A DNA stretch of 64,000 bases from Candidatus Altimarinota bacterium (GTDB taxonomy: Bacteria > Patescibacteriota > Gracilibacteria > BD1-5 > UBA6164): contig JAOARJ010000002.1 in the NCBI GenBank assembly GCA_025210615.1, positions 186,001 to 250,000 of the forward strand, read 5' to 3'. Shown in pieces: positions 1 to 64,000 of this stretch. Position numbers and translations under genes: made by a program. The notes under the pieces are model-generated. The model was given only the letters and a program-made list of their open reading frames with translations. It made no database searches and had not been told where the DNA came from. The number at the start of each line of letters is the position of its first letter. Within the stretch, counting starts at the first letter, position 1.

Positions 1-435
1 CATTCCTCAAACAGTATCATAAATTATCACAATTCATGTTCAGATTAATATTCAATAAAGAGGTTCTATTCATAAAAATATATTAAATATTGCTCAAATT
101 GCTCATACTTGAGCTCATAAAATTCAAGCACACAATAATACTGAAAATATACCTGTTATTATTTTTCAAGTTTTTCAATAGTTTGTTTCCATAATATCTC
201 ATACAGATAGAATATTTTTGAAGTTTTTTGTTCTTGGTGCTATAACTTTAGCTACAATTATTTCTTTTAAACTGAATCATAGTAAAGCTACAATAGCTGC
301 AACTCAAGTTAAATAAACTTTTCAAGCGATACCAGTAGTAAAACCTCCTCAAATAAAAGACGCTGAGAGTGTTGCAAAAATTATAAAGGCTCCGAAGTTT
401 CTATTCGCGACAGAATATTCTTTAAAATTTTTCAC
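1..435 (-). CDS. Sodium:solute symporter (SSS family), N-terminal part
   Basis: The first 145 codons of a membrane transporter run off the left edge of the window. The N-terminus has the glycine-rich first helix typical of sodium:solute symporters (SASFIGGGFTTGIAGKVYLTG), then further hydrophobic helices separated by short charged loops (PRTKNFKNILSVGD). Most glycines are UGA, so the standard code would destroy the frame. I chose GTG at 435 because there is no in-frame ATG upstream and a good promoter lies just before it. The substrate cannot be told from this part. Family assignment is by recognition of the N-terminal pattern only. Confidence 0.7.
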
Positions 436-443
436 TCAGCGTC
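359..443 (-). promoter_or_regulatory. Long-range inverted repeat enclosing the symporter start codon
   Basis: The 11-base block CACTCAGCGTC (433-443) is complementary to GACGCTGAG(AG)TG at 359-371. On the minus-strand mRNA the GTG start codon of the symporter would lie inside one arm, and the second arm, about 60 nt into the gene, is followed by TTTTATTT. The pairing is seen. A role in hiding the start codon or in attenuation is inferred. Confidence 0.35.
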
Positions 444-487
444 ATACATATATACCTAGTCATAAGGTAAATAACAGATATATTATT

Positions 488-517
488 ATTATAATATTGT
501 CTATTGTCCAAAGTCAA
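488..517 (-). promoter_or_regulatory. Sigma70-type promoter for the symporter
   Basis: On the minus strand TTGACT (517-512) and TATAAT (493-488) are separated by 18 bases, about 50 bases upstream of the GTG start. Confidence 0.5.
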
Positions 518-607
518 TTCATAGGCTTAAATTAATAAATAAACTTAACTCACCTTATCTATTTTAGAAAATAAAGCAAATAAATTTTAAAATACTCTAA
601 AATTAAC

Positions 608-635
608 TTGATTTTTATAAATAAAAGTATATATT
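608..635 (+). promoter_or_regulatory. Candidate promoter for mrr
   Basis: TTGATT (608-613), 16 bases, then TATATT (630-635), about 33 bases before the ATG at 669. In such AT-rich DNA this is suggestive only. Confidence 0.35.
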
Positions 636-668
636 TAAGAAGTTATTTTTTAAAAGCGAGTAAAAAAT

Positions 669-1583
669 ATGATTCCAAAATTCAATAAAACAATGCTTCC
701 TATTCTAGAGGCTATTTCTGATTGAAAAGAATATACTTTAAGTGAAGTAGTAGAGAGACTTTATCTAGTTTTTAATGTATCAGATGAAGAAAAAAAAGAA
801 AAAGTTGCTAATTGAACTTTATCTTTTAACAATAAAGTTTGATGGTGAAAATCTTATATTAGGCAAGCTTGATTAATATCTCATCCTAAAAGATGAGTTT
901 TTAAGATTACTAAAGAATGAAAAAATGTTTTATCTGAAAATTTAGATGAAATAACTGTTGATTATCTAAAGAAATATCCTAGTTTTGTGAAGTTTATAAC
1001 TCCAAATAAAAAACAAAAAATAGATAATAAAGATAATAATAGTAATAATATAGATAATATTGAAAATATCGATGATTTAACTCCAATGGATTTAATAAAA
1101 CAATGATACGATAATTTAAATAAGGTATTACAAAGTGAATTATTAGAAGAACTAAAAAAAGTTGATCCTTATCGTTTTGAAAAAATTATTTTAGAGTTAT
1201 TTAAAAAAATGTGATATTGAGATTTTGAAGAAACACCAAAAAGCTGAGATGGTTGAATAGATTGAATTATACATCAAGATCAATTATGAATAGAAAGAAT
1301 CTATACACAAGCCAAAAGATATACAAAAAACAAAGTATGAGAAAGAGATATAAGAAATTTTATTTGAGCTATGAGTGGAGATGTCAATAAATGAATTTTT
1401 GTTACAACTTCAGATTTTGATAAAAAAGCGATTAAGAAGGCTAAGGAAGCTAAACTTCATAAAATCATTTTAATAAATTGAGATGATTTAATTGATTTGA
1501 TGATAAAATATGATATTTGAGTCCAAGTAAAAAATGTTTATAAAATTAAGAAAGTTGATTCAGATTTTTTCAGTGATAATTAA
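669..1583 (+). CDS. mrr: Mrr-family restriction endonuclease
   Basis: The 304-residue protein has an N-terminal winged-helix (Mrr_N-like) region (about residues 1-100, with 'SHPKRGVFKITKEG'), an Asn/Asp-rich linker (about 115-140) and a C-terminal Mrr catalytic domain. The PD-(D/E)xK core is visible as 'KSGDGGIDGII' followed by 'YTQAKRY' (Q-A-K replacing E-x-K, as usual in Mrr proteins) and 'FVTTSDFDKKAIKKAKEA'. Family members cut modified DNA and need no partner methylase. It stands alone with its own promoter and is convergent with a small gene whose stop lies 23 bases away. Many glycines are UGA. Confidence 0.85.
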
Positions 1584-1606
1584 AAGATAGCTTATTGAAA
1601 TAATCT

Positions 1607-1915
1607 TTATTTATTTTTTGACAATAAAAGACGAAGTTTTCTTACAAATTCTTTTCTCATAGAACTGTAAGACTCCGTCTTTATTTTTGATTTCTTATTC
1701 TTATTTGCCTTATTATTTGTATTATTATTCTTCATTATTATCGCATTAATTCACATCGATATAATAATCGTGAGCAACAAGACAATACATGCCTTATTGG
1801 TATCAATACTCGCAGTCTTCGCTGTCAAACTAACGCCCGCAATAACCGAGAGGTTATTTACAGACATATCCGTCAAGACCTTCTTGAGTAATTTTAGTAA
1901 AGCTATCTTCTTCAT
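1607..1915 (-). CDS. Small membrane protein of unknown function
   Basis: The 102-residue protein begins MKKIALLKLLKKVLTDM and has one clear hydrophobic helix near residues 48-64 (ACIVLLLTIIISMGINAII), followed by an Asn/Lys-rich stretch and a basic tail. I do not recognise it. The frame is supported by a typical ATG start and one in-frame UGA at a plausible Gly. Codon use is odd for this genome, with ACG, GCG, TTG, CTC, TCG and GTC where neighbours use A/T-ending codons, suggesting recent acquisition or a non-coding origin. Its 3' end overlaps a hairpin. Coding status is uncertain. Confidence 0.4.
1629..1690. terminator. Hairpin between mrr and the convergent small gene
   Basis: AGACGAAGT...CTTACA pairs with TGTAAG...ACTCCGTCT (one mismatch) and is followed by TTTATTTTT on the plus strand. 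It probably terminates mrr and also lies inside the 3' end of the minus-strand ORF. Confidence 0.5.
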
Positions 1916-1936
1916 ATTAATTAATTTTATAAAAAT

Positions 1937-1965
1937 AAAAATCTCTATTTCTAGAGATATTTTTG
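1937..1965. terminator. AT-rich hairpin upstream of the small gene
   Basis: ATCTCTA, a short loop, then TAGAGAT, flanked by A-runs and T-runs so it could terminate on either strand. The gap 1916-2137 holds this hairpin and a second inverted repeat at 2018-2042 (AAATTTAGGA...TCCTTAAATTT). No other gene is seen there. Confidence 0.4.
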
Positions 1966-2137
1966 TGATTTATATAAGTAATATTACAAAAACTCTCTAG
2001 TGGGGAACTAAAGCGTAAAATTTAGGATGTTTCCTTAAATTTACAGTTTTCATAATATAAAAATTAACCAATATTTAGTATAATTTAATATACTTGTCTA
2101 TATTTTATTTTTTTAATCTAATTTGTCAAATATTTTT

Positions 2138-2716
2138 TTATTTTAAAAAATTCTTCATAATTATTTTTACACTTTTTTCAACATTATTATCTATCTCAGC
2201 TTGGTTATTTTCTGAAGTTTCTTTTATATATTGAATTAAAGCGTAAAATATTCATTGCATTCAAATTAAAATTAATTCTGTATCTTCTTTAATAAAGAAT
2301 CATTGTTTTTTCCCTTCTTCAAAAATTTGTGTAAATGCTGTCATTTCAGCTTCAACTTCTTCCCTAGCAATACGAGAAATATGACGAGAATTTGCAAAAG
2401 ATTTTAAAAAAATAAACTCTTCATAATTATCCAAAAAATACTTTATAGACTCCCTAAAAATAGTTTCAGTTTTCTTTTTTGGATTTAATTTTTGGTCTAT
2501 TTTACTAAAAACAAAACTAAAATATTTCTTTTTTACACTTGTGTAAATATAATCTAATAAATCATTTTTTGTCTTAAAATGGACAAATAAAGCCCCTGAA
2601 GAAAATCCAGCCTCCTTGCAAATCGAAGTAGTAGAAGTGTTTTCAAATCATTTTTGTGAAAATAATTTCAAGGCAGAATTTACTAATTTTTCTTTTGTTG
2701 TTAATTTATCTGTCAT
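2138..2716 (-). CDS. TetR-family transcriptional regulator
   Basis: This 192-residue protein has a canonical TetR N-terminus: 'KEKLVNSALKLFSQKGFENTSTTSICKEAG' leading to the helix-turn-helix and 'SSGALFVHFKTKNDLLDYIY'. The remaining roughly 140 residues are the variable ligand-binding helices. It is the last gene of a five-gene minus-strand run (SDR, atypical SDR, metallo-hydrolase, methyltransferase, TetR). A palindromic site overlapping the promoter of that run at 5934-5951 is a natural candidate for its operator. The ligand is unknown. Confidence 0.85.
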
Positions 2717-2720
2717 AGTT

Positions 2721-3275
2721 TTAAACTTTATAAATATAAAGATGATTTCATTTTTTTATTTCAATTTTTTTATAATATTTTTCACTTTTTATATCAAAAC
2801 TACTTGTATAAAATAGCGTTCATTTTTTACATTCTTTTTTAATTTTACTCCATATTTTTGGCATCATATAAGGAATCATATAACAATATATCACATCATA
2901 TTTACTTAAATTTTCTTTTAAAAAATCTTTTTTATAAACGGTATAATTCAAATTGTTTTTCTGTTTATTTTTTATTGCTTTTTGATATGGCAATATAGAA
3001 TTTTCATAACCATAAACATTTATTTTTGGAAATTTTTCTTCTACTGACGCCATAATTCTTCAATCTCCGCATCAAATATCCACAAAATTATTATCCTCTT
3101 TTATCTCTAAATTATCTAGTAAAATTTTTATTTTTTTATCTGGAGTCGGTACAAATGGTACTCAATAAGCAAAAATAAATTGTAATAACGCCTTAATAAT
3201 AAAATATAATCAAAGTGTTATAAAAACTCAATTTAGAAAAATTATTATGATTAATAAAATTATTTTATCTGACAT
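2721..3275 (-). CDS. Membrane-anchored SAM-dependent methyltransferase
   Basis: The 184-residue protein starts with a transmembrane helix (about residues 4-38, 'IILLIIIIFLNGVFITLG') and continues into a class I methyltransferase. Motif I is 'FVDIGCGDGRI' near residue 72, the acidic post-I position is 'VYGYE', and motif IV is 'YDVIYCYMIPYMMP'. The start ATG lies 3 bases after the stop of the metallo-hydrolase gene, so they are translationally coupled. Short membrane-anchored methyltransferases of this kind are common and their substrates are usually unknown. Confidence 0.75.
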
Positions 3276-3278
3276 TTT

Positions 3279-4400
3279 TTATTGATTATCTTCTATATTA
3301 AGCCACCATTTTTCTGTTGGTAATTTATTTTCATCAAATATTTCTCAAATTTGTGGATGAAAAGTTTTTATATTTTTCTTCTTTGCTTCTTTAGTAAATC
3401 TTTCAATTGGTTCTGTCCAACTATGAAGTGATAAATCAAATTTTGCCCAATGAATAGGCATTATTTGCTTAGCGTTCAAATCTATTCAAACTTGAACCGA
3501 TTGCTCAGGCATCATATGAATTTGGCTCCAAGATTCATTATACGCTCAATTTTCTATAAAAACAATATCAAATGGTCCATATTTTTCTCAAATTTTCTTA
3601 AACTCATCAAAATAACCAGTATCTCAACTAAAAAAATAACTTTTTTCATCATTTTTTATAGCCCAACTTCACCACAAAGTAGAAGCTCTATTAAGCGGTC
3701 ATCTTCCTGAGAAATGTTGAGTCGGAGTGAATACAAATTTATTTTCTCAAATAATTATTTCGTCATACCAATCAAATTCTATAACCTTATTTTCATCTAT
3801 TCACCATTTTTTAAAATGCGCTTTTACTCAAAGTGGAACCAAATATTTCTTTGCTTTTTTATCTATTTCTAAAATAGTTTTATAATCTAAATGGTCATAA
3901 TGATCATGAGAAATAAGCACAATATCAAGATGTGGTAAAACTTCAGCATTAAAATCATCTTCAGTTTCAAAAGGTTTTCAAAAAACAGGAACCGGAGAAG
4001 CTCTTGAAAAAATTGGATCAGTTATAATATTTTGGCTTCCAGTATTAAATAAAACACTAGAATGTCAAAACCAAGTTATATTATTTTCTAGAAAATTTTC
4101 TTTATTAAATTCCTTTGAAAGTAATATATTTTTCGGTGTTCTTTCTACTCAATTAGTAAAAAAATATTCTCAAAGTTGCTTAAAACTAAAGTCATCATTA
4201 GTTATTGAAACATTATTTATATTTTGAAATTTTCCATTTTTAAAGTTTGGAGAATTTTGGATTTTATCTTCTGTTTTATCTGGATTTCATCAAAAAACGG
4301 GATGAAGATTTAAGAAGATTATTCACGAAATTATAAGCGTAAAACTGGATAGTAATAGCATTTTTCACATTAATTTTAAAAATCTAAAAATTTTTTTCAT
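3279..4400 (-). CDS. MBL-fold metal-dependent hydrolase (UlaG/NAPE-PLD type)
   Basis: 373 residues with an N-terminal membrane anchor (about 10-30), then a metallo-beta-lactamase fold. Key motifs are 'TGFGHSSVLF' (start of the fold), 'VLISHDHYDHLDY' (HxHxDH zinc motif), 'GDTGYF' (metal-bridging Asp) and C-terminal 'MPIHGAKFDLSLH'. The order and spacing match the L-ascorbate-6-phosphate lactonase / N-acyl-phosphatidylethanolamine phospholipase D group. The membrane anchor suggests action at the cell envelope, possibly on lipid. It is in an operon with the downstream methyltransferase. Confidence 0.85.
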
Positions 4401-4424
4401 ATTTATTATATTTAATAATAAAAT

Positions 4425-5102
4425 TTATCAAGTTATTAACTGACTATATATATTTTTTATTGTTTTATTTTCAAATGTATTTGGAATTATTTTTTCATCT
4501 AGCGCAACTCTGACCATAGATTTTGCTAATTCAATATCTTTTATTCATATATTTGGCATAATTTTTAATAAAAATCATCACATAGGAATAAAAATTTTAT
4601 AAAGTAATCAATTTGGTCTTTTTTTTGTTGTAGGGTGGATATATCAAGGCCTAAAAATATATTTCTTTGGAAAACAAGTTTGCATAAGTAAATTTTCAGC
4701 TCTTCATTTTCATTTAGCAAAAAACATTCTACTTTTTTCACTATTATCAGCTCAAGCAGCACTAAATAAAACAAATTTTATATCTGGAGAAGTTTTTTCC
4801 AAAGTATCAGTAAGGGCCTTTTGATAATCACAAGTTATTTTCATAAAATCCTCCTTAGAAACCGATGTTTGATAAACTCAAATACAATAAATACAAACAT
4901 CAATAGCTTGTAACTGAGATTCTAAAGTAGAAAAATCAAGAAAATTATCATGCGCTATCTCTATTAATTTTTTATTTTTTATTCAAGTTTTTCTTCTTCA
5001 AATTGAAATAATTTTTCAAACTTGTTTATTACCTAATAATTCTTTTAAAACGTGATTTCAAACCATTCCTGTACTTCAGGTTATTAAAACTGTTTTTTTC
5101 AT
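4425..5102 (-). CDS. NAD(P)-binding atypical SDR / NmrA-like protein
   Basis: The 225-residue protein begins 'MKKTVLITGSTGMVGNHVL', the TGxxGxxG dinucleotide-binding loop of atypical short-chain dehydrogenases. Further family marks are 'SFFSAAGADNSEKSRM'-like core strand 'FVLFSAAGAD' near residue 115 and 'YIFRPGYIHP' near 150. The YxxxK catalytic pair of classical SDRs is not evident, as in NmrA-like and complex-I-assembly-like members that bind NAD(P) without turnover. It lies second in the minus-strand operon. Confidence 0.75.
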
Positions 5103-5123
5103 TTTTATAAAATATAATTTAAA

Positions 5124-5906
5124 TTATTTTTTTATTTCTTGCATATTTTTTATTTGTTTCAATAAAACTTTTTTAGGAGTAAAAGGAATTAAATAAAACA
5201 TAATTTTTTGTCCAAAAGTCAATCATGAAATTATATCCATTTTTCAATCTAACATCGCATTATATCAATCTTCGGCGACACTTCTAACTGATGCAGTTTT
5301 ATCAAATAAACCTGTCTTATCCATATTAGAAACCTTTGCAAATTTAGTTTCAGTCGCTCAAGGCATCAAATTAGTCACTGACACATTTGTATTAGAAAGC
5401 TCTTCACTAAGCGCGTTACTAAAAAATTGTACGTAAGATTTTGTAGCAAAATAGACAGCTTGAAGAGGTCATGGCATAAAACTCGCTGTCGAAGAAACAT
5501 TTAAAATTTTTCAAGAGTTTCTCTTAACAAAATCTGGTAAAAACAATCTAGTAAGCTCTGTTAAAGCCATAACATTCAACTGAATCATATTTTTATCATC
5601 TTGCCAATTTCTTTCATGAAAATATCATTGTCCACCAAATCAAGCATTATTTATCAAATAATCTATCTCGATTTTTTCTCATTTAACTTCATCAAAAATT
5701 TCTTGTGGAGCGTTTACATCTGTCAAATCTTTTATTATTAATATAACTTTTATGTTATATTTACTTTCTAAATCTTGCTTTATCTGTTCTAGCTTATCTT
5801 TACTTCTAGCTACTAGAATTAAATCTCATCATTTTTCTGCGTGAATCTCAGCTAACTCTTTTCATATTCCTGATGAAGCTCATGTGATTAAAGCTGTATG
5901 TTTCAT
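5124..5906 (-). CDS. Short-chain dehydrogenase/reductase
   Basis: A classical SDR of 260 residues. Visible motifs: 'ALITGASSGIGKELAE' (TGxxxGxG), 'DYLINNAGFGGQG' (NNAG), 'ILNVSSTASFMPGPLQAVYFATKSYV' (Ser and YxxxK catalytic residues) and 'NLMPGATETKF'. It resembles YqjQ/DltE-type SDRs. It is the first gene of the operon and is preceded by a strong promoter and operator. Substrate unknown. Confidence 0.88.
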
Positions 5907-5933
5907 AATTATTGTAATTAAAAATTATTTTAC

Positions 5934-5979
5934 TAAGTAAGTACTCACTTATTATATTTATAATTAATATTTTTGTCAA
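5934..5979 (-). promoter_or_regulatory. Promoter with palindromic operator for the SDR operon
   Basis: On the minus strand TTGACA (5979-5974), 17 bases, TATAAT (5956-5951), an almost perfect sigma70 promoter. It is immediately followed by the imperfect palindrome TAAGTAAGTACTCACTTA (5934-5951), placed where a bound repressor would block RNA polymerase. The pattern is typical of TetR/MarR/HxlR operators. The TetR at the end of the same operon is the likely binder (inference). Confidence 0.7.
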
Positions 5980-5999
5980 AACTTTTTTTGAAAATATAA

Positions 6000-6027
6000 T
6001 TGATAAATAATTTTTATATGTTAAAAT
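6000..6027 (+). promoter_or_regulatory. Candidate promoter for the M3 peptidase
   Basis: TTGATA (6000-6005), 16 bases, TAAAAT (6022-6027), ending 33 bases before the ATG. Confidence 0.4.
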
Positions 6028-6060
6028 AGGAACAATTTTAATTTTTAAATCTAAAAACAT

Positions 6061-8124
6061 ATGAATAACATAAAAAAAATAATTTCTATAATATTATTAT
6101 TTATATTTAGTACTTCAATAAGTCTTGCATATTCCCCTACTAATCAAGATAATAATATACTAAATAATTTTTATAAAAAAGCTGATAATTTACATAAAAA
6201 TTCTCCAGAAAAATTAAAAAATATATTAATAATACTAGAAAAAAATAAAAATAATAAACAAAATAATCAGCAAATAAATTATTTAATAAAAAACTCTATA
6301 AAATATATTAATTTAAAATTAAATAATAATAAAATTATTAATAGAGAAAATGCTGAAAATAAATATAAATGGGATTTAACAAAAATTTATAAAAATACTC
6401 AAGAGGTAGAAAAAGAATTTGAAAAATTAGAAGAAATGATTCCTCAGTTAGCTAGTTATAAATGACAATTAAATAATGAATATAAATTATTAGAGTTTCT
6501 AAAATTAAAAGATGAATATATAAAGTATTCTGATAAAATTCAAGCTTATATAATTTTTTCCCAATCAATAAATCCAAATGATAATAATATTGCTCTCTTA
6601 AATGAAATAGATAATAATGTTTATTCAAAATATAGCGAAACTATTTGATTTTTTGATGTAGAAATAAAAGAATTTAGTGATGAAAAGATAGATTCGTTAA
6701 TAAATAATTCAAATTTTTCTGACTATAAAAATATTTTTAAAGATTTAAAAAATAATAAAAAACATATTTTATCACAAGAAGCTGAAGATATTATAAATAA
6801 ATTTTCTAATAATATTTTGCCGTTTAAAAATATTTATAAAAAATTAATTAATATAGATATAAAATATCCGAAAATTACTGATCCAGATGGAAATGAAATT
6901 TTAACTAATTACGCTAATATTTATTCTTCTCGGGAAAATAACAGTCAAGACTTTAGAAAAGAATTTACTGAAAAATTATACAACACTTATAAACAATACG
7001 AAAATACACTAGCCGATATTTTTATCTGAGATAAAAGAGAAAAAACTCTTTATGCAAAATTAAGAAATTACACAAGTGTATTAAATAAAAGATACGAGTG
7101 ATATAATCTACCAGAAGAAGTTTATGATAACTTAGTTAATACAACTAGAGATAATTTGGATATTTTTCATAAATATGTAAAACTAAAAAAAGATTATTTA
7201 TGATTAAATGAAATTCACTATTATGATATAATAGCTCCCTTAGAAAAAGCTCAAGATAGTTATACTTATGAGCAGGCAAAAAATATAATTATCTCTTCTC
7301 TTTATAAATTGTGAGATAAATATATTGAATATCTAAAAATGGCACTAGCAGATAATATGGTTGATGTATATTCATGAGAAAATAAAGATTGATGAGCATT
7401 TTCTGGTTATAGTTATTTAGTAAAACCTCATATTTTATTTAATTTTAATAATACTCTTTGAAATTTGAAAGATTTAGCTCATGAAGCTGGACATTCAGTA
7501 AACTTTTATAATATTATAAATAATCAACCTGTTACTTATTACTACCCTAGTTTCCCGGTTGAAATCCCATCTATTACGAATGAAATAATTTTACTTAGAG
7601 AATTAGCTAATAACACTAAAACAGATAAAGAAAAACTTGCTTATTTGGATAAATATATGGTAACTTTATCAACAAACTATTGGAGAGCTACAATGTACTG
7701 AGATTTTGAAAGACAAATTTATGATAAATTATGGAATAGTGAACCTGTTACATTAAATACTTTAAATACAATTTTTGAAGAATTATTTAAAAAATATTAT
7801 TGACCTGATTTTACTTATGATGATTTTTTAAGTATAGAATGGGCAATAAAAGACCATTTTTTCAGAAGTTATTATACTCATGAATATGCAATTTCAATAG
7901 CTGCTGCTAATACTATTTGAACTAATATTTATAATGAAAAACCTTGATTTACAGAGAAATATTTAGACTATTTAAAAACTTGAACAAGCGAACTACCGAA
8001 TGAATCATTAAAGAAATTATGAATAGACTTAACTAAAAAAGATTATTTAGAAAAAAATCTAAAAACTCAAAAAGAAATTTTATCACAAATGCAAAACATT
8101 ATAAATAAAATCAATAATAAATAA
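6061..8124 (+). CDS. pepF: Secreted M3-family oligoendopeptidase F-like metallopeptidase
   Basis: 687 residues. An N-terminal signal peptide (lysines then 'IISIILLFIFSTSISLAYS') is followed by an Asn/Lys-rich leader (about 25-95) not usual for PepF. The M3 helical domain then begins at 'YKWDLTKIYKNTQEVEKEFEKLEE', the classic PepF entry. The zinc site is 'LAHEAGHSVNF' (HExGH, about residues 474-478) with the third ligand in 'PSITNEIILL'. The C-terminus has 'HFFRSYYTHEYAISIAAA', which matches the PepF substrate loop. PepF normally degrades oligopeptides in the cytosol, so export suggests extracellular peptide scavenging by a host-dependent cell. A decayed copy of its 3' end lies at 30001-30135. 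Confidence 0.85.
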
Positions 8125-8130
8125 TTTTAA

Positions 8131-8160
8131 AAACTCACTAATTAAAGTGAGTTTATTTTT
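8131..8160 (+). terminator. Rho-independent terminator after the M3 peptidase
   Basis: AAACTCACT, short loop, AGTGAGTTT then ATTTTTT. A nearly identical hairpin follows the decayed copy at 30125-30155. Confidence 0.8.
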
Positions 8161-8271
8161 TAAAATTTTTATCCTCTTATTTTTAAAAAAAATTAGATTT
8201 TTACACCTTTTTATTAAAATATTAATTTCGCTGTAAAAATGAATTTTTAATATATTATTGAAAACACTGAA

Positions 8272-10137
8272 CTATTTCAAAAAATTGATATCATTAATAA
8301 TATTATTTGCCTTATTTCTTAATTCAATAGACTTTCATATTTTATTTGATATTTCCTTTAAAATATTATCATTAGGGATTCTAATTAACAAATTTCAAAA
8401 ATCAACATCATTTATTGAAGGAATTGTTGCTCAGGTTTTATATTTAGTAACCTGTTGTAAAAATTCATCTGTTTGTAAGTAATATAATAAATAATTTTTA
8501 CTAACCTTGAAATTTCTTAACACTCTAAATCAATTAGTACATATACATCAATCATAATTATTATTAACTAAAGCAGTTATATGCTTTTTTGTTCATATAG
8601 CATTTCAAGCAACTGATGTTATAATATCTCATTCTTTAATTTGATAGCTTGCTCTACTAGGAAGCTCAGATACATACATTTCAGATGAGTTAATTATTTC
8701 TTGTGCAAAAGTATTAACATTTCACAATTCAACATAACAAACTAGTTCGTCTTTATTTCTTAAAATTTCACTTTTAGTCTTTAGTATATCACAAACATCT
8801 TTCAATCTTTTATAATTTCACTTTTTAATATTATTTTGAATATCTAAATATTTAGGATTATAAAAATCATAATTAAATTTATCTTCTAATTCATTTCTCG
8901 GTAAAAAAAATGTATTATCAGTATTTTTAAGATTATTATATTTTTTAAAAATTTCTGTAATATCTTCATCAACTATTCTATTTCAATCATCATTTAAAAT
9001 GTAGTTTCAAGAATTATCTTTTAAATAATTAATAGTTCCGTTTTTATTTCATTGATATCAAATTTTAAAAATCTTTGAAAAAAATATATCATTAGAAGCC
9101 TTTCATCATTTTTGAAAAAATAATATTGATGTTTTAACTCAAGTTCAATAAGGAATAAAAGTCTCATTTGGTAATTGAGTGATTCATATAATACATCCTT
9201 TAGATTTTATAAAATTTCTAACATATCATAAAGTACTATTTTCAAAATATCAATTTGGCAAAACAATTCACATTTTTCATCATTCTTTAAGATAATTTAT
9301 TGATTTTTCAATAAATAAAACTTCAGGAGCTTGTCATGATAATAATTTATCAGTTTTTAAGTAAGTTCATCATTCTTTAGTCCATTTATAGCCTAATTCA
9401 TAATTAGATAAAATATTTTGATCATTAACTTTTCATTGAGTTCCAAATGGAGGATTAGTCAAAATAAAATCAAAATAATTATTAAATTTAGAATCGAATT
9501 CACCTGATAAAGAATTTCACAATATAATATTTTCTTCATTTCATCACTCTAAAATTAGCCTCATTTTACTCACTTTTAAAACTAATTTATTTATGTCAAT
9601 TCAATGAACATTATTTAGACTTTTTTTATTTACTCACATATTATTTAATGCAGAAAATAAAAAACCTCAACTTCAAACTGCTAAATCAAGAACTTTATCA
9701 TTTTTGGTAGGATTTAAAAATCTTACAATAAAATCTACAACCTCTACAGGTGTAAAAAATTGTCATTTTCAAACTTTATGATGTCTATTAAGTATTTTTT
9801 GAAAAGCTAACCCCTTTATATCATTATCTATTCTATTAAACTTAATTCAATCAAATTTTTTACATATATTTAATAATATGGGTGGATCTAATTTTATTTT
9901 ATCATCTTTATCAAAAATATTTTTATAATTAGATTTAATTTGATTGAAATAATTATCCATATCACCTAAAAAATCTTTATTATTAACAGAGAAAATATTT
10001 AGTCATTTCTTTTCAGTAAATATTTTTATAAATAAGATTTTAATAAATTCATCTAATATTTGTTCTGGTGATAATCAAGAATTTGCATATATATTATTGT
10101 GTATTTCTTCAAATATTTTAAGTATATTTACATTCAT
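8272..10137 (-). CDS. Fused DNA adenine methyltransferase and specificity subunit
   Basis: The 621-residue protein joins an HsdM-like N6-adenine methyltransferase to an HsdS-like target-recognition domain. The methylase part shows 'GQFFTPVEVVDFIV' (about residue 125), the SAM site 'VLDLAVGSGGFLF' (about 148) and the catalytic motif 'FDFILTNPPFGT' (NPPF, about 210). From about residue 430 the sequence changes to a specificity domain ('NYKRLKDVCDIL', 'ASYQIKEGDIITSVAG', 'FRVLRNFKVSKNYLLYYL', ending in a helical 'ISNKIGKSIELRNKANNII'). Fused M-S proteins occur in type I and type IIG-like systems. No helicase/HsdR gene is present; the next gene upstream is a nuclease candidate. Confidence 0.85.
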
Positions 10138-10223
10138 TTTTATAAAATTAAAAACTAAATACACAAATGTGTAAAATATTACACTGCAATGTATGTAATT
10201 TTTTTAAAATATCAAATTATTTT

Positions 10224-11171
10224 TTATCTTTTATCTAACTGACTTTCTTCTATTTTTCTTGGAATTGGATTTGTTTTAGCTATGCATTCTTCAATATCTG
10301 TATACCAAGGAGGCGAAATTTTTAAATTATCTTTAACTCAAGGTATAATATAATCTATATGATAATTTTGATATAAATGTTCTGGACTTGTAGGTGAATG
10401 TGATATAGTATTAGAATTCATAAAAACAAATTTATGTTCTCAAATTCTTTGAAATAAATCTACACACATAATGTTAAAATCTGAAACTAATGGGGCAGCA
10501 CTAATTATGCCTGTATATAAAGCAGGTCTAGTATTAGGAGCATGGCTAGACAATATTTTAATTGGTCATTCTAAATTTAAATAAGAATCAGTTGTCAATT
10601 TCTTTTCATCTAATTGATCAACCCATTTTCTTAAATCGTCTTCATTTTTCCAGTATCATTCTAGAGTAAAGCTTCTTGCTCAAGGAGTTTTTTTGTCCCA
10701 ATTAAATTTTGGAAATTTTTTTCATTTATTTCTGTTTTCCCATTTTTCTTTTGCCTTTAAGTATGTTCTATACCCTTTTTCATATGTTTTTTCAATATAA
10801 TCTTTTTCAGGAAAAGCTAAAAATTTTAAATGCTTAAATAATCTAGGTTTAGTATTAATTTTAAATAAATGTTTTTCGGTATTCGTTTTTATTCATTTAT
10901 TTTCTATAACAAACCATTCATCTTTTTTATTTCATTTTTTACGAATATAAAAGTCTCACCTTGCCTCATTTGATTTAGAATTATATCATCATCCTGGTTT
11001 TTCTTTAATTCTATGAATTTCATATCATTTAGATTCAATATAATCTTTAAATAGTAATTCACTCAAAGAACCATGTAAATATCATTCTGCTCAAGGACTC
11101 ATCTGCAAAACTTCTAAAAATTTATCACTATTAACTCCAAATTTTTTATTAATATATTTTTCTAATACCAT
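10224..11171 (-). CDS. Putative restriction endonuclease partner
   Basis: 315 residues, directly upstream of the methylase-specificity gene (86-base gap, same strand). A possible PD-(D/E)xK centre is visible: 'EARGDFYIRKKGNKKDEWFVIENKG' (Asp, then Glu-x-Lys after two strands, about residues 70-95). The rest is basic and aromatic and I do not recognise a named family. Genomic pairing and the D...ExK pattern make it the probable nuclease of the system, but this is inference. Confidence 0.55.
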
Positions 11172-11385
11172 ATTTTAAATTACCTTTCAATTAATTATAA
11201 GATAAATAGATTATATATAATTTAGCTTTAAAACCTAATTATTCTTAAGAAAAATTTCTCTTTTCTCTTATTTTTCATAGTAGCTAGAATTAAAACTCAA
11301 CATAAAGCACTAACATAGAAGAAAGCTTACCTCTACTGAAACACTTTTTTTTAAAAAAAATAACAAGTTAATTAATTTTTTTTAT

Positions 11386-11437
11386 TTGACAAAAACATTT
11401 TTAAAAATATACTAAAAGTTAAGTAACCCTAACTTTT
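11386..11437 (+). promoter_or_regulatory. Promoter and DtxR-type operator of the metalloregulator operon
   Basis: TTGACA (11386-11391), 16 bases, TATACT (11408-11413). An inverted repeat starts right after it: AAAAGTTA (11414-11421), 8 bases, TAACTTTT (11430-11437). The core GTTA...CCTAAC resembles the DtxR/IdeR box TTAGGTTAGSCTAACCTAA. The position, 7 bases before the regulator's ATG, fits metal-dependent autorepression. Confidence 0.7.
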
Positions 11438-11443
11438 ATAAAA

Positions 11444-11866
11444 ATGAGTAAAGAAGATTACTTAAGATTAATGTATAAAATTTGTGAAGAACAAGGTTTA
11501 GAAAAACTTAGTGATATGTGAATTAAAAAAGTTGATATAGCCCAAAAAATGAATATTTCTAAACCAAGTGTTACACAAATGATGAATAAATTTGCCAAAG
11601 AAGATTTAGTAAAAATAGATTCCTATTCTAAAGTTTTTTTTACTAATAAATGATTAAAATTAGCAAAAAAAATAACATATAACTATAGAATTATTGAAAC
11701 TTTTTTACAGAAAACGTTAGAATATGATTCTCTAGATAAAATAAGAGAAGAAGCTCATAAATTAGAACATGCTTTTTCTGACGAAGCTATACAGCGATTG
11801 GATAATTTTCTATGAAATCCAAAAGTTTGTCCTCATTGAGATAAAATTAATAAAAATATCTCATAA
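11444..11866 (+). CDS. DtxR/MntR-family metal-dependent repressor
   Basis: A short 140-residue regulator. It has a winged-helix N-terminus ('MSKEDYLRLMYKICEEQG...KVDIAQKMNISKPSVTQMMNKF') and a metal-binding/dimerisation helix region ('EAHKLEHAFSDEAIQRLDNFLGNPKVCPHG') with the family's conserved E-H pair and the 'PKVCPHG' end. The SH3-like third domain of long DtxR proteins is absent, as in MntR-sized members. It sits behind a promoter with a matching inverted repeat and directly precedes two ABC half-transporters, so it likely controls metal or metallophore transport. One CGA codon falls at a conserved Arg ('IQRLD'). Confidence 0.85.
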
Positions 11867-11968
11867 ATAAAATAAAAATAAATTTAAATTAATAAAGCTA
11901 TTTAATTATTAAAATAGTATTTTTAAGTGAGGAAAAAATATTTTATAAATTATAAAAAATATAAAAAA

Positions 11969-13726
11969 ATGAAAAAATTATTAACAAGATTGCAAAAATA
12001 CATGGGTAAAAGAAAAATGCTTTTACCAGGCTCTCTTTTAAGTTCAGCAATAAGTGCTGTATTATGAATCATGCCATATATTTTTATATGGTTAATTGTA
12101 AAACAATTATTAATTTCTGATTTACAATCAACTAAAGAAATAATTGCTTGATATGCTTTATGGGCTTTAATTACATCAATATTAAGTGTTGTATTTTATT
12201 TTTTAGCTCTCACATTATCTCACTTAGCTGCTTTCCGCGTAGAAACAAATATACGTAAAGAAACTATGAAAAAAGTTATAAAACTACCTCTTGGATTTTT
12301 TGAAAATAATACAAGTGGGAAATTAAGGAAAATTATTGATGATAATGCTGGTATTACTCATTCTTTTCTAGCTCATCAACTTCCTGATTTAGCTGGAACT
12401 TTTATTGTGCCTATCACTACTTTATTATTAATATTCATCTTTGACTGGAAATTAGGTATTGTTTGTCTTATTCCTCTTATTATAACTGTTTTTATTATGA
12501 GGAATATGATGCTTAAAAAAGGAAAATTTTTTACTCAAAAATATATGACATCTCTAGAAAATATGAATACTGAAGCTGTTGAATATGTACGTGGAATACC
12601 TGTTGTAAAAATTTTTCAACAAACTATTTATTCTTTTAAAAGTTTTTATAAAAGTATTATAGATTATAGAGATATGGTCTATAATTACACCCTTTTATGG
12701 AAAAAACCTATGTCAACTTATAATACTATAATAAATTCATTTGCATATTTTCTTATTATAGCAGCTATTTTTTTTATAAATAACTCTTGAAATTATATTA
12801 ATATAATAGTAAATTTAATATTTTTTATCCTTATTACTCCTGTTTTTGCTCAATCAATTATGAGAAGTATGCACTTGAATAATAGTGTTATTCAAGCAAG
12901 TGAAGCACTTAATAGAGTTGAAAAACTTACAAAAACAAAAATCTTACCAGTATCACAAAATCCAGAAGAAATTAAAAATAGTAAAATAGAATTTAAAAAT
13001 GTTTCTTTTAGTTATCCATGAGCAAATAAAAAAGCTATTGATAATATTAATTTTACTATAAAAGAATGACAAACTTTTGCTATAGTTTGACCTTCTTGAA
13101 GTGGTAAAACAACAACAGCAAGACTTATCCCTCGTTTTTGGGATACTAATGAATGAGAAATAAAAATTGGTAATACAAATGTAAAAGATATTTCTTCAAA
13201 AGAATTAATGAATAATATTTCCTTTGTTTTTCAAAATACAAAACTTTTTAAAACAAGTTTACTTGAAAATATTTGTTATTGAAATCCAAATGCATCAGAA
13301 AAAGAAATTAAAAATGCTCTACAATTAGCACAATGTAAAGATATTATTGAAAAAATGCCAGATTGATTAAACACAAAAATATGAACGAAATGAACATATT
13401 TATCATGATGAGAAATGCAACGTATTTCTATCGCTAGGGCTATTTTAAAAAATTCTCCTATTGTTGTTTTGGATGAAGCAACTGCTTTCACTGATCCAGA
13501 AAACGAACATCTAATACAAAAAGCTTTTGATAAACTTACTAAAAATAAAACAGTCTTAATGATTGCCCATAGACTTACAAGTATAGTTAACGCTGACTGT
13601 ATTTTAGTTATGAGTGAGTGACAAATCACAGAAAGATGAACACATAAAGAATTAATTGAGAAAAACTGATTATACGCAAAAATGTGGAAAGAATATAAAA
13701 AATCTGCTGATTGGACAATTAATTAA
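11969..13726 (+). CDS. ABC transporter, fused membrane/ATPase half (IrtA/YbtP-like)
   Basis: 585 residues: six transmembrane helices (about 15-300) then an ATPase. Motifs: Walker A 'GPSGSGKTTT' (about 373), signature 'LSGGEMQR' (about 478), Walker B 'IVVLDEAT' (about 498), H-loop 'IAHRL'. The membrane part has 'LPLGFFENNTSGKLRKIIDDNAGITHSFLAHQLPDLAGT', the pattern of exporter-fold transporters such as YbtP and IrtA that import iron-siderophores. The metal-type repressor upstream supports iron or metallophore transport. It forms a heterodimer with the next gene (58-base gap). Confidence 0.85.
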
Positions 13727-13784
13727 TCCCCTATTTCAACTATTTATAACCTTTTATTTAATATTACTATAAACTATAATTAAT

Positions 13785-15521
13785 ATGATTAATTTTTTAA
13801 AAAAAAGATTTGCTCTATCAAAAAAAGGAGCTTATGATTTTATTAAAGGTGTAATATTTACAACCTTACTTAACATTGCCTTAATGTTCCCTGCTATATT
13901 TACTTTTCTGTTTTTAGATGATTATCTAAGACCTATTATAGAACAAACAAATAGTGAAGTAAATAGTTTTATGTATTATTTTATTTTAAGTTGCGTACTA
14001 ATGATAATAACATGGTTAATCGCCATATTTCAATATAGTAGTACTCATGCAAGCGTATATAGCGAAAGTGCTAATCGTCGTGTATCAATTGCTGAAAAAT
14101 TAAGAAAGCTACCATTATCATTCTTTGGTGAAAAAAACTTATCAGATTTAACAGGGACAATTATGGCTGATAATGCGGAATTAGAAAAAATTTTTTCACA
14201 TACTGTACCACAATTATTTGCCGCTATTATTTTTTTATGCTTAGCTACAACAGGATTGTTTATAACTAACTGGAAATTGGCTTTAGCTTTACTTTGGGTT
14301 GTACCTATTGCAACCCTAGTTGTTATCCTATCAAAAAAACTTCAAATAGAAAAAAATAAAATAATTTATAATGATAAAAGAGAGGTTTCAAGCTATATTC
14401 AAGAGGGATTAGAAAATATAGCCGAAATAAAATCATATAATAATGAAGAAAAATATACAAATAATCTAGAAGAAAAACTTGATAAGTATGAGAAAAATTT
14501 AACTAAATGAGAACTTACGATTGGAGTTTTACTTAATAGTTCTCAAAGTATTTTAAAATTATGATTAGTTAGTGTAATTTTTGTCTGAGTATATTTATTA
14601 TCAAAAAATGAAGTAAGTTTATTTACTTATTTAATATTTTTAATATTAGCAACTCGCATTTATAGTCCTATTAGTGATGTTTTAAATAATTTAGCTGCTT
14701 TATTTCATTTAGATATTCCAATAAAAAGAATGAATGAAATAAAAAATTTAAAAACTCAAAGTGGTTCTAAAGATTTTAAACCAAAAAACTATGATATAGT
14801 TTTTAAAAACGTTAATTTTTCTTATGAAACATGAAAACAAGTTATAAAAAATGTTTCTTTTATTGCAAAACAATGAGAAATAACAGCATTAATAGGTTCT
14901 TCTGGTTGAGGTAAAAGTACAGCTACAAAATTAGCTGCTCGTTTCTGGGATATTGATTCTGGTAAAATTACATTATGATGACAAGATATAAGTAAGATAG
15001 ATCCTGAAACTTTATTAAAAAATTATTCTTTTGTCTTTCAAGATGTAACTCTTTTTAATACTTCTATTAAAGATAACATTCGTATATGAAAACACAATGC
15101 AACAGATGAAGAGATAATTAAAGCCGCAAAAATGGCTCAATGTGATGATTTTATAAGAAAAACGCCTAATGGTTATGATACAATAATCGCTGAAAATTGA
15201 GATACTCTTTCTGGTTGAGAAAAACAACGTATTTCTATTGCAAGAGCTTTACTTAAAGATGCTCCTATTATACTTTTAGATGAATCAACAGCATCACTAG
15301 ATGTAGAAAATGAAACAAAAATACAACAAAGTATTTCCGAGCTTATTAAAAATAAAACAGTTTTAATTATCGCCCATAGAATGAGAACAATAGCACATGC
15401 CGATAAAATAGTAGTTCTTGAAAACTGAAAAGTTATAGAAACAGGTAATCCTAATGATTTAAGTAAAAATAAAAACAGTGCATTTACTAAAATGTGTAAA
15501 ATACAAATAAAAGATGTTTAG
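13785..15521 (+). CDS. ABC transporter, fused membrane/ATPase half (IrtB/YbtQ-like)
   Basis: 578 residues with six helices (about 15-300) and an ATPase: Walker A 'GSSGGGKST' (about 371), signature 'LSGGEKQR' (about 474), Walker B 'IILLDEST' (about 496), 'IAHRM'. The motif '[38 protein letters not shown]' mirrors that of its partner and marks the IrtAB/YbtPQ-type group. It completes a heterodimer with the upstream half. UGA supplies most glycines in the ATPase but far fewer in the membrane part. Confidence 0.85.
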
Positions 15522-15621
15522 TAAAATAACTTATTGAAGGTGTAAATAATTAAAATTTGTAAAAAAACAAAAAAAATCTATAATTTAATTATCAAAATAT
15601 AATTTTTATAAAAATTAATTA

Positions 15622-16299
15622 ATGAAAGTATTGATTATAGAAGATCATCCTTCTATTAGAAATAATATAATAAAACTACTCAAAAAAGAAAATTGTACTG
15701 CGCAGTGAGCTATGAACTGAAAAGAAGGCTTACAAAAACTATTAATTTCTTCTTATGATGTTATTATACTTGACGTTAATATGCCAATAATGAATGGGCG
15801 TGAGTTTATACAAACTATCAGAAATAAGAATATTGATACTCCTGTTTTAGCATTAACTTCAAACAGTATGTTAGATGATAAAATTGATATGTTTGAGTTA
15901 TGAGTTGATGATTATCTTACTAAACCTTTTAATTTTTGAGAGCTTTTTGTTAGACTAAAATCTCTTACAAAAAGAAAATGAGTTATAAAATCTAATATAG
16001 AAAAAATTTGAAATATTGAAATAAATTATTCTTCAAATAAAATATTTTTAGATAAAAAAGAAGTAGAATTCCAAAATAAACAATATAAAATAATAAAATA
16101 TTTACTAGATAATAAATGATATCCAAAAACTAAAATTGAAATTATGGAATACGTCTGGTGAGAGCAAGAAGAAAATCTAAATTTTAACACTACAATCCTA
16201 GAATCTCATATTTATATTATTAGAAAAAAGTTAGGAAAAAACTTTATAAAAACTATAAAATGAGTGTGATATATTATTGAAAATAACTTAAATAATTAA
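15622..16299 (+). CDS. OmpR-family response regulator
   Basis: 225 residues. The receiver domain carries the acidic pocket 'IEDH' (E7, D8), phosphoacceptor Asp51 in 'VIILDVNMPIMNG', 'LTS' and 'DDYLTKPF' (Lys). The C-terminal winged helix ends 'ILESHIYIIRKKLGKNFIKTIKGVGY', the classic OmpR DNA-binding wing. The histidine kinase gene follows after 11 bases. Confidence 0.92.
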
Positions 16300-16310
16300 A
16301 AAAGAATAAA

Positions 16311-17528
16311 ATGAAATTAAAAAAAGAAACTAAAATATCCCTGAAAATAACTTTTTTAACTACTGCTGTTATTTTATGAATTTTAGTAGCAAGTGTTTAT
16401 GCTAGCGGATATTTATTTAAAGCGATATTTATAGATGATTTTATAAAATGAATCGAAAATAAAGAATATTTAGAATGATTTTCTGAGGAAGAAATTTTAG
16501 CTTGAAGAGAAGAGGATAAAAAAATAGATATCACAATGCAATGAGCTATTATTGAAGAAGATGAGGAAGATGATATAGATATGCTTTATTTTATTCCAAC
16601 AATTGATTATTTTGAAAAAAAAGATTGAAAAATTTTAAAATTCTGAAGAACTAATGAATTTAAATCCAATCTAGATTTTTTATTAAATTTAGAAAAATGA
16701 AAACATATAACAAAAAAAATAGAATGAAAAGAATATACTTTTTATAATGATAAAAATAGTGATAAAATTTATATTTCACAATTATTTGTATTTGAGGTAC
16801 AACTTTGATTGTTTTTCCTATGACTTCCTTTTCTTGTAATTTTAGTTATACCCCTTTATTTTGTGTCTAGAAGGGTTGTTAGATTATATTTTAAACCTGT
16901 TGAGGAAGCAAATAAAAGACTAAAATATTATAATCATCACTTAGCCCACGAGTTAAAAACTCCCATTACCGCAATGAGTTTAAATTTAGATACTCTCGAT
17001 ATAGAATATGATAAACAAGCTATTATAGATTCTAAAAAAGAACTAAATAATATGTTTAATATTGTAGATAGTTTATTAAAATTATCTGAAAAATCTGTTT
17101 GAGATAACTTAGATATTTTCATTTTAAAAGACCTTATAAAACAATATCTAAAAACATTAAATAACGATGAAAAAAAGAAAATTTATCTTGACATTAATGA
17201 AAAATCAGAAATAAAAACTGATAGAATTTTATTTTTTAGAATTCTTGAAAACGTTATAAGAAATTGATTTAAATATTCTCTAGATAATAAAATTTATATA
17301 AAATCAGAAAATAATGCCATAATTTTTAGCAATAAAATAAAACCTGAATTAGCTCAAAATAATACAAAAAGATTAACAGATTATTTTTATAGATGAAAAA
17401 ATAGTGAAAATTATGAAGGTTTTTGATTATGATTATCAATAGTTGAAACTATTACAAAACAGCTTTGATATAAGCTTAATATAAAAATAAAAAATGAAGA
17501 ATTTATCTTAGAAATAAAATTTAATTAA
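16311..17528 (+). CDS. Sensor histidine kinase
   Basis: 405 residues: transmembrane helix at about 15-40, an extracytoplasmic domain of about 125 residues that is strongly acidic ('IIEEDEEDDIDM'), a second helix at about 165-185, then HisKA with the phospho-His in 'HHLAHELKTPITAM' (His213) and an HATPase_c domain with 'ENVIRNGFKYS' (N box), 'YRGKNSENYEGFGLGLSIVETI' (F and G boxes). The G1 box is shortened. It pairs with the preceding regulator and lies upstream of an exporter operon it may control. The acidic sensor could bind cations or cationic peptides (inference). Confidence 0.9.
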
Positions 17529-17540
17529 AAAAACATAAAA

Positions 17541-17592
17541 ATTCAACTAGAATTGAACTTGAAAAATAAACTATGCGGTGTAGTTTATTTTT
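17541..17592 (+). promoter_or_regulatory. Palindromic site plus leader hairpin before the exporter operon
   Basis: ATTCAACTAGAATTGAACT (17541-17559) contains the inverted repeat TTCAA-N6-TTGAA. A near-identical copy occurs at 21762-21780. Next comes a perfect hairpin, AATAAACTA / TAGTTTATT (17565-17589), followed by TTTTTATTATT. The hairpin could terminate the kinase transcript or act as an attenuator, since the next ATG is only 14 bases on. Confidence 0.5.
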
Positions 17593-17605
17593 TATTATTA
17601 ATTTT

Positions 17606-19837
17606 ATGAAGAAAAAAATTATAATTTCATGAGTTATTTTATTATCTTTATGATGATATTTTCTCTTAACAAATGGCAATTCTAATGAAAAAGATATGAT
17701 ATTAGACGAAATGCCAATCCAAACAGTAACAGCTGAAAAAAAATCTTTTGATTCAAACTTAAGTATAATTTGAACAGCAAAAGTTAGAAATGAACAAAGA
17801 CTTAGATTTAATACAAGCTGAAAAATTACAAAAGTAAATTTTAAATGATGAGATATCGTAAAAAAATGACAAATTATCGCAGAAATAGATTCTACTGAAG
17901 CTAATAATGAAGTAGCAAGAGCAAAATTAACTTTAAAAAATTCTCAGACAAAATTAGAAAAATTTAAGGATGATATAAGCGAAACAGGATTAAAAAAATC
18001 TCAAATCGATTTAGATAAAATTTCATCTGAAATAAATAAGAAAAAATTGGATATAGATTTATTAAAGCTTACCCAAAATAAAGATTTAAAAGAAGCGCAG
18101 TTATCATTAAAAGAAGCTGAAAATAATTATAAAATCTTAGAAAAAGAAGTCGCTAAAAATATAAATAATTATTCTTTAACAGATGAAGATAAAGAAAAGA
18201 TTCTTAACACAAAAAATATCGAATTAACAAAACAAAAAACTGAGTATAATAATCTAAAAAATAATTTTGAAAATACATTAAATAAAAAAATTAATGATTA
18301 TTATTCAAAACTTGAACAAAACTATTTAATGATTCAATCAAATATTACAAATACCCAAAAATCTTTTCAAGAAATTAATGGATTATTCGATTCTCAAAGT
18401 ACATTTTTCTCTAATCAAGAAGAATTTTCTGCTAAAAGACCTGATTTAAAATTACAAGCGAGATGAAGTTTTGAAGAATCTAAAAGAAAACTAGAAGAAT
18501 TAAAAAAATCGTATAAAAAAATCACATCTAAAAAAGACACTGAAAATATTATAAAAGCGCTAGAAGAAAATAAAAAATTAAATGAAACTTTATTTAAAAC
18601 TACTGATTTAATAGCAAAAAGTTTTCAAGAAAGTGTTACTTCTGGAAGTTTTAATTTAAGCGAAATAAATAGTTATTCATCAAAATATTCTAGTCAAAGA
18701 GATACTTATAAATCAGAAACTAATTCTATTCTTAGTACTATTGATGAGCTAAAAACTTATGATTCTACTGAAAAAATTAAACAAGATTTATTAAATAATT
18801 TAGAAGAGAAAAAGAATAATATTAAAGCTGCTGAATTAGATATTAAAAAAATATCTGAAAATCAAAACTTTTTATCACAAACTTCAGGATTTAATACAAA
18901 TAATGAAAATATAAAATTAGAAAAATCTAGGCTTAATTTAGAGCTTCAAAAACAAAAATTAGAAACACTAAAACAAACTCAAAAAGAAACTTTAAAGCAA
19001 GAAGAATTATCTTATGATAAAATGAAACTTGAATATAAGGATGCTGAAAAAAAGACAAAAAAATTAATAAATTTAGATAATAATGAAGAATATACTTATT
19101 TAATTAATGAGGTAAAACAAAATAAAATTGCTCTTCAAAATACATTAAAAAGACTTGAAAATTATTCTATAAAAGCTCCATTTGATGGGATTATTACAAA
19201 TATGGATATAAATGTTTGAGATAGACTTAATGCTGATACTCAAAAGTTTATCTCTATCCAAAATCCAAATTTAATTGAAATAAATATGTATGTAACACAA
19301 GCTGATATTGTAAAAATAAATAAATGAATGAAAGCTAGTTTCGTATTTGATTCTTATAAAAATAAAAAATTTGACGGTGTGATAAATAAGATTGAAAATA
19401 CTCCTACTAATAAAAATTGAGTTGATAAATATAAAGTTCAAACTTATATGAATAAACCAGAATGAATAAAGATTTATTCTTGAATGAGAACAAATGCAAC
19501 TATCACTATAAATAAAGTTCCAGAATCTATTGTTGTGCCTTATTTAGCTGTTTCAGTTAACGCAAAATGAGAAAAAATCGTAACAGTTATAAAAAAAGGT
19601 GGAATAGAAGAACAAAAGGTCGTAAAAACAGGTATTACAGATTGAAAAAATTATCAAATTTTAGAATGATTAAAATGATGAGAAAAAATAATTTTAATTA
19701 ATTATAATTGACTAGAAGCTAAAAATAATCCAGCAGAAAAAGAAAAGAAAACTGATATATTCTGAGAATGAATGGAAGAATGAGAATTCCAAGATATGGA
19801 ATGAGAAGACATGTGAGGAGATATGTGATGATTTTAA
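17606..19837 (+). CDS. Periplasmic adaptor (MacA/HlyD-type membrane fusion protein)
   Basis: 743 residues, long for the family. It has an N-terminal anchor (about 4-22), a lipoyl half-motif 'TSGKITKVNFKGGDIVKKGQIIAEID' (about 72-97), an exceptionally long coiled-coil region (about 100-510) rich in Lys, Glu, Asn and Leu, the second lipoyl half 'KAPFDGIITNMDINVGDRL', a beta-barrel part and an acidic glycine tail ('MEEGEFQDMEGEDMGGDMGGF') in which most glycines are UGA. The hairpin of about 400 residues is far longer than in MacA, which suggests it spans a thick envelope. It is in an operon with ATPase and permease genes. Confidence 0.85.
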
Positions 19838-19855
19838 TTATTAACTAGACAAAAA

Positions 19856-20521
19856 ATGTTAGAATTAAAAAATATTAAAAAATCTTACACAATGTGAGAA
19901 CAAACTTTAGATGTTTTAAAGTGAGTCGATTTAAAAGTTTCAGAAGGTGATTTTCTAGCGATTATGTGACCTAGTTGAAGCTGAAAGTCTACATTAATGA
20001 ATATTATTTGAATGCTTGATGATAGTGATTCTTGAGAATATTATATTAATAATGAAAGAGTTGATAACGTGAGTGAAGCTAGAAAATGACAAATCAGAAG
20101 AGAAAATATTTGATTTATTTTTCAAAATTATTCTTTAATTCCTAGAATAAATGTTTTAGAGCAAGTAAAACTTCCGCTTATTTATCAAGGAATATCAAAC
20201 AAAAAAGCGACAGATTTAGCTATGAAAGCATTAGAAAAAGTTTGATTAAAATGAAAAGAAAAAAATATGCCGAATGAAATTTCTTGAGGGCAAAAGCAAA
20301 GAGTATCAGTTGCTAGAGCTTTGGTAATCTCCCCTACTATGATGCTAGCTGATGAGCCAACTTGAGCGTTAGACACTAAAACTTCTGAAGAAATTATGGA
20401 TTTATTTGAGCAATTAAATAAAGAATGAAAAACAATTATTGTCATCACTCATGAGCCAGAAGTAGCAGAAAGAACAAAAAAAACAATTATCGTTCGTGAT
20501 TGAAATATTATTAACTCTTAA
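19856..20521 (+). CDS. ABC exporter ATPase (MacB/LolD type)
   Basis: 221 residues. Walker A 'MGPSGSGKSTLMNIIG' (about 38-48), Q-loop 'IFQNYSLIPRINVLEQV', signature 'EISGGQKQRVSVARAL' (about 142), Walker B 'MMLADEPTGALD' (about 162), 'VITHEPEVAERT'. This is the canonical MacB/LolD ATPase pattern. By hand count about 16 of 19 glycines are UGA, including two in Walker A, a good benchmark for native codon use. Its stop and the permease ATG are 3 bases apart. Confidence 0.92.
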
Positions 20522-20524
20522 AAT

Positions 20525-21709
20525 ATGCAAAAAATAATTATATTTATAAAACAGGCTTTTTCATCTATTATTGCGAATAAAATGCGTTCAATTTTATCTA
20601 CTCTATGAATAATTATTTGAATCAGTTCTTTTGTTATAATGTTATCAGTCTGAGAATGAGCAAAAAATTCGATAATGAAAGATTTTTGAAATAATTCAAA
20701 ATTAATTACAGTAGATAAAAAATGATGATATACTATCGCGCAAAATATTTTTACACCAGAAGTTATAGAAGAAATTCCAAAAGTTGTACCAATGATAGAT
20801 AAAGCTTTTCCAAATTACTCGTGATTATCATTAATGGCTAATTATAAAGAAAAAAACGTAGAAACAGGCTTTAGTGTTATAGATAAATGATATTTAAAAT
20901 ACGAAAAAAATGAAATTATAAAATGAAGTTTTTTTACTGATGATGATTATAAAAATAATAATAAAGTTGTTATTTTATGAGATTATGTAGCCAATAAATG
21001 AGTAAAATGATGAATAAAATTATGAAAAGAGATAATTATTTGATGAGAAAAATTTTTAGTCTCATGAATTTTAAAAAAGAAAAATTATAACTTTGATTAT
21101 AATATATTTATACCAAACACAACCGCAGCAAAAGTTTTTAATCAAAGAGAAATATCTTGAATCAAAATTTATACAACAAATGAGAAAAAAATGAAATCTA
21201 TAAAAAATGCTTTAAATTATTATCTATTTAAAAAATCTGTTGTAGAAAAAGCAAAACAAGTAAATTATAAAATAAAAACTGATGCTGATGCGATAAAGCA
21301 AATCAATCAATTTACAGGAAAATTTACAATGTTATTATGATGAATTTGAGCCATCGCACTAGTTGTTTGATGAATTTGAATAATGAACATAATGCTAGTT
21401 TCAGTAACAGAAAGAACTAGAGAAATCGGTATCAGAAAAGCAATTTGAGCTACGAACTGAACTATATTATCACAATTTTTAACTGAATCAATAATCTTAA
21501 CTTTAATTTGAACATTTTTTGCTATATTATTGTCATACTGAGTTACTAGTTTAATAACTTCTTTGGTTCCAAATATGCAAGTTTCAATAAACGCTTCGGT
21601 ATTATCAATATCAATATCCGTAGCATTTGCTATGTGATTAATATTCGGCCTTATGCCAGCATGGAAAGCAGCTAAATTAAAACCTATTGATGCACTTCAT
21701 TTTGAATAA
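20525..21709 (+). CDS. ABC exporter permease (MacB-type, FtsX fold)
   Basis: 394 residues with the MacB topology: N-terminal helix ('MRSILSTLGIIIGISSFVIMLSVGEGA'), a periplasmic MacB_PCD domain (about 45-265), then three helices with '[30 protein letters not shown]' and 'MPAWKAAKLKPIDALHFE' at the end, both hallmarks of MacB. With the adaptor and ATPase it forms a tripartite-type efflux complex, probably exporting peptides or toxins, in an organism not expected to have TolC. Confidence 0.92.
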
Positions 21710-21761
21710 AATATTCAAATAACCTTAATTATAAGAAATTATAAATAAAAATAATTCAATA

Positions 21762-21780
21762 ATTCAACTAAAATTGAACT
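21762..21780 (+). promoter_or_regulatory. Second copy of the TTCAA-N6-TTGAA palindrome
   Basis: ATTCAACTAAAATTGAACT differs by one base from the site at 17541-17559. It lies in the 392-base gap after the permease gene and before the flavodoxin-fold gene. A TATAAT follows at about 21800, so a promoter is possible. The two copies bracket the exporter operon next to the two-component system. Confidence 0.45.
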
Positions 21781-21848
21781 AAACAAATATAATATCTCTA
21801 TAATATATCTTAAATTTATTAAAAACGATTGTCTTTAATACTTTTAAA

Positions 21849-21998
21849 ATATGTGCTAGTAAACTCGTCACACAAGAAAAACTTCAACATACTACAAATA
21901 TAGCAACTGTATGGCTTGATAATAACAAAAATGGAAAAATTGATAAAACAAAATTAATTGAAACGATAAAAAAAATAAGCCTAATTTGTATTCTATAG
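21849..21998 (+). pseudogene. Short EF-hand-like coding fragment
   Basis: An open stretch of 49 codons without a clear ATG reads 'ICASKLVTQEKLQHTTNIATVWLDNNKNGKIDKTKLIETIKK'. The segment 'LDNNKNGKID' looks like a calcium-binding dockerin/EF-hand loop, and 'CAS' could be the cleavage point of a lost lipoprotein. It is either a remnant or chance. The rest of the gap 21710-22101 holds the palindrome only. Confidence 0.25.
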
Positions 21999-22101
21999 CC
22001 TACTTTCAAGATTTTTTATCAAAATATTTGACTTAATTGGAAAATAGAATATCTTATGTATGTACACATATTATATTTTAATCATTATTAAATATTGCTA
22101 T

Positions 22102-23037
22102 ATGAAAAAAACATTAATAATATCTGGACATCCTAATCTTTCAGAATCATTAGCCAATAAAATCATAATAAATAAGTTTAAAAAAGATGAAAATATTACA
22201 ATTCATGACTTAGCTGAAAAATACCCAGATTATAAAATAAATGTAGAAGTAGAACAAAAACTACTTCTTAAACACGATATAATCATCTTCCAATATCCTT
22301 TTTACTGGTACAATATGACAGGTATATTAAAAAAATGGTTTGATGATGTATTCACTTATTGATTCGCGTATGGCTCAACTGGTGATAAATTGAAATGAAA
22401 ACATTTTATCGTTTCTACAACGGTATGATGATGGGAACATTCTTACACTCCACTAAGTTTTAACCACTTCCCTATGGCGGAATTATTAAAACCGCTTGAA
22501 CAAACAGCTTACTTAGCACAAATGAAATGGGAAAAACCTATCGCAACTCATAGTATGGTCTATATTCCATGAGTTTATCATACAAAAAATGAGGTTACTA
22601 ATAGAGCCCTCGACCACGCTAACGGGTTATTACAAACTATTGAAAATATTAGAAATAAAAAACCAGTTGTAGAAAAATTTGTGAAAAATTGGTTCGCTTG
22701 ACTTGATATTCTAGAAGAAGATACATTTTTCTTGCCTTATATAAATGATGAATCTAATTTCACAATGTGAGAAGATAATTTCTCTTGAAAAGATTGATTT
22801 AAGGCTTGGTATAGTGAAATTCTAAAACTAATTAAACCAAATAATACGCATAATTTATCTAATATAGAAATTAAATCAAAAAATAATATTGATTTTGATA
22901 TTAGTTTTGAGGTTGAATTAATAGCCAAAACTCTAGATGATAAAGATTTTAATTTAAAAGCAAAAGAAAACTGGGAGATCAGTTTATGAGAAAATGACAC
23001 ACCTATAATAAAATCTTATACCGCTAAATCTTTGTAA
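22102..23037 (+). CDS. Flavodoxin-fold quinone reductase fused to an NTF2-like domain
   Basis: 311 residues. Residues 1 to about 195 are an NQO/KefF-type flavodoxin_2 domain: 'LIISGHPNLSESLANK' (FMN phosphate loop), 'DIIIFQYPFYWYNMTGILKKWFDDVFTYGFAYG' (the family's QFPLyWy...LKgwiDrv pattern) and 'TTVGGWEHSYTP'. Residues from about 200 ('EKFVKNWFAGLDILEEDTFLLPYI') are an NTF2/SnoaL-like domain related to those in the next three genes. I start at the internal MKKT because it fits the flavodoxin N-terminus. It probably reduces quinones or other electrophiles with FMN. Confidence 0.85.
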
Positions 23038-23039
23038 TT

Positions 23040-24005
23040 ATGAAAAAAAACATTATAATAGTATCTTTACTAATTATCTCATTTGGATGAATATATTATA
23101 GCTTTAAAATAAGCAATAATCCAGAATTAAATAAAACTCAAATCACTGAGAGAGCAAATGCTGATAATTCTAATCAAGAAAAAATAGAATTTAAAAAAGA
23201 TGATTTACATAAAGCCGCTCACACTTGAAATTTAGAAAGAGTAAAATTAATCTTAAAAGCCTGAGTTGATGTAGACGCCAGAGATTCATTCTGATGAACA
23301 GCTCTTCACGCAGCAATGTTTCAAGATAATCTCGAGATTATCAAAATATTAATAGAAGCTTGACTAGATATAAACGCTGAGGGGACTTCAAACAAATACA
23401 CTCCCCTTCATGATGCTGTTTGGGACAATAACCTAGAAGCTGTAAAAATATTAATTGAAGCCTGAGCTAATCAAAGCATAAAAAATAATCTATGACAAAC
23501 TCCTTATGAAAAAGCAAAAAGCGAAAATAAGACAGAAATAGTAAAATATTTAGATAGTATCAAAAATAATCCAAAAACAGAAAAAGTTAAAAAATATGAT
23601 GAAACAGCTAAAAATACTTATAGTGAGAATGATGTGAAAAGTTTTGTTTATAAATGGTTCGCTGGATTTGACCATCAAGCCGATATAAATGAATTCAAAA
23701 AACATTTAGACGCAGATAAAGTAGAAATGAACTTCCCTGATTTTCCGATTAGAAGTATAGCAGATTTCGAGAAATGGTATGGTTGAGTAAAAGATAGTAT
23801 CGCTTGGAATACACATAAACTTTCTAACCTGAAAGTAACTTGAAATGAAAAAAACTGATTCGACGTAAGTTTTGACATAAATTGGTTAGCCAAAACATAC
23901 GATAATGAAGAGTATGATACAAATATCCGCCAAGACTGGAAAATAAAAGTAGACGAAAATAGAAATTTTATAGTTTCTTATCACACTGCAAAAATAATTA
24001 AATAA
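23040..24005 (+). CDS. Exported ankyrin-repeat protein with C-terminal NTF2-like domain
   Basis: 321 residues: N-terminal hydrophobic anchor or signal ('NIIIVSLLIISFGGIYYSF'), three to four ankyrin repeats (about 58-165, e.g. 'DDLHKAAHTGNLERVKLILKAGVDVDARD', 'GGTALHAAMFQDNLEIIKILIEAG'), then an NTF2-like domain (about 205-320) starting 'VKSFVYKWFAGFDHQAD', near-identical at its start to the preceding protein's domain. ATG lies 2 bases after the upstream stop, so the two are coupled. The ankyrin part suggests protein binding outside the membrane, perhaps with the host cell (inference). Confidence 0.85.
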
Positions 24006-24030
24006 TAAATTAATTTTTAATAAAAATATT

Positions 24031-24531
24031 ATGGATAACTATAATAAAACTATAGAATACGAAACTTTAATGAAAGCTTTCCGCAGTCATAAATTCACAA
24101 AAAACGATATAAAAAGTTTTGTACATAAAGTATTCTCAATGTATGAAAGAGCGACTTGTGAAAACGAATATTTACCAGCTGAAGCTTTTGATAAAATTGT
24201 TGATGAAAATATTTATGTAGACTTTCCTGACTATAAAATTCGCAATAAAAAAGAGTTTATGGAGTGGTATAAATGGATTCACAGTGAGCTAAATTCTGAT
24301 GACCATGAAATTAAAAAAGTGAATGTCGAATATTTATCAAATTGAAAATATCAAGCGCAGTTTTTTGTGCGTTGGCGTGCGGATTTTAAAGATGGTCGTT
24401 ATACTGACTTGCTTGTTGAGCAACTTTGGATTATGCGTGAGGAGGAAGATAAAACCTTACCTATTATAGAGCATTATATCGTTGGACTCGCTAATAATAT
24501 TGACGCAAATACCTTTAAAAATATAAAATAA
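24031..24531 (+). CDS. Stand-alone NTF2-like (SnoaL-type) protein
   Basis: 166 residues, no signal peptide. 'IKSFVHKVFSMYERATCENEYLPAEAF' and 'IYVDFPDYKIRNKKEFMEWYKWIHSEL' align by eye with the NTF2-like domains of the two preceding genes. Unlike its neighbours it contains a single UGA ('SNGKYQ') and uses CGT/CGC arginines, so its codon use is mixed. Function unknown; NTF2 folds often form small-molecule pockets. Confidence 0.75.
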
Positions 24532-24568
24532 AATTTAATAAAATATTTTAAAATTTAAAAATTTAATT

Positions 24569-26572
24569 ATGAAAAGTACTAACTTTATTTTGCCATTAGT
24601 TTTGGCATGAGTAATAATAATTGCAGGGGCTACTTATATATTTAAAGATTGTAATATGGAAAAAAATAGTGCAGCTAATACTAGCGAAAAAGAGCAAATT
24701 ATCGCTAACGTTGATAATGTTTGAAGTTATGCGGATTTTCATAACTGGAACTGATTAAAAGACTTATTTGCTGATAACGTTATTCTGGACTATCAGTCGT
24801 TTACTGGACAGCCAGCTGAAACTCTTTCGCCAGATGAAATTATTTCAAGATGGGAATGATTTTTGCCAGGATTTGATATAACTCAACATAAAAATTCAAA
24901 TCATAAAATTACAAAAGATTGAGAAAATTATAAAGTAAAAACTGACGTAAGAGCGATTCATTCTATCAACTGAGTACACGGTTGAACAACTTGGATAGTT
25001 GATGGAAGCTATGATTTTGTATTAAATAAAGATTATAAAATCACAGCGATTAAACTAAATTTTGATAAAACAATCTGAAACAATAATTTACCTAATATCG
25101 CTTTAGGTAGAGCTAACTTTGATAAAGTTTCAGAGAGTCAAAAAGAAGAATTAGCAAAAATTAATAACAAAAATATTTGGCCTAAACCAGTTAATACAAC
25201 CTCAAGTGAACAAGAAAATAATCCAAATATAAAAGTTGTGCAAGACTTCTTTATTGCTTATGGAAAAAATGATTTAGATGGCATTAGAAAAGTAATGGCA
25301 GCGGACGTAGAATGGTATATCCCTTGAAAACATAAATTATCAGGAACTAAAAAATGAATAGATGAAGTTGTAGGATTCTTTAAACTACTTCAAAAAGCAA
25401 AATTTATGGCGCAGCCGATGATACTGGCTGCTAATGATAATTATGTAATTGACGCACATAGAGGGTGGAGCAATACTGGAGAAAATGATATAGATATGAA
25501 CTGGGCTCTTCTTTATAAAATAGAAGATGGAAAAATAAAGCAAGTTCAAAATTTCTCAGCAGATTCATATTCGGCAGATAAATTCTTTGATAGCGTTTAT
25601 ACTTATGAAGATGCGTGAGAAATTAGAACAGAACTAAAAACTAATAATAAATTAACTAAAAATACTATGGAAACAATAACTTTTGATTCAAATGGAGATA
25701 AGTTAGTTTGAAACTTATATTTCCCAGAAAACTATAATAAAACAAAAAAATATCCAGCAATCGTTGTAGTTTGAAGCTGGACAACAGTCAAGGAACAAAT
25801 GGCCTGAACTTACGCTGATAAATTCTCAAAAGAAGGTTATATAACTTTAGCTTTTGATGCGAGAGGATACTGAGAAAGTGAATGAGAACCTAGATTTTAT
25901 GAATCACCAGATAAAAAAGTCGAAGATATAAATAACGCCGTTTCTTACTTAAAATCAAGAAATGATGTAGAAAAAATCTGAGCATTCTGAGTATGTGCTG
26001 GTTCTGGATATGTACTAGTAGCTTCTAGTGAAAACTCTGATATAGAAGTAGTTTGAACTGCTGCCTCTTGGATTCATGACGGTGAAGCTGTTAAATTATT
26101 CTACGGAGGAGAAGAAGGAGTTCAAGAAAAAATTACTGCAGCGCAAAATGCTAAGAAAAAATTCGCAGAAACTTGAGAAATGGATTACATAAAAACTATC
26201 TCTACAACTGATACAACTGCAGCTATGTACGGACCATTTGATTATTATTTAAATCCGCAAAGAGGTGGAATCCCTGAATGGAGTGATGATAAATTTGCTG
26301 TTGCTTCTTGGGAAGATTGGTTAACTTTTGACCCAAATCCAACTGCTAAAAATTTAAACAAACCTACAATAATGGTTCATTCTGATGGAGCTGTATTATC
26401 TGATTACACTAGAAGCTACTTTGAAAATATTACTACTAGTGATAAAAAATTAGTTTGGCTTGATACTGAGCTAGATTCTCCTATGCATCAATTCTATTTC
26501 TATGATCAAGATGCTGAAGTAAATAGAAGTATTGAAGAAATTTCTAACTTCTTTAATCAAAGATTAAAATAA
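24569..26572 (+). CDS. Exported protein: two NTF2-like domains plus dienelactone-hydrolase-type domain
   Basis: 667 residues. Signal or anchor at about 5-25 with a possible lipobox-like Cys ('FKDCNMEKN'), a first NTF2-like domain (about 45-185), a second SnoaL domain (about 220-350, 'IKVVQDFFIAYGKNDLDGIRKVMAADVEW'), then an alpha/beta hydrolase (about 370-667). The nucleophile elbow is 'IGAFGVCAGSGYVL', giving Cys rather than Ser, as in dienelactone hydrolases; the general acid is near 'IMVHSDGAV' and the His in 'SPMHQFYFYDQ'. It is the fourth consecutive gene with this NTF2 domain type. Substrate unknown. Confidence 0.82.
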
Positions 26573-26599
26573 AATAATTTAATTAATCATTATAAAAAT

Positions 26600-27199
26600 G
26601 TGAAAAAAGTTTTAGTAATAGGTGCTACTGGCCTAATTTGAAAAAATATTGTAAAATTACTAGAAGGAAAATTTGAAATAATTTCAGCTTCTTATAGTAA
26701 ATGAGATTATAAAGTCGATATCTCTAACCCTGAATCTATAAAGCAATTATTTAAAAAGGTCGGAAATGTAGATTATGTAATATGCACTGCTGGAGTAGCT
26801 AATTTTGCCAACTGGGAAGAATCAACTGATAAAGAATGGGACTTCAGTATCAAAAATAAGATGATGGGACAAATAAATATTGCTCGTTATGGTGAAGAAT
26901 ATATCAATAAATGAGGTTCTATCGTATTAACTTCATGATTATTAGCACAAAATCCTATGAAATGAAGTTTTATGGTCACAGTTGTTAATTCTGCAGTAGA
27001 AGCTTTCGTTAGAGCGTCCGAAGTTGAAATTTCTGAAGATATAAGAATAAACGCTGTTTCGCCAGGTTGGGTAAAAGAAACTATGGAAGCTATGGGTATG
27101 GAATCTTCTTCTTGAATACCTGCTATTGAAGTAGCAAAAATCTATGTCAACCAAATGGAAAACTGAAAATCTTGAAGCATCGCTATTGCATCTAAATAA
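26600..27199 (+). CDS. Short-chain dehydrogenase
   Basis: 199 residues, GTG start. The nearby ATG at 26598 is out of frame and soon meets TAG. 'KKVLVIGATGLIGKNIVKLL' is the NAD(P) loop; 'DYVICTAGVANF' is the NAG-like motif; 'SIVLTSGLLA...GSFMVTVVNSAVEAFVRASEVE' lacks the YxxxK pair (Val-Val-Asn where Tyr-x-x-x-Lys is expected); 'INAVSPGWVKE' follows. The missing Tyr/Lys is also seen in the short SDRs related to PA4079/YdfG-like proteins, so activity is uncertain. It belongs to the 22-27 kb cluster. Confidence 0.8.
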
Positions 27200-27209
27200 A
27201 ATATAAATC

Positions 27210-27237
27210 TTGACTAAAAAGATTAAATAATTATAAA
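27210..27237 (+). promoter_or_regulatory. Promoter for the MarR gene
   Basis: TTGACT (27210-27215), 16 bases, TATAAA (27232-27237), 26 bases before the ATG. Confidence 0.5.
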
Positions 27238-27263
27238 TAGAGTAATATTAAATACTTAAAATT

Positions 27264-27707
27264 ATGACAAAAAAACTTAACGAATATTTTGATTGTTGTT
27301 TATTCTTTTCAACAAATTCTTTAGCCAGAAATATAAATAGAATCTCTGAAAATGAATTTTGATTGATTTGATTAAGCTCATCTTATGCTTTCCTTCTTAT
27401 GCTTGTAAATGAAAGAGGAACTCTTTCAACATGAGAAATTTCAAAGGCTATGAATATGGATTCTTCAACTATAACTCGTTTTATTGATAAACTCATTCTT
27501 CAAGGTTTTTTAAATAAAGAAACTGAAGGCAGAAAAACCAAAATAACTCTTACTAAAAAATGAGAAAAAATCCAAACTGATATTCAAAAAGCCTGGATGA
27601 GAGTTTTTCAAAAATATAAAGAAGTTTTATGAGAAGAATTGAGTGATGCCCTAACTAAAAACACATCTCTAGCAAATGCTAAATTTACAAATTTAAACTC
27701 AAAATAA
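27264..27707 (+). CDS. MarR-family regulator
   Basis: 147 residues with the MarR winged helix: 'SSYAFLLMLVNERGTLSTGEISKAMNMDSSTITRFIDKLILQGFLNKETEGRKTKITLTKKGEKI'. It follows the NTF2/reductase cluster and has its own promoter and terminator. It may control the cluster in response to an electrophile or phenolic compound, as many MarR proteins do (inference). Confidence 0.85.
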
Positions 27708-27732
27708 CCCCTTAAAATAAGGGTTATTTTCT
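27701..27732 (+). terminator. Terminator after the MarR gene
   Basis: AAAATAACCC, loop, GGGTTATTTT, then a T-rich run. The gap from here to 28125 (about 390 bases) holds the repeat at 27749 and no gene I can support. Confidence 0.75.
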
Positions 27733-27748
27733 ATTATTTTTTTCTAGC

Positions 27749-27790
27749 GGACTTCGTAAAATTCCATTTAAACTTATTATTAAGTAACGA
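27749..27790 (+). repeat. Dispersed repeat, copy 1 (decayed ORF fragment)
   Basis: GGACTTCGTAAAAT followed by TTTAAACTTATTATTAA is shared with 39908-39943, with a few changes between. Here it translates as 'GLRKIPFKLIIK' then TAA, whereas copy 2 stays open. A remnant of a duplicated small gene or mobile element. Confidence 0.5.
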
Positions 27791-28125
27791 AGAATAATTT
27801 TTTATGAACCAAATCATCAAACTATTATAATAATTATTATATCTTAAAAATTTATATCAATAATATTCTAATATCTTTTGTCTTTCTATATCTTATTCTA
27901 TTCTATAATTCTCAATTATGTTTATTAATATTTTTATTTTCTGTATTAAAATAATATTCAAATTCATCATATTATATTCTATGATAAATAATTTTATGTT
28001 ATCTCATTTTTTTATACTACAAAAAAGTCTACTCTACAAGAAGGTATATCACAATCATTTATTTGTTTTAAATAATCCTCTATCGGAAATTGTGGATTTA
28101 AATCTCAATAAATTCTAACCTAAAA

Positions 28126-29478
28126 TTAAGATTTAGAAATTTCAGGAGTTTTCACAAAAATTTTTTTATAATAAAAAGCTAATATACTGATGGATATCAA
28201 AAATTCTGAAATTGGCAATATAGTCCATATATATTCGTTCGGTAGTACCAAAGGAACAAATAATGCAATAGGAATTAATATAATAATTGACCTTAGTGTG
28301 TTAACTATCATCGCGTCTTTTATTTTTTCTACAGATTGAAAATATGAAGCTAAAAGTGAATTAAATCCAATAAAAACAAATCCAACCATATATATTAATA
28401 ATGCCTTTCTTGTCATACTAAACAAAGGAGAACTAATATCTTCTGTCGTAAATAATCCTATAACTTGATCTGAAAAAAAGAAAAGCCCCATACATAGTAC
28501 TATTGCGATAATTAAACTATTTTTTATCCCTAAAGTTAAAGTATTTTTTATTCTTAATTCTTCACTTTGACCATGATTAAAACTAATTATTGGCTGTATT
28601 CATTGAGCAATACCATTTAATGCCATACCAATAAACATCGAAATACTGGCCACAATTGCATAAGCGCTAATCCCCAATGTTCCATAAGCTTGACTAGCTG
28701 TAATATTCATTAAAAACATAGAAATAGGCAGAAATATATTTCAAATCATTATAGGAATTGTATTTATAAAAATTTTCTTATATTCTTTAAATTCAAAATT
28801 AGGTTTAGATATTCTAAGATTTCCCTTCTTTAAAATAAAATGAAATGATAGAATAATTACTGCTATAACTTGAGATAAACCTGTAGCAATAGCCGCTCCT
28901 GTAAGACCCCAATCAAATCCAAAGATAAATAACGCATCTAAAGGAATATTAATTAAACTACTTACTATTATTGCTACCATCGCAAGATTTGGATTACCAT
29001 CATTTCTAATAATGCTTGATAATGTAGCTTGCATCGTGAAGAAAAAAAGGAAATATAAGATAATTGATAAATACCTTATAACCATATCAAAAGTTTCAGG
29101 AGTTGCTCAAAGCAAGGTAGCAATTTGACTAGAAAAAACTAATCCTAAACCAGTAAATACAAGCGAAATAACAGCGTTAATTAATAATATATTTGTAAAA
29201 GTATTATTTGCTTTTACATATTTCTTTTTACTTAAATATATTGAAATAATAATTGAAGCTCCGATTGCCAAAGACATAGTTATTGAATTCACTATAACCA
29301 TAATAGGGATAGTCAAATTTACTGCACCAAGAGCCTCACTACCAACTCCCCTTCCAATAAAAATCGCATCAACTATAAAATAAACTGACATAATAACCAT
29401 CATCGTCATTGATGGAATCGCGTATTTCCAAAATAAAGACTTTATATCTTTTTCTAATAATTCTTTTGTTTTTTTCAT
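28126..29478 (-). CDS. MATE-family multidrug efflux transporter
   Basis: 450 residues with twelve predicted helices. N-terminus 'LEKDIKSLFWKYAIPSMTMMVIMSVYFIVDAIFIGRGVGSEALGAVNLTIPI' is the classic MATE start, and the central 'SSIIRNDGNPNLAMVAIIVSSLINIPLDALFIFGFDWGLTGAAIATGLSQ' is diagnostic. By hand count only about 3 of 26 glycines are UGA, the reverse of neighbouring genes. That points to recent transfer from a standard-code donor. It is 11 bases downstream of a MarR gene that itself contains no UGA. Confidence 0.92.
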
Positions 29479-29489
29479 TTTTATATAAC

Positions 29490-29909
29490 TTAAATTGTAA
29501 TTTTGTTAATATATTTTGAGATAATTTTTACTGCTTTAGTAAATTCCTCTTTTTCTTCAGGAGAAAACGAAGACATTATTGAAGCAAAATACTTATCCCA
29601 ATCCTCTTTTATTGCTTTTATGGCCTTATTTCCCTTTTCTGTAATTAATAAATGTAATACTCTTTGGTCTGTTTCTGAAGGTTTTTTTATAATATACTTT
29701 ATCTCAATAAGATGCCTAATTGAACGCGTAAAAGAGCTTTTTTCTAGTGCAACTTCTTTACTAATTTCTGACATCGTCTTATTATCTAAGGAATCCATAA
29801 TCATAAGAATTTTGGCTTGTGTTTTGTTAATATTAAGATTTAGATGCGAAATATTATGTTCATAAAATAATTTCTTTACAAATTTAGGAAAATCTTTTAA
29901 TTCTTTCAT
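29490..29909 (-). CDS. MarR-family regulator of the MATE exporter
   Basis: 139 residues, readable in either code because it contains no UGA. Winged helix 'TQAKILMIMDSLDNKTMSEISKEVALEKSSFTRSIRHLIEIKYIIKKPSETDQRVLHLLITEKGNKAI' is typical MarR. It is co-transcribed with the MATE gene and preceded by a perfect palindrome over its promoter. Confidence 0.9.
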   Translation of the reverse strand: MKELKDFPKFVKKLFYEHNISHLNLNINKTQAKILMIMDSLDNKTMSEISKEVALEKSSFTRSIRHLIEIKYIIKKPSETDQRVLHLLITEKGNKAIKAIKEDWDKYFASIMSSFSPEEKEEFTKAVKIISKYINKITI

Positions 29910-29923
29910 TTTCTATAAAATTA

Positions 29924-29937
29924 GTTGTATTTACAAC
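29924..29937. promoter_or_regulatory. MarR operator palindrome
   Basis: GTTGTA-TT-TACAAC, perfect 14-base palindrome, 15 bases before the MarR ATG. On the minus strand a TTGACA (29973-29968) with TATTAT 16 bases downstream precedes it, so bound MarR would block initiation. Confidence 0.65.
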
Positions 29938-30000
29938 AAATATAATATAAAAATAAAATAATATGTCAAAATATTTTTGTACTTTTTTTCTATTAAATCA

Positions 30001-30135
30001 ACTAATAAGACTTTTAAAAAACTAAACATAAATTTTGCTAAAAAAAAATATTTAGAAAAAGACTTAGAGACCCAAAAATAATTTTTATCTGAAATTAAGA
30101 ATTTTATAAATAAAATTAAAAAATACTCACTTTAA
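30001..30135 (+). pseudogene. Decayed 3' fragment of an M3 peptidase paralogue
   Basis: Translating from 30004 gives 'NKTFKKLNINFAKKKYLEKD', then LETQK, then TAA at 30079, then 'FLSEIKNFINKIKKY'. It aligns without gaps to the last residues of the PepF-like protein at 6061-8124 ('NESLKKLGIDLTKKDYLEKN...'), with a Glu codon mutated to TAA. The same hairpin follows both. The rest of the gene is gone. The surrounding gap (29938-30338) shows nothing else certain. Confidence 0.75.
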
Positions 30136-30155
30136 TTAGTGAGTTTTATTTTTTT
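30125..30155 (+). terminator. Terminator left over from the decayed peptidase copy
   Basis: ACTCACT, TTAATT loop, AGTGAGT then TTTATTTTTTT. It mirrors the hairpin at 8131-8160. Confidence 0.7.
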
Positions 30156-30338
30156 AGTTACTACTGAGTTAAACTAAGACCTTTTTATAAAAAATAAGTT
30201 TGTTTTTCGGTTGGCTTTGTAATCAAACAAAACCTCCTAAAACTTTAATTCGTAAACTTCTTGGTGGACTTTAGCTCATCAGTAAATTTAAAATTATTTA
30301 TTAAAATAGCTTATATTAAGATAATATTAAGATTATTC

Positions 30339-32285
30339 TTACAATTTAATCTTTTTAATAAAATCTAAAGTTTCTTGTAATTTGTTTTCATAATCTTTTT
30401 CTTCGCTATCAAAAGTACTCATTATAGAATAAACTTTATTTCAATCTTCAAATATTGATAAAATAAGATTATAATTTTCAATAATAATTCTTGTATAATT
30501 TTTTCCAGAATTAGTTTTTACTTTCTCTACCTTAATTTTTCAATCTACTGATTTTAATAATCATACAGTATGGTAAGATATTAATTTATTAATTTCTTGT
30601 TTATCACTTTCTGAGTCTATATTTTTAGCAATATTTTTTATATTATCACTCATTAAATCTAGAGCGTAATGGTAAGAATAATTTTTTAACGTATTTTTTA
30701 AATCTGCAATATGAAGACTAATTCTTTGGTTATCATCTTCATCTAAATTATCACTAACTTTATATAATTTTCCTGAAGAAAATTTTGCGTCAAATCTAAG
30801 ATTACCAAATTTTATTTCATTATCTCTAAAGTCATCTTGAGCAAAACTTGTATTATTTAAAATTGTTTTATTAAAGCTTTTAGCTGCGTTTAATCCTCTA
30901 CTTTCAGCATAAGTAATCATCATAACAACACTTGATTCTCAAGCTTTATAATGGACAATTCTATAATCTCCAGACGGTAATTTAATTATACATTCTCTTT
31001 GATTGCTAGAAATAGTTTTACAATTTGATTTTAAAATTTTATCATTAGATCCTAATGCGTCGTTAAATTTTTTAATTTTTTCTTTAACTTCTTTTCTTTG
31101 TTCATCTGTCGTAGTTTTTACTAGGATTTTTTGAATATTAATTTCACTTTTAAATCCTTTATCAGAAGAATAAGCTATATAATCAGTATATTTACCTTTC
31201 TGGAAATCAAATTGACCTTCGCTTAAAATTTTAAATAAATTAGAAATTCTTGTAGCTTTATCATTGTAATCTGTCTTTTTACCATGAATATAATCGTATT
31301 CTGTTTTAAGACAATCTATTAATTTACTAAGCATATTTGGGTTAGATTTTGTTTTACTAGCATTGTCTTTAATAAATTTTTCGATTTCATTTATGTTAAC
31401 CACTTTTTGTCAGTCTATAAGTACTCATAATACTTGTCCTTCATTTTCATCAAATAAAATTCATCCTGAACTTGCTTTATCTACAGAAGAAAGAATTTTA
31501 TAATTATCCCCTGACTTAGCAGCGTTTAATTCTTTTCTTTTTAAATTTTCATATTCTTTGGAAGTATAAGAATATAATGCTAAATCAGCATCAGATAATT
31601 TCCCTGTAAATTTTTTATAATCTGGAGAAATTTTTACTGCCTTATTATCAACATCTTTGTCCATAATTTTTACTAAAGCCAAATCTCAGCTAGTATGTAC
31701 AACTTTTCAAATAAATTTGCAATGAAGAAGACTATAAAAGTCGCTGCTTTGACAAACATTAATATAATCATAAGTTTTTCCAGATTCATCAGTAACGCTA
31801 TCTTTACTAGCGACTAATAAGTTTTCTCCAACTAAAAATGCTCAAGAGATTTCTTTTTTAATAAAACTATCATTTTTATCATCGAAATCATAAGTTTTTA
31901 ACTTAAACACATGGTTTTCATCTCTTAATATTTTTCAAGTATTAATCACATCAAATTTTTTCTCTACTCATTTTTCTACTTCAATTAATAATCATAATCT
32001 AATATATTTTAGAACTTGAAGTGTTCAATTCATATTTTCTGATACTTTTTTTCATTTGAATCTTTGTTCAAATAATTTCACTTTTTCAATAATAAATTTT
32101 AATTCATCATTATTATATTTCTTAGTTAAAATAGAAATATAGTTATCCCCTGCTTTTACATAAGCTTGATGCATTTCTTTCTTAGTATTAGCGAAATCTT
32201 CTTTTAAATCAGCTGCTGCGACATTCATAGAAGTAATAGCTAATATAAAGCTAAGAATTAAGATAATTGTTTTTTTCATAGTCAT
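30339..32285 (-). CDS. Exported trypsin-like protein lacking the catalytic histidine
   Basis: 648 residues. Signal peptide 'KKTIILILSFILAITSMNVAAAD'. The core looks like a chymotrypsin-fold protease: 'GAFLVGENLLVASKDSV' where family members have 'GFLV...LTNxHVV', 'SGDLALVKI' (Asp at about 201) and 'DKASSGGILFDENEGQVLGVLI' (GxSGG-like, Ser at about 272-273). The expected His is Asp or Lys in the 'SKDSV' segment, so the triad appears broken. The C-terminal about 350 residues are Lys/Asn-rich and unrecognised. It may be a pseudo-protease binding peptides outside the cell. It is divergent from the gene at 32477. Confidence 0.65.
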
Positions 32286-32409
32286 ATTAATTAATTTATA
32301 AATAAATAATTTAAAAGTTAAGTTGCACGCATATTATACTTCAATGAGACATATTTGTCAAATAAAAATAATATTTTTCTCACTCAAGACAAAAATATTA
32401 TAAAAAAGT

Positions 32410-32437
32410 TTGACTTTGGAACTTTTAATGATACAAT
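32410..32437 (+). promoter_or_regulatory. Promoter for the ABC membrane-domain gene
   Basis: TTGACT (32410-32415), 16 bases, TACAAT (32432-32437), 39 bases before the ATG. Confidence 0.5.
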
Positions 32438-32476
32438 ATTGTCGCATTTAATTTTATAATGTAATGTTAAGTTGTA

Positions 32477-33328
32477 ATGAAAAAAGATTTTTTTCTAAAA
32501 AAAATCTTTATAAGACATAAACCTAGTTTCTATCTTATTTTTACCTTTATAATCATTGAAAACATATTACTAATCCTGACTCCTTTGCTTATGGGAGTGA
32601 CAGTAAATTGATTAGTTAATAAAGATTTCACATGATTGATTATACTAACTATAGTATATTGAATAAAAATTTTAGTCGATTTTATAAGAAGATTGATAGA
32701 TACTAGAGTTTATGCAAAAGTTTTTTATGATGAAGCTTTAGACTTACAAGAAAATCAAAATAATAAAGAAAAAACTGACTTTTCACAAACTACCGCTAGA
32801 CTTTCGATGTTAGAAGAAGTAGTAGACTTTGTAGAAGAAGATTTGACTTTATTATTCAAGACGATTATATCTCTTGTTTGATCTATAATTATGCTTATCG
32901 CCTTTAATTTTGTTAATATTTATATTTGTCTAATTTCTTGATTATTAATAGCTCTAATATACGCTATAACTTGAGATGAAATATTAAATTTAAACAAAAA
33001 ATATAATAATGAACTTGAAAAACAAGTGAATATTATAAAATCTAAAGATAAACCAAAATTCAAATGACATATCCAAAACTTAAACTCGCTTAAGATAAAA
33101 TTATCTGATAGAGATGCTAAAAACTTCTGAATTATTGAATTTATTGTATTTTTATTTATAATTTGAGTATTATTATTACTAGTAAATTCTGGAAATCCTA
33201 TTACTCCTTGAGCTATATTAGCAGTGATGACTTATGCATTTAATTTTGCTGACGAAGTATTTATGCTTCCTTATGTTTATCAAAACTATCTTAGAATTTA
33301 TGAAATTCTTTGAAGAATAAAATCTTAA
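32477..33328 (+). CDS. ABC exporter-type membrane domain without ATPase
   Basis: 283 residues ending at the point where an ATPase would begin. It has six hydrophobic segments in ABC-exporter order ('IFTFIIIENILLILTPLLMGVTVNGLVN...', 'LLFKTIISLVGSIIMLIAF', 'ICLISGLLIALIYAITGDE', 'GIIEFIVFLFIIGVLLLLV', 'TYAFNFADEVFMLPYVYQNYLRIYEILGRIKS'). The ending 'YQNYLRIYEILGRI' resembles the linker that leads into the nucleotide-binding domain. No ATPase gene is adjacent. A truncated exporter or a repurposed membrane protein. Confidence 0.65.
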
Positions 33329-33361
33329 ATATAAAAAAAATAACTTGTAATAAATTAAAAT

Positions 33362-33514
33362 ATGGAAACAGTAGTATTTATAATAGTAGACCTAATAATC
33401 TTTGCTGGACTAGTATTTGGTTTAAAAGTAGATTGGATAATCGCTTTCTTCGCTTCTACTGTTATTGCTTATGCTTTATGGCATTTATACTATATTCTCA
33501 TGTGAGAAAAATAA
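33362..33514 (+). CDS. Small two-helix membrane protein
   Basis: 50 residues, METVVFIIVDLIIFAGLVFG..., two hydrophobic segments separated by 'LKVDW'. It lies between two same-strand genes with short gaps, so probably translated. Function unknown. Confidence 0.45.
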
Positions 33515-33540
33515 TAATTTATAAAAATAAAAATTAAATT

Positions 33541-34728
33541 ATGAAAGTATACTTAATAAAAGCTTCAGCTCCTGGAGATTTCAAAGATTATAAAAAAATG
33601 ACAGGTGGACCTAGTCAAAATATTCATTCAGCAGCAGCCTGTACTCCAGCTTGAATTGATATTGAAATGACTGATGAGACTATAGACATGAAAGTAAATT
33701 TCAAATCTGACGCTGATATTGTAGCGATATTTTTCTCTACTCCTGATGCTGTTCATGGTTATAAAGTAGCTAGTGAGTTTAAAAAATTATGAAAAACTGT
33801 TGTAATGTGAGGATTACACGCTAGTTTTATGACATTAGAAGCTCTTAAATATGCTGACAGCGTGATGATTTGAGAAATAGAATGAATTTGGGAAGAACTT
33901 ATTGAAGATTTTAGTAAATGAGAATTAAAAAAATTATACCAAAGAAAAACTCCAGTAGATTTAGCTACTCTAAAACCATATCCAACCCATATTATTCCTC
34001 TTTCTAAATATAACCGGACTTGGAGTGTTGTAGTTTGAAGAGGTTGTAAGTATGCTTGCGCTTATTGTACTGTAACTCCTTTTTTCAAAAAATTAAGATT
34101 TCGTCCTATCGATAATATAGTCGAAGAAGTAAAAAATTGCTGAGCTAAATATGTAGAACTACATGCTGATAATCTAATCGCTGACAGAGAATACGCTTTA
34201 GAATTACTGAGAAAATTAGCTCCATTAAAGAAAACATTCTTCGGTGAAGCAACTGTTGATATAGCGGAAGATAAGGAAATGCTCGAAGCAATGAAAGCAG
34301 CAGGATTCAAATATATCTTAGTAGGACTTGAAACTCCTGATCAAGAAGCATTAAACAAAGTGTGAAAATGATTTTTAAAAGTTGAAAAATTAGAAAAATA
34401 TATTAAAATAATAAAGAGCTATTGAATAGAAATTGACGCTAGTATATTATTTGGATTCGATGAACATGATAAAACTATCTTTGATAGATCCATAAAATTT
34501 GCCAAAAAAATAAAAGTACAATGATACAGATGAGTTGTCGTAACTCCTTACCCTGGGACAAGATTATACGCTCAGTGGGATAAAGAAGGTAGAATAATTA
34601 CAAAAGATTGGTCAAAATATGACGGAACACAGGTTCCATATAAACCAAAACAAATGACAACTCAAGAATTAAAAGATGGAGTTTATAAATTCAATGCAGC
34701 GACTTATTTTTGAAAAAGTATTTTTTAA
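33541..34728 (+). CDS. B12-binding-type radical SAM protein
   Basis: 395 residues. An N-terminal cobalamin-binding-like Rossmann part ('VAIFFSTPDAVHGYKVASEFKKLGKTVVMGGLHASFM', about 60-105) precedes a radical SAM core with the cluster motif 'GRGCKYACAYCTVTPFFKKLRFRP' (Cys169, Cys173, Cys176) and 'YILVGLETPDQEALNKVGKG'. Family members do methylations and rearrangements on lipids, peptides or nucleosides. The classical DxHxxG B12 ligand is not visible, so cobalamin may not bind. Substrate unknown. Confidence 0.85.
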
Positions 34729-34738
34729 TAAATAAAAT

Positions 34739-35206
34739 ATGAGCGAAAAACAATCTAAATCAGAAGAAGAAATAATGCAAGAATTATTAAAAACTCAGTG
34801 ATGAAATCAAGAAGATAATAAAGAAGAAAAAACGCAGTTAGACCTAGCTATTGAAAGAGAAAAAATAAATACAAATTCTCTTCTAACTTCTTCTACTTGA
34901 ACATCATTAAACCCAGGAGAAAAAACAGAAAAGTTATGATTTTTTTATAATATTTATGATACATTTTCTAAAAAACCTAGAAGCTGCTTAGCTTTGATTT
35001 GAATCTTCCTAGCAATTGCTTTTAGTTGGTATTGGTTCTTTTGAGCTCTCTATATTTATTGGTCAATTAATGACATCAAAAATAAAGCAACATACTTATT
35101 AGAACCTATCGAAGAATCTGATTTTCCATGATTATTCTGGGCTATAGTACTGATGTATTTTGTTTTATGAAGTTATGTATTATTACACAGTTTTAGTATA
35201 ATTTAA
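34739..35206 (+). CDS. Membrane protein with acidic N-terminus
   Basis: 155 residues: a charged, probably disordered first 65 residues ('QSKSEEEIMQELLKTQGG'), then two or three hydrophobic segments ('CLALIGIFLAIAFSWYWFFGALYIYW', 'LFWAIVLMYFVLGSYVLLHSF'). Ten bases after the radical SAM stop, so in the same operon. Not recognised. Confidence 0.6.
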
Positions 35207-35216
35207 AAATAAAATT

Positions 35217-35924
35217 ATGAATAATAGATTACAAAAATTCTTTTTAGGAACTATAATTATATCAATATTTTTTTGGCAAACAGCTTTTACATTAGCGACG
35301 TCTTGAACTATTTTATTTAGTTATGTTTTTATAATAATAGCTTGAATACTTGCTTTTTTCTTTTCGTTTTTCTTTTTATCTAAAGACGAAGAACCAAAAA
35401 TAACAAAATGGAGTTATCTAATTTTATTATTACCTATATTATGGTTTATAGCTTGATATTATGAGTGAATATATCCTGCAAATTTAATGTTAAATAATAT
35501 AAGTTTTATACTAGAAATATTTATTATAATATTCGGCTTGCCTTTTTTGGTATTTATGAGTATAATCCATAACAGTAATGTAGCAGATAATACAATAAGT
35601 AATAATAAAGCTTATTTTTTATCTGTAATTATATCTACAATAATAGGTTGTATATGATTTTTATTTTGAATAAACTCTAAATATTTATTAAAATGTAGCG
35701 ATTTAGAAATATCTTGATATCTTACACCAAGTTATTGCATTACAGAAGTATCTCCTTCAAAAATAAGTAATATAGATAATCAAAAAGATACTGAAAATAA
35801 AATTAAAAATATAAAATCTGAAGAAAATAAAGAAGAAAAAAAATATACAGGAGAAGAAATCGAGCAGTATATAAAATACTACTATAATGAAGATGATTGA
35901 AAATATTATTTCCCTAACAAATAA
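35217..35924 (+). CDS. Multi-pass membrane protein with charged C-terminal tail
   Basis: 235 residues: five or six helices over the first 165 residues, two cysteines ('LKCSDLEISGYLTPSYCITEVS') in the loop before a Lys/Glu-rich cytoplasmic or extracellular tail. Ten bases after the preceding gene and 3 bases before the TetR gene. Not recognised. Confidence 0.6.
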
Positions 35925-35927
35925 ACT

Positions 35928-36473
35928 ATGAATAACACTAAAGAACAAATTATAACAGAAGCATTACAATATTTAAATAAGAATTCTTGAGCTAGTTTTG
36001 TTGATATCTGTTCTAATCTTAGCGTATCAAGGGCTACAGCTTATAGATATTTTAAAGACAAAGACCATTTATTATATGAAACTTATGAATATTGTTTAGA
36101 AAAAATTTTAGAAATTATTAATAAATATTCTAAATTAGATATAACTAATATCGAAAAATTTGATGGAATATTGACAGATATTGTACCTTTATGAAATGAA
36201 TTCTGATTTATTTCAGCGATGTATTACGATTATTATGAATCAGAAAATTTTGATAAATATATAAAGGTAGAAAATGCTTTATCAGAGCTTATAGACAAAC
36301 TAAAAAAACAATGACATATAAGAGATGATTTACCGACAAAATGGATTGTCTATACTGTTTATAATCTTTTACATCAAGGTTGGTTATATATGTATGAATG
36401 ATATACAGGTTCAAAATTATTACCAGAATTAATAAAAACAACTTTGAATATTTGAATTTATAAGCAAAAATAA
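35928..36473 (+). CDS. TetR-family regulator
   Basis: 181 residues. The helix-turn-helix reads 'QIITEALQYLNKNSGASFVDICSNLSVSRATAYRYFKDKDHLLYETY', a clear TetR domain. It ends the operon that begins with the ABC membrane domain or the radical SAM gene and is followed by a terminator. Confidence 0.85.
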
Positions 36474-36502
36474 ACTCCTAAAGTAAGGAGTTTTTCTTTT
36501 TT
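36472..36502 (+). terminator. Terminator after the TetR gene
   Basis: AAACTCCT, loop, AGGAGTTT then TTCTTTTTT. It overlaps the stop codon. Confidence 0.8.
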
Positions 36503-36643
36503 AGATTACTGCTGAACCTTATAAAAAAATATAACTTATAAAATTTACTATTCAAGAAGCTAAGAATAAAGCTAAATACAGAATTATAAATTCAGTTTGG
36601 AAAATAATCTTTTTTAAATAAAAAGTTTTAAATTTTAAAAAAA

Positions 36644-36856
36644 CTATAGGAATAAAAATAAAAACATTAAAAAAGCCATTATTATATGAGAAACATCTAA
36701 ATTATTTATTAATATAAATACTAATAATAAAATAAGTATGAAAATTAAATTTAAATTAATTGAAAAATAATTTTCTTTTTTATAAAAAAATTTATTTAAA
36801 ATAATTTGCAGTATATAAAAAATAAATAAAAAAATAATACTCATAAAATATACCAT
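36644..36856 (-). CDS. Small membrane protein, candidate immunity protein 4
   Basis: 70 residues, three hydrophobic segments ('MVYFMSIIFLFIFYILQIIL', 'LNLIFILILLLVFIL', 'HIIMAFLMFLFLFL'). It begins 11 bases after the stop of the orphan toxin-like tail, the spacing expected of a toxin/immunity pair. Immunity role is inferred from position. Confidence 0.5.
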   Translation of the reverse strand: MVYFMSIIFLFIFYILQIILNKFFYKKENYFSINLNLIFILILLLVFILINNLDVSHIIMAFLMFLFLFL

Positions 36857-36867
36857 GTTTTAATTTT

Positions 36868-37107
36868 TTAAGGTGTAAAAGTTTTAAATTCTCATTTTTC
36901 TCAAAATCAATCCCGGATTAAAAAATTTAAAATAGGGTCTGATTTCTGGCAAGTATAGAATCAATCTCAAACATGAAAATTATCTTTATTTGCTAGTATA
37001 TATCAAGTTGGAGCTGTTATTTCTACATCTAATTGTTTACTTAATTTTTCAGCTATTGAGTCATCTCATTTTCATGTATAACAAGAAATTAATCTAATTT
37101 TGCATTT
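36868..37107 (-). pseudogene. Orphan toxin-like C-terminal fragment without start codon
   Basis: An open stretch of 79 codons between stops with no ATG reads 'IRLISCYTGKGDDSIAEKLS', 'KQLDVEITAPTGYILANKDN', ending 'GDGFGEKGEFKTFTP'-like. The pattern 'LxSCxTG...FAxxLAxxLxVxVxAPT' is frequent in C-terminal tails of Rhs and other polymorphic toxins. It has the look of a displaced toxin tail waiting for recombination, as in Rhs/CDI orphan cassettes, or a relic. Its one CGG codon lies in the segment preceding 'DGFGEKG'. Confidence 0.5.
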
Positions 37108-37137
37108 TTATTCCTATAAAAAGTAATATACAAAGAT

Positions 37138-37359
37138 TTAAAAACAGAAATACATAATCACAAAAAATATGTCTTTAACTATTTTTTTATTTTTAGTGTA
37201 ATATGCAATATATATTATAAAACTTAGAAAAAAAATCCATCAGATATATACTAAAATCATTAAAATTATAAAATATATACTTCATATTTGAGGTATTATA
37301 AAACTAAAAATAGAAATAAATAAGTGAATAATTATTAATGTTAAAATATTTTTTTTCAT
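37138..37359 (-). CDS. Small membrane protein, candidate immunity protein 3
   Basis: 73 residues with three hydrophobic segments ('MKKNILTLIIIHLFISIFSF', 'SIYFIILMILVYIGWIFFLS') and a short charged end ('YYTKNKKIVKD'). Two glycines are UGA. Related in size and feel to its neighbours; 'YIGWIFF' recurs as 'YYGWIFL' in the frameshifted gene at 37373-37734. Confidence 0.5.
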
Positions 37360-37372
37360 ATTTTATAAATTA

Positions 37373-37734
37373 TTAATAAGCTTTTGGAACAATTGATTCT
37401 AAAATTTCTTTTTCCTTCTCAAGTATGCTATCTGTAATATTTTTTTCAGTTTCTATAACTTTATTAATTAAAGACGGGAATTATAAAAAATATAAATATA
37501 ATAAGATTGATTATTGAAATTATATAAAATCAAAATAATATTTTTAATAAATTCTTATCAATTTTCTGTGGTAAAATAAAGTGTCAAATAAATATAATTA
37601 TTAAAAAAATCCATCAATAATATATAATAAAAAATAACATTTTCCAAATAATGGAGAAAATTATTTTTGAAAAAAATATTGTTATTGTATCTAAAAAAAA
37701 GTAAATAATTATAATTTTTTTTTAATTTTTTCAT
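37373..37734 (-). pseudogene. Frameshifted small membrane protein (candidate immunity 2)
   Basis: The gene starts MKKLKK, shifts frame at an A9 run (37715-37723), continues as a hydrophobic stretch ('IIIYFFLDTITIFFSKIIF', 'MLFFIIYYGWIFLIIIFIGH') to a stop at 37464, and a second shift near 37475 would add a charged helical tail ('LINKVIETEKNITDSILEKE'). Read across the shifts it would give one protein of about 118 residues with three to four helices and a cytoplasmic tail. Either a pseudogene or sequencing indels in homopolymers. Confidence 0.5.
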
Positions 37735-37750
37735 ATTTTTTTAAATTAAA

Positions 37751-38120
37751 TTATTTATTATATTCCTTAAGAAGGTTTTTTCAAATATCTTCTGTTTCTA
37801 TTTTTTCAGAAAAAGCTTCTCAAATTAATTTAACAAAAACTTTTTCTTTTTCCTTTTTTGTTTTAATTCTTGGTTCTATTTGAGAAAAAATAGCTCAAGC
37901 TTTATAATATCTTATATCAAACAATTAATGATAAAAATAATAGTATTATTAGAATAGTAAAATAAATTTTTGGACGAAAAAAACTATGTAATAAAATAAA
38001 AGGTCATCAAAAAAATAATACAAAAAATAAATTTCTTAATATTTCTAAATTAGAAAAATATAATATAGGAGAAAAAACTAAAATACTTAATATTACGATA
38101 TTAATACAAATAAAAAACAT
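37751..38120 (-). pseudogene. Frameshifted small membrane protein (candidate immunity 1)
   Basis: MFFICINIVILSILVFSPIL... runs 72 codons (38120 to 37902) with three helices. A +1 shift near 37915 joins it to a charged tail, 'RYYKAGAIFSQIEPRIKTKK' through 'IETEDIGKNLLKEYNK', ending at 37751. The layout matches the neighbour at 37373-37734: helices plus acidic/basic tail, broken at the same junction. ATG is 13 bases after the toxin stop. Confidence 0.5.
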
Positions 38121-38133
38121 TTTTTTTATGCTT

Positions 38134-39774
38134 TTATTTATCTTTTGTTTTTGAGTCTTTTTCATCTTTCTTTTTCTTATTTTCTAAAAGTTTTTGCCAT
38201 TTTTTCTTAGCCCTTTCTCAATTCTTTTTTGCTTTTTTTAAAGATTTTATAACCTCTTGTTTTTCATTTTGCTCAATAATTTCTCAATTATCTTGTTTTT
38301 TAGCAAATTCATATCATTCCATATAAAATTTAATATCATACATTTCATCATCTAATTTTTCGGTTGTTGTTCATTTTACATAAATTTCTGTCATTAATCA
38401 ATAGACATTACTTTCATTTTGGTCAATACCTGCATAATATGCATTATATCAAATTAGAAAATTTCATAATTCAGATAAAGGGACTCTATATCATCATAAG
38501 TCTACTTTTTTATCAGGTCATACAAAATCAAGAAAATCTTTATTTCTTTTTACATCAAGTAAGGCTCAAGGTGCAGAATTTCTCAAATACCAAGTTCTTG
38601 TTGTTAACCAAGGTAACCACCAGCTTTCTCTATATCAAATTAATTCTTCTTTTCATAATTTCATATATTCTCTAAATAATATCCATATATCAAATTTATA
38701 TTTTCAACCAACTTCCCTCTCCTTCTCTGCTTCTTTCTCACGCCTTTCTTGCTCTTTTTTCTTCTTATTTTTTTCAATTAACTCAGAAATTTTCTCAGTT
38801 TTAAGTATATATTTTTCAATACTAAAGTCAAGATTTTCTTCAGTTTTAAACTCCAAATGGCATCTACATCAGTAATGTCAAGGTGGCGAAAAATGTCCAC
38901 TAATAAAATTATCTTCAAATGGAATAAACTCTTGCATCCCATTATATTCACAAATACTCTCAACTCTACTATCATTTTTTGTAACCCGTTTTTTGTATCA
39001 TTTTAAATTATTTTCCTCCAAAAAAGCCTGAAAACAAGCCGTTTTATTGTTATGAAAAAGCGTATTTATCATGCAATCGCAATAAATTTTATTCCTCTTA
39101 AAATTAATAATATTATTAATTTTTTCTCAAATTATTTCTAAAAAATTGTCCTTATTTTTATGTTTATTAATAATTTTTTCAATATATTTTATTTGATTTT
39201 GATAAATATTTTTCGCTATTTCAAGGGAATTATTAGGGGATAATAAATTTTGAATATTATTTTGAAAATTATTTTTTGAAGATAAAAGCTGCATTTTAGG
39301 TGTTTTTAAAAATCAATTTTCATCATATTTTCTAATATTTGGCAAAATTTTTTGATTATTTTCAGGAAAAATATTTATTATTTCAGGTAATTTTTCCATT
39401 TTTGGTCATCAAAATATCTCATCAATATTTTTATTATTTTCGTTATTATTATCAGAATTTTGAGAATTATTTTGGGTTAAAAAACTTGGAAAATTTTCAT
39501 CCCAAATTCATAAAACTTTTTTATTAATTCACAAAATATTATTTTTAGATTTTTCAGAATTCTCTGTGATTTTTTCATTATTTACTAAGTTTTTTCAAAG
39601 ATTAATAATCTCTTCCAAATGCGGATTTAATGCTGAAATAAAATTATTTTCGATATTTTTGTCATAACAATTCTCTTCTCAAAAGTTTATTTTTTGATTA
39701 ATTTTATTAATATTTTTTGAAGTTAAAATTTTAAATTTTTCTTCAAAATTATTATATATTTTTTCGTTTAACAT
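38134..39774 (-). CDS. MuF-like protein with polymorphic toxin tail (type 44-like)
   Basis: 546 residues. The Asn/Lys-rich N-terminal about 225 residues are unrecognised. Residues 231-310 resemble the phage Mu gpF / SPP1 gp7 head-morphogenesis domain: 'YCDCMINTLFHNNKTACFQA', 'VTKNDSRVESICEYNGM', 'FSPPGHYGCRCHLEF' (the RxxxI/H..NG...PPxHxxCRC pattern). A Lys/Glu coiled linker (320-357) leads to a tail (358-495) with 'WYLRNSAPGALLDVKRNKDF' and 'VPLSELGNFLIGYNAYYAG', similar to Ntox44 ('WDxK...dfGNf.yG'). MuF-linked toxins are known from temperate phages. A CGG codon occurs where gpF proteins often have Trp ('KKxVTKND'). Small membrane-protein genes follow. Confidence 0.7.
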
Positions 39775-39847
39775 ATAAATTTTAATTTAAAAATAAAGTA
39801 ATATTGTTTTAAAATATTACTCTAAATAATGGTTTAAAAATAACACA

Positions 39848-40021
39848 ATGTCTTTTAATAACCAAAAATATCTAAGAAAGTATAAAAAACCTATAAAAAC
39901 ATACTCAGGACTTCGTAAAATCCAATTTAAACTTATTATTAAAAAATGAAGAGTAAAATTAGATTTTCAAAAAAGTTATACTATTATTGTACATCCAATT
40001 ATAAAAATCTTAATACTCTAA
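39848..40021 (+). CDS. Small ORF carrying dispersed repeat, copy 2
   Basis: 57 residues, MSFNNQKYLRKYKKPIKTYS then GLRKIQFKLIIKKGRVKLDF. Highly basic. Bases 39908-39943 repeat those at 27749-27790. It may be a remnant of a nucleic-acid-binding or transposition protein. It overlaps the 3' end of the minus-strand fragment at 40010. Confidence 0.35.
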
Positions 40022-40430
40022 TTCACTTATATTTTCAAAAACCAAGTCTTTATTATTTTTGTACAGTTCATAAAAATATAACCAATTTTCTTTTTGGTCT
40101 AATCATTTAAGGTATTTATAAAAGTTATCTAAATTGATACTATTTTGTTTAGCGTATATAAATAGCATTAAGTTCATAAAGCAATCGTCAGTTTTTTCTA
40201 AGTTTTTACTATAATCTATGAAATTATTAAACTTAAATCAACACTGTAATAATATAAAAATTGCCCAAACAATTATATCTGAACGAGAATATTCGATATG
40301 TTCATATATTATATGATTAACATTTTCTTCTAAAATATTTTTAATTTCAACTTCATAATCTTTAAATAAAACAATTCATTTTTTATAAAAATCATAATAA
40401 GACTTTATGATATATATGAAGAATTAAAAG
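40010..40430 (-). pseudogene. Immunity-like helical protein lacking its start
   Basis: An open frame of about 135 codons with no ATG near its 5' end, following an in-frame TAA. It contains 'YDFYKKGIVLFKDYEVEIKN', 'IIVWAIFILLQCGFKFNNFI', 'FMNLMLFIYAKQNSINLDNF', 'KENWLYFYELYKNN'. Acidic, aromatic, helix-rich: the style of immunity proteins in polymorphic toxin loci, but I cannot name a family. The N-terminus seems replaced by the recombinase remnant. Confidence 0.4.
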
Positions 40431-40499
40431 TTTTTGATATAAATTCCACACTTACAGAAGATAATTTTTGATTAACTTTTTCACTTCCAAATAAAAAAA

Positions 40500-41108
40500 G
40501 TACGAAGAAAAGATTAAAAAAGCTAATATAAATTGAAAAAAACTTATACTAAAAGATGTAGTAAAAACTAATCAAATAAGATACAGATGCGCTACTAAAA
40601 ACTCTAAATATTATGAGCCAGAGTTACCTTAGCTGATATTGATAACACTATATTACAAGCTCTTAAAAGTTTTAAAGTATGAGAAAAAGAGTTTAAGCAA
40701 TATATAAAATTTACAAATTCAAGATTAGATGACATTGAAAAACTATCAAAGAAAAAATTGCTTCAAAAAATTTGGAAATTTGAAGGATAAAATCAAAGAA
40801 AAATGACTATATAAAGAGGAATATGTGATTTAAAAAAGATAAAGAAGATTTTGATACGAGAATCAGATTTTTGAGAAAAGAAATCGCTGGGCTTGATGAA
40901 AATGAAAGGAATGAGATTTTAGAGATTGAAATGTTTATTATTCTGCTTAACAAAGCGAAAAGTTTTTATTTAAAAGCAAATTATGTTCAAAAAAGAAAAA
41001 TCATAAAAATTCTGGCTTTGAACATAAAAATTGACCACGAAAAAAGGCTTCGCATACAGGTAAAACCCTGACTTGAAACCTTGTTTAATCCTCAATGGTG
41101 GAGTTAAT
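40500..41108 (+). pseudogene. Decayed large serine recombinase ending in the tmRNA 3' end
   Basis: Several frames together read as the C-terminal half of a recombinase: 'IRYRCATKNSKYYEPEL' (zinc-ribbon region), 'LADIDNTILQALKSFKVGEK' with 'EFKQYIKFTNSRLDDIEKLS', and an intact last part (about 40840-41108) 'LLNKAKSFYLKANYVQKRKI', 'LALNIKIDHEKRLRIQVKPG', 'LETLFNPQWWS'. The final codons TGG TGG AGT TAA are the complement of the tmRNA 3' terminus. Stops and frameshifts separate the pieces, so it is inactive. It marks an old integration at ssrA. Confidence 0.75.
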
Positions 41109-41540
41109 GGGATTTGAACCCATGTCCTAGAAGGTCAAACATATATTTCTACTATCATAGTTTATTTTGAATATTAATTATGCTAGAAAAACAAACAAAA
41201 ACACATAATTAATTTTATTTCTATAAATACTTTATAAGTTAAGAAATAAACAAATAAATTTACAAAGGCTAAGTTTAATAAGTCATCAGTCGAGTTAGCT
41301 CCCTACTTAATAACTTGTGAAGCAGTCAACCGACATCATGCATCTAGCAAGGCTTCATTTTTACACTAAATTGCTACTTAGGCGGCAACAGCGAAAGAAT
41401 TAGCTTTAAAAGCAGCTAAACCTTTATGTAATCTATTTTTAGCAGTTATGCTTGTCTATTATTGATTGAGGAGGTTATAGACGCCCCCCTGATAGCATAT
41501 ATCCCTGACGGTTCTCCTAGTAGAAACCAAGATTAACCCC
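41096..41540 (-). ncRNA. ssrA: Transfer-messenger RNA
   Basis: On the minus strand the 5' end GGGGTTA pairs with TAACTCC before A-CCA at the 3' end. The T-arm is ATGGG-TTCAAAT-CCCAT. The mRNA-like part (41378-41443) encodes a tag that starts with resume codon GCT, begins AKNRLHKGLAAFK, continues ANSFAVAA, and ends at TAA. The C-terminal AVAA is a standard proteolysis signal. The tag of 21 residues is long and basic. Its glycine codon is GGT, not UGA. Length about 445 nt. Confidence 0.92.
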
Positions 41541-41556
41541 AGTGGAGAGAGTATAC

Positions 41557-42828
41557 TTATTTTTTTTGTGATTGCAAGAATGTTTGATGAAATTTTGTTA
41601 TAATTAATTTAGGAATAATAAATCACATTATAACTAAAACTATTGCAAGAATATCTCAAATTTGATAATTTTTATTTAATGTATCTAAAATTAAAAAATA
41701 TAAAATTAGATATCAAAGATACAATGAAATAAATTTTAATAGATTACTTTTTATTTTTTTAGGAATTGGTGCTTCCTTTTTATCTTCTTTCATTTCAAAA
41801 TATTCATCAAAAGGCATTCAAAAAACTTTTTTATCATAGTCTTTTCTTTTTTCAAGTAATTGACTATTATAATCATAATAAATATTTAATAATACATATA
41901 TTTCTCATAATTTATCGATAACCTCTTTTCAAAAGCGTTGAGTATTTTTTCAATCATTTTCTATTATTGAATTAGGAGTAATTTTATCCCATTCCAACCT
42001 AGATTTCACACAATTAAGTTGAACAATATTAAACAAATATTGTTTCTCAACAATTTTATAATATGTTTCAAATATATCTTTAGCTTCTTTATTTTCAATA
42101 AGTTTTATCGATTCTTCTAATTCATACAAAGATTCTCATCATTCTATTATTCTTTCAAAAAACTCTTTATTTAAAATATCTTCCATTCATTCTATAATTT
42201 TAATAAGTTTTTCTGAATTTTCTAAAGCATTTTTATTAGAAGTTTCAGGATTAGTTATTAAACTTTCTATATATTTAATAGCTTCATTATTTCAATATTC
42301 TTCAAAAAATACCCTTACAAAAGCACTTAACTGAGCATTACAGTAATTAATATTTCAACATAATTCTTTAAAATCAATACTACTTTCTTCATAAATTTTA
42401 AATCATTCTGTTTGTAACCAATTAATAAATCAATCTCATTCATGTCTTTTAAGCTCTTCTCAATATTTCTCATTTAAAAAGTTTAATACTTTTTGTAATG
42501 ATAATTGATTTCTCATTTCCTCTAAGTTTTTAATAATTTCATCATTTTCAGCATTTAAGATTTGACCAATTTTATCAAAATATTCATTATAAATTTTCAT
42601 TTTTTTTCTTAATCTACAAAAATTATAAATTTCTAATAATTCTCTAGCTGTTTTTTCTTCTTTTCATAAATAAAAAAATGCTATTTTTTCTTTATTCGTT
42701 AATTTCTTATCTATAATTGATATTTCTTCTTTTTTATTATCTTTTTTACTATATAAACTTTCCCAACAATGTTTACATTTAACAGCTTCATCTTGAATTT
42801 CTTCAGCACAAAAAGGACATTTTTTCAT
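41557..42828 (-). CDS. Zinc-ribbon protein with two C-terminal membrane helices
   Basis: 423 residues. N-terminus '[21 protein letters not shown]' is a zinc ribbon (Cys4, 7, 18, 21). The middle (about 45-350) is Glu/Lys-rich and helical, likely coiled coil. Two hydrophobic segments close the protein (about 370-415). Its stop lies 16 bases from the tmRNA 5' end on the same strand. Unknown function. Confidence 0.7.
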
Positions 42829-42888
42829 AAATTTAAAATTATTTATATAAATTTATCTCAGTATATACTAATTATTATTTTTGCAAAT

Positions 42889-45240
42889 TTATTTATACTC
42901 AAAATCTGTAATTTGATTTTGTAAAAACACCTCTTCTTGTCAATTTTTTAACTCAAAATTATAAGCTTTTATTCAAGGCTGTTTATAAAATTTATAATCA
43001 TAATTTTTACACTCAATATTCGGCAATGTATACTCAAAATTAATAGAATTTTTTCATCAAACAGGCGTCTTTAAATAAAAATCCACTTGCGTATGATTCC
43101 CTATTTTCTTTGTATTATATTCTCATTTAACTATCGCATTTTTCGGTAATATAACCCTTATATAATCATAATTTTGTCCTTTTCATTGAATCTGTAATAA
43201 CTCTTCAGTTTTATTATTCGGAATATCTAATTTATAAAATAAATTTTTAAATTTTAACTCATCATTAATAGAAAAGTTATGTTTATGAATTATTTCTAAA
43301 TTTGTATTCACACTACAATCTGGCCTTTGTTTAACCGTTTTTTTATAAGTCCTTTTAATATATCTATCTGATTTATTTCCCGAAATCGAAGTATTTACAA
43401 TATAATTATAGTCAAGCGCATTATAATTTATATTTCAATTTATTTTTAATTCATAAGCTAAACTATTGGCTTTATTATCAAAAGAATAAAAGACTAGTTC
43501 TCTATTTTTAATTAATTCTCAAACAATTTTTATATACTCAAAATAACTTCATTTTTCTTTTAATTTTTTAGTAAAAATATCCATGAAATCAAATAAAACT
43601 TGTTTTGGAGTGCCAAGTGTTCAAGTTTTTGATAATTTAGATTCAACTAATAAACTCATAGCACTAGAAAAATTTTCACTATTTAATCTTACGCTTAAAT
43701 TAGGTATTTTTACATCTCAGATTTCATCTAAAAATTTATTTATACTGTTTAAATTTAAATAAATTATTCAGTCAATATTTTTATTTAATTTATCAAAATG
43801 AGATTTTATTTTTTCACTTGATTCTTTAAAATTTACATAGTAATTCGCATCTCTTAGACCAAAAGTGTCACTTATTTTATCAATTCATTTTGGAGCTTTT
43901 TCAGTAAATGGTTTTAAATTCCATTCGTAAGCATAAACATCTTTCCTTTCAAAATTTGTAATTTTTCCTTTAAATATGGTAATAATTCACATACTTCACA
44001 TAAATCATCCAGTCGGTCTAATTTCATCACTATTTTGAAAAACTACTAAATAATTCTTCGCTTTATTATCTCATAAAATATCCAAAAATACTTCGTAATT
44101 ATCAAAAATTTTACTAGAAAAATTAGATAAAATTTCTAACTGACTATAAGCCGTATAAAATTTATTTTTTAAATTTTCAGGTAATTTAATTTTTCAAGTT
44201 TTTATTATATTTTTTACTTTATTAAAAGCATTAAAAGATGATTTCAAATTAGAGGCAATATAATCTACATCACTTTTAGAATTATGTAAAATTTGCGTAT
44301 AATAGATGTTTTCAATTCATTTTTTTTCTATTAATTTTTGTGTTCACTCAAATAATTCAAATCCCCTAGAAATACTATTAGTAAGCCTTTTTGCTCAAGA
44401 ATTTATATCACTTACAAGGGCATATTGCTTATTCTGAAAAATCGGATTATTAAACATTAAATCAAGCGGAAAAAGCATTATCGAAGATATAGCAAAATCA
44501 CTTTTCGCCTCATTTATCGTATTTCTAACCTCTTTGTAATCGTGAATATTTGAAATGCTTGATAATTTTTCAAAACCAGTTTTTAAATTATTTTCCAAAA
44601 TATTTTTATAAAAAATACCAAAAATAAATACAAAAATTATACTAATAACTATAATTAAAATATTTTTTATTTTACTATTTTGAATAGAAATTTTCTTTTG
44701 TGAATTTATATTTTTAATTTTATTTTTAAAAGAATTTTTCACATAATTAAATAATCAAATTTTCGCTTTAGTAATATCAAAACTTAAATTTTCATTGTCT
44801 ATATTTTTTACTGTATTATAGTTCTCTATATCACTAAAATCATCTGTAAAACTATCTTCCTTTGGATTATATTCTCTTAATTTTATATCATTATTTTTGA
44901 AGTTTTTTTCCAAAAAATTTTGTTTTTTTAAGTTATCAAAACCTATTGTTTTAGAATCTTTTTTCTTTAATTTTAGTTTTTTATTTTTATACAAATTTAA
45001 AGAACCTAATCACAAATCTATTTCATTTGTATTAGGTGTATTTTCCTCTAATTCATCAAGCGTAATGTCTGTTTCAGATAACTCAGATAAATTGATTTCT
45101 TCTTCCAAATCCTCTCTAATATCCTCAATTGGAACATATTTTTCCTCTTCAACTTCTTCATCTTCAAGATTTTCATTAAAATCTGATTGTTCAACCTCCC
45201 AATCTAAATTATCTTCATTAAAATCATAATTTTTAGGCAT
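42889..45240 (-). CDS. DUF4012 envelope protein with acidic cytoplasmic domain
   Basis: 783 residues. A very acidic N-terminal 75 residues ('EQSDFNENLEDEEVEEEKYV'), a basic stretch, one transmembrane helix ('IKNILIIVISIIFVFIFGIFY', about 182-202), then the DUF4012 domain with its hallmark 'NYLVVFQNSDEIRPTGGFMGSMG' (about 395-420). DUF4012 proteins are common in Patescibacteria and Actinobacteria and lie outside the membrane; some link to exopolysaccharide loci. It is 16 bases downstream of dnaA on the same strand. Confidence 0.85.
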
Positions 45241-45256
45241 AATATAGCGATAATTT

Positions 45257-46687
45257 TTAAAGCCCTACCCTTTCTCTAATTTGATTTACTTCGTATAAAA
45301 TATCCTTATTTTTTTTCATTAATGATTCTAATTTATTGCAAGAATATAATACTGAAGCGTGATTTCTTCCTGAAAATATATTTCAAATTCTTTCGTATGT
45401 ATAGCTCATTTTTGTCTTTAATAAATACATAGCTACTTGTCTAGGTATCATAAATTCTTTCTTTCTATTTCCTCATAAAATTCATTCTTTTTCAATTCAA
45501 AAATGCTCACTGACAGCATCAAGTAAATCTTCATACGATTTAATTTTAGGTGCTCTCATTTTTCCATATCAAAGTAAATCATCAGTATATGATAATTTTT
45601 TCAATTTTTTAGCTACTTTTTCAAGAGTTGGAACAGCTCAATCTAATTCATATTCAACGATAAGTTGATTCAAAATTCATTCTAATTCTCTGACATTTTC
45701 TGTTACATTTGCCGCTATAAATTCAGCTACATCTTGTGATAACATAAATTCTCTACTTCTTGCTTTTTCTTGCAAAATTGCAAGTCTAGTTTCAAAATCA
45801 GGTTTACCAATATCAATAGTAATTCCCCATTCAAAACGACTTCTAAGACGAGGTTCAAGCTCTGTTAATTCCTTTGGTGGTCTATCTCAAGATAAAATAA
45901 TTTGTCTATCAGTATCGTATAAAATATTAAAAATATTGTATAATTCATTTTGAGTTTGCTTTTTATTTTCCAAAAATTGAACATCATCAATAATCAAAAC
46001 ATCAGCTCATTTAAATTTAGCTCTAAGTTTATCAATAGTTCTATTTTTTACACAACTTACGTATTCATTTAAAAATTTGTCAGCAGTCGTATATAAAACC
46101 TTTTTATCTTTAAATTTTTTAGTGATTTCATTTCAAGTTCATTGAAGTAAATGTGTTTTTCAAAGTCAAACATCTCCATAAACATAAACAGGATTATAAG
46201 CCTTTCAAGGCGCTTTAGAAATAGCAGTACAAGCACTATATGCTAATTGATTATCAGATCATACTATAAAATTTTGAAGAGTATATCTGCTTTTTGTAGC
46301 CTTTTTTTGATTCCCTACTGAATATTTTGTTTCTAAAATAGAAGCTTTATTTTCTTGTTTTTTAGTTTTCTTTTTAGCTTTTGTTAATTCTTTATAAAAA
46401 GCTAAACAGTCCACAACTTGGCTATTACTAGGGTTTTCTATATTATCATCTACATCAAAAATAACTTCTTCAAGTAAAGGAAATTCTATTTTTGTTGCTT
46501 CAAAAATTTCATCATAAAATTTAGCAGTTAAATTCCCTTTCATAAAATCAGAAATTACACCAAAAACAACTCTAGTTTGAGTAGTTTCAAGTATTGTCAT
46601 TTTTTTAAAATAAACAAGAAAATCTTGTTTTTTAATATTTTGCGTAATTTCTTTTAAAATATTTCTAAGATGATAAAAATTCTTCAT
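45257..46687 (-). CDS. dnaA: Chromosomal replication initiator DnaA
   Basis: 476 residues. Domain I (about 1-80), a short linker, AAA+ domain with Walker A 'VYGDVGLGKTHLLQ' (about 167-180), Walker B 'VLIIDDVQFLENK' (about 235), sensor 'SRFEWGITIDI', and domain IV with 'GGNRKKEFMIPRQVAMYLLKTKMSYTYERIGNIFSGRNHASVLYSCNKL', the DnaA-box-binding signature. Catalytic glycines of Walker A are partly UGA. The upstream gap is the natural place to seek the origin. Confidence 0.96.
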
Positions 46688-46930
46688 ACTTTTATTCCCT
46701 ATTAAAATCTAATTTCATAACACCTATATTATCCTTTTTTTATAAAAGTCAATTTTATATTTTTTCTTGACAGATTTATTGTATAATTTATTTATACGTT
46801 TTTTATTTTTTAGCTTTATTAAGCTATTTTTATTTTTTCTTAACTATAAAAGATTTTAACAATTTTAAGTAAAAAATCAACTTTATTTTTTATATCTTTT
46901 TCAAAGAAATAAATTTTTTGAACAATAATT
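46688..46930. other. AT-rich gap upstream of dnaA, possible origin region
   Basis: Very AT-rich DNA with T-runs and small inverted repeats (TAGCTTTATTAAGCTA at about 46811). A DnaA-box-like TTATTCACA lies just outside at 46931-46939, overlapping the stop of the next gene. Only one good box is seen, so origin status is unproven. Confidence 0.25.
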
Positions 46931-47359
46931 TTATTCACAATTATGAACTAAACTATTACAAAAAATCATAGACAATAATGTTATGTTTTGATTAAATCAA
47001 TCCTCATCTTCTTTTCAAAAAACATTTTCAAATTCTACTTTACTAATTTTTTTTCAAGAATTAAAATCCAAAAAATTTTTGTTATGAATATTGTTTTGCA
47101 ATAAAATTAACTGAGAAGTTAAGGCAATTAAGGCTTCTTTATAATCAACTCTATCTAGTTTTTTAAATTCTTCTACACTTTCTTCAGTAGACAAAAAGTT
47201 AGGATTTTTCTTATTCCATTCAAAATTTTCTAAAATATTAAAGTATAATTTATCTTTTAATAAATATTTATGATTTATATCTTGAAATTCATATTCTACT
47301 AAAATTTCTTCTAATACTGAATCCAATAAATCTTTATTTAAATTAATCTCATTTTTCAT
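46931..47359 (-). CDS. Conserved-looking hypothetical protein upstream of dnaA
   Basis: 142 residues, acidic, helical, no signal or membrane segment. Includes 'LLDSVLEEILVEYEFQDINHKY', 'VDYKEALIALTSQLILLQNN' and 'FCNSLVHNCE' at the end. Continuous only with UGA=Gly. Not recognised. Confidence 0.6.
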
Positions 47360-47422
47360 AATTTTATATTTAATTTTTAAAACTATTTAAGTATACTACA
47401 ATTTTATAAAAAATACAATAAA

Positions 47423-47448
47423 AAAACTACTCTAATATAAGTAGTTTT
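47423..47448 (-). terminator. Terminator after the U32 peptidase gene
   Basis: AAAACTACT / AGTAGTTTT with T-run on the minus strand. Confidence 0.75.
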
Positions 47449-47454
47449 AAAATA

Positions 47455-48783
47455 TTATTTCTTTATGTCTGCTCTCAAAATTGAAAATTCTCAAGGATTC
47501 TTTTTTAATTTAATATAAACATCAACTCATCAGCCATGAGCGACATCTGTAACTATTTTTTCTTCTCATTTATATTTAATAATATCTCATACTGTTTCTG
47601 TCCAAGTTTCATCAGGAGTAATTATTTCTAATATATCTCACTTTTCAAATCTATTTTTTACTACTATTCTAGCAAGTCAAGTTTTTTCATCATAAGAAAC
47701 AACTTTTCACATAAATTTTTTCGTTTGGAATCATCCGTTTTTCTCATAATATTGAGCATTATCTTTTAAATCTCATACAAAAAATCCTGGAATATATCCT
47801 CTATTAGCTACTGAAAATAATTCACTCATTAATTCTTCCATAGGCAATTCTTTACCTTGTGAAGCCAAATCTATTGCTTTTCTATAAGCTCTAGCGACTG
47901 TCGCTACATAATTTATAGTCTTATTTCTTCATTCAACTTTAAAAGAAATGATTCAAGCATCGATTATTTCTTTCATATAAGCAATCGCACACATATCTCT
48001 TGAATTCATAATATGTGTTCCATACTCATCTTCATCAATTGGTAAAAATTCTCCAGGACGCTCTTGTTCTTCTAAGTAATAATAATCTTTTAATGGTTTA
48101 TAACCGCCATATTCTCATCTTTCTCAGATATTATTTTCTACTTTTATTGGATTTTTATTTTCTTCTCTTAAAACTTTGTATTGCCATCTACAAGACTGCG
48201 CGCAAGTTCATTGATTTGCATCTCTATGTGCCATATAATTTGATAATAAACATCTACCAGAATAAGAAATACAAATCGCTCCGTGTACAAATGCTTCTAA
48301 TTCTACTTCTGGATTTTTTTCATGAATTTCTTTCATTTCATCCATACTAAGTTCACGAGCCAAAATCACTCTCTCAACTCATACAGACTTCCAAAATTCT
48401 ACTTGTGCCCAGTTTACATTATTTTGTTGAACTGATAAATGAATAACCGCATCAGGAAATTCTTTTTTCACTAAATGAATAAGTCCAGGGTCAGCCATAA
48501 TAAAAGCATCTGGTCACATCTCATACATCTTTTTAAAATGTGCTAAAAATGGTTTGATTTTAATATTGTGCGCGTAAATATTCGCTGTAAAATAGATTTT
48601 TTTTCATAAATTATGAGCATACTGTACTGCCTCTTTTAGAGTATCCATATTAAAGGCATTTGTTCTCGCACGTAGCGAAAACATCGGTGCTCATACATAA
48701 ACTGCGTCAGCTCAATAAGCAAAAGCATATTTCATCTTTTCCATATCTCAAGCTGGCATAAGTAATTCCAAGTTACTTTGCAT
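47455..48783 (-). CDS. U32-family peptidase / tRNA hydroxylation protein (TrhP-like)
   Basis: 442 residues. N-terminus 'ELLMPAGDMEKMKYAFAYGADAVYVG' and the family signature 'LEAFVHGAICISYSGRCLLS' (ExFxHGAxCxxxSGxC) are unmistakable, with further conserved cysteines ('GTCAQSCRWQY') for an iron-sulfur cluster. YegQ/TrhP relatives take part in 5-hydroxyuridine formation in tRNA; others are called collagenase-like. Substitution of conserved glycines by UGA is seen throughout. Confidence 0.88.
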
Positions 48784-48861
48784 AATAAGATAGTTAATAA
48801 TAAATGTTAATTTTGACTTATATGTTTTAATAATTTTTTCTAAAAAAGCAAGTTTTTGTTA

Positions 48862-48885
48862 TAAAAAAGAGCCTTTACAGCTCTT
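48862..48885 (-). terminator. Terminator of the small gene at 48875-49090
   Basis: On the minus strand AAGAGC, TGTAAAG loop, GCTCTT then TTTTATAAC. The gene's stop codon lies in the loop. Confidence 0.65.
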
Positions 48886-49090
48886 CTATAAATCAATCAT
48901 TTTTCATATTATTCTCATTCTGCGGTATTCTATTTATAAAAACTTCTTTCAAACCTTCCATAAATCTTTTTTGGTCTCCATAATTAAATTCTGTAAACAT
49001 TGTGAGTCACGGTGCATCTTTAGCAAATGCATAGACATAAATCATCAGAAACTCTACCCCTTTTTTAGTAAAATATTTTTCTTTTTTCAT
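48875..49090 (-). CDS. Small soluble hypothetical protein
   Basis: 71 residues, MKKEKYFTKKGVEFLMIYVY..., with 'FNYGDQKRFMEGLKEVF' and acidic tail 'NENNMKNDGFIEEL'. Two glycines are UGA. ATG start and terminator support a real gene. Not recognised. Confidence 0.55.
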
Positions 49091-49140
49091 AACCAAACTA
49101 TTAATAAATAAAATTAATAGCCAAAAATTTTTTCAAGAAA

Positions 49141-49245
49141 TCTGCAGAACAAAAAGGACAACTATCCAAATCTTGCTCTGCTGAAATCTTGACAAACACC
49201 AAAATTAAGCAAGCAGGATAGTTGCCCTGACTCGCAGTGTTAGTT
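49141..49245 (-). ncRNA. Candidate structured RNA (long hairpin)
   Basis: On the minus strand GGGCAACTATCC (49227-49216 region) pairs with GGATAGTTGTCC (49167-49156) with one G.U pair; an inner CTTGC/GCAAG and an outer CTGC/GCAG extend it to a hairpin of about 100 nt. The pairing is better on the minus strand, where the exception is G.U, than on the plus strand (A.C). The apical part contains GTCA...AGCAG, loosely reminiscent of small SRP RNA, but the GGAA tip is missing. The 301-base gap 49091-49391 holds no gene otherwise. Confidence 0.4.
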
Positions 49246-49314
49246 ATAAAATTTCAGCTCTATTTTTTTATATAAAAAAATATTTAATGCAAATGTTTTA
49301 TTTAAAAAATAAAT

Positions 49315-49342
49315 TTTACTTTAACTTATTATAGTATATAAT
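49315..49342 (+). promoter_or_regulatory. Candidate sodA promoter
   Basis: TTTACT (49315-49320), 16 bases, TATAAT (49337-49342), 50 bases before the ATG. Confidence 0.4.
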
Positions 49343-49391
49343 ATTAACTTAATTAAAATATAAATTTAATTTAAAATATAATTTTTTGATT

Positions 49392-49988
49392 ATGCAATAC
49401 TCTCTTCCAAAACTTACTTATGATTATAACGATTTAGAGCCATATATTGATGCAAAAACTTTAGAAATTCACCATACAAAACATCACGCCTGATATGTAA
49501 CTTGAGCCAATAATACTATAAAAAAACTTGAAAAAGCTAGACAAATTTGAGATTTTTCTGATATAAAATCTTTGAAAAAAGAATTAGCTTTTCATCTATC
49601 TGGACATATTCTTCATAGTTTATACTGGAAAAATATGACTCCAAATAAAACAGAATTACCTCTAGACTTAAAAGATAAAATCAAAGAAGATTTTTGAAAT
49701 TTAGAAATGTTTGAAAAAGAATTTAAAACAGCTTGCACAGTTGTAGAAGGCTCTGGTTGGTGAGCTGTAGTATTAACTCCTGAATGACATCTAGAAATAA
49801 TCACCATAGAAAAACATCAAGATTTAAATGTTATGTGAAGTTATTTACTTCTTGTTTGTGATGTTTGGGAGCATGCTTATTACTTGCAATATAAAAATGA
49901 TAGAGCAAAATATATCGATAATTTCTGGAAAATAATCAACTGGAATACAGTGAATGAAAGATTTAAAAAATATGAAAAAACTCTCTAA
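49392..49988 (+). CDS. sodA: Fe/Mn superoxide dismutase
   Basis: 198 residues. All four metal ligands are in place: His in '[12 protein letters not shown]' (about 27), His in '[13 protein letters not shown]' (about 74), and Asp and His in '[22 protein letters not shown]' (about 157 and 161). The C-terminal pattern is standard. Converts superoxide to hydrogen peroxide and oxygen; no catalase is in the window. Confidence 0.94.
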
Positions 49989-50009
49989 TTTGAGAGTTTA
50001 TTTTATTTG
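49978..50009. terminator. Bidirectional terminator between sodA and the next gene
   Basis: AAACTCTC / GAGAGTTT with T-rich flank on the plus strand and A/T-rich flank on the other. It overlaps the stop codons of both convergent genes. Confidence 0.75.
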
Positions 50010-50738
50010 AGTTCATCACCATTCTACAATAGTAAATCATTTTCTTTCAAAAGTTTTAAACTCTTGAGGTTCTATCTTAATCGGTTCATCTAAAGCTTTA
50101 AATACCATAAATACTCTAAGCAAACTATCATATTTTGGAGTGGTTTCAAGTAACGCTGTATTAGTATACTGATTATCCGCAAAATGAATTAGATTATATT
50201 TATTTTTCTGCATTATTGGATACCAATATACTATGAATTCATTATATTCCTTCGGTGTTAATCATATTTTTGGTAAAACTTCTTGCAAAAATTCTCTAGA
50301 TTCTTCTCATTTTACTACAAATCATTTTGAAATATCCCGATTTATTTTTTCATTATGTTTTCATTCCCAAAATAAATAACTATACTCTTTATTATCAGCT
50401 TTATTAATAATTTTACTATCAGGATAAGCTGTTACTTCCCATCATTTTATTTCTTTATTATACTCTGGATAATCAGCAAAAATTTCTCATTTATAATCAA
50501 GTTTTACTTTTATATCAGTCTTTTCTTCTGGATATAAATAAATTACTGGTTTATAATCAATCATAGGATCATCTCAAAATTGAGGTTGATAAGTATATTT
50601 ATTAGATTTTTTATCTTCTCAAGAACACAAAATTTCTAAATCCAAATAATTTGGAATAATTCAAGCTTTTGTTAATCACGCAAATAAAAATAGTGAGAAT
50701 AAAACTAATCACACTCAAATAATAATTTTTTTCTTCAT
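49998..50738 (-). CDS. Exported conserved hypothetical protein ('KPVIYLYP' family)
   Basis: 246 residues: N-terminal signal or anchor ('KKKIIIGVGLVLFSLFLFAGLT'), then 'YKPVIYLYPEEKTDIKVKLDYKGEIFADYPEYN', 'GWEVTAYPD', 'YSYLFWEGKH', 'GFVVKGEESREFLQEVLPKIGLTPKEYNEFIVYWYP'. I recognise this as a widespread conserved family of small exported proteins whose function is not established to my knowledge. Convergent with sodA. Confidence 0.7.
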
Positions 50739-50808
50739 AATTAAAAATTAATGATAAAATTTAGTATATTATAATACATTTATATGACAAAGTAAATATT
50801 TTTTTAAA

Positions 50809-51705
50809 TTATTTTTTTCTATTTTTAATAAAATCTACAAGCCAATTTAATTTTTCACTATTATAGTCTTTTATTAAATTCAAATTTTCTTTTGTTAATC
50901 TGTCTAACTCTTGTTTTGTTTTATCTAATCATAAAAAATATACATATCATTTATTTTCTCATCATACGCTTTTCCCTGTTTCTTTACTACTTCATTCTAC
51001 ATCTAATAAATCATCTTTAATCTGAAAAGTTAGTCATAAATTCGTTCAAAATTTTTCTAATTTTCTTATTTCCTCATCACTACTTCAAGCCAAAATAGCT
51101 CATCAAATAATTGCCGACTTTATAAGAGCTCAAGTTTTTTTATTATGCAAACTATCCAAGTCTTTTTTCGTTATGTCAGAATTATTTATTTCATAATACA
51201 TATCTTCTACTTGTCCGCCTAACATTCAATAAAAACCTACATTTCTAGAAAGTAATTTTATAAGTTTTTGAGAAATTTCTGGATTTTTTATTTCGCTTAA
51301 TACCTCAAAAGCCAAGCTATTCAATAAATCTCCTACTAAAATCGCAATGTATTCACTATATTTAGACCAAACTGTTGGATTTCATCTTCTCAAAGTATCA
51401 TTATCCATCGCAGGTAAATCATCATGCACAAGACTATACGAATGTACAAGTTCAAGCGCTATCATAAACTTTACAATATCATCTTCTTTTTTTATTTCTT
51501 CTATAGTTTTATTAGTATTTAATAAATATATTTCTAAAGCTAAAATAGGCCTCAATTTTTTTCAATTTTGACAAGCATAAATAGTTACTTCTTTTATTTC
51601 TTGAAGTGGCTTATTTAAAGTATTTTTACCAAAATAATCCTCTAAAAAATCTATAACTAAATTTAAAGAAAATTCTCTATATTTTTTATACCAAGTTGGT
51701 AGCAT
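50809..51705 (-). CDS. ispA: Polyprenyl diphosphate synthase (FPP/GGPP type)
   Basis: 298 residues. First Asp-rich motif '[11 protein letters not shown]' (about 88-96) and second '[10 protein letters not shown]' (about 228) with 'QNGKKLRPIL', 'RRGNPTVW' and 'GGQVEDM' in between, the full IspA pattern. Makes the chain-length precursor for undecaprenyl diphosphate, which UppS, two genes upstream, extends. The start is 3 bases after the MFS stop, so co-translated. Confidence 0.92.
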
Positions 51706-51708
51706 TGT

Positions 51709-52905
51709 TTAAGTTTTATTTTTTAAAATAAATAATTGCACTATTCCTATTAATAAAGCCATAATTCAAAAACCTCATCAAATTATCAAAATTATTTCAC
51801 TATAAGAATATTTTAACGCAAATAATCATACAAACAAAAATAATCCTTTTTGCATAAAAGTCAAAAACATATTTCAAGTCGATAAAATACTTGCTCTAAT
51901 TTCATCTTGAGATATAGCTTCTTGCAAGGAATAATCAATAATTTTACAGCATGCAGAATGCAAAAAATAATATAATCCTGAAAAAATAATTATCACATAA
52001 AAATTATCAAAAAAGTATAGTCAAAATGAAATTATTATTCACAAAATAGCTAAAAAACTAAAAATATATTTCTTTCAAAAAATTTTCCATAAATCAGAAA
52101 TAAATAATGATAAAATTCAATTAATCAAAAATAAAAATACTCCTAAAAATCAAATATTAGTTATAGATAAATCTTTTTCTAGCCAATAATTTTGATTTAA
52201 CATGTGATTAAAAAATTCATATCAAATAGTTGAAAAAAATAAAAATATAAATAAAAATAATACAGTTTTTGAATTAAAAAAATATTTTAAAGCCATTTTA
52301 GAATAATCAAAAAAAGTCTGCTTTTTCTCTCTATATATTACTGGAATTGGTTTCAAAAATAAAGATAAAATAAACATAAAAAAAATTAAAACAGCCTGAA
52401 CACTATAAGGTAAAATTTCTGAAATATTGTATAAAAAAGAAGCCAGTAAAGCTCCTCAGGCTTTAAAAATTAATCAAATTCATCAAATTTTTGAATTATA
52501 ATCCAAATATTTTTCCGTTTTTCATTCTATTTTAAAAATTGAATAAATATAGCTACTTGTAGCTCCAGAATGAAAAGCTCAAGTTATTGCAAACAAAAAA
52601 GCACTGATATATATAACTATTCATCATCAAAAAAAGTTCGCACTAACATACGAAGAAAAAGCTAAAAATAAAAAGAAATAAGACAGAGAAATACTTTTTT
52701 TATATCAAAATTTATCAGCAAAAATTCAAGTAGGAATTTCTAAAAAAAATAACGAACTAGCTATAATTAAATGAAAAAGTCCGATTTTAAAATCATTTAA
52801 TCAAACAAATTTAAAATATATCACAGACAAAAGACAGCCCAGCCACATTTCTTTTATCACTGCCATTACTGCAAATATTTTTAATGATTTTTTATATTCC
52901 CCCAT
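51709..52905 (-). CDS. MFS transporter
   Basis: 398 residues, about twelve helices. Motif A is degenerate ('EIPTGIFADKFGYKKSISLSY', normally GxLaDrxGrr). Sits between uppS and ispA in one operon. The substrate cannot be inferred; efflux MFS of the YqgE/TetA-like tree often look like this. Confidence 0.8.
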
Positions 52906-52921
52906 TGCTATTTTTTAATAA

Positions 52922-53596
52922 TTATTTTCAAAAATTCCTTTTACTTGTTTTAAAAAAGTCTATAACTTTATTAAACTCTATTTCATCAAACTCTGGCCAT
53001 TTTTTAGGCGTGAAATAATATTCACTATAATCGCTTGAATAAAGCAAAAAACCCGAATGACGAATATCTCATCAAGTCCTTACAATCACATCAGCTGGCG
53101 GATATTTTCAAGTGTCCAAATAATCATTAAAATTATGTATATCAAGATTTTCTATATCACCTCAAGAATTAACAAAATTTTTTATTCATCTAATAATCTC
53201 ATCTTTTCATCAATAAACAAGAGCTAAAACAAGCGTTATTTTATTATTATTTTTTGTCTTTTCAACCAAATTATTTAATATTTCTTGAGATTTTTCTGGC
53301 AATTTTTTTATATCTCAAATAAGTTCTAACTTAACATTATTTTTTAATAAATTTTTTAAATATTTAGGCGCATTATTAATTATTTTTATCAAATTTTTCA
53401 CTTCTTCTTCATCTCTTTTTATTAAATTTTCAGTACTTAATCACCATAAAGTAATATATTCTATTCCTTTATTAGAAGCTAATTTTACAACTTTTTCAAT
53501 ATTATCAGCTCAAGCCTTATGTCACATAACTTTAGGTAATCATCTCTCGTGAGCCCATCTACGGTTTCAATCCATTATTATAGCCAAATGTTTCAT
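52922..53596 (-). CDS. uppS: Undecaprenyl diphosphate synthase
   Basis: 224 residues. '[37 protein letters not shown]' is the family's catalytic N-terminus (Asp in MDGNxRWA), followed by 'ITLWGLSTENLIKRDEEE', 'VLALVYGGKDEIIR' and 'ADVIVRTGGDIRHSGFLLYSSDYSEYYFTPKKWPEF'. It makes the lipid carrier for cell wall synthesis. Adjacent to a PBP gene. Confidence 0.94.
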
Positions 53597-53617
53597 TGTT
53601 TTTTATTAAAAAATAAT

Positions 53618-56059
53618 TTATTTATCTTCTATTTTTTCTGTATGTTTAACATTTTTAGGTATTTTATAATATTCAAATAAAAATGTTGCTATTCTATTAA
53701 AAATATGCGCCGAAGTCGCTCAACCAAATTCACTCGTTCTCGGGCGGTCTAACTTCACAAGTATTACAAATTTTGGGTCATCAGCTGGTGCATATCAAGC
53801 AAAAGAACCTATTGTTGTCGCTGGTCATTCCTCATATTTTCATTTTTTTACATAACCTGCTGTTCAAGTTTTTCAAGCCACTAAATATCCTTCTACTTTA
53901 CCATTACTTGCCACTCAGTTTTCTACTCAATCAACAAGCATTTCTGTAATAGTTTTTGAAGTTTCTTCGCTTATCACTCTCTTTTCTGGTATAATATTAT
54001 TTTTTACAACTTTTCAATTAGCAAAACGAATTTCCTTTACAATAGTCGGTTTCATTCTTATTCAAGAATTTGCCATCGTAGCATAAGCAGTCGCTACTTT
54101 AATAGGAGTTGTAACCATTCAACGACCAAAAGATGTCGTAAATAATTTCGCTCTAGACCAAGTTTCAAATGGTTCAACGCGACTAAAAACTTCTCAATCT
54201 AAGGTTATTCAGGATATATTACCAAAGCCGAAATCTAGCAAATAATCATGAATTAAAGATTTTCAAACTCTTTGTATCATTTCAATCATTCAGGTATTAC
54301 AAGAATAATTTAAAGCATGTTGAAAAGTTTGACTAGGTCATTTACATTTACTAGATACATTCGTAATTTTAAATTGGTCAATCATCGCATATCATTTATC
54401 ACGATAAGTATCAAATCTATGTAAATCTCCTGAATCTAATCACATTGCTACAATAATTGGTTTAAAAATCGAACCTGGTTCATAAAGCTCACTTATCGCA
54501 TCATTTTTATAAACTGCTGGCCCAAAATCATTTTTATATTTATATTTCACAACTGCGCTATTCAATCTTTCATCATCCGTCGCTTCCCTTAATAAAAGCG
54601 TCTTTCACTTATAAAAATATTTTTCTCACTCTATCTTATCCTGTATCAAAATAGGAATTCAAAGTAAATCTACTTCAGGATTTTGATATTTATTAAAATC
54701 TACTTTTTCAATTTCATAAACATCTCAGAAATTATTCGGATCATAAGTCGGATAATCCGCCATTGCTATAAGTTCTCAAGTCTTTGGATTCATTACAATC
54801 GCTGTTCATTTATTCGCCCTAAATTCTTTTACTCACTCCTCTAATAATCTTTCAACCTCATTTTGAATATTTCTATCAATAGTCAAAACAACACTCGCTC
54901 AGTCAATTCATACAGCCGTTTCTTCTATATCAGCAGGATTTATAATAACTCAAGAAGTCGCTCTTTTATAGTTTATTTTTCATTTTTGCCCATTTAAAAT
55001 ATCATTATAATATGCTTCAATTCAATAACGACCAACTCTTCAATTATCCAAGAATCATAAAACTTGTCCTGCTAAATTTTTTTCAGGATAGAATCTTGTT
55101 TGATGTGGCTCTAAAATTATAAAATTAGAAAACGCTTCCTCCTTATTTATTATTCATTTTATTATAGCGTCTTTCTCTTTTTTTATTTTTTCTTGCAGAT
55201 AATCACTCGCTCAAATTGATAATTTACTAAAAATTTTCACATATTTTAAATCTCTTTTTCTAAGTGCTTTTTTTATATTATCTATTTTTTCTTTTTTTAA
55301 TTTTCACAACTCTTCTTGTGATAATTGCTTAACTTCTCAAGTTTTTTCATCTATAATATCATCATCAATAAAGAATTTTTCTATTTTATTGGCGACAAAA
55401 TTAGCGTCTTCTATTTCCTCAGGATTAGCATACAAATTATCTTGAAATAAATAAAGTCATCTAAGAGATATTTTATCAAGTTCAAATTTTTCATCATCAT
55501 TAAGCTCTGTTCTAAGTAAAACAGAAGTAACCTTGTCTCTACTTATTTGATCATTAATTTTACTTTTTATAATACTTTTAACTTTACTTTGACTTGTATT
55601 AAAATTTTCTATTTTTGGAACTTTCAAAAATACAAGCATATTATCATAACACTGCTTACGTCTTTTATTTTTACAAGTTTCATTATACACTAAATCAGTT
55701 AATACACTTGCTAGTTTTCATTTACTTCAAGCCACACTAGGGTCAACTGCTAAATCATTTAAATCTACACTTGTAGCCAAAATTTTCCCTCTCTCATTAT
55801 CACTATAAATACTTCATCTATTTACATCAATAACGTTTTCTGAAATTTGTTGATTTTCCGCCATTTGAACGTATTTACTATGATTCAAAACAGTATAACT
55901 AAACGTCTTAAAAACTATCGCAAATGCAAAAATACAAAAAAATCAAATAACATAATAAATTCTTGGAAAAACATCAAAAAGTTTAAAAAATTTCTCCAAA
56001 ATGTTATCATTTTTATTAAATGCTTGTCTTATTTTATGTTGAAGCCTAAATTTATTCAT
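53618..56059 (-). CDS. Class B penicillin-binding protein (FtsI/PBP2-like)
   Basis: 813 residues, longer than usual. Cytoplasmic start, a transmembrane helix at about 42-65, a PBP dimer domain extended by a Lys-rich insertion (about 95-330), then the transpeptidase: SxxK 'YEPGSIFKPIIV' (Ser about 523), SxN 'NYSCNTGMIEMIQ' (about 580) and KTG 'VAGKTGTAGYVKK' (about 730). It cross-links peptidoglycan at septum or wall. Next to MurL-like and UppS genes. Confidence 0.9.
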
Positions 56060-56074
56060 ATTTATTTTTTTAAT

Positions 56075-57421
56075 TTATTTTAAAAATATTTCAGGTATAT
56101 TATGATTTTTTTCGTAAATTTTATATAATTTTTCTTCTAATTTTTTATATTCTTTTTCTGAAATTTTATTATCAATATTTTCTAAAAAATACTTTAAAAT
56201 CACTGGTAATTTTTTATTATTATATTTTTCTAAAGATTTTTTCATAGAAATTATTACTTCTTCATTAGTCCCTACACACTCAAAAGGTTTATGATTTGAT
56301 ACTCACAAAAGCTCTTTAAATAATTCTAGCAAATCTTCTCTTTTATATAAGTCTTCTCAAAATATTTTTATAACTTCTTCTTTATCTAAAAATGGCCTTA
56401 ATATAGAAAAAACAAACGCGCATTTGGGGCAATTATTGCACCATCTATTTTTTAAAGTTTGTTTTTCTTCTAATATTTTAAAATTCGCATTACAACTTGA
56501 AAAAACATCAAAATATTTTTTATTCTTAGCAAAAATTTCAGCAATTTTTACCTCATACATATTTCTGAGTAAAGAAAAATATTCTATCCCCTCGCCTATA
56601 TAATTTTTCTGATAATTTTTAAAATCTAATTCAAATTCCAAACTTTTACTATACTGATGATTAACTTCTATTCATTCCCATTTTAAGTTTCAAAAATTTG
56701 CACTTTTTTCATTACTTAACGCTATAAATTTATAATCATATAAATAACTGCTAGCTAGCAATACAAAGGCAATAATTCAAGTTATTGGCACATGTCAATT
56801 ATAATTTCAAGCCTTATTTAATTCAAATAATTTTTCACTAATTTTTCTTTCTATAAACAGTCTCTTGGCTCAAATTTCTTCCTCGCAAACCCTGTGAATA
56901 TAATAATCTTTTCAAAAAGTAGCAAGAATAAAATCGTCTTTAAAATTATTATTTTTCTTAATTTCTTCGACTGATACTAAACTATCTTTTCCTCATCAAA
57001 TAGGTATAATTACTCTATTTTTTACTTTATAATCTTGCTTTTTAAAATTATTTTCTCACCTAAAATCAAAATTAAGTAAATTATCTGGTTTTATTTTATT
57101 TCTAAATAAAAATTCTCATAATCAATTTAAATAAAACTTTTTCCAAAACTCTTTTTGTTTTTCATCTAAATAATATTTTTCACTAACCAGTTTTTCTGTC
57201 GGATAAGCCTTATAATAACTAATTCAAAGTGCTATAAAAATATTAAATAAAAATACCTGAAATTTTTTATCACTAAAATCATCTCTGATATTTATTTTTT
57301 TATCAAAGATTATTTTTTCTGTAAACACATATTTTTTATCAAAACTATAAGAAAATTCTGCTGTTAAATTATCTTTATTAAAGGCAAAATCTTCAAAATA
57401 AAATTCATTAAATTTTTTCAT
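56075..57421 (-). CDS. murL: MurL-like UDP-MurNAc-L-Ala-L-Glu epimerase
   Basis: 448 residues. A PP-loop 'VIIPIGGGKDSLVSVE' (about 142) and a C-terminal Cys cluster 'RWCNNCPKCAFVFSILRPFL' (about 325) with 'NWHVPITGIIAFVLLASSYLYDYKFIALSNEKSANFGN' match the MurL group, which epimerises L-Glu in the nucleotide precursor as an alternative to glutamate racemase. It lies 15 bases upstream of the PBP gene on the same strand. If right, D-Glu enters the wall by the MurD2/MurL route. MurD itself is outside the window. Confidence 0.75.
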
Positions 57422-57537
57422 TTATACTTAATTATTTTTGCGATATTTTTACTCCTCTTAATTTACTGAAAAACTGGCTTTGGTCAAATTATTTTCACAT
57501 TATTTTTCCATAAAAATTTTTACTAAAAAATAAAAAC

Positions 57538-57565
57538 TTGACTTTAATTAAAAAATAATTATAAA
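57538..57565 (+). promoter_or_regulatory. Candidate promoter for the small plus-strand ORF
   Basis: TTGACT (57538-57543), 16 bases, TATAAA (57560-57565), 30 bases before the ATG at 57596. Confidence 0.4.
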
Positions 57566-57595
57566 TATATAAATCTATTTTTGTAATTTATATTT

Positions 57596-57835
57596 ATGTG
57601 AAATTGAAATCAATATTTGTCTCCTGTAAAATGAAATTGGAGTGAACTAGAATGAAGTTTACCTGATACTATAAATAATTGAGTAATAAGTATTTCTGAA
57701 ATCTGAGAACAAGCTAGTAATATTAGTTGAGGGGTAAATGAAAATCTTAGAAAAGATTATAGTAATCCAGATGTACAAATAAAAACAGCAACAAATTGAA
57801 CTATTGAACTGATAATGAAATTATTGCAATCATAA
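57596..57835 (+). CDS. Short hypothetical protein, possibly truncated
   Basis: 79 residues, MGNGNQYLSPVKGNWSELEG..., with eight UGA glycines. 'GVISISEIGEQASNISGGVN' looks amphipathic. Possibly the N-terminus of a larger secreted or toxin-like protein, since the sequence after its stop holds more broken coding fragments. Confidence 0.45.
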
Positions 57836-57860
57836 ACTCTACTATAAAAAAAGCTATCTT

Positions 57861-58069
57861 ATGAGAAGAAAAAAATTAATGAAAATTATAATTGATAGAG
57901 TTACACCAAAAACAATGGAAGATATAATCAATATTTTATAAAAAATTCTGGTATTAATAATAATCATTATTATGAATTTAATGAATGTTTCGATGATTGT
58001 TTTGATAATGAAGATTTTGTAAACACAATTATTAATATGGGAAATAGCTTACCTATTCAATATGTATAA
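57861..58069 (+). pseudogene. Broken coding fragment
   Basis: MRRKKLMKIIIDRVTPKTME... stops at 57939, then in another frame 'KNSGINNNHYYEFNECFDDC' continues to TAA at 58067. The two halves probably belonged to one acidic protein split by an indel. Confidence 0.35.
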
Positions 58070-58086
58070 GATTTTAAAGAATTAAT

Positions 58087-58113
58087 AAAAGCACTAAATT
58101 AATAGTGCTTTTT
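58087..58113 (+). terminator. Terminator of the small plus-strand genes
   Basis: AAAAGCACTA / TAGTGCTTTTT. It abuts the murA stop on the other strand. Confidence 0.7.
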
Positions 58114-59380
58114 AATTTTCGTCTCATTCTACAATATCTGCTCAAAGTTTTGTTAATTTTTCAAAAATTCAACTATATCATCTCTTTACATAATCAATAT
58201 TCGCGATATAAGTTTCTCATCTGGCAATAAGTCAAGCTATAACCATAGCCGCTCAAGCTCTCAAATCCCAACTTGTAACAGTCGCTCATTTAAGAGGCGT
58301 AGCTCACATTATAATAGCTTCATGAGAATTATTTATTGACATTTTTGAGCCCATTTTTTCTAATTCAACTAAGAAATTTAATCTTCATTCAAACATAACT
58401 TCATGAATTTTTGATACTCATTCAGCTTGTGTCATTAAAACTCAAAATGGTGATTGTAAATCCGTTGGAAATCCTGGAAAAATATTTGTTTGAATATTTA
58501 CATTTTTTATTTCTTTCGCTTTATAAACTCTTAAAATATCATTTCACATATCCATAGTTTTCACTCAAGCTTGATGCAACTTTTCAATAAAAGCATATAA
58601 ATCATCAATTCTAGCATTATGAATATCAATATATTCTTTAGCAGCTAGTGCTCAAATAACCATAAAAGTCCCTGATTCAATATAATCAGATACTATATCA
58701 AATTCAAAATTATCTGTTAATTTTTCAACTCCTTTTACTATAATTGTATGATTATATCTTAGTGAAATATCAGCTCAAGCTTTTCTCAAAAAATCTACTA
58801 AATTCATTACATGTGGTTCTATAGCTGCCATTTTTATAGTAGTAGTTCCTTCTCTAAGAGTATTCGCGACTAATATGTTTTCCGTAGCTGTTACTGAAAA
58901 ACCAGCATTTATTTCCATATCTCCAGAAATAGGTTTACCATCTAGACAAATTCTATTTTCTCATTTACTGATATATTTAAATCAAATTTTGTCAAGCGCA
59001 TTAAGATGCGAATCTACAGGTCTTTTTCAAATACTACATCCTCCTGGATAAGGAATATTTAATTTATGAAAATGGTGAAGAAGTGGTGCCAATAAAAGAA
59101 GTGAAACTCTTACTTTTTTTACTTTTTGTTCATCTAAGTTTTTCAAACTTAAATCACTAGTGTCAATATCTAATACCCCTCTAGCAAAAGTATATTTAGC
59201 TCAAATACTCTCTAAAATTCATAAAAAAGTGTGTACATCTAAAATATCTGGAACATTATTTAATCTTACTTTTCATTTTAAAAGTAAACATGCAGCAATA
59301 ATAGGTAAACTCGCATTTTTTGAACCATTTATTTGTACGCTTCAACTAAGTTCATTTCCTCATACAACCTTTGTTAACAT
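58112..59380 (-). CDS. murA: UDP-N-acetylglucosamine 1-carboxyvinyltransferase
   Basis: 422 residues, full length for the family. 'INGSKNASLPIIAACLL' (Lys/Asn substrate loop), active-site 'YPGGCSIGKRPVDSHLNALDKIG' (Cys about 115, target of fosfomycin), 'TTTIKMAAIEPHVMNLVDFL' and 'FPGFPTDLQSPFGVLMTQAEG'. First committed step of peptidoglycan synthesis. No CGA or CGG codon occurs in the gene. Confidence 0.95.
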
Positions 59381-59410
59381 TGGCTTTTTAAAAGTTAAAA
59401 ATTAATAAAA

Positions 59411-60997
59411 TTATTCTTCCTCTTCAATAGTCTTAATAACCTCTCTAAATCTGAAATATTCTGTAATTCTCAGTCAAGTAAATCTTCAAATCATAAATAA
59501 AACCGGAAGCATAATAATCATAATTTCAGGATAAGCAAGAATAAATGTTTTAATTGCTGGAATACTAAATAATAAATATCAAGCTATCGGCACTATTAAG
59601 GTATTTAACAATGCTCTTCTATATGAAGAAAATTCTTTTGAAACGATAACACTTAGTACCCTTTCTGAAACTACGACAAATAACAATAAATATAGACTAT
59701 CTGTAATATTTAATGCTAATAATTTTGAATCTATTAATAATCACAAAATTATAATAAATAATATTAAGTTTGAAGAAATTAATATCGAAACTTTAGGAGT
59801 ATAAAGCATATTAAACCTTCCTGAAAATTTTAAAATAATTAAATTTAAAATTACTAATCATACAAAAAATCAAAAACTTATTAAAAATCATAATTTTATA
59901 GCAAGAATCATCAAAAACATTGGTGGAATAATTCACATTGTTGATAATCAAACAAGATGCTTGAAAAAGCTAATAAACGCAAGCATAAAAGGAATAAGAA
60001 GTATCACATAAATACTGTCCGTATCAAATCATTTATTTGAAAAAATATTTACAAATTTTGAAATAAATAGAAAATCTGAAATTCAAGTTGTTTTTAATTC
60101 TACATTTCTATAAGCAAGCATTGATTTATCTAGTTTTTCAATAATTTTTTCTAAATTAATTTCATTAGATGTTATTTGAAATCTAGAATTTTCTGGCATA
60201 ATAATTAGTTTATTAATCCAATTTTTATTGGCTAAAAAATTTCATAAATAAGGCGATAAAATGTCTATATTAAAATCAGACATAATAAAGATATTCAATA
60301 TTTCTTGTCTATTTGAAAGCGTTATTTCTCTGTTTATTTTAGACAAAATATCAAAAGAAAAATCTCTATCTCACCAAATCATTAAAAAATCAGATTTATC
60401 TCATTTTTGTTGTCTACATTTATCAAAATTATTCAAAACACTATAAACTTCTAAATCAGATTTTCATAAATATCATAAAACTTCTAAATAAATACCAAAA
60501 GGCTTATAAGAATCAACAAAATTATCTAAAGTATCTTTTTTAATTTGCTTTGAAACAAGAATAGGAATTATTTTTTCATAAGCAAAAATTTCAAAGTTCT
60601 TTGAAAAAACTAAATTTTTATTTTGTCATTCTTTTTTATAAATACTCAGTCAAATTCATTTTGTTCAGATTTTTTCATAAATATTTTTAAAAAATGCTCA
60701 ATTAATTATATCACTTCCATTATTCCATTCAAAAATAAATTCATCGTCAGGGAAAGTATTTTTCAAATCATCACTAAAAGCAGTTAAATCGATTTGAGCC
60801 TCTTCTCATACAAGAAAATGCTTTTTATAGGCAATTCTATAATTTGTAATATAATCAGAAAAACTTAAATTTTCATTATTTTTTTCTACATTGTTATTAA
60901 TAATTTCATCATTTTTATCTGCAAAAGTATTACTATTTATTACAAAACTAAATAAAAGTAGTAAGATTAATCATATTTTTTTCAAATTTTTTAGCAT
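59411..60997 (-). CDS. Exported protein with C-terminal 7TM domain
   Basis: 528 residues: signal peptide ('LKKIGLILLLLFSFVINSNTFAD'), an extracytoplasmic alpha/beta region (about 30-320), then about seven helices (about 325-510) with 'KHLVGLSTMGIIPPMFLMILAIKLGFLISFGFFVGLVILNLIILKFSGRFNMLYTPKVSI'. That resembles the 7TM domain found fused to inactive transglutaminase domains. Thirty bases after its stop lies murA on the same strand. Function unknown. Confidence 0.7.
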
Positions 60998-61006
60998 ATT
61001 TTTATT

Positions 61007-62062
61007 TTAATTATTAATTTCTAATTTATATTTATTATTTTGAACATCAAAAGCATAAATTTCAGAATCTTGTTTTATTAATTTTTTAATTTCAAATTTT
61101 GGCTTTAAAATAACCTTTTTTTCTAAAGAAATCGGATTATAAAATACTATCAAATTTCCAAAGTATAAATTAAAGTCTTTCAATTTTTCACTAGAAGAAG
61201 AGTTTATATATCAGATAAAATTTCAATTCTTCATAACAAAATCATCAAATTTCGTGTTATATTCTAACTTATTATTTTCATTATTCAAAATAAATATTCA
61301 AGTATCGCTAATTATTATAAAATTTCAAAACTCTTCTTCAAATTTTATATAATTTATTTTTGGTTCAAAATTGAAGTTTTTTAATAATTTTTCTCAGACA
61401 ATATAAACGCTACTATTTATTTTAAAATAATAATTATCTTCTTTTCATTCTATTTTATCAAAAATAATTTCACTAGATTCAATATTATTTAAATCAATGT
61501 TTTCAGCATTAAATTCAGCAAGTAGTTTTTTATTTTTTACACTATAATCATAAATTTCTATTTTTTTATCTTCTACTTTTAGTCAAATTATATTATCGTC
61601 ATTTTCTATTTTTGAAGTTAAGTTATTCAAATCTTCTTTGTATTTTAATTTAATTAACTTTATTTTATTACTTATTTTTATTTCAGTATTTTCATTTTCA
61701 TCTTTATTTTCAGGTTTTTCTTCTAATTTTAAAGTAGATAATTTTGATAATTTTATACTTACTTTTTCTATTTTATCTTTAGAAATTATTACATTTTTCT
61801 GATTATCATTATATCACGATTTAGTTATGTTAACCGTAACTTCTCAAACAGGAATTTTTTCTATTTTACATATTTTATTCTCACATACTTTTTGTTTGCT
61901 AAATACTGTTTTTACAGAGGATATTTTTACATTATAATTTTGAGTATTAGAAGTAACGATTAAACTTCATTCAAAGCTAATAAAGAAAAACACTACCATA
62001 AAAAAAATCGCGGCCAATCCTCAAATAAAAAGTAAAAGTGCTATAAGTTTTCTTCAAATCAT
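61007..62062 (-). CDS. Membrane-anchored PEGA-domain protein
   Basis: 351 residues: one N-terminal helix ('ALLLFIGGLAAIFFMVVFFFIS'), then a PEGA-like unit ('TQNYNVKISSVKTVF...KICKIEKIPVGEVTVNITKSGYND') and a long beta-rich extracellular part with repeated short hydrophobic strands, as in beta-propeller-like proteins. Nine bases before the 7TM gene, so probably co-expressed. PEGA domains bind surface components. Confidence 0.65.
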
Positions 62063-62161
62063 ATAATTTTTTAAAGTTTTATTTATTAGATTTTATACAT
62101 TTTTTCAAATAATACAATATAAAATTGAAATAAAATAATTATTAAATATAGAATATTTTTA

Positions 62162-62188
62162 TTGACTTAATATTTTAAACTATATAAT
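62162..62188 (+). promoter_or_regulatory. Candidate lysE promoter
   Basis: TTGACT (62162-62167), 15 bases, TATAAT (62183-62188), 30 bases before the ATG. Confidence 0.45.
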
Positions 62189-62218
62189 TAGTTATATTTA
62201 TAATATTATTCTTTATTT

Positions 62219-62842
62219 ATGGAACAATTTTTATTAGTTATAAGTATTACACTACTCGCTTCAATGAGCCCTTGACCAGATTTTATATTAGTTACAAAAA
62301 ATAATTTATTACATTGATTAAAAGCATGAATTATAACTTCTATTTGAGTAGGATTATGAGTTTTAGTCCATGTAATTTATTGTATAGCTTGATTATGATT
62401 AATAATTTCTAAATCAATATTATTATTTAATATTATAAAAATCGCTTGAGCATTATATTTATTATATTTAGCTTATATGCTAATGAAGAGCAAAAAACAA
62501 GATACTAATTTAGAAATAAAAAATAAAGAAATCCAAAAAAAATCTAATCTAAAATTTTTAACTGAGTGATTCTTATGAAACGCACTAAATCCTAAGGCTA
62601 CAATATTTTTCTTAAGTGTATTTACACAAATTATAGATATAAAAACACCTATAATAACTCAAATGTTATTGTGATTATCAATGATGGGAGTCGTATGAAC
62701 TTGGTTTATTTTATTATCATTTTTATTAAATTTAAAATTTATCAAAAATAAAATATCAAGTATTCAATATATAGTTGAAAAAATTATGTGATGATTACTT
62801 GCTTTTGTTGGAATAAAAATTATTTTAGACACTAGTAATTAA
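62219..62842 (+). CDS. LysE/RhtB-family amino acid exporter
   Basis: 207 residues, six helices. 'ITLLASMSPGPDFILVTKNNLLHGLKAGIITSIGVGLGVLVHV' is the family's diagnostic N-terminus, and 'GFLGNALNPKATIFFLSVFTQII' its central motif. Exports amino acids or homoserine-lactone-like compounds. Confidence 0.92.
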
Positions 62843-62844
62843 AA

Positions 62845-62876
62845 AAATAGCTATTAATTTAGCTATTTTATTTTTA
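62845..62876. terminator. Terminator between lysE and the nitroreductase gene
   Basis: AAATAGCTA / TAGCTATTT then TATTTTT; usable from both sides of the convergent pair. Confidence 0.75.
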
Positions 62877-63506
62877 TAATCTCAATATCATATCATCTTT
62901 ATCATATCTTACTTTTTCTTCTTTTGCATAAAAATCTTTTTCATCTCTATATCAAACAGTAAGCAACACGCAAGGGACTAATCATTTTTCTTTTAACGAG
63001 AAATGCTTTTCTAATAATTCTGGATTAAATCATTCCATAGGGCAAGTATCTAATCACATTGTAGTAGCTGATGTTATCATATTTCAAAGAGCGATATAAA
63101 CTTGCGCTTTTGCCCATGCGTCTAATTCTTGTTTTGTCATTTTAAATAAATAATCAAGCATAACCTGTTTATAATCAGCTAATTCTTCATGAGTTTTTCA
63201 TCTCTTTTTTACTAAATCATCAATATAAGGATTTATAAAATTTTTCTCACTATAATCATCTATTCTACATAAAATAATCGCAAAAGTAGAATTTTGTGTC
63301 TGAGGTTGTCAGAATGCTGCTTTTCTTAATTTTTTCTTGTATTCTAAACTTTCTACAATAACAAATCTCCAAGGTTGAAGTCAAAATGAAGAAGGAGATA
63401 ATAATCAAATTTCAATAAGTTTTTCTTTATCAGCTTCTGATACTATTTTTTCTTTATTGAATAATTTTACAGCGTATCTTTCTTTTAGATTTTTTAGTAT
63501 ATCCAT
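62874..63506 (-). CDS. Nitroreductase-family FMN oxidoreductase
   Basis: 210 residues. 'LKERYAVKLFNKEK' (RRSxR-like FMN start), 'LSPSSFGLQPWRFVIVES', '[29 protein letters not shown]' are standard NfsB/YdgI features. Reduces nitro compounds or quinones with NAD(P)H. Confidence 0.92.
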
Positions 63507-63570
63507 ATTTTTATTTTATTTTTAAATTACGCGAGAGATTATTATATCTCATTTTTTATTTATCGCAAGA

Positions 63571-63600
63571 AAAAATCAGAAATTAATCTGATTTTTATTT
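63571..63600 (-). terminator. Terminator of the CGG-rich gene
   Basis: AAAAATCAGA / TCTGATTTTT followed by a T-run on the minus strand. Confidence 0.75.
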
Positions 63601-64000
63601 TACCCGTATTCTATACATTATATTACTATCTGTTTGAGTTGTTCAAGGACTAAACCGTCACATAGCTAATCACCGTTCTTTTCAAGGACACCGTCCATTT
63701 GGTACGTATCAAGGACTTCATGCTGGACAAGACGTATATCCAGCCCACCAATTTCTTGTCATTCAAGCCCGTTGATATCACAGAGAACATCAATACCGAT
63801 GACAAGAACCAAATAATATACGAGTATAACTTCTAGTTAATCCATTTGCTGTAGGTGTTTTATAATATGTATTACCTGTTCAATACACTGTAAATCCCGT
63901 TGTATTACTTATTGAATTGGTCCGTCAAGGCATCGTTGAATTTTTAGTTTGTTCTAAATATTTATCTGAATAAGAGGTAGGAGCAACCCATCCTGAATAA
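63595..64000 (-). CDS. C-terminal part of a Gly/Tyr/Cys-rich protein with many CGG codons
   Basis: The last about 134 codons of a gene entering from the right. Low-complexity-like features: 'NSISNTTGFTVYGTGNTYYK', 'WWAGYTSCPAGSPGYVPNG', 'FSPGTTQTDSNIMYRIRVK' at the end. Seven CGG codons occur here, more than in all other genes of the window together, with several CGT/AGA as well. If CGG means Trp (Absconditabacterales code, table 38) the protein becomes Trp-rich. Looks like an extracellular or pilin-like adhesin end, but no family is recognised. Confidence 0.55.

What the first reader, a model, noticed from the sequence alone, without database searches (positions are those of the whole stretch)
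28126..29909. MarR-MATE pair almost free of UGA glycine codons: recent transfer across genetic codes
By hand count about 3 of 26 glycines in the MATE gene are UGA and none in the MarR, against about 16 of 19 in the MacB-type ATPase. A gene from a standard-code donor enters UGA-free and gains UGA by mutation, so the UGA fraction acts as a clock of residence. It also shows that standard-code donors can supply genes that work at once, whereas the reverse is impossible.
Basis: partly seen in the sequence, partly recalled or inferred. Interest (0 to 1): 0.6.

Follow-up and report, generated by a model that had tools for sequence, protein, structure and literature searches.

The report
Foreign drug-efflux operon crossing genetic codes
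A drug-efflux pump gene, probably together with its repressor, entered a bacterium that reads UGA as glycine from a bacterium using the normal code, and it still shows almost no UGA glycines; but UGA scarcity alone cannot date such transfers, because the cell's own most-used genes avoid UGA as well.

Summary
It is empty for the MarR gene, which has one glycine. The transfer interpretation is largely supported: the MATE falls with a Bacillota-rich FepA-type clade, AU tests reject grouping it with MATEs of code-25 relatives, and no orthologue of either gene was found in 77 genomes of the order. The 'clock' claim needs correction: the UGA-poorest genes are mostly native, highly expressed translation genes (ribosomal operon 24% UGA). 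Only after correcting for codon optimality and GC does the MATE stand out (expected 72%, observed 12%, z = -4.5, joint lowest of 552 genes), which separates foreign origin from high expression. Two of its three UGAs sit at conserved glycines, so it has been kept under code 25. A strong promoter and a 14-bp palindrome precede the MarR, as in Bacillota MarR-MATE loci and S. aureus mepR. The nearest relative is about 37% identical, so the donor is unsampled. 'The reverse is impossible' is too strong. This is an ordinary transferred efflux operon, useful as a test case for a corrected UGA clock.

The parts
28126..29478 (-). MATE-family efflux transporter (450 aa), UGA-poor, stop TAA
   Evidence: PF01554 E 1e-47; TIGR00797 160.6 bits over its 147.4 cut-off; full-length match to solved MATE BH2163, E 1e-51; 3/26 Gly = TGA
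29107..29109 (-). in-frame UGA, Gly124
   Evidence: Gly in 28 of 31 clade relatives; position
28741..28743 (-). in-frame UGA, Gly246
   Evidence: poorly conserved site; position
28600..28602 (-). in-frame UGA, Gly293
   Evidence: Gly in 21 and Ala in 10 of 31 clade relatives; position
29490..29909 (-). MarR-family regulator (139 aa), upstream gene of the pair, stop TAA, 11 nt before the MATE start
   Evidence: PF01047 32.8 bits over cut-off 24.6; no relative at E<=1e-4 in the other 76 genomes of the order, 14 of 320 Bacillota at E<=1e-10
29924..29937 (-). perfect 14-bp palindrome GTTGT-AAAT-ACAAC, probable MarR operator
   Evidence: only match in the window, 0 expected in shuffles; 2 in 827 kb, the other one inside a gene; same layout as GTTAG-N4-CTAAC before two Bacillota MarR-MATE pairs
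29942..29969 (-). promoter-like TTGACA-16-TATTAT upstream of the MarR
   Evidence: 11 of 12 consensus matches

Best explanation
A MarR-MATE efflux operon was acquired by horizontal transfer from a standard-code bacterium carrying a FepA-type MATE (most probably Bacillota) by an ancestor of this code-25 (UGA = Gly) bacterium, recently enough that only 3 of 26 glycine codons have turned into UGA. Working model: the MarR binds the palindrome just downstream of the -10 box of its own promoter and represses both genes; a toxic cation or drug releases it; the MATE then exports the compound by ion-coupled antiport. Shown here: foreign phylogenetic position, absence from the order, UGA deficit beyond expression and GC, UGA at conserved glycines, and the layout of operon, promoter and palindrome. 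Inferred: joint transfer of the MarR, repression, substrate, coupling ion, donor phylum and order of events.
For: UGA 3/26 against 72% expected from its codon optimality and GC, z = -4.49, joint lowest of 552 genes; its non-glycine codon usage is unlike ribosomal genes (24th percentile), so high expression does not explain the deficit. Tree: inside a 33-row FepA-type clade at 100/100, Bacillota-dominated, nearest row 37% identical; AU rejects union with code-25 order MATEs (p 1.6e-24), standard-code class MATEs (2e-73) and f159 code-25 MATEs (5e-69). No orthologue of the MATE among MatE hits in 77 order genomes, none for the MarR. Independent FepA-clade MATEs present in several genomes of another code-25 family are UGA-rich (L101 31/38, L106 25/37), as expected of older arrivals. 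Two of three UGAs are at conserved Gly sites. The gene is embedded in a 410-kb contig between UGA-rich genes.
Against: Long terminal branch (1.3-1.55) and 37% best identity: the donor is not identified and the sister group is unresolved. GC (27%) and most codon usage look native, which fits a low-GC donor but gives no independent support. No mobile element or clear flanking repeat was found. No genome of the same genus is held, so phyletic age is bounded only between genus and family. The MarR is linked by layout only; its relatives are 24-34% identical.
Confidence: 0.83

Rival explanations
1. Native or long-resident gene kept UGA-poor by translational selection because it is highly expressed.
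For: UGA avoidance is real in native highly expressed genes: ribosomal operon set 24% (131/549) against 68% genome-wide, EF-G 9/55, EF-Ts 0/14, also EF-G 8/60 and EF-Tu 2/35 in two other code-25 genomes.
Against: The MATE lacks the other marks of that class: AGG 3/7 against 0.00, GGA over GGT, few C-ending codons at Asn, Tyr and Phe; codon-optimality score -0.150 against +0.04 to +0.17 for ribosomal-type genes; residual z -4.49. Its tree position is foreign.
Confidence: 0.05
2. The MATE was transferred, but the MarR is a separate gene of other origin that happened to lie upstream.
For: The MarR has one Gly, so no UGA signal; its similarity to any relative is at most 34%.
Against: No relative in 76 other genomes of the order; 11-nt spacing, same strand, operator-like palindrome before the MarR; the same arrangement occurs in Bacillota (L211, L223).
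Confidence: 0.2
3. Assembly chimera or contamination by a standard-code organism.
For: Zero-UGA genes on the 3-kb contig C1 look like contamination, so the assembly may not be pure.
Against: The MATE holds 3 in-frame UGA, two at conserved Gly, lies inside a 410-kb contig between UGA-rich genes, and its composition is native-like.
Confidence: 0.03
4. The direct donor was a standard-code Patescibacterium that had itself taken the operon from Bacillota.
For: Standard-code Patescibacteria carry diverse MATEs, some near Bacillota rows (L054, L055, L023); unsampled intermediates are likely.
Against: None of the sampled ones falls in the FepA-type clade; union with L097-L100 is rejected, p 2e-73.
Confidence: 0.15

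Closest known systems
Listeria FepA (FepR-FepA)
   Same: MATE of the same 33-row clade; regulator gene directly upstream of the pump
   Different: Far below the FepA equivalog cut-off (219.9 against 900 bits). FepR is of another regulator family (TetR type, own knowledge); here it is a MarR.
Staphylococcus aureus mepR-mepA
   Same: MarR gene followed by a MATE gene; operator immediately downstream of the mepR -10 box (PMC3617543), as is the palindrome here
   Different: MATE 114.3 against an 850-bit MepA cut-off; palindrome arms GTTGT rather than GTTAG; no mepB counterpart was looked for
BH2163, a MATE of solved structure (5c6o; DinF-BH, named from own knowledge)
   Same: Aligned over residues 10-446; the Asp in the first helix (Asp37 here) aligns with the Asp that is Asn in the 5c6n chain
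   Different: Distant relative (bit score 179); substrate and coupling ion untested
Code-11-compatible phages of Gracilibacteria (PMC10746230)
   Same: Standard-code-compatible DNA working in a UGA = Gly host
   Different: Those are phages; this is a chromosomal operon that has begun to gain UGA

Membership tests
MATE transporter family | two MatE domains over a ~450-aa protein, above curated cut-off | tested here: met
   PF01554 162.2 bits, 2 stretches; TIGR00797 160.6 over 147.4
MATE transporter family | conserved Asp in the first helix of DinF-type MATEs | tested here: met
   Asp37 aligned with the Asp of BH2163
MATE transporter family | ion-coupled drug export | not testable with these tools
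   needs transport assays
FepA equivalog | NCBIfam NF000217 cut-off 900 bits | tested here: not met
   219.9 bits
MepA equivalog | NCBIfam NF000131 cut-off 850 bits | tested here: not met
   114.3 bits
MarR family | winged-helix MarR domain above gathering score | tested here: met
   PF01047 32.8 over 24.6 bits
MarR family | binds a palindromic operator in its own promoter | tested here: inconclusive
   palindrome and promoter present at the right place; binding not tested
recent horizontal transfer | tree position apart from vertical relatives | tested here: met
recent horizontal transfer | absence from close relatives | tested here: met
   77 genomes of the order; no congener held
recent horizontal transfer | UGA deficit not explained by expression or GC | tested here: met
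   z -4.49
recent horizontal transfer | named donor or empty site | not tested
   nearest relative about 37%; no genome search left for synteny

The most novel reading that the evidence does not exclude
In code-25 bacteria UGA-Gly is under translational selection (avoided in highly expressed genes), and once this is corrected for, the residual UGA deficit is a directional marker of inbound transfer from standard-code donors that still works when composition and codon usage give no signal. This MATE is its clearest chromosomal case in the fetched two thirds of the genome.
Probability: 0.55. Interest if true: 0.6.

Novelty: new member of a known kind. Interest (0 to 1): 0.42.

Why it matters
Gene transfer across genetic codes is often treated as blocked. 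This case shows the inbound direction open for a drug-efflux operon, and shows that the obvious UGA clock is confounded by gene expression but can be repaired. Transfers into code-25 CPR bacteria could then be listed and ranked in age from sequence alone, even when donor and recipient are both AT-rich.

Tried and rejected
UGA fraction as a plain clock: rejected, since ribosomal genes are as poor in UGA. Island hypothesis for 24.0-27.7 kb (SnoaL/hydrolase, SDR, second MarR at 43-62% UGA): not supported, because expected values after correction are 47-61%. Mobile element or flanking direct repeats around the pair: nothing beyond weak AT-rich matches. MATEs of the order as ancestors: rejected. 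'Nested inside Bacillota': softened to 'inside or sister to the FepA-type clade', since AU p = 0.26. Plasmid carriage of close relatives: none above 35% identity among the listed best hits. UGA-decoding tRNA-Gly: not found by ARAGORN in the fetched two thirds of the genome, so not informative. Two Bacillota searches covered the same phylum, which wasted one.

Full report
CHECK OF THE OBSERVATION. Read with code 25, the MATE ORF 28126-29478(-) has 26 glycines, of which 3 are UGA; other window ORFs average 72% UGA (binomial P = 2e-10) and none with ten or more glycines is lower. The MarR ORF 29490-29909(-) has a single glycine (GGA), so 'none' carries no information. The MacB-type ATPase (19856-20521) has 15 of 18.

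I took 827 kb of the 1.25-Mb genome and called 763 ORFs. The UGA share of glycine is 68%. The genes lowest in UGA are mostly native and highly expressed: ribosomal proteins L10 and L7/L12 (0/12, 0/14), EF-Ts (0/14), S2 (1/18), EF-G (9/55), L2 (5/32) and others (named from sequence, own knowledge). The ribosomal operon set has 131/549 = 24%. In two other code-25 genomes, sampled only in part, EF-G (8/60), EF-Tu (2/35) and uL11 (1/14, 1/15) show the same. The simplest reading is that UGA is a poor glycine codon under translational selection. A low UGA share can therefore mean 'foreign' or 'highly expressed', and it is not a clock by itself.

SEPARATING THE TWO. I scored each gene for likeness to ribosomal codon usage without using glycine codons. 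UGA share falls with this score (Spearman -0.29, P = 3e-11). The MATE is UGA-poor yet lies at the 24th percentile of ribosomal likeness. In a binomial regression of UGA share on this score and GC, with overdispersion 2.3, the MATE is expected to have 72% UGA and has 12%: z = -4.49, equal to the lowest of 552 genes. The only tie is on a 3-kb contig that may be a contaminant. Neighbouring genes with 43-50% UGA (24.6-27.2 kb, 33.5 kb) have expected values of 47-50% and are unremarkable.

PHYLOGENY. The order of this genome (77 genomes held) has other MATEs, nearly all UGA-rich, that score at most 104 bits against this one. The class holds better matches in standard-code members (205 bits) and in a second code-25 family, f159. 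Bacillota hold the best (280 bits, 38% identity); Bacteroidota do worse. In a tree of 87 rows the window MATE lies in a 33-row clade at 100/100 that includes Listeria FepA and is mainly Bacillota, with some Fusobacteriota and others. AU tests reject its union with the order's MATEs (p 1.6e-24), with standard-code class MATEs (2e-73) and with the f159 code-25 MATEs (5e-69). In a reduced tree its place inside the clade is unresolved, and a position outside all the others of the clade is not rejected (p = 0.26). The source is a FepA-type lineage, probably Bacillota, but no donor can be named.

AGE. Under a simple first-order approach to the genomic UGA share, 3/26 corresponds to about 0.16-0.2 relaxation times (95% interval about 0.03-0.6). 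The protein branch of 1.3-1.55 changes per site is too long for so little synonymous change, so most divergence from sampled relatives must predate entry (inference): an unsampled donor rather than a long residence. f159 genomes carry FepA-clade MATEs of separate origin with 25-31 UGA of 37-38 glycines, in several genomes: older arrivals look as the idea predicts. Two of the three UGA codons stand at glycines conserved in 28/31 and 21/31 relatives, so the gene has been kept under code 25 and would now be cut short at codon 124 under the standard code.

ANATOMY AND MECHANISM. The MATE is full length and matches solved BH2163 over residues 10-446 with the first-helix Asp kept. The MarR ends 11 nt upstream. 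Before it stands TTGACA-16-TATTAT and, just after the -10 box, the perfect palindrome GTTGT-AAAT-ACAAC, unique in the window and found once more in 827 kb, inside a gene. Among 15 Bacillota MarR relatives, the two that sit next to a MATE have GTTAG-N4-CTAAC at the same place; the other 13 have no palindrome of that form. S. aureus MepR uses GTTAG and a site directly downstream of the mepR -10 box (PMC3617543). I therefore infer an autorepressed, substrate-inducible MarR-MATE operon. Repression, substrate and coupling ion are not shown.

WHAT IS KNOWN. UGA = glycine in Gracilibacteria and its proteomic proof are known (PMC4032931), as are phages compatible with both codes in these hosts (PMC10746230). 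In the passages of these papers that I searched I found no expression-dependent UGA avoidance and no UGA-based dating of transfers; the original SR1 paper was not held, so novelty of that point is tentative.

VERDICT. A new example of a known kind, horizontal transfer of an efflux operon, made notable by the code boundary and by the correction to the UGA clock.

Noticed in passing
genome-wide; L197 (ribosomal operon) against window background: Highly expressed translation genes avoid UGA-Gly (24% against 68%); same trend for EF-G, EF-Tu and uL11 in two other code-25 genomes.
   Followed up: partly
L186:4578-5327 (-), L186:11662-12294 (+), L186:17108-17425 (-): Single genes without any UGA glycine (0/18, CTP_transf_1; 0/21; 0/10) and with high GC3 among UGA-rich neighbours: further candidates for recent transfer.
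   Followed up: partly
L185 (contig C1, 3,075 bases): Two ORFs (one a glycosyltransferase) with 0/13 and 0/11 UGA: contaminant or foreign element.
   Followed up: partly
L230:7107-10895 and 12065-13219 (G443): Long ORFs of another code-25 genome with 0/112 and 0/37 UGA glycines: a code-11-compatible region, perhaps an element or phage.
   Followed up: no
L101, L104, L106: A second code-25 family (f159) holds UGA-rich MATEs that fall in Bacillota-type clades: apparent older, independent transfers.
   Followed up: partly
L158 and L156: A 'Stenotrophomonas' plasmid record carries a MATE nearly identical to one of Lysinibacillus: probably a mislabelled or contaminated record.
   Followed up: no
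window 13785-15521: ABC transporter half with 12/27 UGA against 74% expected (z -2.3) beside a normal partner: possible weaker case.
   Followed up: no
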